Shown in pieces: positions 1-37,995 of a stretch of DNA of 37,995 bases; position 1 is the stretch's first letter, and every line of letters begins with the position of its first letter. The notes beneath the pieces are model-generated. The model made no database searches. It was not told where the DNA came from and saw nothing but the letters and a program-made list of their open reading frames with translations. The position numbers and the translations under genes are program-made. The stretch lies in assembly GCA_947624705.1 (NCBI GenBank), contig CANQLL010000006.1:1-37995 (forward strand), written 5' to 3'. The DNA is from an uncultured Bacilli bacterium. Its GTDB lineage: Bacteria > Bacillota_I > Bacilli_A > RF39 > UBA660.

Positions 1-45
1 ATACTAACTGGTAAGTATATTTTTTCATATTCTTCTTCCGTTATA

Positions 46-396
46 TCACACATAGATATACTCCTTTAGAATTATTTCTTCTGCTATATTTTTTATATTA
101 TTCATTTTACTTACCCATAATAATTGATTATTTTGTTTTAATTCTTCATTTATATTATCTTTTTCAGATAGTTCTTTAATTAACTTCTGTGCTTTCGCCA
201 TAATAGTAGTATCTATATCATGAAGATATTCGTTTAAAGTATTATTAACAAGTAAATCAAAATATAATCCAAGTTTATATTTTTTAATATATTCTAGTCT
301 TAATAATCCATATTTTCCTATAACATATTGTTTTTTATTCTTTAATATTAAATTAGGTAATAAATAATCACCTTGCTTAGTGTAACTAATATTCAT
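46..396 (-). CDS. TnpV-like transposon-encoded protein
   Basis: Reads MNISYTKQGDYLLPNLIL...IGKYGLLRLEYIKKYKLGLYFDLLVNNTLNEYLHDID...MNNIKNIAEEIILKEYIY, which resembles the TnpV family of Tn4451/clostridial serine-recombinase elements. Confidence 0.82.
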   Translation of the reverse strand: MNISYTKQGDYLLPNLILKNKKQYVIGKYGLLRLEYIKKYKLGLYFDLLVNNTLNEYLHDIDTTIMAKAQKLIKELSEKDNINEELKQNNQLLWVSKMNNIKNIAEEIILKEYIYV

Positions 397-428
397 AACA
401 TTTCTCCATTTCTTATTATTTTTAGGCT

Positions 429-699
429 TTAATTGCTATACTTAATATTTGTTACACTTTGACCATCGCCACCTCCAGCATTTATGTGATTAGATACAAC
501 AATTACATCACTACCACTTCCATATGAATCTAATACTCTTTTAACCCTTTCCTCTGGTTCAACTGTCTCGTCAGTTGTTCTAACCATAGTGTTTTTAATC
601 CCTAATTCATCTAATCTTTTATGAATATAATTAGCAATATTCAAAGTTAATTCTTTTTCAATAATGCCATTACCAGAGGCGCCTGGATCGTTTCCACCA
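429..699 (-). pseudogene. N-acetylmuramoyl-L-alanine amidase (Amidase_3), internal fragment
   Basis: Minus-strand reading HGGNDPGASGNGIIEKELTLNIANYIHKRLDELGIKNTMVRTTDETVEPEERVKRVLDSYGSGSDVIVVSNHINAGGGDG. The 71-aa ORF in the track is only its C-terminal part. N-terminus is missing here and found at 5115-5165; C-terminus is lost after GGGDG. Confidence 0.88.
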
Positions 700-753
700 T
701 GGCTTGTACCACTTAAACCCGGAGACTATACTCTTTTTATTATAGGTTATATT

Positions 754-2361
754 TTATAAATCAAGATTCCATTCAATCTTAATTTCTCTTGTATTGGTAT
801 CTTTATCTAGTGCACCAACATATATTTTTTCTATAAACTCATCTACTATAATTCTAGTTAGTTTTGTAATATGTTTATATTTTTTTATGATGCTTTCAAT
901 ATCTTTGGAATTTTCTTTTCGTTCTTCCATTTTATCTACTTGTTTTGCTATATCTTCAAGTCTATTTTGATAGGATTCAACATCTTTTGTATATTCTTCT
1001 CTTAACATTGCAAAATCACTATCTGATATTACGCCTTTCATCTTATCTATATATAAATTTTTAAAATATAGCTTGCTTTCATTTATCTTCTTTTCAAGAT
1101 TTGCTTTTTCTTTGTTGAGATTAGTAATTAAAGTGTCTTGTCTATTTTGTCTTTCTAGTGTTTCGTTAAATTCTTCTTTTAGTAATTTCTGATTACACTT
1201 TTTTAATAAATTATTTATAGCGTCAAACACATAGTTTTCAACAATATCATATCTTATTGATTTATTATTATCACAAGTATGGTATCTTTTATTTCCTTTG
1301 CATTGCAGATATGCTCTTTTAACTTTTGTACCATTTTCACCCATAACATCACATTGATTTCTCATAAATATTTTTCCACATTCTGCACAATAAACTTTAC
1401 TACTTAATACATGAACTTTGCCATTTTTTTTTGTTGGTCTATGATGATTTTTTAGTCTTCTTTGCACTAAATACCAAGTTTCATTGTCAATAATTGGCTC
1501 ATGAGCATTTTCGGTAATACACCACTCTGATTTAGGAACTTTTTTGGTCTTATGATTTTTATAACTAATGCTTGTTTTTTTTCCTTGTACTAATGTCCCA
1601 CTATAAGTTTCATTTCGGAGTATTCTAGCTATTGTATCTGATGTCCATATTCCAGTTGTATCATAATCAAAGTTACAACATACAAAATTACTTCCAGTAG
1701 ATTTCTTATAAAGAGATGGACATAATATTTTTCTTTCGTTGAGACTAGCACATATTTTATGATACCCTAATCCATTTTTATATTTTGTAAATATTTCTCT
1801 AACAATAGGAGCAACATTTTCATCAATAATAAGTTTATGTTTATCGTTAGGATCTTTCATATAACCATAAGGTGCAAAACTTCCCATAAATAAGCCATCT
1901 TCTCTTTTATTTTTTAATGACTTCTTAACATTGTTAGATAAATCTTCCAAATACCACTCATTAACTAGCCCATTGATTTGTCTTGATTTTTTATTAGCTT
2001 CATTGTCTGTATCTGCATTATCAACTATACTTACAAATCTGATGCCCCATTCAACAAACTTATTATGAAGATATTTCTCTATTACCTCCATATCTCTTGA
2101 AAATCTACTTTGGGTTTTACATAGCACAATATTTATTCTTCCATTTTCACAATCATTAATTAATCTATTAAAGTCAGGTCTTTCAACTCCAGCTCCCGAA
2201 TAATCATCATCTGAATAAATATCTACAACTTCCCAACCTTGATCCAAAGCATATTTTAAAAGCATACTTTTTTGATTAGCGATTGATTCACTATCATCTT
2301 TTTTGTTTTTCTTATATCTATCTTCATCAGATAGCCTACAATATACACCTACCTTTTCCAT
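754..2361 (-). CDS. Large serine recombinase (resolvase/recombinase/zinc-ribbon, TnpX-like)
   Basis: N-terminal VGVYCRLSDED...SIANQKSML...YSDDDYSGAGVERPDFNRL...LCKTQSRFSRD resolvase motifs, recombinase domain (FAPYGYMKDP), Cys-rich zinc ribbon (CAECGKIF...C...C), C-terminal coiled coil. Confidence 0.96.
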   Translation of the reverse strand: MEKVGVYCRLSDEDRYKKNKKDDSESIANQKSMLLKYALDQGWEVVDIYSDDDYSGAGVERPDFNRLINDCENGRINIVLCKTQSRFSRDMEVIEKYLHNKFVEWGIRFVSIVDNADTDNEANKKSRQINGLVNEWYLEDLSNNVKKSLKNKREDGLFMGSFAPYGYMKDPNDKHKLIIDENVAPIVREIFTKYKNGLGYHKICASLNERKILCPSLYKKSTGSNFVCCNFDYDTTGIWTSDTIARILRNETYSGTLVQGKKTSISYKNHKTKKVPKSEWCITENAHEPIIDNETWYLVQRRLKNHHRPTKKNGKVHVLSSKVYCAECGKIFMRNQCDVMGENGTKVKRAYLQCKGNKRYHTCDNNKSIRYDIVENYVFDAINNLLKKCNQKLLKEEFNETLERQNRQDTLITNLNKEKANLEKKINESKLYFKNLYIDKMKGVISDSDFAMLREEYTKDVESYQNRLEDIAKQVDKMEERKENSKDIESIIKKYKHITKLTRIIVDEFIEKIYVGALDKDTNTREIKIEWNLDL

Positions 2362-2404
2362 TTACTACAACACCTCATTTCGATTAATTGTAACAAATTA
2401 AAAT

Positions 2405-2557
2405 CTAAACGCACTTCGAATTACGTGAAACCCCGCTTATTTGTTCTTCGGCTATAATGACACGTAATAGTTTTTTAGCAATTATATCTTTTAGTTTATT
2501 CTCTTCAATTGACTTATAATTTTTTATTTTATTTTCTAGATTATATTTTACTTTTAT
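2405..2557 (-). CDS. Small ORF (50 aa) upstream of the serine recombinase, apparent ATA start
   Basis: AGGAGG at 2570-2565 with 7-nt spacing to ATA at 2557; reads (M)KVKYNLENKIKNYKSIEENKLKDIIAKKLLRVIIAEEQISGVSRNSKCV, stop TAG. Confidence 0.45.
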   Translation of the reverse strand: MKVKYNLENKIKNYKSIEENKLKDIIAKKLLRVIIAEEQISGVSRNSKCV

Positions 2558-2824
2558 ATTATCTCCTCCTTTTTATTATCTACTACAGTATTAATTTTTG
2601 TATATTATTTTGATTAACACTATTTTCAAACTACTTTTAGAAACAAGTTTAATCATTTAATATTATTCTTACCCCAACAATAAAATACTTCAATATTTAT
2701 GGCTTAACTAAATAACATTTTGGTTAAACTTAATTAAGCAAAAAAATAATACCACATACTTAAGTTGTGATATTAGTACATTTAAATTTATACCTTTATA
2801 TAATAAAATCTACTTTTTTGATTT

Positions 2825-4618
2825 TTATTTTTCTTTAAATTTGTTATCAGTTATAATATTATTTTCTTCTAACTTTTTATGAGAACTAGAATAATTATTA
2901 GTTTGTATATCGATATAATATTTGTTATTTTTCATAAGTTCTTCATGAGTTCCTTCGCCTACAACTTTTCCTTTGTTAAGTACAATAAGTTTATCGGCAA
3001 TTTTCATTATATCTTTTTTGTGAGTAACAATTATAATAGTATGATCTAATTTTAGATTTTCAAAAATATCTTTTATTTTTTCAACTAGCAAAGTATCTAA
3101 AGAGCTTGTTACTTCATCAAAAATTAATATTTCAGCTTTAGATAATAATGTTCTGGCAATAGCCAATAATTGTTTTTGTCCTCCAGAAAAGTTAGTAGCA
3201 TTTTCTGTTAGTATAGTATTATATCCCTTGGGCAAACTCATTATATAATCATGAATTCCCACTCTTTTACATGCTTCAATTTGATTTTCAAAGTTTGAAT
3301 CAAGTAAACTTAGATTTTTTCTTATACTCATATTAAATATAAAAGGTGATTGATTAACCCCAACAACGTTTGAAGAATATACGTCTTGAGAGTAGTCATA
3401 GATATTTTCATTATCAATTAATATTTGACCATTATCAATTTTGTATTTTCTTAAAATTAGATTAGTAATTGTTGTTTTTCCACTTCCACTATGTCCAACT
3501 AACGCAGTTATTTTATTTGGCTCAGCAATAAAGCTAATGTTTTCAATATTACCCTTATTTTTAGATTTATAAGAAAAATTTACGTTTTTAAATTCAATAA
3601 GACCACTTATATAGTCGTTATTATTTATTCCAAATACTAATTGTTGATTACTAGAGTAGTTTAAAATGTTATTAATTCTGGCAATAGAAATAGACCACTC
3701 TCTAATTTGGCTTGAATATCCCATCAATTCTTCTGTATTTGTCATAATATTTTCAAAGTATGTTATAAGTAATATTAACATATTAATTTCAAACTTGCCA
3801 TTAAATACAAAGAAAACTAAAATCAAATATAATATCACTTTTCCAAAGTGAATTATAAAAGGTAAGAGGCTATACCTAATATTGATATATTTTCTTTTTA
3901 GCATGTACTGCTCCGACCATTTATTGGCGATTATGTAAAAATTATTTTTAATCTTATCGTAAATGTTAAAGACTTTTATCTCTTCTAAACCATTTAATAT
4001 TTGAGAAAGATTATCAGTTAACTTATCTCTATATTTTTGCTGACCTCTCAAATATTTAGTACTCATAATATTACAATAATCAAAAGATTTTAAATATAGA
4101 CACTCAAGTACCAAAACAATTATTCCAATATAAATATTAGTTTTCAAAAATATAACTATCATTATAATTAACTTTATAAAAACAACCATTATTTCACAGA
4201 CATTATCAATCATCTCTGATAAATTAGCAGTATCAGTATTTACAGTATTTAAAATTGCTCCTTTAGATATTTTATCCGAAAATTCCATATCGTAAGTGAA
4301 AACCTTATCAACAATTTTTTCTCTTAGGTTTTTATAGCTATATTTAAAGTTATAAGAATAAGAAACATAGTTTAAATACCAAAATAAATTATAAGCAATA
4401 TAGATAGCAGATAAAAAACCTATATTTATAAATGTTGCATTGATATTACCATTAGTTACTTCATAAACAATATTTGAAGTAAATACCGGTATTAATAAAC
4501 TTGATAGATGAGCCATAATTGAACCCAAAAACAATAAAAAAATCCATTTTTTATTTCCCTTAACTAATTTAAAAAAGTCTCGTATTATTTTTATATTATC
4601 CTTAATCAAAAATATCAC
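2825..4618 (-). CDS. ABC exporter, fused transmembrane and ATPase domains
   Basis: N-terminal transmembrane helices; Walker A GHSGSGKTT, signature NFSGGQKQ, Walker B ILIFDEVTSSLD, H-loop VTHK. Confidence 0.95.
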   Translation of the reverse strand: MIFLIKDNIKIIRDFFKLVKGNKKWIFLLFLGSIMAHLSSLLIPVFTSNIVYEVTNGNINATFINIGFLSAIYIAYNLFWYLNYVSYSYNFKYSYKNLREKIVDKVFTYDMEFSDKISKGAILNTVNTDTANLSEMIDNVCEIMVVFIKLIIMIVIFLKTNIYIGIIVLVLECLYLKSFDYCNIMSTKYLRGQQKYRDKLTDNLSQILNGLEEIKVFNIYDKIKNNFYIIANKWSEQYMLKRKYINIRYSLLPFIIHFGKVILYLILVFFVFNGKFEINMLILLITYFENIMTNTEELMGYSSQIREWSISIARINNILNYSSNQQLVFGINNNDYISGLIEFKNVNFSYKSKNKGNIENISFIAEPNKITALVGHSGSGKTTITNLILRKYKIDNGQILIDNENIYDYSQDVYSSNVVGVNQSPFIFNMSIRKNLSLLDSNFENQIEACKRVGIHDYIMSLPKGYNTILTENATNFSGGQKQLLAIARTLLSKAEILIFDEVTSSLDTLLVEKIKDIFENLKLDHTIIIVTHKKDIMKIADKLIVLNKGKVVGEGTHEELMKNNKYYIDIQTNNYSSSHKKLEENNIITDNKFKEK

Positions 4619-4784
4619 ATCCTATCTTGATTCATAATTAAAAAATTACCTATTAGCATTATATCAAATTTTTCTATTTCCTAATAGACCGTTTTATAAT
4701 CTTCTATTTACTTAAAATACCAATTTAATTTTTTCGTAGGATTAAGCATTAAATTTATTTTCATATAAAGAATGTGTGGCACGT

Positions 4785-4905
4785 TTTGTTGCGTTAGGCA
4801 ATGGCAACAATATCACTTACGATTAATTTGTGATATGGTTTAAGTATGTTTTCAAAGGTGTTTATCCCTTTGCACACTTATATTAGTTTGTAAATAGTAA
4901 AGATT
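4785..4905 (-). repeat. Copy A of a two-copy structured repeat
   Basis: Minus strand AATATAAGTGTGCAAAGGGATAAAC...CATATCACAAATTAATCGTAAGTGATATTGTTGCC matches the element at 23207-23330; contains hairpins CAAAGG/CCTTTG and ATATCAC/GTGATAT. Confidence 0.75.
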
Positions 4906-5114
4906 TCTATTGTTAACCCTTAGTTAAAATATTACCAGTATATAAATATAACTCTGAAATGAAGAATTATATGTATAATAAGGAATAAATGCATTAAAAC
5001 TTGTTCAAGAGACTTACCAATTATACAATTATAAAGTTTCGGTTTTATTTAATTTATTAAATTATACAGATTTGCTACAACTACTTATTATTTATTGGGT
5101 TTATTCTAACTTGG

Positions 5115-5165
5115 GTGCCCAGCGTCTATTACAATTCCTCGATAAGCTCTAGTTAGTCTATACAT
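5115..5165 (-). pseudogene. N-acetylmuramoyl-L-alanine amidase, N-terminal fragment
   Basis: RBS AGGAGG then ATG TAT AGA CTA ACT AGA GCT TAT CGA GGA ATT GTA ATA GAC GCT GGG CAC = MYRLTRAYRGIVIDAGH. It would continue in frame into HGGNDPG at 701. Confidence 0.85.
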
Positions 5166-5327
5166 ATAACAAACCTCCTAGAATATTGTATGCCTATATT
5201 TAGGATAAGTCACTTGACTCATTTACAAAAAACAATTAATTTTGCTATTATGATAAGAGTATTTAAAATTGCTAAAATCTCTACTTACAGATATACTTTT
5301 GCATTGTTACATATATTCTTTAATGTT

Positions 5328-6674
5328 CTAAAAAATAATTCCTTTATAATACTTCCAAGCTAAAACTTTTACAACATTATAATTAATTAAATCTTCCGTA
5401 AAGATATTCGCATTAATAGCAGTTTTAATGTCATCTAAAGCTTTTTTATAATCAGATAAAATTAATATGTTATTACCGGCTAAAATAGCATCAACGATGC
5501 TATTGGCATCTTTTTTAACAACGGCTTCCATATCTAAATCATCTGTCATTAAAATACCACTAAAGCCTAAATCATTACGAGCTAACTGATGAAAAGATAA
5601 CGATAAAGAAGCGGGATTTATTGGATCTAAAGCCGTAATGATATTATGAGAAACCATGATAGCTTCTGCTTTGTGGTCAATTCCGGTTTTAAAAGGAATT
5701 AAATCATTATTTTGCAAAGAATCTAAACTACGATTATCGACACTAACATCAGTATGGGTATCGACATTATTGCCATAACCGGGAAAATGTTTTAAAACAT
5801 TAGATACTTTACTATCTTTTCCGGCTTCTAAAACCGTAGAAATATATTCCGCAGTTAGATAAGCATTTTGGCCAAAAGAACGTTTATAAATAAAATCATC
5901 GGCATTGGTTGAAACATCAGCAACGGGGGCAAGATTAACATTTATTCCTAGTTCGGCAAGCAAGCTATTCATTTCTTTAGTCATATTAGTAATTTCAGTA
6001 AAACCTCCCTCCGCATAAATTTGTTGAGGAGAAGCAAATATGCTACTTCTTAAATTAGGATTATTACTAATTCTAACCACAGTTCCACCTTCCTCATCAG
6101 TAGCAATTAACAAAGGAATTTTAGCGGCTTGTTGAAAAGAATTTATTTTATTAATTAAAGATTCTTTAGTTTCATTTTTAGTATCTCGACCAAACAAAAT
6201 ATATCCACCTAAACCATAGTTAGTAATTGCTTCTATTTGTTCTTCTTCAGGAACTCGAACTAAAAATAACTGAGCAATTTTTTCATCTAAAGTTAATTCT
6301 TGCATTTTATTAACAGCTTGTTCATAATAATTTTTAAATAAACCTTCATCTTGATAAGTAGCTGGAGTTAATTCAATACTAGTTGGTTGGTTAATATCAT
6401 TTTGATACATAACTTTGACAAAATTACCAATTTTGTAATCAAAGTTGTGAAGATTGGCTGTATTATAAAATTTATTATTAGCTAAAATTGTTAAATTATT
6501 TTCATTTAAAGCATAAATTATTCCCGTTAATTCATTTAATTTTGCTTCTTTTTGCGGTTCTTTTTCTTGAGTGGTTGATTGAAGTTTTAAATTATCCTTA
6601 TTAAGAAAAAGAAAAACATCTACCCCGATTAAAAGAACTACAATAAAAATTAAAATAATAGTTTTCTTTCTCAT
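5328..6674 (-). CDS. nagZ: Glycoside hydrolase family 3 beta-N-acetylhexosaminidase (NagZ-like), membrane-anchored
   Basis: N-terminal TM segment; KHFPGYGNNVDTHTD and GILMTDDLDMEA GH3/NagZ motifs. Confidence 0.9.
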   Translation of the reverse strand: MRKKTIILIFIVVLLIGVDVFLFLNKDNLKLQSTTQEKEPQKEAKLNELTGIIYALNENNLTILANNKFYNTANLHNFDYKIGNFVKVMYQNDINQPTSIELTPATYQDEGLFKNYYEQAVNKMQELTLDEKIAQLFLVRVPEEEQIEAITNYGLGGYILFGRDTKNETKESLINKINSFQQAAKIPLLIATDEEGGTVVRISNNPNLRSSIFASPQQIYAEGGFTEITNMTKEMNSLLAELGINVNLAPVADVSTNADDFIYKRSFGQNAYLTAEYISTVLEAGKDSKVSNVLKHFPGYGNNVDTHTDVSVDNRSLDSLQNNDLIPFKTGIDHKAEAIMVSHNIITALDPINPASLSLSFHQLARNDLGFSGILMTDDLDMEAVVKKDANSIVDAILAGNNILILSDYKKALDDIKTAINANIFTEDLINYNVVKVLAWKYYKGIIF

Positions 6675-6744
6675 AAGCTTTCACCTAGTTTAATAATAAC
6701 AAAATATCATGAAAAAAAGAAGCAAAATTAGGTCATAGCAAAAG

Positions 6745-6791
6745 AAAAACAGCAATGGGAAATTAATGATAATTTCACCATAACTGTTTTT
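6745..6791 (-). terminator. Rho-independent terminator (near symmetric) after the ABC-2 operon
   Basis: AAAAACAG..ATGG..GAAATT / AATTTC.CCAT..CTGTTTTTT stem-loop. Confidence 0.7.
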
Positions 6792-7567
6792 TAGCTTCCA
6801 ATACTAGAATATCTTTTTAATCCTCGGTAAAATAGCCAAATTGCTGGAATTAAATATAAAATTGTTAATAAAGGGCAAAAACATAGCAGTTTATTATTGG
6901 ATTTGCCTAACAAAAAGAGAAAAGGATAATAATTAACTAATCCCATAGGGACAATAAATGTAAAAAAATTGATAAAACCTTTTTTAAATATTCCAATTGG
7001 GTATTGAGCCATATCCTTACAACCATCCGTCAAAACATTACGTACTTCTAAACCTTTTATCGTTAAAAAACAATAAGAAGCTGAGGCAATTAAAATGGCC
7101 AGAAAAATAATAATTGCACTAAATAACATAAATATTAGGGTCATTATACGATAACCATTCCAATTTACTTCAATATTTAAAATGGCAATTATTAAAACAA
7201 TTATTGTTTCAATAACTTTTGATGCTTTAATTAAACTTAGCTTATCACAAAAAAGTTGAAATAAGATATTACGAGGGCGAAGTAAAAGTCTATCGAAATT
7301 ACCTTCAATAATTAAAGTATCAAACTTATCTATTCCGCGAAAGAAAGTTTCACAAAAAGCAAAACCAAATTGAATTATCCCAAACGTTAACAAAACATCA
7401 TACATGGTAAAGCCTTTAATATTAGAAAATTGGTTAAATAAACAAATTATCGTAAAATAGTAGCTAAATAAAGTAAACAATTGCGCGATAAAACTTAAAA
7501 TAAAGGAAGTTTTGTATTCTAACTCACTTTTTAAATGAACTTTAAAATATTTAAAATATAAACTCAT
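6791..7567 (-). CDS. ABC-2 family transporter permease (COG3694-like)
   Basis: About six TM helices; FDTLIIEGNFDRLLLRPRNILFQ motif; operon with COG4586-type ATPase. Confidence 0.85.
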   Translation of the reverse strand: MSLYFKYFKVHLKSELEYKTSFILSFIAQLFTLFSYYFTIICLFNQFSNIKGFTMYDVLLTFGIIQFGFAFCETFFRGIDKFDTLIIEGNFDRLLLRPRNILFQLFCDKLSLIKASKVIETIIVLIIAILNIEVNWNGYRIMTLIFMLFSAIIIFLAILIASASYCFLTIKGLEVRNVLTDGCKDMAQYPIGIFKKGFINFFTFIVPMGLVNYYPFLFLLGKSNNKLLCFCPLLTILYLIPAIWLFYRGLKRYSSIGS

Positions 7568-7568
7568 T

Positions 7569-8372
7569 TTAACCTCCTTGAATAGTGGCTTTTTTTATAG
7601 CAATGTTGGCCAATATTTTTCCAAGGGCAAATAGAATAATTATCCAAACTATCTGCACTATAATACTGATTATTCCTTCACTTAAGGGAATATTGCCGAT
7701 ATATAAACGAATAGGAAAATCACTTATATAACGAAATGGAAGAAAGTTATTAATATTTTGCAAATACTTTGGAAAGAAAGGAATAGGAACAACAAGACCA
7801 CTAAGAATGTCTGCGGCTACCATAATAATGGCAATTATTCCTTTTTCATCTAAAGTAAACATACATATTACATGATATAAAGTAACTAAGACCCCCATTA
7901 ATAAAATAGCCAATAATAAAGCAATTAAGGAAATTGTTAAAGCGGGCAGAGTTGTTTTTAACGATAAGGTATAAGGTTTAGGCAAAATTAAAGCAATTAA
8001 GATTACTGGCAAAACCCTAAGAATTGTCTGCGACAAGCGTTCTCCTAAAATTTTGTGTAACCACATTAAATACAAATCCTGAGGTTTTAATAATTCATAA
8101 GCAATATTGCCATTTTTTATCATATTGATTATCTCTTCATCTTTATACCAAGCATAGATTAGCATAAAAAAGCTTTGCGTAATCCAAATATAATTTATTA
8201 ATTCATCTAATTTCATAGGTAAATTAGAACTTCCTGACTCATAAAAAGCAATATAAATACTAATATACATAAATCCAAAAAATAGTTGAGTAGACATTCC
8301 AGCTAAGGCCGCAGCTCGATACTGCAAGCCAGTAATAAATTTTAATTTGAAATAAGATAAATAAGATCTCAT
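7569..8372 (-). CDS. ABC-2 family transporter permease (COG4587-like)
   Basis: Polytopic; MIKNGNIAYELLKPQDLYLMWL; adjacent to partner permease and ATPase. Confidence 0.85.
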   Translation of the reverse strand: MRSYLSYFKLKFITGLQYRAAALAGMSTQLFFGFMYISIYIAFYESGSSNLPMKLDELINYIWITQSFFMLIYAWYKDEEIINMIKNGNIAYELLKPQDLYLMWLHKILGERLSQTILRVLPVILIALILPKPYTLSLKTTLPALTISLIALLLAILLMGVLVTLYHVICMFTLDEKGIIAIIMVAADILSGLVVPIPFFPKYLQNINNFLPFRYISDFPIRLYIGNIPLSEGIISIIVQIVWIIILFALGKILANIAIKKATIQGG

Positions 8373-9349
8373 ATTTTAAAATCCTCATAAAGTTTAACGA
8401 TTAATTCATCAATATTACCACTATCAACATCAATATCAATTATAGACATTTTAGAAGAAATTAATTTAATAAATTCATTGATTTCAATTTTACGAATATC
8501 AATAACAAACTCAATTCCTTCTTCAAAAGTTTTTTCTTCGACAATATAAGGCTTTTGAAGATGAACTTTATCTTTGGTAATAACCGTGATTTTTCGTAAA
8601 TAATCATATTGCTTTTTTAATTTAGATAAGGATCCATCATATAAAATTTGACCTTTACCAATTAAAATTATTCTTTTAGCTAAAGCTTCAATATCAGCCA
8701 TATCGTGCGTTGTTAAAATAACAGTTACATTGTTCTGTTTATTAATTTTTTTTATAAATTCTCTAACTATTTTTTTAGAGACTGCATCTAAACCGATAGT
8801 TGGTTCATCGAGAAATAATATTTTTGGTTTATGGAGTAGCGATGCAGCTATTTCACATTTCATCCGGTTGCCTAAACTGAGTTGCCTTACGGGAATATTC
8901 AAAATATCTTTTAGATTAAGTAATTCAATTAATTCATCTTTTGTCTTTTGATATTCATTATCTGGTATTTTATAAATTTCTTTTAAAAGATTAAACGAAT
9001 CTATGGCTGGGATATCCCACCATAATTGACTTCTTTGACCAAAGACAACACCTATTTCCTGCACATATTTTTTGCGGTCTTTGTAGGGAATTAAGCGGTC
9101 AATTTTAACTTCCCCACTATCGGGAACAAGAATACCGGATAAAATTTTTATTGTAGTCGATTTTCCTGCTCCATTTGGGCCAATATATCCAACAATTTCT
9201 CCTTTTTTAATAGAAAATGATATATCATTAATAGCTTTAATATATTTGTATTTTCTATTAAAAAAGCTTTTAATTGTTCCTATTATTCCTGATGCTTTAA
9301 TAGGAACTTTAAATGTTTTATTAATGTGCTTAACCATGATGAATGGCAT
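8369..9349 (-). CDS. ABC transporter ATP-binding protein (COG4586-like)
   Basis: Walker A GYIGPNGAGKSTT, signature LSLGNRMKCEIAASLLHKP, Walker B ILFLDEPTIGLD; characteristic FGQRSQLWWDIPAIDSF. Confidence 0.95.
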   Translation of the reverse strand: MPFIMVKHINKTFKVPIKASGIIGTIKSFFNRKYKYIKAINDISFSIKKGEIVGYIGPNGAGKSTTIKILSGILVPDSGEVKIDRLIPYKDRKKYVQEIGVVFGQRSQLWWDIPAIDSFNLLKEIYKIPDNEYQKTKDELIELLNLKDILNIPVRQLSLGNRMKCEIAASLLHKPKILFLDEPTIGLDAVSKKIVREFIKKINKQNNVTVILTTHDMADIEALAKRIILIGKGQILYDGSLSKLKKQYDYLRKITVITKDKVHLQKPYIVEEKTFEEGIEFVIDIRKIEINEFIKLISSKMSIIDIDVDSGNIDELIVKLYEDFKI

Positions 9350-9417
9350 TTTTTATCAACTCCTTTCAATTATTTAACAACTTATTAAATTTTCCCTCCT
9401 TTCTTTTCTTAACACGC

Positions 9418-9443
9418 AAAAACCCACATATTTAAAAATATGT
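9418..9443 (-). promoter_or_regulatory. Leader hairpin with U-run upstream of the ABC-2 operon (possible attenuator)
   Basis: Minus ACATATTT..AAATATGT followed by GGGTTTTT, downstream of a TTGACA box (9472-9477). Confidence 0.35.
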
Positions 9444-9484
9444 AGTTATGTAATTTTCTAAGTAAATAAGTTGTCAAACACGCC

Positions 9485-9510
9485 AAAAACGTTTTTAAAT
9501 AAAAACGCTG
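9485..9510 (-). terminator. Rho-independent terminator downstream of the HAD-like gene
   Basis: Minus CGTTTTTATTTAAAAACGTTTTT stem-loop and U-run. Confidence 0.6.
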
Positions 9511-9576
9511 ATTTGAATATACTATAAAATAATTAAAAATGCAATGGTCAAATTGTGATTTGTTTGTTTTTTAACT

Positions 9577-10077
9577 TTATTTTTGCATCAATTTATAAAT
9601 TGCTTCAGTGGCCATATCATAATCAAAACCTTGATTATAAAAATTACAATGAATGAAATTATTTGGATATAATTTATATTTTTTAAAATAATCATCATCT
9701 AAGATAACAAAATTCGTTACATCATTAATAAAAATATATTTTTCAATAAAATCTTCACGATTATTATTGATTACACTATCTATAATTGGAATACCCATTT
9801 TTAATAAATGTTCTTGAATTAGTGGATATATTTTTTCAGTTGCCCAACTAGAAATTACAACTACTTTAGCCTTAGAAGTATTTATTACCCATAAAAGATT
9901 GGTTAAACATTCTTCATCTAAATATAATTTTTGAATTAAATAACTACATTCTAAAGAATTTATTAAACCTTTTTTTAAACATCTATTATAAAAAAGACGC
10001 ATGGGATTTGTTTTTTGATAAGTATCTAAATAGTTTAAAACACCATCAATATCTAGAAATATAATTGGTTCAGGCAT
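9577..10077 (-). CDS. HAD-like phosphatase domain protein (resembles HAD_SAK families)
   Basis: N-terminal IIFLDIDGVLN (DxDGVLN), VVVISSWA motif II, VILDDD motif. Confidence 0.75.
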   Translation of the reverse strand: MPEPIIFLDIDGVLNYLDTYQKTNPMRLFYNRCLKKGLINSLECSYLIQKLYLDEECLTNLLWVINTSKAKVVVISSWATEKIYPLIQEHLLKMGIPIIDSVINNNREDFIEKYIFINDVTNFVILDDDYFKKYKLYPNNFIHCNFYNQGFDYDMATEAIYKLMQK

Positions 10078-10079
10078 AG

Positions 10080-10748
10080 TTAATCTCTTCTATTACTAAA
10101 TAATAAAATTAAGCGAAGTAATTCTAAGATACTTGATAAAACACCAGCTACATAAGTAAAGGCAGCCGAAGTTAGCATTTTAGCTACTCCTTCACTTTCT
10201 TTTTCCGTGGCTAGTTTTAACTTAGTTATTTCTTCTTTAGCCCGGGCTGAGGCATTAAATTCAACTGGTAAAGTGATAAGTTGAAATAATAAACCTATAG
10301 CAACTAAAGCGATACCTAAAGAAAATAAACCTAAACCCTCAGTTAATAAACCAATAATTAATATAATGTAAGCAAAATAACTTGTAAAATGAACAACTGG
10401 AAAAATTAAACTGCGAAAACGTAAGAAAAGGTAGCCTTCTTTATCTTGAATAGCATGACCACACTCATGCGCTGCCACGGCTAAGGCCGCAATAGAAGTA
10501 CCATGAAAAATATTGGTAGATAAACGGACTACTTGACGATTAGGATCGTAATGATCCGTTAAATTCCCCCGAACTTCGACAATATGAACATTTTTTAAAT
10601 CATATTTATCTAAAATTTTACGAGCTACTTCAAAACCTGATATTTTCTTTTTATTTTCTAACATACTATACTTACGATAATTATTGCTTATAGAAAGTTG
10701 AGCAATTGCCGGTATAGCAAAGATAGCTAATATTATTAATAAATCCAT
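10080..10748 (-). CDS. Neutral zinc metallopeptidase, YugP-like
   Basis: HECGH zinc motif within AALAVAAHECGHAIQDKEGY; flanking TM helices; LPVEFNASARA. Confidence 0.93.
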   Translation of the reverse strand: MDLLIILAIFAIPAIAQLSISNNYRKYSMLENKKKISGFEVARKILDKYDLKNVHIVEVRGNLTDHYDPNRQVVRLSTNIFHGTSIAALAVAAHECGHAIQDKEGYLFLRFRSLIFPVVHFTSYFAYIILIIGLLTEGLGLFSLGIALVAIGLLFQLITLPVEFNASARAKEEITKLKLATEKESEGVAKMLTSAAFTYVAGVLSSILELLRLILLFSNRRD

Positions 10749-10758
10749 TTTAATTCCA

Positions 10759-12147
10759 TTAAACTATTTCAAAAATAGTTCCCTCTCTTGTATCTTTCAA
10801 AATAATTCCTTGTTTTTCTAAATCTTGTCTAATTTTATCAGCTAAAGCATAATCTTTATTTACTTTAGCTTCATTTCTTTTTTGAATTTGTTCTTTAATA
10901 TAATCTTCATTTATATTTTTTATTTCTTCTTCTTTAGTTAAATCAAGTGATAAAACTTTATCCCAAGCTTCTATTAAAGAAAGTTTAGTAAAATCATTTA
11001 CTTCATCTTTTAATAATTCATAGATTAAACTAAGAGCATTAGCGGTGTTTAAATCATCACTAATATATTCTTTAAATTGTTGATCATAAAAATCATATTT
11101 TTCTTGATTTAATGAACCTTCTGATTTTAAAGCTTTAATCTTATTTTTAAGTTTTTGATAACTTTTTTTCGCATTATCTAATGATTCATAAGTGAAAGCT
11201 AAAACTTTACGATAAGAAGTATTTAAACACATAAAGCGATAATCAAGAGGATTATAACCTTTTTCTATTAATAAACTTAAAGTTAAAAATTCACCATTAG
11301 ATTTACTCATTTTACCAGTGCTATCATTTAAATGTTCACCGTGAACCCAATAATTACACCATTTATGGCCAAGATAAGCTTCACTCTGCGCAATTTCATT
11401 AGTATGATGCGGGAAGATGTTATCGACGCCACCACAATGAATATCTAAATATTGGCCTAAATATTTTAAACTGATACCACTACATTCAATATGCCAACCA
11501 GGATAGCCATAGCCCCAAGGGGAATCCCATTTTAATTCTTGATTTTCAAATTTAGATTTAGTAAACCATAACACAAAATCCGTCGGATTTTTCTTCGCAG
11601 TATCTTCTTCTACATCATCTCGAACTGCTAATTCTAAATCTTCATGGGTTTGATTAGTTAATTGATAATAATTAGCTAATTTTGATGTATCAAAATAAAC
11701 ATTACCATTATTAAAATAAGCATATTCTTCATCTATTAATTTTTGGATAATGTTGATATACATATCAATATTATCGGTAGCTTTAGAAACTATTTCTGGC
11801 CATTTTATATTTAAGTTAGCTGTATCCTTTTGGAAAGCTTCAGTATAAAATTTAGCAATGTCTAAAACTGATTTATGTTCTCTTTTGGCTCCTTTTAACA
11901 TTTTATCTTCGCCGGTATCGGCATCCGAAGTTAAATGGCCAACATCAGTTATATTCATAACTCTTTTTACTTTATAGCCTAAATAAATTAAAGTTTTTTC
12001 AAAAATATCTTCAAAGATATAAGTTCTTAAATTACCTATATGAGCGAAGTGATAAACAGTTGGCCCACATGTATACATTGTAACTTGTTTATCATCATGA
12101 GGTTTAAACTCTTCGACCTTTTTAGTTAAAGTATTATATATTTTCAC
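10759..12147 (-). CDS. cysS: Cysteine--tRNA ligase
   Basis: YTCGPTVYHFAHIGNLRTY, GWHIECSG, KMSKSNGEFLT motifs. Confidence 0.98.
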   Translation of the reverse strand: MKIYNTLTKKVEEFKPHDDKQVTMYTCGPTVYHFAHIGNLRTYIFEDIFEKTLIYLGYKVKRVMNITDVGHLTSDADTGEDKMLKGAKREHKSVLDIAKFYTEAFQKDTANLNIKWPEIVSKATDNIDMYINIIQKLIDEEYAYFNNGNVYFDTSKLANYYQLTNQTHEDLELAVRDDVEEDTAKKNPTDFVLWFTKSKFENQELKWDSPWGYGYPGWHIECSGISLKYLGQYLDIHCGGVDNIFPHHTNEIAQSEAYLGHKWCNYWVHGEHLNDSTGKMSKSNGEFLTLSLLIEKGYNPLDYRFMCLNTSYRKVLAFTYESLDNAKKSYQKLKNKIKALKSEGSLNQEKYDFYDQQFKEYISDDLNTANALSLIYELLKDEVNDFTKLSLIEAWDKVLSLDLTKEEEIKNINEDYIKEQIQKRNEAKVNKDYALADKIRQDLEKQGIILKDTREGTIFEIV

Positions 12148-12151
12148 AGTT

Positions 12152-12676
12152 TCACCTTCTTTTTAATCTTATTAAAGAACGCATTAATTGTTGATCACTT
12201 TGATCAGCTTTTTCTAAATATTTTTCATATCCACCATTTATATAGTCTTGATAAGCTTGAGATTTATGATATATAAATGCGTAAGGAACAGCTTTTCCCA
12301 CAATAAATTCATCTTTTAATTCTGGAAATGGTATAGCATATTCTAAAACAGGTAGATAGGAGTTAATAGAATTAGGATATGTTCCAAAACCTTGATATTT
12401 TTCTATTATATCACTAGGGATATCATAAAAACCAATAAAGGCTCCATTATTAAAAAATATGGAAGGTTTTGTAGAAATATAATAAACTGCATCTTCATAA
12501 AAATGAAAGAAATGGATATAATTAATTCCAGCTTTATATCGATGAGTATTAATTCCTTCATCATGCCAATATTTTGGAAAACTTATCTTCCCATTTAAAT
12601 AATCTTGATATTCATTACGCATTTTATCATTAACATCATAAGTCCAACGATTTTCCAGTAATCTATATACTACCAT
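12152..12676 (-). CDS. Hypothetical protein
   Basis: 174-aa ORF between cysS and gltX; no recognised motif. Confidence 0.7.
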   Translation of the reverse strand: MVVYRLLENRWTYDVNDKMRNEYQDYLNGKISFPKYWHDEGINTHRYKAGINYIHFFHFYEDAVYYISTKPSIFFNNGAFIGFYDIPSDIIEKYQGFGTYPNSINSYLPVLEYAIPFPELKDEFIVGKAVPYAFIYHKSQAYQDYINGGYEKYLEKADQSDQQLMRSLIRLKRR

Positions 12677-12705
12677 ATAATTTCCCCCTACAATCTTTGT
12701 AAATG

Positions 12706-14340
12706 TTATTTTTGTTTTTTATATTGTTCTACTCTTTTAATTAATCGATTCTTACCTAATAAGTGCATTATTTCATAAAGGTCAGGTGTCATAGTTAAAG
12801 AAGTAATAACAAAACGTAACATTTCACAAATATCCCCAACATGGCCTTGATACTTATCAGGATTTTCTTTATATTCTTTAACTGAAGTATAATTATACTT
12901 TTGACCAAACTCAGCTATTTTATTAAACCAAGTATTTTTATCATCATTTTCATCATAATAATTTTCTAAATAATCAGTAATTAATTCAATATTAATATCT
13001 TTTTTTTCCCAAGTAGGATTAAATTCTTCATCAAACATATACCAAATTAATTTTTTTACATCACTATATTTCCCAATATCTTTTCGTGGTTTTTTTTGCT
13101 CTCTTTCAATATTTAAAATTGCTTTAGTATAATCAGGATCTTTGGTAAATACTTTTAAGAAATCTTGATCAAATTCTTCTAAATAAGCTTTAGTTTGTTC
13201 ATATATTTCCTCTTTAGTTAAACGACTAAAATAAGTTTTGGAAATATTGCCTAATTTTTCTAAATCAAATAAAGCACCACTTTTACTTACTTTTTTAAAA
13301 CTAAATTCAAAATCACTAATTTTTTTATCTTTGTTTTGTAAATACCATTCTTCAAAATTACTATTGATAATAGTAGCTAAATAAAGTTTAACTGCTTCTG
13401 TGGGAATTCCCATTTCATGATAAAAACTTACAGCACACTCCGGATCTTTTCGTTTAGAAAGTTTTCTAATTGTGCCATTATCATTTTTTAGTAATGGTGA
13501 TATATGAGCATACTTAGGAGGTTTATAACCAAACATTTGAAATAGTTGTAAATGAATTGGTAATGATGATAACCATTCATCGCCTCTAATGACATGAGTA
13601 GTATGCATTAAATGATCATCTACTAAATGCGCGAAGTGATAAGTAGGTAAACCATCTTTTTTCATAATTGGAATATCTAAATCATTTTCCGGAAATTCTA
13701 ATGTTCCGCGAATTAAATCATCACATTTTATCTTTTTATAAAAACTACCTGGTGATTTTAACCGAATGATATATGGTTCATTATTTTTTATCTTCGTCGC
13801 TGCTTCATCAGGAGTTAAATCACGATATTTAGCATATTTGCCATAAATACCTATTCGCTCTTTATGTTGTTCTTGTCTTTCCCTTATGGCATTTACTTCT
13901 TCTTCCGATAAAAAGCAAGGATAAGCTTTACCTTCTTTAATTAATTCTTTAATAAAAGTATGATAAATTTCTTGACGCTTAGATTGGGTATAAGGTCCAT
14001 AATTACCCTCTTCCGTATTTTCTGAAGTAGCTCCCTCGGTAAAAGTTATATCAAAATCATTTAAATCTTTAATGATTTGATTAATACCATTTTCAATAGT
14101 TCTTTTAGTATCCGTATCTTCAATTCTTAAGAAGAAAACTCCATTTGTTTGCCTAGCAAAACAATACCCCGTAAAATTAGCAAGTAATGCTCCAATATGC
14201 ACAAAACCAGTTGGAGACGGAGCATAGCGAGTTACAATTGTTCCCTCTTTTAAGCCTCTTTGCGGGTATTTTTCTTCATAATAATTTATATCATGTTTAA
14301 TATCTGGAAATATTAAATCAGCTAAGTCTTTATATGTCAT
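12706..14340 (-). CDS. gltX: Glutamate--tRNA ligase
   Basis: RYAPSPTGFVHIGALLANF (HIGH-type), KLSKRKDPE (KMSKS-type). Confidence 0.96.
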   Translation of the reverse strand: MTYKDLADLIFPDIKHDINYYEEKYPQRGLKEGTIVTRYAPSPTGFVHIGALLANFTGYCFARQTNGVFFLRIEDTDTKRTIENGINQIIKDLNDFDITFTEGATSENTEEGNYGPYTQSKRQEIYHTFIKELIKEGKAYPCFLSEEEVNAIRERQEQHKERIGIYGKYAKYRDLTPDEAATKIKNNEPYIIRLKSPGSFYKKIKCDDLIRGTLEFPENDLDIPIMKKDGLPTYHFAHLVDDHLMHTTHVIRGDEWLSSLPIHLQLFQMFGYKPPKYAHISPLLKNDNGTIRKLSKRKDPECAVSFYHEMGIPTEAVKLYLATIINSNFEEWYLQNKDKKISDFEFSFKKVSKSGALFDLEKLGNISKTYFSRLTKEEIYEQTKAYLEEFDQDFLKVFTKDPDYTKAILNIEREQKKPRKDIGKYSDVKKLIWYMFDEEFNPTWEKKDINIELITDYLENYYDENDDKNTWFNKIAEFGQKYNYTSVKEYKENPDKYQGHVGDICEMLRFVITSLTMTPDLYEIMHLLGKNRLIKRVEQYKKQK

Positions 14341-14400
14341 ATATACCTCTTCTTTCTTTAAAATATTCTAACATAAAAAGGGGTAAAAAAAAAGCATATA

Positions 14401-15258
14401 CTAGCTTTCTTTCATCCGAGAGACAAAGGAATACATTCCGTCTTTTTCCAATTTAAAGGTATAAACAAAAGTATAAGTATCTACTTTAGCTTTTTCATCA
14501 TTATATTCATCAACTGTTTCATATATTTTAATTTGTTCATCATCTTGAGTAGCTTTGGCAATTTTAGCTGTGTAGCCGCCTGGACCATTTGTACCTCCGC
14601 CTTCTATTGTATACTCAAAATACATGTCAGTTGCATTTAGATAATTATATGAGGAAATGTGAAGACAATCTGTATAAATTGGAACATCAGTATTTAACTT
14701 AGAATTTGGACCAAATAATTCTTTATAGATACTTTCGACATAATCTTTTTTGTAACCATATTGAAAATAAAAAATATTACTATGGTATATACTATCTTCT
14801 TTTTGTGTGTAGCATAAACTAAATCTATCCTCTTTTAAATAACTATTTTTAGGAGCATAGTCAGGAATATTATAATCACTACAAGTAATAATCTTTTTAT
14901 TTTCTTCCACTAGATTTTTAGCAACTAATTGCATTTTAACAATTTCCGAACTAGTCTTAACATCAAAATTTTCTAAAGCTCCGTCCTTAGTTTGTTCAGA
15001 GCTATAGTACCAAAAATGATTCCAATTACTTTCCTCTGTTTCACTTGATACTTTATTGTATAGAGTTTGGACTAAACGAGAATTAATATCTAATTCTTTT
15101 ACTTCATTTTCTTCTTTTGGGGTTTGAATGTCATTTGAAGTTTCTTTTTTTAAATGAAGTAAATCCTTATCATAAACTACATAACAACCTAAACCCAATA
15201 ATAATATTATGCTGATAACTAAACCAATTATTAACCCCTTATTACTTCTTTGTTTCAT
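14401..15258 (-). CDS. Hypothetical membrane-anchored protein
   Basis: N-terminal TM anchor GLIIGLVISIILLLGLGCYVVYD followed by a charged extracellular-type region. Confidence 0.7.
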   Translation of the reverse strand: MKQRSNKGLIIGLVISIILLLGLGCYVVYDKDLLHLKKETSNDIQTPKEENEVKELDINSRLVQTLYNKVSSETEESNWNHFWYYSSEQTKDGALENFDVKTSSEIVKMQLVAKNLVEENKKIITCSDYNIPDYAPKNSYLKEDRFSLCYTQKEDSIYHSNIFYFQYGYKKDYVESIYKELFGPNSKLNTDVPIYTDCLHISSYNYLNATDMYFEYTIEGGGTNGPGGYTAKIAKATQDDEQIKIYETVDEYNDEKAKVDTYTFVYTFKLEKDGMYSFVSRMKES

Positions 15259-15297
15259 GTTACCTCTCTTTTCTATGTTATCAGTATAGCATAGATT

Positions 15298-17130
15298 TTA
15301 AATTTTTTGGTAAGTTTTAGAACAATACAATTTTGCTTGTGCTAGCTCTAAATCATATTCTTTTAATATTTTTTTATCATCAGAATTGATATAACTATCT
15401 ACAAACCCATCTTCAAAAACTCTAATAAACCAATTTAAAGTACAAACGGTATATACTTCACGTTTTTTGGCTATTTCATTGTAATAACATATTGTTTCTT
15501 CTTTTGAAACTTTTTTAAATTTAGCATAACGCAAAGAAATTAAAATATTTTCAATTTCTCTATATTCCGTACTATTTCGAGAAGTAAATTCATTTCTACG
15601 ATATATTTTATTATTATTTTCAAAATAAAATTTACTTGGTACAAATAATTTTATATCATTTAAAGTTTTTCCAGTTTTTAAATCTAATAAACCTTGATAA
15701 TTATCTATCCCATTATAATATTGATGATTATTATCAATAAGAGGGTTAATTATAAAAGGTAAAATATCGTGATTATATGTTGTAGTATTGCAATTTGATA
15801 AACCAATAATACTAGCCACTATTTCATCCTCTTCTTTATTCATTTCATCCATTATAAATTTAATAGCTGCTTTTGTACTATTATACAATTTTTCCCTATC
15901 AAAATGATTAGCTATCCAATTACTTAGCTTTATTCCTTGGGCAATTAAAACATTGCCATTACGCATTAATAATACCATACCAAAATCTTTATTTTCATCT
16001 GTTGAAATAGATAGAATACGCATGTGGGGATTAGTTAGAAAATTATTAAATAACATAAAAGCTTCACCATTTATTCGAAAGCAATTCCCTGCTTTATAAC
16101 CCATAACTAAATTTCTAATATCATCTAAAGGTAGCAGTTCAAAAGTAAAATTTTCTATTTTAGGAATATCAACTTTCATGATAGAAGTTTTATTTTTTAA
16201 TTTTAATTTTGAATAAACAATCATATTTTTATTAATAATTTCTTGTTCACTTTCAGTAATTCCGTATTTATGACAATATAAAGAAATCATATCTTGTAAA
16301 ACAACACCAGATAAATCTGGATTAGTTAATTTTGGAGAAAGATATCTTTCTTTTAAAAGAATTCTAACTTTAGATTGATTAAGTTTATTACCTAATTGTT
16401 CTATAAAGTAATTTAAATTATTATAAAAATAATCAAAGTTTAGAAATAAATCTATAAAAAATCCTTCTATCATTAATCTCATATTATTATTTAAATCTTT
16501 TTTATTACTAAATAAAAACTTATTAAAAATAGCAATATTTTGATTATTAATGTTTTTAACATTTAAATTATTAAATAAATAATGAATTATTTCATAATCA
16601 ATTAAACCATAATTTCCCCTTAAAACTTCAATAGCATTATCTGTTCCGATGGTTAAATACATCTTTATGGCTATTTTCAAAAATTCTTCTTCTGTATTAA
16701 AACTAGTTTTTCGAAGTAACCATTCAGGTTTATTAACAATTGATTTTTTTAAATCTAATTCATCATTTTTTAAATCTATTTTTTTAATATATTCTACTAT
16801 AAATCTAATTTGTTTGGTTGGTAGCTTAAAATAATCAATAGGATTAATAAGTTCTTCAATATTGTTTAGTTTTTCGTTATCATATTTTAAATAGGCAATT
16901 AAATCATAAATATTATTATTTAATAAAACTTTAAATATGTCCTTAAATTTATTACTATGAATACAATGTAGAAACATTTTATAAAATTCATCAGGGAAAG
17001 AATCTATCTTATAATAATTATCTAAAAATAATTTAACTGAAGTAAAGTCATTAGTTGGTATATTTGATAATAATTTATATAATTTTAAAGCTTTAAATAA
17101 GTTTAATTTATTTTTACTTTGTATTTCCAT
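15298..17130 (-). CDS. Hypothetical protein (610 aa)
   Basis: Long ORF; contains LVMGYKAGNCFRINGEAFMLFNNFLTNPHMRILSI; no confident family. Confidence 0.75.
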   Translation of the reverse strand: MEIQSKNKLNLFKALKLYKLLSNIPTNDFTSVKLFLDNYYKIDSFPDEFYKMFLHCIHSNKFKDIFKVLLNNNIYDLIAYLKYDNEKLNNIEELINPIDYFKLPTKQIRFIVEYIKKIDLKNDELDLKKSIVNKPEWLLRKTSFNTEEEFLKIAIKMYLTIGTDNAIEVLRGNYGLIDYEIIHYLFNNLNVKNINNQNIAIFNKFLFSNKKDLNNNMRLMIEGFFIDLFLNFDYFYNNLNYFIEQLGNKLNQSKVRILLKERYLSPKLTNPDLSGVVLQDMISLYCHKYGITESEQEIINKNMIVYSKLKLKNKTSIMKVDIPKIENFTFELLPLDDIRNLVMGYKAGNCFRINGEAFMLFNNFLTNPHMRILSISTDENKDFGMVLLMRNGNVLIAQGIKLSNWIANHFDREKLYNSTKAAIKFIMDEMNKEEDEIVASIIGLSNCNTTTYNHDILPFIINPLIDNNHQYYNGIDNYQGLLDLKTGKTLNDIKLFVPSKFYFENNNKIYRRNEFTSRNSTEYREIENILISLRYAKFKKVSKEETICYYNEIAKKREVYTVCTLNWFIRVFEDGFVDSYINSDDKKILKEYDLELAQAKLYCSKTYQKI

Positions 17131-17240
17131 AACTAACCTCTTTTTGTGAAAAATATATTAGCATAGGAAAGGATAAAAAACAATCAAAAAAATTTGGAAT
17201 TTATGGGTTTTAAGATTTTATCTTACTTTTTTGTAAAAGA

Positions 17241-17269
17241 TTGATTAAAAGTCAAATTTATGATATATT
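17241..17269 (+). promoter_or_regulatory. Sigma-A-type promoter for the antisense RNA
   Basis: TTGATT (17241-17246), 17-nt spacer, TATATT (17264-17269). Confidence 0.6.
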
Positions 17270-17275
17270 GAATAT

Positions 17276-17388
17276 GCAAGAGAAACTTGCATAAAATAAA
17301 AAAGGAACAAATTAGCAATCGCTTGTTAGTTGTTGCCAGAAATTGTTTTGAATCATCTAATTCATTGCTGAGTTAGATGATTTTTTTA
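17276..17388 (+). ncRNA. Candidate antisense RNA antitoxin of a type I toxin-antitoxin locus
   Basis: Starts after the promoter at 17241-17269; ends in AATCATCTAA-loop-TTAGATGATTTTTTT (17351-17387); antisense to the 3'UTR of the 17391-17471 ORF. Confidence 0.55.
17351..17387 (+). terminator. Rho-independent terminator of the antisense RNA
   Basis: AATCATCTAA ttcattgctgag TTAGATGATT followed by a T-run. Confidence 0.75.
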
Positions 17389-17390
17389 TT

Positions 17391-17471
17391 TTATGTTAAT
17401 TTTATTATGATTATAATTAATAAAAAAATTATAATTAACAAACAAAAATTCAGAAAATCTTTCTTTGTCAT
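17391..17471 (-). CDS. Candidate type I toxin, 26-aa hydrophobic peptide
   Basis: RBS GAGGTGA upstream of ATG; MTKKDFLNFCLLIIIFLLIIIIIKLT*. Confidence 0.6.
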   Translation of the reverse strand: MTKKDFLNFCLLIIIFLLIIIIIKLT

Positions 17472-17535
17472 TATATCACCTCACTCCCTATGAAGAAGTT
17501 TGGCAACATCTAACTGCTAATTTATTCCCACATTT

Positions 17536-17564
17536 AGTATATCGAACATTTGTTATTATTTCAA
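17536..17564 (-). promoter_or_regulatory. Sigma-A-type promoter of the toxin mRNA
   Basis: Minus strand TTGAAA (17564-17559), 17-nt spacer, TATACT (17541-17536). Confidence 0.65.
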
Positions 17565-17615
17565 CATTTTTCTTTACTTATGGTAAAATTTTTTGAATTA
17601 TATTTCTCAAAAAGC

Positions 17616-17640
17616 AAACTAGCCAAATTGGCTAGTTTTA
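17616..17640 (-). terminator. Terminator-like palindrome downstream of ychF
   Basis: AAACTAGCC AAATT GGCTAGTTTT. Confidence 0.65.
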
Positions 17641-17642
17641 CT

Positions 17643-18743
17643 TTAAACATTAAAGCGAAAATAACAAATATCTCCATCTTGCATTAAATAATCTTTTCCT
17701 TCTAAACGTAACTTTCCGGCTTCTTTAACAGCTTTTTCGCTTTTTAATTTTTCTAAATCTTCATAACTCATAACTTCGGCTTTAATAAAACCTTTTTCAA
17801 AATCAGTATGAATTATCCCTGCACACTGAGGAGCTTTCATCCCCGCTTTAAACGTCCACGCACGTACTTCATCGGCTCCAGCAGTAAAGAAAGTTTTTAA
17901 ACCTAATAAGGAATAAGTTGCTTGAATTAATTTATCAAGACCACTACTATCTATCCCCATATCTTGTAAAAATGCTTTCTTTTCTTCATCTTCTAATTCC
18001 GAAAGTTCACTTTCGATTTTGGCACACATAACAATAACTTCTGCTTGTTCTTGGGCCGCATAATCTCTAACTAATTTAGTGTATTCATTATCACCGACAC
18101 TCGCATCTTCTTCAGATACATTAGTGGCATAAATAATTGGTTTTAAAGTTATTAAATTAAAACTTTTAATTACTTCTAATTCTTCATCAGTAAATTCAAT
18201 ATTTCTTAAACATTTATTTTCTTCTAAAGCTTTTTGACATTTTTTTAAAGTATTTACTTCTAATAAAGTATCTTTATCTTTAGTCATATCCGCTTTTTTC
18301 CCAATTTTATTAAGACGATTTTCAATGATTTCTAAATCAGCCATGATTAATTCAACTTTAATTATATCTATATCGCGAAGGGGATTGATTTGTCCCTCCA
18401 CATGTGTAATCTCCGCATTTTCAAAACATCTTACAACTTCGACAATAGCATCAACTTCCCGGATGTGGGATAAAAATTTATTGCCAAGTCCCTCGCCTTT
18501 TGAAGCACCTTTGACTAACCCGGCAATATCCGTAAATTCAAAAGTAGTTGGTACTAAACTTTTAGGTTGGTACATTTCATTTAAAACATCTAAACGATTA
18601 TCTGGAACCGTAACCACACCAACATTTGGTTCAATCGTAGCAAAAGGATAATTCGCTGCTAAAATATTTTTTTTCGTAATTGCATTAAATAAAGTAGATT
18701 TTCCCACATTAGGTAATCCTACTATTCCTGCTTTTAATGACAT
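17643..18743 (-). CDS. ychF: Redox-regulated ATPase/GTPase YchF
   Basis: GIVGLPNVGKSTLFNAIT, FTDIAGLVKGASKGEGLGNKFL, C-terminal TGS-like GKDYLMQDGDICYFRFNV. Confidence 0.98.
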   Translation of the reverse strand: MSLKAGIVGLPNVGKSTLFNAITKKNILAANYPFATIEPNVGVVTVPDNRLDVLNEMYQPKSLVPTTFEFTDIAGLVKGASKGEGLGNKFLSHIREVDAIVEVVRCFENAEITHVEGQINPLRDIDIIKVELIMADLEIIENRLNKIGKKADMTKDKDTLLEVNTLKKCQKALEENKCLRNIEFTDEELEVIKSFNLITLKPIIYATNVSEEDASVGDNEYTKLVRDYAAQEQAEVIVMCAKIESELSELEDEEKKAFLQDMGIDSSGLDKLIQATYSLLGLKTFFTAGADEVRAWTFKAGMKAPQCAGIIHTDFEKGFIKAEVMSYEDLEKLKSEKAVKEAGKLRLEGKDYLMQDGDICYFRFNV

Positions 18744-18758
18744 TCTAACACCTGCTTT

Positions 18759-20306
18759 CTAAAGGACAGCTGAGGCTCCAACCCCAATAGGTAAGCCGAT
18801 TAAATACCAAACAACAATTAAACATAATAATATGCCACAAGTTGCTAAACTGTAAGGTAATTGATATTTAATGGTTTTAAATAAACTAATTGGTTTTTCA
18901 TCTTGATTATATTTATGAATAAAGGCTAAGTAAATAACAAAATAAGCAAGTAATGGCGTTAAACCAGTGGTAACTGATTCACCAAAACGGAAGATTACTT
19001 GACTAAATTCCGGTGTAATCCCACTATTCATTAAAACCGGAATAGTTATGCCGGCTAAAATTGAATATTTTGCCGTTGATGAAGGAACAAAAATGGTTCC
19101 AATCGCTGTCAAGAAAAATAAGAGGATAACTAGTGGCAAACCAGTAAAAGAAGTATTTTCAATTAAATTAGCAAACATCGAAATTATGACAGTTCCAATT
19201 TCCGATTTCTTAAAAATATTAATTAAGATAGAAGCAAATAAAATTAAAACTAAAGTATGACCAGTTCCGTCTAAGGAATGGGAAAAGTAATTACATACAT
19301 CATTATTATTTTTAATTGTTTTAGCTCCAATTCCATAGAATAATCCCCATATTACAAATAAAATTGTAATAATGAAGACAAAACCATTACTGAAAAAAGA
19401 ATCATAACTAAATAATTTATCAATATAATAAACTTGGGTATTATCTAATAAATTTCCCGAAAAAGGAAGACCCGGAATTATGTTATAAATAAAGAAAATT
19501 AAATAAAGGAAACCAGCTCCTAAAGCATAGATTAAACCTTTTAACTCTTTTCGGCCAATCACAATATCTTCTTCTAACTCCGCAAATTCATATTTAGGCA
19601 AACGTGGGGCAACAATTTTTTCTGTAATAAAAGTTATAACAATTGAAAGCAAAATAATAGCTGCTAACATTATAAAGATAAAACCAAAAGTCGAAATTGT
19701 ATATCCTTTATCCAACACCGCTGCTCCCGTTAAAGTAGTTTTTAATAATTCACTATCAATAGAAGTTAAAAAGATACTTATTCCACTACCACAAGTTAAC
19801 CCCGCAAAAGAAGCAATTATTCCGGCAATTGGATTACGACGTCCATGTAAAAATAATAAAGCACTTAAAGGAATAAAAATTATATAACCTAAATCTCCGA
19901 TAATACTAGATATTATACTTAAAAATACTAATACAAAAGTAACTGTATTTTTTTTACAAAATTTAGATATTAAAGTAAAAGCTGTTTTTAAAAATCCACT
20001 TTTTTCCATTATACCTATTCCAATTAAGATAATAATTAACATACTTAAAGGGGTAAAAGCAACAAAGTTAGAAACAGTAGATGTAAATATATATTTAAGT
20101 CCACTTAAACTAAAGAGATTAAACACACTTACTAAAGTAGATGTATATTCTTCAGTTGTAGCATTATATGTATTATAAGTTGATTCAAAACCAACTAAAG
20201 ATAAAATTCCACTAATAACAATTATAGCTATTATTAAGATAACAAAAGTCATTATGGGATTTAAAGTAATTTTATCTCTAATTCTTCTTTTCTTCATTGG
20301 TATCAC
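18759..20306 (-). CDS. AbgT family transporter
   Basis: Polytopic; GIGIMEKSGFLKTAFTLISKF, VFVPSSTAKYSILAGITIPVLMNSG, TGLTPLLAYFVIYLAF. Confidence 0.92.
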   Translation of the reverse strand: MIPMKKRRIRDKITLNPIMTFVILIIAIIVISGILSLVGFESTYNTYNATTEEYTSTLVSVFNLFSLSGLKYIFTSTVSNFVAFTPLSMLIIILIGIGIMEKSGFLKTAFTLISKFCKKNTVTFVLVFLSIISSIIGDLGYIIFIPLSALLFLHGRRNPIAGIIASFAGLTCGSGISIFLTSIDSELLKTTLTGAAVLDKGYTISTFGFIFIMLAAIILLSIVITFITEKIVAPRLPKYEFAELEEDIVIGRKELKGLIYALGAGFLYLIFFIYNIIPGLPFSGNLLDNTQVYYIDKLFSYDSFFSNGFVFIITILFVIWGLFYGIGAKTIKNNNDVCNYFSHSLDGTGHTLVLILFASILINIFKKSEIGTVIISMFANLIENTSFTGLPLVILLFFLTAIGTIFVPSSTAKYSILAGITIPVLMNSGITPEFSQVIFRFGESVTTGLTPLLAYFVIYLAFIHKYNQDEKPISLFKTIKYQLPYSLATCGILLCLIVVWYLIGLPIGVGASAVL

Positions 20307-20484
20307 CTATTATTTTTTTTAACTTTTTTTCAAATTCTAAACGATCCATCATTATTTCTCGTCCACAATTAACACATTTAATTTTTATATCAACACCCAT
20401 TCTTGTTACAACCCATTCGTTTGTTCCACAAGCATGAGGTTTTTTCATGATAACATGGGTATTTAAATTATATTTCTTTTCCAT
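20278..20484 (-). CDS. DUF951 family protein
   Basis: MKKPHACGTNEWVVTRMGVDIKIKCVNCGREIMMDR; start probably M17 of the 84-aa ORF, overlapping mscS. Confidence 0.88.
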   Translation of the reverse strand: MEKKYNLNTHVIMKKPHACGTNEWVVTRMGVDIKIKCVNCGREIMMDRLEFEKKLKKIIGDTNEEKKN

Positions 20485-21274
20485 TATGCACCTCAATTTG
20501 TTGATAAGGAATTGTAAGTTTGTTTTTATCATAAGCTTGTTTTACCATTTTTAAAACAAGTCTTTGCATATCCCATTGAGTTCCTCTTTTACACCAAACG
20601 CGAACAGCATAGTTAATACTAGATGAATCAAATTCTTCAATTCCTAAATATTGACAATCATGAATATCTTTAACTTCTTTGACATCGTCAGCAACATTAG
20701 CTAAAACTTTTTCAACTAAATCTAATTTATCTTCATAACTAGTTGGTATCTTTAAAGTAAAACAAGCAGTTTGTTGAGATAAGTTGATAACTTCCGTAAT
20801 ATTACGATTAGAAATTATTTTAACTTGACCACTCAAAGCTTTAATCTTTGTAGTTTTTAAACCTAACTCAATAACTTCTCCCATAAAGCCTTGATAATCA
20901 ACAATATCACCTACTACAAAGAAATTATCTAAGATAATAGTTATTCCATTAATTAAATCTTTGATTGTATCTTGTAAAGCAAGACCTAGAACAGCTCCTA
21001 CAATTCCTAACCCAGCGATTAAAGAACGAGTATTAATTCCATAAAGTTCTAAAGCAATTAAAAGGATTAAAACAAATACAACATATTTAGTTATACTTTG
21101 ACATAGTTTAACTATTGTTTTTCTTTTTTTCTTTTCAAGTTCTGTTTTACCAGAATTAATTATTTTTTCAAAAATAATTCCTGAAAATTTATAAACAATA
21201 TATCCCGCTGCTATAATGAAAAGAATACCATAAAATTCTTTTTGGGTTATAAATTTAAGGATTTGTTCTAACAT
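20468..21274 (-). CDS. Small-conductance mechanosensitive channel, MscS family
   Basis: SLIAGLGIVGAVLGLALQDTIKDLINGITIILDNFFVVGDIV. Confidence 0.95.
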   Translation of the reverse strand: MLEQILKFITQKEFYGILFIIAAGYIVYKFSGIIFEKIINSGKTELEKKKRKTIVKLCQSITKYVVFVLILLIALELYGINTRSLIAGLGIVGAVLGLALQDTIKDLINGITIILDNFFVVGDIVDYQGFMGEVIELGLKTTKIKALSGQVKIISNRNITEVINLSQQTACFTLKIPTSYEDKLDLVEKVLANVADDVKEVKDIHDCQYLGIEEFDSSSINYAVRVWCKRGTQWDMQRLVLKMVKQAYDKNKLTIPYQQIEVHNGKEI

Positions 21275-21276
21275 AT

Positions 21277-22161
21277 TTAATCTCCTTCTATTTTAATATT
21301 AATAATTTCTAATATTCTTTCTAAATCTTTTTCAGAATCAAAAGGTATTTCAATTTTTTTATTAGTAATTTTAACTTTAGTTCCTATTTTATCACGTAAA
21401 GTGTTTTCATATATATTATATTTACGATTATAAGAATTACGATTAATTTTATTTCGTTTTGGTAAATCATTATTACTTGTTATTTTTTCAATATCACGCA
21501 CGTTTAAGTTATCTTGAATAATTTTTTGGGCTAAGGTTTCGACTTTTTCTTTATCTGCTATTTTACTTAATGTTCGAGCATGAGAAAGGGTTAGTTTATT
21601 ATTTTCAACTTCTTTTAAAACATTTTCCGGTAAATTTAAGATACCTAATAAGTTCGTAATATAGCTTCGACTTTTGCCAAATTTCGTGGCAATTTGTTCT
21701 TGCGTCATACCTGTTTGTTCAATGATATTTTGAAAAGCTTTGGCTTCTTCAACCGGATTTAAGTTTTCTCTTTGAATATTTTCAATTAAAGCAATTTCCA
21801 TCATTTGCTTATCATCAAAATCTTTAATAATAGCTGGAATAGTTGTTAAACCGGCTAATCTCGCGGCTTTTGTTCTTCTTTCTCCGGCAACTAATTCATA
21901 ACCTTTAATACTTTTTTTAACAATTATCGGTTGAACAACTCCATGTTCTTTAATAGATTGGGCTAATTCTTGTAAAGCTTCTTCGTTAAATATAGTTCGA
22001 GGTTGATAAGGGTTTGAACGAATTTCATCTAATTTTAAATCAATTATTTCTTTTTTACTTACTTCATTAATAATGTTTTTTTCAAATGAATCAAAATCAA
22101 TTCGTTCATTAGTAAATAATTGTTCTAATCCTCGCCCTAAGGCTTTTCTTTTATTTTCCAT
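21277..22161 (-). CDS. parB: ParB/Spo0J-family chromosome partitioning protein
   Basis: KALGRGLEQLF, SNPYQPR, LVAGERRTKAARLAGL, ENIQRENLNPVEEAKAF, HTH. Confidence 0.97.
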   Translation of the reverse strand: MENKRKALGRGLEQLFTNERIDFDSFEKNIINEVSKKEIIDLKLDEIRSNPYQPRTIFNEEALQELAQSIKEHGVVQPIIVKKSIKGYELVAGERRTKAARLAGLTTIPAIIKDFDDKQMMEIALIENIQRENLNPVEEAKAFQNIIEQTGMTQEQIATKFGKSRSYITNLLGILNLPENVLKEVENNKLTLSHARTLSKIADKEKVETLAQKIIQDNLNVRDIEKITSNNDLPKRNKINRNSYNRKYNIYENTLRDKIGTKVKITNKKIEIPFDSEKDLERILEIINIKIEGD

Positions 22162-22936
22162 CGCGATTAATCACTTCCTTTGCTAAATTAGCATAAGCTT
22201 CGGTAGCTCGACAAAGAGGATCATACTCACCAATTGGCTTTCCATGTGATGGAGCTTCGACTAAACGAACTAAACGTGGGATTATGGTATTAAATACTTT
22301 ATCTTTGAAAAATTTACGAACTTCTTCAATTACTTCTAAACCGATATTAGTTCGGCCGTCAAGCATAGTTAGTAAGACTCCCTCTATTCTTAAATTTGGA
22401 TTTAAATTATATTGAACCATAACAATTGAATTTAAAAGTTGGGTAATTCCCTCTAAAGCTAAATACTCACATTGAACAGGAATAATAACAGAATTACTGG
22501 CAACTAAAGCATTCATGGTTAAAATACCTAAAGATGGTTGGCAATCAATTATAATATAATCATAATTTTTTTCAATTGGAGCTAAGGCTTTTTTTAATTG
22601 TTCATTTTGTCTAAAAGTATTATCTTCTAATAACTTTTTAACAAATTCGACATCAACTCCGGCTAAGTTAATAGTCGCAGGAATTAAAGAAAGATTAGCA
22701 AATTTAGTTTTAATAATTGCTTTTTTGATATCTACTCGACCCGTAATTACATCATACATATCAACACTAAAATCAGCATTGTTGTAACCAAGACCAGTAG
22801 AACTATTTCCTTGAGGGTCAAGATCAATTAAAAGAGTTTTTTTTCTTTCTTTTCCTAAAGCAGCAGCAAGATTTATACTTGTTGTTGTTTTGCCTACGCC
22901 ACCTTTTTGATTAACTAAGGAAATGATTTTTGCCAT
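22151..22936 (-). CDS. parA: ParA/Soj ATPase
   Basis: NQKGGVGKTTTSINLAAAL, LLIDLDPQGNSSTGLG. Confidence 0.98.
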   Translation of the reverse strand: MAKIISLVNQKGGVGKTTTSINLAAALGKERKKTLLIDLDPQGNSSTGLGYNNADFSVDMYDVITGRVDIKKAIIKTKFANLSLIPATINLAGVDVEFVKKLLEDNTFRQNEQLKKALAPIEKNYDYIIIDCQPSLGILTMNALVASNSVIIPVQCEYLALEGITQLLNSIVMVQYNLNPNLRIEGVLLTMLDGRTNIGLEVIEEVRKFFKDKVFNTIIPRLVRLVEAPSHGKPIGEYDPLCRATEAYANLAKEVINRDGK

Positions 22937-23041
22937 ACTACCACCTTTTCTAAATATTCCCTATTATTTTATCACAAGATAGAGTATATTTCATTAAAAA
23001 ATTAGAAATTCTTGACAAACAAAAACAGAGAAAATTATTCT

Positions 23042-23179
23042 CTATTTATTAAATAAGTCACTATGACTTTCTGTTGCTGTTAAAAGCAAAATTAATTTAT
23101 CGTTAAAAATTTTGTAAACTAATAACCAATCAGGGGCAATATGACATTCGCACGTTTTCTTGGACAAAGTGGCGATAGC
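23042..23179 (-). pseudogene. YafQ/RelE-family toxin, C-terminal remnant
   Basis: Minus reading AIATLSKKTCECHIAPDWLLVYKIFNDKLILLLTATESHSDLFNK* resembles YafQ C-termini (RECHIxPDWLLIY...GSHSDLF). No N-terminal part precedes it. Confidence 0.78.
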
Positions 23180-23206
23180 ATTTTTTTTATTTAAATTTTT
23201 TTAATA

Positions 23207-23330
23207 AAAAGGCAACAATATCATTTACGATTAGTTTGTGATATGTTGATTAAAGGGGTGTTCAAAAAGGGTTTATCCCTTTGCACACTTATATTGGCTT
23301 GCCAATATAGTAGTGTATTACCTAGTTGTC
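23207..23330 (-). repeat. Copy B of the two-copy structured repeat
   Basis: Minus CCAATATAAGTGTGCAAAGGGATAAACCC...CATATCACAAACTAATCGTAAATGATATTGTTGCC; same order of blocks as copy A. Confidence 0.75.
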
Positions 23331-23387
23331 TAAACTAGGTTTAATGCCAAACGTTAGTTGCGAAGTTTCTTTTGAATTTTTCTTTTT

Positions 23388-24605
23388 TTAACATTTATTA
23401 TTATTTGCGGAAGGTATGTTTCTGTATAATTTCGACAACCCTATTTTATAAATAATACTTCTTATATAAAAATCAACAAAATTCGATATTCCAAAAATTA
23501 ATAACGAGATTTTACTGTTTAAAAATACAAAACATAAAATGACTCGAGTAGATGCTCCAAGAATTGACCCTACTAACATAATTTTAGGTTTTCCTTGAAT
23601 TATTAAAAGCGTTTGATATGTAACATAAAAGTATAATCCAAACAATCCGAAAGAATAAAAAATTATATAAGGAAAACACTGTGAAATAGGCAAACTACCA
23701 TGTGATATTACCAAAATTAAAAATCCAAAAAGATAATCAAGTGATATAATTGTTTTAAAATAATTTTTCTTCATTTTATTGCAAATTTCGTATTGTTCTG
23801 CAAATGTTTTATATTTAGGAAGTTGAATCATCATTGTTGCTTGAAATGCATTTGCAATTACTTCTAATTTTAAAATAGTAGAATAACAAATTGAATGTAT
23901 AGAATATTTTTCAGTGCCCATTTTACTAGCAAGTAAGCCATAAATTAAAATAAATATTCTAGACGATAATCTTTCTAAAGTAGTTGGTACACCTATTTTT
24001 AAAACTCTCTTCAATATTTCTTTATTTGGAAGAATGAATTTTAATTTTAAGTTATATAGCATATAAACAATAGATAATACCCAAGAAAAGATAGTTGCTA
24101 CAAACAAAAAAATTAAATTTTTAGTAAAAGCAAATACAATAGCATCAAAAGTTATCAAAGTAGCATAGTATATTATTAAACTCTTTTTGTATAATTTTAA
24201 ATTACCTCTTAATCGTATCATTTCAAATATTGCATTAGCTAATCTTCCAACTGTCAGATAACAGATATACAAAGATAAAATACTAGATAGCATCTTTTTT
24301 TGAATAGTTGTTAAATCAAAAAAATTAACAATTATATTTCTTGAAAAAAATACAATAATACCTAATATTAGGCCCACTATTATATTTATGATTAAATATG
24401 AACTTTCATTTTTTCTATCTGTCCTATATGTGAAAATGCCTATTTCACTAATTGATTTTAAAATTAAATCAATAAAAATCAAACTACCACAAACAACTAT
24501 TGCATCTATACTTATCGCATTATTAAATGCTGAATCTATACTATCTGCAATACTCATAAAAATAAAACTTATAAGTAAAGATATAAATTCTTTCATCAAA
24601 ATCAC
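23388..24605 (-). CDS. MATE-like multidrug/oligosaccharide flippase-type transporter
   Basis: About 12 TM helices; GVPTTLERLSSRIFILIYGLLASKMGTEKYSIHSI resembles the MATE repeat. Confidence 0.75.
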   Translation of the reverse strand: MILMKEFISLLISFIFMSIADSIDSAFNNAISIDAIVVCGSLIFIDLILKSISEIGIFTYRTDRKNESSYLIINIIVGLILGIIVFFSRNIIVNFFDLTTIQKKMLSSILSLYICYLTVGRLANAIFEMIRLRGNLKLYKKSLIIYYATLITFDAIVFAFTKNLIFLFVATIFSWVLSIVYMLYNLKLKFILPNKEILKRVLKIGVPTTLERLSSRIFILIYGLLASKMGTEKYSIHSICYSTILKLEVIANAFQATMMIQLPKYKTFAEQYEICNKMKKNYFKTIISLDYLFGFLILVISHGSLPISQCFPYIIFYSFGLFGLYFYVTYQTLLIIQGKPKIMLVGSILGASTRVILCFVFLNSKISLLIFGISNFVDFYIRSIIYKIGLSKLYRNIPSANNNKC

Positions 24606-24661
24606 CTTGATTTACATACAAAAATATTATAACATTGTGCCTTTTATTTTGACATATATTT

Positions 24662-24802
24662 CTATAAACTCATTTCGAAATCGTCTTTATATTTTTCTTC
24701 GTAAGATTCATTATTAGATTTTAAATAACTTGGGATTTCAGTATAATCAAGTAACTCATCTTCTTTAGCAACTTGAACTTTAATTGTTGTTAAATTATTC
24801 AT
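24662..24802 (-). CDS. Small ORF, 46 aa, unknown
   Basis: GGAGGG RBS before ATG; MNNLTTIKVQVAKEDELLDYTEIPSYLKSNNESYEEKYKDDFEMSL*. Not in ORF track. Confidence 0.6.
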   Translation of the reverse strand: MNNLTTIKVQVAKEDELLDYTEIPSYLKSNNESYEEKYKDDFEMSL

Positions 24803-24855
24803 AACTCAAACCCTCCTTATTTCTATTATACAATGGATATAAAAAAGAAGAAATA

Positions 24856-26334
24856 TTATATTCTTCTAAATTTAGTATGTTTTCTTAATTTAAGATAACT
24901 TATTATTCCTATTAACAAAATTCCACCAATCATACTATATTTTATTTTAGCCGTCGGAGGATTAGGAATACCCCCGGCATTTTCAATTCTTACTGTATCG
25001 TCATAACTAGCATATAATTTTAAATCTTTATTTAAAGAAGTTACTTCAAAACTATTAATTAATTCACTTTCTGTATTCCAAGCTTCAAAAGTGGTATTAT
25101 TTTTTTCGGGAACAGGTAATGAATAAGTATTAGATGTAACATATTTAGGTTCTAAAATTGTACCACCATTTGATTCAAAAGTAATTTTAAAAATTGGTGA
25201 TAGCGTGTTTATCATATTAGATATTGGATGATGATCATTTAAAAACGCCCCATTAGGATCAACCATATAATATGTATCGCGAATATTATTTGCTACTTTT
25301 GCCCGACCTTCTTCATTATCCAACCAAGTTGGGTCAATAGCATACCAAGTTCCATTTAAATATACTTCATTCCAAATATGATTTTCATCATAAGTACTTC
25401 TTACTTGAACTGCATTATAACCTGCCATTTCTAATAAAGCGTTTAATAAAATGGTATATTGGCGACATACACCGGTTTTATTTAAAGCTTTTTCCATCAT
25501 AATTTCATTCTGAAAAGCTTGTTGACCAGCTTCACCAGTTAAAGTATTATCATAAGTAATATTATCTAAAACATATAAAACTACTTTTTGAATAATTTCA
25601 TCATCTGTTAATCCTTCTAATTGTAAAGAATCATAAATGTTTTGTACTCTACTATTAATATTTTCATATACTTTATTTAAACTAAAACTTGTTTTAACAT
25701 TATTTTTTCTTAAAAAATTTATTATATCACTATTTAAATTTTGTTCTAATCCCCATAAATTTAAAACTCGTAAATGTTTTAAATTTAATATTGGATTTAA
25801 ATCAACATTTGTATAAGCCGGAAAATCAATTGATAAAGTATTTAAATTAGGAACACTTTTTAAAAATTCTAAATCGCGAAAGTAAGTACTATCAGACATA
25901 ACAATATTTTCAACACTAGTATATTTTAAATAATTTAAATCTTTAACATAAGAATTATAAATATTTAAATTTATTAAATTATTATTATTTATATTTTTTA
26001 AGCTTATTTTTGAACCGGTAATAATTAATTTTTCTAAAGTATCAATATCATTAATCATAGATATATCGTCTAAAGTTAAAGTTTGAAATTCTATTTCTTT
26101 AATCCCATCTAAATCATCTATTTTATTTAAATTAGTTTGCGTATTAACAATTATTCTATCGCAATTATTTACTTCACTAATTAACATATGATCAACTACA
26201 ACATCATCTAAGTTACATGTAGTTAGTTCTTCTGCTAAAACTGGCTTAGGAATAATGATCATTAAAAAGATTACCAAAATACTAAAAACAAACTTTTTCA
26301 TAACTATTCTCCTAACATTTTTATCGTAACACAT
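24856..26334 (-). CDS. Secreted protein with LRR-like region, transglutaminase-like domain and InlB-type repeat
   Basis: Signal peptide; GVCRQYTILLNALLEMAGYNAVQVRSTYDENHIWNEVYLNGTWYAIDPTWLD (Cys/His/Asp triad); FESNGGTILEP...FEAWNTE; C-terminal NPPTA + TM + RK tail. Confidence 0.88.
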   Translation of the reverse strand: MCYDKNVRRIVMKKFVFSILVIFLMIIIPKPVLAEELTTCNLDDVVVDHMLISEVNNCDRIIVNTQTNLNKIDDLDGIKEIEFQTLTLDDISMINDIDTLEKLIITGSKISLKNINNNNLINLNIYNSYVKDLNYLKYTSVENIVMSDSTYFRDLEFLKSVPNLNTLSIDFPAYTNVDLNPILNLKHLRVLNLWGLEQNLNSDIINFLRKNNVKTSFSLNKVYENINSRVQNIYDSLQLEGLTDDEIIQKVVLYVLDNITYDNTLTGEAGQQAFQNEIMMEKALNKTGVCRQYTILLNALLEMAGYNAVQVRSTYDENHIWNEVYLNGTWYAIDPTWLDNEEGRAKVANNIRDTYYMVDPNGAFLNDHHPISNMINTLSPIFKITFESNGGTILEPKYVTSNTYSLPVPEKNNTTFEAWNTESELINSFEVTSLNKDLKLYASYDDTVRIENAGGIPNPPTAKIKYSMIGGILLIGIISYLKLRKHTKFRRI

Positions 26335-26407
26335 TCTGTAAATAATAAATAAATATTTTGTTAAGAAAACTACTATTTTGACATAAATTAGACAAAAAAG
26401 AATTAGA

Positions 26408-28396
26408 TTATTCTTCTTCCAAATTCTCTAATTCTTTTTGTAATTCTTCTTTAGTCATTTTGGTATAACCTTTAATACCTTTTTCCTTTGCCATTTCTTT
26501 AAGTTCAGTTAAAGTATAACCTTCAGTTTTTGCATTAGGTATATTACTAAAGTCAATTGAATTATTTTCAACAATATAATCAATTTGTTCTTTCGTAATA
26601 GTTTCATATTTCATTAAAGCATCGGTTAATAGCATAACTAAATCTTTATTTTTCTTTAATATATCTTGTGCTTTTTTATAGCAATCTTCAATAATTTTTC
26701 GAACTTCTTGGTCTATTTCTAAAGCAACTTGATCAGAGAAGTTTTTAGTTTTACCATAATCACGGCCTAAGAAAACACTTTCACTTCTTTGTTCTAATTG
26801 CATTGGTCCTAAATCACTCATACCATATTCGGTGACCATGGAACGAGCTATGTTAGTTGCTTTTTTAAAATCATCTGAAGCACCAGTTGTAATTTCGCCA
26901 AAGAATAATTCTTCACTAACCCGGCCTCCCAATAAACCTACAATTTGCGAAGTCAATTCGTTTTTGGTAAGAATGGCCATTTTTTCTTCTTTTGGTAACA
27001 TCATTGTGTAACCACCAGCCATTCCTCTTGGAATAATGGTAATTTTATGAACCGCCTGCGCATCTTGAAGTTTTAAACCTATTACAGCATGTCCGGCTTC
27101 ATGAATACTAACTAAACGTTTTTCTTTTTCCGTTATTTTACGACTTGTTTTAGCAGGACCAAGTAAAACTCGGTCGGTAGCTTCATCTATTTCTTCCATA
27201 GCAATAGCATCTTTATTGCGTCGTACGGCAAGTAAAGCTGCTTCGTTTAGTAAGTTCTCTAAATCGGCTCCACTAAAGCCTGGTGTTCTTTGCGAAAGAT
27301 TTTCTAAATTAACATCTTTGGCAAAGATTTTATTTTTAGCATGGACTGCTAATATTTGTTCTCTTTCTTTTGAATCTGGTAGGCTAACCGTTACTTGCCG
27401 GTCGAAACGACCAGGACGAAGTAAGGCTGGATCTAAAACATCAGGTCTATTGGTTGCGGCGATGATGATTATTCCCTCATTAGCTCCAAAACCATCCATT
27501 TCGGTTAATAATTGGTTTAAAGTTTGTTCTCTTTCATCATGACCTCCGCCTAAACCAGTACCACGTTGACGACCCACGGCATCTATTTCATCAATGAATA
27601 TTAAACATGGAGCACTTTGTTTAGCTTGTTTAAACATATCACGAACGCGGCTGGCACCAACACCGACAAATAGTTCCACAAAATCTGAACCACTAATATA
27701 ATAGAATGGCACATTAGCCTCACCTGCTACGGCTTTAGCTAGTAAAGTTTTACCAGTTCCCGGAGGACCGACAAGTAAAACTCCTTTGGGAATTCGTGCA
27801 CCTAGTTTTTGGAATTTTTTTGGATTTCTTAAGAAATCAATTAATTCTTCAACTTCTTCTTTTTCTTCTTTTAAACCAGCAACATCCGAAAATCTAACTT
27901 TTCCACCATCTTTAGATAACTTTGCTCGACTCCGACCAAAGTCCATAGATTTACCATTACCACTAGCCATACGATTAAATAAGTAGAAGGTTACGCCAAT
28001 TAAAATCGCAAGTGGTAAGAAGTTAACAATTATATATAAAATTGAACTACTTCCCGGATCTTTCTTTGTATCATATAAATCAATATTATGAGTTTTAGCA
28101 TACTCGGAAATAGTTGCGACATCCTCAGGAATGATTTTACTCTTAAAACTTTCATTCTCCGCATAGTCTTCTAATTTTCCCTCTAAGTAATAAACACTTT
28201 CACTACTTTTAGGAGTTATTGTTATTTCTGTTACTTCAGCCTTATCTATATAAGACATTAATTCTCCTGTTGTTAATTCATGCACTTCACTTCCCGCAAA
28301 GTTAAAAAATAGTAATGTTCCTAGAACAACTAATAATAAAATTATATAGGGAAATGAGGCTTTAAAAACATTGTTATTATTTTTATTAATCACCAT
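26408..28396 (-). CDS. ftsH: ATP-dependent zinc metalloprotease FtsH
   Basis: [21 protein letters not shown] region, HEAGH zinc motif; two N-terminal TM helices. Confidence 0.98.
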
Positions 28397-29741
28397 AAAT
28401 ATTCTCCTTCTTTTTTGTATACTTAAGTATTATATCATAGTTTTTTGTTTTTGCTCTATCAAATTTTGATTTTTTTATACCTGGAAGCCATAATACAATA
28501 TCATTACTATCAGTAACGATTGGAAATTCTTCTCTTTTTCTTTTACTTATCTTACTATCAATTAAAATATCTTTAACTTTTTTATGACCATTTAAGTTTT
28601 TGACAGCCATTTTATCTGCTTCTTTACGACTTCTAATTATTAGTGGTAATTTTATTTCTTGGGAATTTAAGTATAAGTAATCATTACTTGTTTCTTGACT
28701 ATCTTTTATAATACTAATTTTATCCCCATTATTTAATATTACCTCATCTTCTAAAATATATTTAAAATTATTATCTTTAGTGGAAATATTTTTTAAAAAT
28801 ACTACTTTATTATATTCTTTAATAACTATATTATTATTTGGTAAATCTATTTTTAAATTTGGTTTGGCAGAATAGATTAAATCTAAAACTTCTTCTTGAT
28901 GTTTCTTAGTTAATTTAGATAAATTATCTATATAGATATTACTTAATATTTTAAAAATTACTTTTTTGATAAGATAATTATCTTTTTTTAATATTTTTTT
29001 TAGATCTAAAATACCCATTTCATAACATTCATTCATTATGTTAATAACCTCTTTATCAACATAATTTTCGGTTTCTTCTAATTCTTGACTAAATTCTAAA
29101 TATTTTAAATGAATGTTAGGATTTTCTTCTTTTAAAAAAGGTAAGATATTTTGACGATAGCGATTGCGAGTATAAATGGGTTTGGTATTGGATTCATCAA
29201 GATAATATTTTAAATTATTTTCCGTTAAATATTTTAAAATATTATCTTTAGTAATAAAGAGTAAAGGTCTTATTAACTGATAATTAGTTTTTTGACTTAT
29301 TAATTTAATTCCACTATATCCTCTTAAAGATGATCCTCTTGCCAAACGCATTAAAATAGTTTCCATTAAATCATCACCATGATGAGCGGTCATTAAGTAA
29401 TTAGCTTGATATTTTTGAATCGTCTCTTCAAAAAATTGATAACGTAAATTATGAGCAACATCATGGAAATTGCCCTCAGCATATTCTTCAATTTTTAAAT
29501 AGGCATATTGACAATTATGTTCTTTAGCATAGTTTTTAACAAAAGCTGCTTCTTCTTCGCTTTGCTTACGCAATCCATGGTTAACATGAGCAAGAATTAA
29601 ATGAAGATTTAAATCTTGCTTTAAAAGCAAATCACAAAGAAACATTGAATCTGGTCCTCCTGAACAAGCAACAACAATTGTATCATTTGGCTTTAATAAT
29701 TTTTTTAAAAAATTATTAATCATTTTTATTTGGTCAGTCAA
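28386..29741 (-). CDS. tilS: tRNA(Ile)-lysidine synthase
   Basis: VACSGGPDSMFLCDLL PP-loop; AHVNHGLRKQSEEEAAFV; RNRYRQNILP. Confidence 0.97.
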   Translation of the reverse strand: MTDQIKMINNFLKKLLKPNDTIVVACSGGPDSMFLCDLLLKQDLNLHLILAHVNHGLRKQSEEEAAFVKNYAKEHNCQYAYLKIEEYAEGNFHDVAHNLRYQFFEETIQKYQANYLMTAHHGDDLMETILMRLARGSSLRGYSGIKLISQKTNYQLIRPLLFITKDNILKYLTENNLKYYLDESNTKPIYTRNRYRQNILPFLKEENPNIHLKYLEFSQELEETENYVDKEVINIMNECYEMGILDLKKILKKDNYLIKKVIFKILSNIYIDNLSKLTKKHQEEVLDLIYSAKPNLKIDLPNNNIVIKEYNKVVFLKNISTKDNNFKYILEDEVILNNGDKISIIKDSQETSNDYLYLNSQEIKLPLIIRSRKEADKMAVKNLNGHKKVKDILIDSKISKRKREEFPIVTDSNDIVLWLPGIKKSKFDRAKTKNYDIILKYTKKKENIYGD

Positions 29742-29809
29742 AATATCACCTTCTTTTATATGCTATTTTAACATTTAATTATAAATATGCAAGTAAAATA
29801 ATTTTAAGA

Positions 29810-30905
29810 CTATTTATTTTTCAACATAGCTATCATAAAATCTAAGATATCACCATCTAAAACTTTGTCTGCTTGGGTTGTTTCATATCCCGTTCGACTA
29901 TCTTTTACTAAAGTATAAGGTTCTAAAACATAACTGCGAATTTGACTACCAAAATCAATATTAGTATTTATACCTTTAATTTTATTAATTTCTTGTTCTT
30001 TTTTTTCTAATTCGATTTGATATAATTTGCTTTTTAAAACACGCATGGCGATTTCTTTATTTTTAAGTTGACTTCTTTCGTTTTGACAAGTAACAACGGT
30101 TTTGGTCGGCAAATGGGTAATTCGCACGGCGGAATCAGTTGTATTAACTCCCTGGCCTCCTTTTCCACTACTACGATAAACATCAATTTTTAAATCTTTT
30201 TCATTTATTTCAATATCAATATCATTATTAAATTCCGGAGTAATCGAAACAGAAGCAAAAGAAGTATGACGCCGAGCATTAGAATCAAAAGGAGAAATTC
30301 GCACTAAACGATGGACGCCTTTTTCTCCTTTAAAATAACCATAGGCATACATTCCTTTAATTAATAAAGTTACACTTTTGATGCCAGCTTCTTCCCCTTT
30401 TTGTTCGTCTATTACTTCATAAGCAAAATTATTTTTTTCACAAAAACGGCAATACATTCGATATAACATCGAAGCCCAATCACAACTTTCCGTTCCCCCG
30501 GCCCCGGGATGAATTTCTAAATAACAATTTAAACTATCGTACTCTCCACTTAATAAAACAGATATTTCTAAATTTTCTAAGTCTTTTTCTAAAGATAAAA
30601 TATCATTAGTTATTTCGGCTTCTAAACTGCTATCTTCTTCCTCGTTAGTTAAACTAATAAGTTCGCTCAAGTTTTGAATTTTACTTTCAAAACTACTAAA
30701 ATCACTAATTTCTTTTTTCAATTTATTAACTTGCGTTGTCACAAGACTAGCTTGGCTTTGATTTTGCCAAAAGTCTTCTTCCGCCATTTTCGTTTCTAAT
30801 TCTTCTAATTTTTCTTGCTTAGCCGTTAAGTCAAAGAGACCTCCCTAAATCAGCAAAACGCTTTTTAAAATCATTTAATTTTGTATTTAATTCTTTTATT
30901 TCCAT
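29810..30905 (-). CDS. prfB: Peptide chain release factor 2, programmed +1 frameshift at 30831-30836
   Basis: GGQ motif SSGKGGQGVNTTDSAVRITH. First short frame MEIKELNTKLNDFKKRFADLGRSL then CTT TGA C with upstream GGGAGG, shifting to DLTAKQEKLEELETKMAEEDFW. Confidence 0.96.
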
Positions 30906-30909
30906 TTTC

Positions 30910-31779
30910 TCACCTCATCATTTTTAATATTTTCCTACTTTGAAAAGTATTTACTCTTTCATAATATTTTAAGATAATTTCTTGCATATATAAAGGAATA
31001 TATTTTTTTACTTCATTAAACATATAATCTGGTATTTCAAAACAAGCCTCACTAATTGAACCCACTATACAAGCAATAGTGTCACTATCCCCACCAATTG
31101 ATAACGCTTTTCTTAAAGCATCTTCAAAATCACTAGCTAGTAAAAAACAAAATAAAGCAGGAGGAATAGTATCTTGAGCTTTGGCTGAAAAGGAGTAGTT
31201 TTTTTGTAAATTAGTTAAATCAAGATTTAAATTGTAACTATATTCTCTTTGCAAATAAGATTTAATATCTTCTTTAGACAATCTTTTACGTAACATATAG
31301 ATACAATCACAAACTGCTAAAACAGCACTAACTGCTTCACCATGATTATGAGAACAAACTGTGGCTTTAAGAGCATTAGCTTCTATTTCGTTTAAGTTAT
31401 TAAAGTAATAAGCAATAGGAGAAACTCGCATAGCTGCCCCATTACCTAAACTTGTTCCTTGTTCATTACTAGTTAACCAATGAATAAAACCCGGACTAAA
31501 ACGCTTGCGTCCATATTTATCTAAACCTAGACTTAATTCTTGTAAACCATATTTTTTTAAATAAAATTCATAATCCTTATTACTACATAACGCCGCAGCT
31601 ATTGCAGTTGTTAGCACACTATCATCAGTATATGAACAACTATCATTAAATAAAGAAACATTTTTATCTAATATTTTAATTCTTTCCGTATAATCTCTAA
31701 CTTTTTTTAATTTTTTGGCTTTTATTTCTTCAACTTCTAAATAAGAACCAACAATATCGCCTATAATTGCTCCTAACAT
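30910..31779 (-). CDS. ADP-ribosylglycohydrolase family protein
   Basis: GAIIGDIVGSYLE, YTDDSVLTTAIA, GGDSDTIACIVGSISEA. Confidence 0.93.
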   Translation of the reverse strand: MLGAIIGDIVGSYLEVEEIKAKKLKKVRDYTERIKILDKNVSLFNDSCSYTDDSVLTTAIAAALCSNKDYEFYLKKYGLQELSLGLDKYGRKRFSPGFIHWLTSNEQGTSLGNGAAMRVSPIAYYFNNLNEIEANALKATVCSHNHGEAVSAVLAVCDCIYMLRKRLSKEDIKSYLQREYSYNLNLDLTNLQKNYSFSAKAQDTIPPALFCFLLASDFEDALRKALSIGGDSDTIACIVGSISEACFEIPDYMFNEVKKYIPLYMQEIILKYYERVNTFQSRKILKMMR

Positions 31780-31783
31780 TTAA

Positions 31784-33412
31784 TCACCCTTTACAACTTT
31801 TTAAAAATATTCCTAAATTTAACATTAACCCAAAAACAAATGGTAAAGCATAACGAAAATAACAATTAGCTGGTGATAAAAGACAAACTAACACTAAAAC
31901 TAAAGATGGTGTTAAATAAACTAAATCTCGATATTTCTTTTGATAAAACAAGTAGGCAAACATAAAAATCAAAAGCCATACATTAAAACCAATATTTATT
32001 AGTAAACCTTGAAATGGAATATACTGATAACTAAGTCCATAAGCAGCTAAAACATTTCTTAATCCTTTTAAATTATTATAGTGATAATTAAATCCATCTT
32101 TAACAATTCTAGTATCATATTTATAATAAATATTCCAATTAGTTTTAAAAGGATAATAATATCCATAAGTATTATTAATCGTTGCTTCCACATAAGTTAA
32201 AGGATATTTAGTTAAATCTTTGAACCAAACTTTAAAATAATTTTTTAAATCTTGGCTAGTAGCATATTTATTATAACCATTTTTAACTGGATCAGCTAAA
32301 TCAGGATTATATCTAGTTTTTAACGTATCATAAGTTAATATTTTATCTATTGCTTGTTTATCCTCTTTACTCAAACTTTTATCATGTTCTTTAACTAATC
32401 GAGCTGTTTGTTGAAAAGGAACCGATAAAGTTTCGCGAATGCTACCAGGTGTTATTTTAAAATAAGGTAATATTAAAGAATTATAAGAATAATTAAAACC
32501 TAATATTAGAATACATATTAAACCAATTTTAAATCTTTCTTGTCTATTTTTAACGATAAATATTAAGAAAGGAAAAGATAAAATAATTGTATGAATACCA
32601 TTGTTACGGAATAAAGTTATAAATATTAATAATATAATGGTCCAGATAAAACATTTTAAAGTAATTTTATCCGTATGAATAAAATGATATAAAGTCATAG
32701 TATATAAAATAATTAAACTACCAAATATTACATCTTTAACAGCACTTAAAGCATAAAAAGGAAATATCGGAATAAAACTATACATTATTAAAGCAATAAT
32801 AGGAAATAAAATATTAATATTTAATTTTTTTAAAAATTTAATGGTTAAAGCTAAAGTTGAAGCTAAAATTAGAGTTTGAATTATTGTATAAAGAAATAAA
32901 CCTAAATTAACGTTGTTGATTAATGTTCCGATTTTCACACAACTACCTAATAATAAAGTATGTAAAACAGGATGATGATTAGTTATAGTAACTTTTGGAT
33001 CAAGCATAATAGCATAAGTAGAATATTTATTAGGAATATGAAAAAATTGTTTTATTTGATAAGATGGATCGGGTGATAAGATTGCCGGATAAAAAGCAAT
33101 AAAATATGGTAACCAACAAATAAGCATAAATATTAAACTAAATATAAAGGGATGTTTATTAAATAATTGATATATTTTTAAATTTTTTAATTTATATAAT
33201 TTTAAATTAGATTTTTTCTTTTCTAAAAAATTAAAAATAATTTTTAATAAATAATAAAAACCAATAATTAATAAAATATATAATATTAAATTTAAGAATA
33301 AATATTTTTTCAGAAACGCAAAACTTCCTTTAATTAAAAAGGAATTACCAATAATAATAAAAGTAGCATATAAAAAACTTAGTATACTTAAAATAATTGT
33401 TTTGCGTTTCAC
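31784..33412 (-). CDS. Polytopic membrane protein (DUF6020-like, glycosyltransferase-type)
   Basis: About 12 TM segments; NHHPVLHTLLLG; ALSAVKDVIFG. Confidence 0.7.
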   Translation of the reverse strand: MKRKTIILSILSFLYATFIIIGNSFLIKGSFAFLKKYLFLNLILYILLIIGFYYLLKIIFNFLEKKKSNLKLYKLKNLKIYQLFNKHPFIFSLIFMLICWLPYFIAFYPAILSPDPSYQIKQFFHIPNKYSTYAIMLDPKVTITNHHPVLHTLLLGSCVKIGTLINNVNLGLFLYTIIQTLILASTLALTIKFLKKLNINILFPIIALIMYSFIPIFPFYALSAVKDVIFGSLIILYTMTLYHFIHTDKITLKCFIWTIILLIFITLFRNNGIHTIILSFPFLIFIVKNRQERFKIGLICILILGFNYSYNSLILPYFKITPGSIRETLSVPFQQTARLVKEHDKSLSKEDKQAIDKILTYDTLKTRYNPDLADPVKNGYNKYATSQDLKNYFKVWFKDLTKYPLTYVEATINNTYGYYYPFKTNWNIYYKYDTRIVKDGFNYHYNNLKGLRNVLAAYGLSYQYIPFQGLLINIGFNVWLLIFMFAYLFYQKKYRDLVYLTPSLVLVLVCLLSPANCYFRYALPFVFGLMLNLGIFLKSCKG

Positions 33413-33514
33413 TTCTGTTTCCTCTTTCTGGTTTTATTTTATCACTTCAAGAAAGAGAAGTAAAATTTATTAATTTTCAATATCAATATGTTTGTTAGCA
33501 AACTTTTTTCTTAC

Positions 33515-33805
33515 TTACTTTAAAGTTAAAGTTTTAATAGTGCTTTCTTCTTTTGCTTTATTTTTTTGCAATTCTAAAAACATCATTTTACTAAATCCGG
33601 TATGATGATCAATTAAATATTGAATTTCAGTCATATTAAGTTTATTTAGTAAATCACTTTCATTAGCCGCTTTTAAAATTTCATCTAAATGTAAGTTTTT
33701 TCCAAATTCTCCATTTCTATATCTTTGCATTATATTTTGATATTTTAAAATGTTTTCACTTAAGTTTTGGTGTGAACTATCTTGTATTTTCATTTCTACC
33801 TCCAA
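33515..33805 (-). CDS. Hypothetical protein downstream of RhuM
   Basis: 96-aa ORF abutting the RhuM gene. Confidence 0.65.
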   Translation of the reverse strand: MEVEMKIQDSSHQNLSENILKYQNIMQRYRNGEFGKNLHLDEILKAANESDLLNKLNMTEIQYLIDHHTGFSKMMFLELQKNKAKEESTIKTLTLK

Positions 33806-34825
33806 TTATTTATTTTCTATTTCTTTAGTTTCCATTATCAATTTATCAAAATCAGAAACATAATTTTTATCTTGAATAACTTTATATTTTTCGTATTCAT
33901 CTTCCGCTTTAGTAATTGCTTGTTTATGAGAAACTTTTCCTTTATGATTTAATATATCATAGTGAAATATTTTTAAAGCATTATCGACTTCTTTTTCCCA
34001 ATCACGCATGTACATCGGAATATTTCTCTCAGCATTATTTTCGGCAATATCTAAAAATAGGTTTACTAAATTATTTAAATTTTTAATTTCTTTTTCATCT
34101 AAATAATTCTTAGCAATACTAATATCAGATTTCAAAATTTTACCACTAGGTGATTTTTCCCAAGTAGTAAGGCCCATGTTTTTCTTTTGTGAATCGACAC
34201 GATCATAAACTATCTCCGCTGCCGTGTGTCCCGTTACAGCAAAGTGAAATTTATTTTGAATTGTTTTATAAAATGTTACTGCCGTTTCACTATCTTTATC
34301 ATAATCAATCGAACATTCAGCAAAAATATCTGTAATTTTTTGATAAAACATTCTTTCACTAGTTCGGATTAATTTTATTCTTTCCAGTAATCTTTGAAAA
34401 TATTCTTGATCTAACTTATTTGCCTTCATAAATCTATCATCGTTTAAAGCAAAACCTTGAATCATATAATCTTTAATTATTTTATTAGCCCAAGTTCTAA
34501 ATTTAATAGCTTTTTTTGAATTTACTCTAAATCCTATTGATATAATCATATCAAGATTATAATATTTAGTGTTATATGTTTGATTCCCTGAATTACCCAC
34601 ATGTGCAATTTTTGCACATGTGTTATTTTCGTTTAATTCATCTTCTTTATAAATATTGTTAATATGTCTAACAATACCACTTCTATCAATGTTAAATAAA
34701 GTTGACAACGCCTCAGCATTTAACCATACATCTTCATTTTTAAGTAATACTTCAACTTTTGTATTTCCTTCTTCATCGTTATAAAATATAATATTTTTTT
34801 CACTGCCAATTAACTTATCTTTCAC
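33806..34825 (-). CDS. RhuM family (virulence protein) homologue
   Basis: VWLNAEALSTLFNIDRSGIVRHINNIY..., YYNLDMIISIGFRVNSKKAIKFRTWANKIIKDYMIQGFALND. Confidence 0.93.
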   Translation of the reverse strand: MKDKLIGSEKNIIFYNDEEGNTKVEVLLKNEDVWLNAEALSTLFNIDRSGIVRHINNIYKEDELNENNTCAKIAHVGNSGNQTYNTKYYNLDMIISIGFRVNSKKAIKFRTWANKIIKDYMIQGFALNDDRFMKANKLDQEYFQRLLERIKLIRTSERMFYQKITDIFAECSIDYDKDSETAVTFYKTIQNKFHFAVTGHTAAEIVYDRVDSQKKNMGLTTWEKSPSGKILKSDISIAKNYLDEKEIKNLNNLVNLFLDIAENNAERNIPMYMRDWEKEVDNALKIFHYDILNHKGKVSHKQAITKAEDEYEKYKVIQDKNYVSDFDKLIMETKEIENK

Positions 34826-34889
34826 TTTAACCTCCTTTAAAATAATGTATTTTTATTTTTTTGTCACTTAATTTTAAATAATTTTTAAT

Positions 34890-35798
34890 TTAACTATTTA
34901 AGGCACCAGACATAATCCTATATTTAGATTCGTTATTCCATATTTGCATTAGTTCATCAAAATTTTTGTCAGGTTCTAACATTAAAATTGCTAATTTATC
35001 AAGTTCTTTATATTCATTTTCAGTCAATTGAAAATTCTTATCTTGTATATATTTCGGTAAATGCAAGAAAATTATTTCATTATTCATTAAAGAATGAAAA
35101 TCATAAAATAAAGCTCTCAAAGATGCTTTAAGTCCCAAGGTTGCAGGATCAGAGGCATAATATATTTCATTTGTTTGATATTTATTGTTTCTCATACCTA
35201 AATAAGCCTCAGCTCCAAATATAAATTTATCTCTTGGTATATCATTTAAATCAAAGCCCATATCATGATCTGGACAATGTTCATCTGCATCTACTAAGAC
35301 CCATCGATTTTTTTTATTATCAAAATATTCTGTAATCCAATGATCGTAAGCAACTCCATCATATTTTATATAAGGTGCAAAGCCACTTCTTACTCTTGCC
35401 GAATATCCTTTTGCCTTTAATGTAGCAGCAAGTAATATAGCTTCACCTCTGCAAGTAACATGTATCTTATCTTCGGCATTTCTATCTTTACTATAATTAC
35501 TATCTTTTCTCAACAATTCACTAATCATACTAATTGCAGTTGGAAATAAATCATCTTCATAGTCTAATCTTGTAACAGGTACTTTTGTCATATCTCCCCA
35601 AAAACATTTTTCTTGTTTTCTTATATCTGGATTATCAAAAGCAACAGGATGAATTATTTGCATTCTTTGTAAAACACATAATTCATCAATATCATCCGTT
35701 AAATTTTTACAAAAGTCTTTATAAAGTCCTAAGTCGGTATATAAACTTGTCTGTTTGTAGAAATCTATTATTCTCTTTTCCATATCAATACCACTCAA
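34890..35798 (-). CDS. Transglutaminase-like domain protein
   Basis: HVTCRGEAILLAATLKAKGYSARVRSGFAPY...DHWITEYFDNKKNRWVLVDAD (Cys-His-Asp core). Confidence 0.82.
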   Translation of the reverse strand: MSGIDMEKRIIDFYKQTSLYTDLGLYKDFCKNLTDDIDELCVLQRMQIIHPVAFDNPDIRKQEKCFWGDMTKVPVTRLDYEDDLFPTAISMISELLRKDSNYSKDRNAEDKIHVTCRGEAILLAATLKAKGYSARVRSGFAPYIKYDGVAYDHWITEYFDNKKNRWVLVDADEHCPDHDMGFDLNDIPRDKFIFGAEAYLGMRNNKYQTNEIYYASDPATLGLKASLRALFYDFHSLMNNEIIFLHLPKYIQDKNFQLTENEYKELDKLAILMLEPDKNFDELMQIWNNESKYRIMSGALNS

Positions 35799-36345
35799 TT
35801 ATATCTTTTAATTCTTTTCTAGGTCTTTGTTTAGGATTTTGATTCGGAACTCCTAATGATAATGCACAATTCAATTCTAAATCTTTATGCTCTAACATTT
35901 CTTCGACTTGTTTTGAAACATATACAATATCTCTAATCCATAAACTTCCTAATCCTAAATCCGTTGCTCTTAAACACATATTCTCTACACAAGCACCTAT
36001 AGATAGACTATCTCCAACAATCCAATTATTATCTTTTGGCCTAAATACTAAAATCAATATTGGTGCTTGTTTTATTACGTTTGCAGTTGGATTAACACTA
36101 CTTGCACAACCTAATTTTTTTCTTTCAATAGTATCATCATTATTAATTGTATAATCAATCATCATATCGGCTATTTTGTTTTTCATCTCCTCTTGAACTA
36201 TCACAAAATACCAAGGTTGTCTATTTTTAGCGGATGGAGCAAGTCTTCCGCAGTTCAATATATCTTCTACTATATCTTTTGAGATTGCATCTGTTTTAAA
36301 ATCTCTTATACTTCTTCTATTTTCTATTGCTTTTTTTGTTTCCAT
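35785..36345 (-). CDS. Nitroreductase family protein
   Basis: KAIENRRSIRDF...LAPSAKNRQPWYFVIV...GLGSLWIRD. Confidence 0.95.
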   Translation of the reverse strand: METKKAIENRRSIRDFKTDAISKDIVEDILNCGRLAPSAKNRQPWYFVIVQEEMKNKIADMMIDYTINNDDTIERKKLGCASSVNPTANVIKQAPILILVFRPKDNNWIVGDSLSIGACVENMCLRATDLGLGSLWIRDIVYVSKQVEEMLEHKDLELNCALSLGVPNQNPKQRPRKELKDIIEWY

Positions 36346-36354
36346 GCTTCCTCC

Positions 36355-37044
36355 CTATTTTTTACAAGCTTCAATAAAATTTTTAAATATATTATTCATA
36401 CTTTTATCTGTTTTATATAAACTTTCTGGATGAAACCTTACACCAACATAAAATGTTTTATCTTTGGATTCTAAAATATCTGCGTATCCATCTTCACAAA
36501 ATCCAACTTTATCTAATAGCGGACAATTTTCAATAGTTCTTTTATGCCTTGAATTTACTATAATTCTATCTTTTTTAACTATTTCATAAAATCTTGATGA
36601 ATTATCAATATGGACATCATGAACATACTTTTCGTTAGATTGATTATGCTTTTCTGGATTAGATATTCTGTAGGTTGTTCCATTTAGTCCTCTAACAATG
36701 CTATTTTGTCCTGCACATATACCCAAACATGGTATATCATTATCATAACAATATTTTGCTATAAATGGTTCAAAAGCCTCGTTTGTATTTCCTCCTTGTA
36801 AAATTATTCCATCACATAACTTTATTTGTTCAATTATATTCTCTTTATCAATTAAATCATTGTATTTTTGCCAATCATCACCTGCAGATTGCATTTGGTC
36901 ATTAGGCGATAATATGCCTATTGCTATTGCCCCATTATCAAATACTGCTTGTTTCACTTCATTTCTCATGCGTGAATCAACTCTTTCTAAGCTTTCATTA
37001 CCATCTTTATATTTTGATACAATTCCAATAACTGTTTTACTCAT
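36355..37044 (-). CDS. Class I glutamine amidotransferase-like / gamma-glutamyl hydrolase (C26-like)
   Basis: CDGIILQGGN, CLGICAGQNSIV nucleophile elbow, RFHPES. Confidence 0.9.
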   Translation of the reverse strand: MSKTVIGIVSKYKDGNESLERVDSRMRNEVKQAVFDNGAIAIGILSPNDQMQSAGDDWQKYNDLIDKENIIEQIKLCDGIILQGGNTNEAFEPFIAKYCYDNDIPCLGICAGQNSIVRGLNGTTYRISNPEKHNQSNEKYVHDVHIDNSSRFYEIVKKDRIIVNSRHKRTIENCPLLDKVGFCEDGYADILESKDKTFYVGVRFHPESLYKTDKSMNNIFKNFIEACKK

Positions 37045-37221
37045 CTATTTTCAGCTTCCTTAATAAATAGCTATAACGTTCATTATTTCCATATCGTATT
37101 AGTTTAAAATTATGGCTTTCATATATACCATTCAATTTTTGATTGGACTTAAACAATCTAATCTTAAAAATTTTTTTCCATCTCTTTTGGCTAACTCTTT
37201 GCATTTTAACACATAAATTGT
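37037..37221 (-). pseudogene. GNAT acetyltransferase C-terminal remnant, frameshifted
   Basis: VLKCKELAKRDGKKFLRLDC in one frame, then FKSNQKLNGIYESHNFKLIRYGNNERYSYLLRKLKIDE* in another. Confidence 0.72.
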
Positions 37222-37260
37222 AATTTTTTAATAAAATTATGACCTACAATATAATAGATT

Positions 37261-37995
37261 TTAGAAATTACTTAATAAATCAATTAATCTAGTATTCTTA
37301 TAAATACTTTCCCTGCCTACTTTTTCAAATTCTAAAAGTCCAGCATCAACCAAGCTATTTAAATATGTAGCTGCAGTTTGTCTTGTAACTCCACATCTAT
37401 CTTCAATATAATTGATTCTAGTATATACTTCAAAGAATAAAGAATCTAATAATTCATCAGAATATATTTTAGGTAATTTAGTCATAAATTCTTCTTTATA
37501 AGATTCCATCTCTCCTTGAATTAGTTTAATTAATTGTATAGTATTTTTAGATGTTTCTTCTATTCCTTTTAATATATAAATAATCCAATCTTCATAATTA
37601 TTATTTTCTCTAAATTCAGTAAATAATTTATAATATTGATCTTTATTCTTATTAATGTAATTACTTAAATATAAAATAGGACTATCTAAAAGATTATTTA
37701 ATACTAAATATAAAACATTTAATATTCTTCCAGTTCTTCCATTTCCATCATAAAATGGGTGAATAGATTCAAATTGATAATGAATTAAAGCCATTCTAAT
37801 TAATGGATCAACTTCATCATCAGTTTCATTAATATAATCTTCAAGATTTTTTAATAAATCTCTAATTTCTTTTTCTTCTTGTGGTGGAGTATAAATTACT
37901 TTTCCAGTTTTACTATTAACTAATTTAGTTCCAGGATTTTTTCTTACACCAGCTTTATTATGTTCAATCATTCCTTGAAGTTCTACTAAAACATT
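37261..37995 (-). CDS. Fic family protein (5' end outside window)
   Basis: HPFYDGNGRTGR Fic motif, C-terminal winged-helix-like region; frame stays open through NVLVELQG before the listed Met to the window edge. Confidence 0.94.
   Translation of the reverse strand, partial: NVLVELQGMIEHNKAGVRKNPGTKLVNSKTGKVIYTPPQEEKEIRDLLKNLEDYINETDDEVDPLIRMALIHYQFESIHPFYDGNGRTGRILNVLYLVLNNLLDSPILYLSNYINKNKDQYYKLFTEFRENNNYEDWIIYILKGIEETSKNTIQLIKLIQGEMESYKEEFMTKLPKIYSDELLDSLFFEVYTRINYIEDRCGVTRQTAATYLNSLVDAGLLEFEKVGRESIYKNTRLIDLLSNF

What the first reader, a model, noticed from the sequence alone, without database searches (positions are those of the whole stretch)
17309..17523. Inverted repeat brackets the small-toxin ORF: predicted 5'-3' mRNA lock
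Plus AAATTAGCA-atcgctt-GTTAGTTGTTGCCA (17309-17338) matches minus AAATTAGCAGTTAGATGTTGCCA (17523-17501), 22 of 23 nt with a 7-nt bulge. The toxin mRNA 3' end can therefore pair with its own 5'UTR just upstream of the RBS, a long-distance interaction known from hok and other type I toxins. The antisense RNA carries the same sequence as the 5'UTR arm, so it could compete for the 3' arm.
Basis: partly seen in the sequence, partly recalled or inferred. Interest (0 to 1): 0.66.

Follow-up and report, generated by a model that had tools for sequence, protein, structure and literature searches.

The report
Toxin mRNA locked end to end
A tiny membrane-peptide toxin gene, present in many copies in a family of uncultured gut bacteria, makes a messenger RNA whose first bases have co-evolved to pair with its last bases, beside a counter-RNA that shares one of the pairing arms, and about half of the toxin promoters carry a DNA-damage (LexA) switch; it looks like an undescribed self-silencing toxin family.

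Summary
The inverted repeat is real and longer than described (17304-17338 / 17501-17528). At this one locus it is only modestly better than chance, because the window is AT-rich. Relatives settle it. The same genome holds about 17 related loci, and 126 toxin-bearing relatives were parsed, nearly all from one family of gut Bacilli. Unprompted consensus folding of 33 diverse toxin mRNAs finds a 24-pair helix joining 5' end to 3' end, 23 pairs with compensatory changes. The direction of wobble differences shows that the toxin-strand RNA is the one that pairs. The helix starts at the predicted +1; its 3' arm is the hairpin of the mRNA's own terminator, and the 7-nt "bulge" is that hairpin's loop. 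The claimed consequence is not shown: predicted Shine-Dalgarno accessibility is the same with or without the 3' arm. New here: toxins match no Pfam, NCBIfam or PHROGs family; about half of the toxin promoters carry a LexA-type box also found upstream of recA and lexA; the antitoxin's terminator arm also co-varies with the mRNA 5' arm. Best reading: a new, lineage-specific, partly SOS-controlled type I toxin-antitoxin family with an end-to-end mRNA lock.

The parts
17391..17471 (-). toxin ORF, 26 aa MTKKDFLNFCLLIIIFLLIIIIIKLT, one hydrophobic segment
   Evidence: homologous ORFs in 126 loci vary least at codon position 2
17477..17488 (-). Shine-Dalgarno region GGGAGTGAGGTG
17536..17564 (-). toxin promoter TTGAAA-17-TATACT
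17544..17554 (.). LexA/DinR-type box GAACATTTGTT in the spacer of the toxin promoter
   Evidence: same kind of box upstream of recA and lexA
17501..17529 (-). mRNA 5' end and 5' arm of the lock (x); predicted +1 about 17529
   Evidence: x starts 6-8 nt after the -10 in 113 of 126 loci
17304..17338 (-). mRNA 3' arm of the lock, also the hairpin of the mRNA's own intrinsic terminator (loop 17318-17324)
17293..17303 (-). U-tract of the toxin mRNA terminator (TTTTTTATTTT)
   Evidence: 6 or more T in the first 8 nt in all 126 loci
17241..17269 (+). antitoxin promoter TTGATT-17-TATATT with TG before the -10
17276..17387 (+). antitoxin RNA (predicted), antisense to the toxin mRNA 3' UTR
17276..17290 (+). 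antitoxin 5' hairpin GCAAGAGAAACTTGC, overlapping the invariant block TTGCATAAAATA
17304..17338 (+). antitoxin hairpin y, same sequence as the mRNA 5' arm
   Evidence: mean fold energy -10.9 against -4.6 for shuffles over 126 loci
17350..17387 (+). antitoxin intrinsic terminator; its arm CATCTAA (17354-17360) can pair with TTAGATG of the mRNA 5' arm (minus 17513-17507)

Best explanation
This is a type I toxin-antitoxin locus of an undescribed family. A LexA-type box sits in the toxin promoter. The roughly 240-nt toxin mRNA runs convergently into and through the antitoxin gene and ends at its own intrinsic terminator. After termination that hairpin opens and pairs with the mRNA 5' end from about +1, closing the message into an end-to-end panhandle. 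The likely role (inferred) is a dormant, nuclease-resistant message with no free 5' end for ribosome standby, its 3' arm hidden from the antitoxin. The constitutive antitoxin, perfectly antisense to the 3' UTR and carrying a copy of the 5' arm, displaces the lock or pairs with the nascent 3' UTR and sends the mRNA to degradation; its terminator arm can also pair with the freed 5' arm. Shown by sequence comparison: the architecture, the co-evolution of the 5'-3' helix, its strand specificity, the two terminators and the LexA-type box. Inferred: expression, toxicity, translation block, antitoxin action, SOS induction.
For: RNAalifold on 33 diverse mRNAs finds the 5'-3' helix unprompted, 24 pairs, 23 with double changes. 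90.9% of cells pair; 153 double-change cells against 53 +/- 7 in shuffles and at most 34 when slid. Cognate lock duplexes are stronger than within-family non-cognate ones, -31.9 against -28.4 kcal/mol, z = -11. Differences follow wobble on the toxin strand: x=U/y=C plus x=G/y=A 237, the reverse 53. 107 of 126 full-length minimum-energy folds pair at least 60% of the 5' arm with the 3' arm. The U-tract follows the 3' arm in all 126. AAC-N4-GTT lies in 65 of 126 toxin promoters and in 0 of 126 antitoxin promoters, and a box of this kind lies upstream of recA, lexA, a Y-family polymerase and a TIGR03916 repair protein in the same genome.
Against: No transcript, toxicity or probing data exist here. 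Predicted Shine-Dalgarno accessibility does not change on 3' truncation. Homologous loci are not independent, so shuffle counts are not probabilities. L008/L014 carries arms that do not match well (score 18). About half of the toxin promoters lack the LexA-type core. The window's box is imperfect at one end (GAACATTTGTTA).
Confidence: 0.74

Rival explanations
1. Fst/par-like reading: the x-y similarity serves antitoxin-mRNA pairing in trans through the self-complementary arms, not an intramolecular lock.
For: The y arm is a hairpin, and the antitoxin terminator arm co-varies with the mRNA 5' arm (x:t1, z = -7.8).
Against: Trans x:y pairing shows no cognate preference (z = +0.8). The x arm is a poor hairpin, -4.3 against -3.4 shuffled, with little pair support. 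The x:t1 signal is matched by x:rc(t2) within the mRNA (z = -7.8), so it does not by itself prove a trans contact.
Confidence: 0.15
2. Repeat homogenisation: x and y are inverted copies kept alike by gene conversion or recent duplication, without an RNA role.
For: Paralogues are multicopy in the genome, and some antitoxin-only copies exist.
Against: Differences are strongly wobble-biased in one direction; y most often exceeds x by 5-8 nt, the terminator loop; double changes are spread over 23 of 24 pairs.
Confidence: 0.06
3. Chance complementarity in AT-rich DNA.
For: 7 of 1500 random window places score as high.
Against: The helix recurs with compensatory changes in diverse homologues.
Confidence: 0.01
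4. The arms are mainly a stabilising device (both ends of the mRNA sealed) and do not regulate translation.
For: Shine-Dalgarno accessibility is unchanged on truncation, and local Shine-Dalgarno hairpins are found in subfamilies A, B and D.
Against: Nothing here excludes it; it shares the 5'-3' helix with the best explanation and differs only in consequence.
Confidence: 0.3

Closest known systems
AapA/IsoA of Helicobacter pylori (PMC6733600)
   Same: multicopy chromosomal type I system, small toxic peptide, full-length mRNA held in a 5'-3' long-distance interaction, additional hairpins masking the Shine-Dalgarno
   Different: Different phylum. In aapA3 the 3' part masks the Shine-Dalgarno itself; here the paired 5' arm is the extreme 5' end and predicted Shine-Dalgarno accessibility does not depend on the 3' arm. 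Here the antitoxin overlaps the mRNA 3' UTR and carries a copy of the 5' arm.
hok/Sok (own knowledge; PMC6733600 for the comparison with AapA)
   Same: 5'-3' fold-back of a toxin mRNA that needs 3' processing
   Different: Toxins do not reach the family cut-off (one weak HokA hit, E 0.12); antitoxin geometry differs (own knowledge).
Fst/par of pAD1 (PMC7472228)
   Same: convergent promoters, small toxin mRNA, structured leader, repeats that provide pairing
   Different: par uses direct repeats and one bidirectional terminator; here the arms are inverted repeats and each RNA has its own terminator.
BsrG/SR4 (PMC8309996) and TxpA/RatA (own knowledge) of Bacillus subtilis
   Same: antitoxin overlaps the 3' end of the toxin mRNA
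   Different: No match of the peptides to any family model at cut-off; LexA-type box in about half of the loci; co-varying end-to-end helix.
TisB/IstR-1 and DinQ/AgrB of Escherichia coli (PMC8309996)
   Same: LexA-linked type I membrane peptides
   Different: Trans-acting antitoxins encoded away from the toxin; a different lineage; here only part of the family has the box.

Membership tests
type I toxin-antitoxin system | small hydrophobic peptide ORF with ribosome-binding site | tested here: met
type I toxin-antitoxin system | antisense RNA gene overlapping the toxin transcript | tested here: met
   predicted from promoter, terminator and conservation only; no transcript data
type I toxin-antitoxin system | peptide toxic, RNA neutralises it at the mRNA level | not testable with these tools
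[quoted passage not shown]
long-distance-interaction type I mRNAs (hok, AapA) | 3' processing opens the lock and frees the Shine-Dalgarno | tested here: inconclusive
   in silico truncation frees the 5' arm (0.139 to 0.370 unpaired) but not the Shine-Dalgarno
Hok or Fst toxin family | sequence match to a family model at cut-off | tested here: not met
   HokA model E 0.12, 12.4 bits against a cut-off of 89; no Fst model among the hits
Fst/par | direct repeats and a shared bidirectional terminator | tested here: not met
   inverted repeat; T-rich tail only on the plus side of t in nearly all loci
Rfam RNA families | covariance-model match at gathering score | tested here: not met
LexA/SOS-controlled toxins | LexA box in the toxin promoter, as at recA and lexA | tested here: met
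   in 65 of 126 loci by the AAC-N4-GTT core, window included; binding not tested

The most novel reading that the evidence does not exclude
The antitoxin works as a mimic of the mRNA's own 5' end: by carrying the 5' arm it invades the end-to-end helix at the 3' arm while its terminator arm captures the released 5' arm. Each locus would then be a three-way strand-exchange switch, private to its subfamily, in a large set of partly SOS-induced toxins sharing one small genome.
Probability: 0.3. Interest if true: 0.8.

Novelty: new variant of a known kind. Interest (0 to 1): 0.64.

Why it matters
It would add a lineage-wide type I toxin-antitoxin family, its antitoxin block present in about half of the sampled genomes of one gut Bacilli family and more than ten toxin-bearing loci in this 1.28-Mb assembly, in organisms for which no such system turned up in the papers searched. 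It gives dozens of natural variants of an end-to-end mRNA lock, so the open question of what 5'-3' pairing does in toxin mRNAs (silencing, stability or antitoxin avoidance) becomes directly testable, and it suggests a link between DNA damage and such toxins in part of the family.

Tried and rejected
Rfam at gathering and relaxed thresholds gave nothing credible. Pfam, NCBIfam and PHROGs gave only sub-cut-off hits of the kind hydrophobic stretches give. Plasmids: no match to the locus. Viral contigs: six exact matches to the 5' block, none with the toxin architecture by eye. The Fst-like trans x:y reading was tested and showed no signal. A stable x hairpin was tested and is weak. Shine-Dalgarno masking by the lock was tested and not seen. 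All were redone or replaced.

Full report
Observation. The repeat continues 5 nt outward to 17304 and 17528 (pair I11). Taken alone it is modest: shuffles reach the score rarely, but 7 of 1500 random places in this AT-rich window do as well.

Anatomy. On the minus strand a 26-codon ORF (17471-17391) encodes a peptide with one hydrophobic segment, behind a Shine-Dalgarno region and a promoter at 17564-17536. On the plus strand a promoter at 17241-17269 precedes a short RNA ending at a terminator at 17350-17387. The toxin transcript has no T-rich tail after the minus side of that hairpin. It can end after the complement of 17304-17338, followed by TTTTTTATTTT; all 126 parsed relatives have 6 or more T in the first 8 nt there.

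Family. The same genome (1.28 Mb, 87.8% complete) returned 18 matches to the locus; reading them gives about 12 loci with a toxin-like ORF, one more cut by a contig end (L012), and at least four antitoxin-only copies (L011, L013, L023, the second copy in L009). A DNA search finds matches in 38 of 60 relatives, some weak. The antitoxin 5' block matches exactly in 136 of 288 genomes drawn from the order (those listed are all of the window's family) against 16 of 296 drawn from the class, of which only G469 is outside the family; the backwards control pattern found none. Named carriers are uncultured gut Bacilli, including Candidatus Ventrenecus. I parsed 126 loci with a toxin ORF into five subfamilies. 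The ORFs vary least at codon position 2. The peptides reach no Pfam, NCBIfam or PHROGs cut-off, and Rfam has no match.

Is the 5'-3' pairing real? Five tests. (1) RNAalifold on 33 diverse full-length mRNAs, given no structure, returns a helix of 24 pairs between columns 3-32 and 245-276, 23 with double changes. (2) Counting on that alignment: 90.9% of cells pair, 153 double-change cells against 53 +/- 7 shuffled and at most 34 when slid; the structure came from this alignment, so the slide control leans in its favour. (3) Cognate arms pair better than arms swapped within a subfamily (-31.9 against -28.4 kcal/mol, z = -11), mostly in subfamilies C, D and E; trans pairing x:y shows nothing (z = +0.8). 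(4) Differences between x and y are mostly those that leave a G-U pair in the toxin-strand RNA (237) rather than the reverse (53); counted by distinct sequence context the ratio is 89 to 42; subfamily A is the exception. (5) 107 of 126 minimum-energy folds pair at least 60% of the 5' arm with the 3' arm. The 5' arm starts 6-8 nt after the -10 in 113 of 126 loci, so the helix begins at about +1.

What does it do? The models do not show that the lock hides the Shine-Dalgarno: mean unpaired probability is 0.246 full length and 0.239 after removing the 3' arm, while the 5' arm opens from 0.139 to 0.370. A consensus leader hairpin near the Shine-Dalgarno appears in subfamilies A, B and D and not in C or E. 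I therefore favour a lock that seals both ends (stability, no free 5' end for ribosome standby, 3' arm hidden from the antitoxin) over direct masking; this is inference.

Its terminator arm t1 also co-varies with the mRNA 5' arm (z = -7.8), but so does the equivalent stretch inside the mRNA (z = -7.8), so the partner is not resolved.

Control of transcription. The toxin promoter holds GAACATTTGTT (17544-17554), the only GAAC-N4-GTT on the plus strand of the window. AAC-N4-GTT occurs in 65 of 126 toxin promoters and in none of 126 antitoxin promoters. In the same genome the box lies upstream of recA and lexA, of a Y-family polymerase and of a TIGR03916 repair protein. The pattern RAACAWNTGTTY also occurs at several places with no SOS gene evident, so it is not specific by itself. 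Most of the 61 promoters without the box carry a different element, near TGTTCGCTTGTTT with up to two mismatches, at the -35, unexplained.

Relation to known systems. It works most like the AapA and hok messages, which pair 5' to 3' (PMC6733600), with a 3'-overlapping antitoxin as in BsrG/SR4 and LexA control as in TisB (PMC8309996). It is not filed under any of these: no sequence family is met, and the par features of direct repeats and a bidirectional terminator (PMC7472228) are not met. Papers searched gave no description of this family in the results listed; only passages found by term were read.

Limits. Everything is from sequence. Homologues are related, so shuffle counts are not probabilities. 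Many genomes are draft assemblies from metagenomes. The locus L008/L014 has arms of two different subfamilies and may be a chimera or an assembly artefact.

Noticed in passing
toxin promoters, e.g. L020, L021, L022: Promoters without the LexA-type box mostly carry TGTTCGCTTGTTT-like sequence at the -35; exact copies in this genome occur only at three toxin loci.
   Followed up: partly
L011, L013, L023, L009 second copy: Antitoxin-only copies without a toxin ORF, which might buffer paralogues or be remnants.
   Followed up: no
L014 (G000:C49): Antitoxin arm y is of one subfamily while toxin and mRNA 5' arm are of another; the same y occurs at L015.
   Followed up: no
L249, L254: LexA-type boxes upstream of a TIGR03916 radical SAM repair protein and a Y-family polymerase, suggesting an SOS regulon in this small genome.
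   Followed up: partly
L233 about 4145: A viral contig with a similar 5' block (AAAGAAATTTGCATAAAATAAAAAGAAG) followed by a strong unrelated hairpin.
   Followed up: no
window 15298-17130 (minus): 610-aa ORF beside the locus with no NCBIfam match at E 0.001.
   Followed up: no
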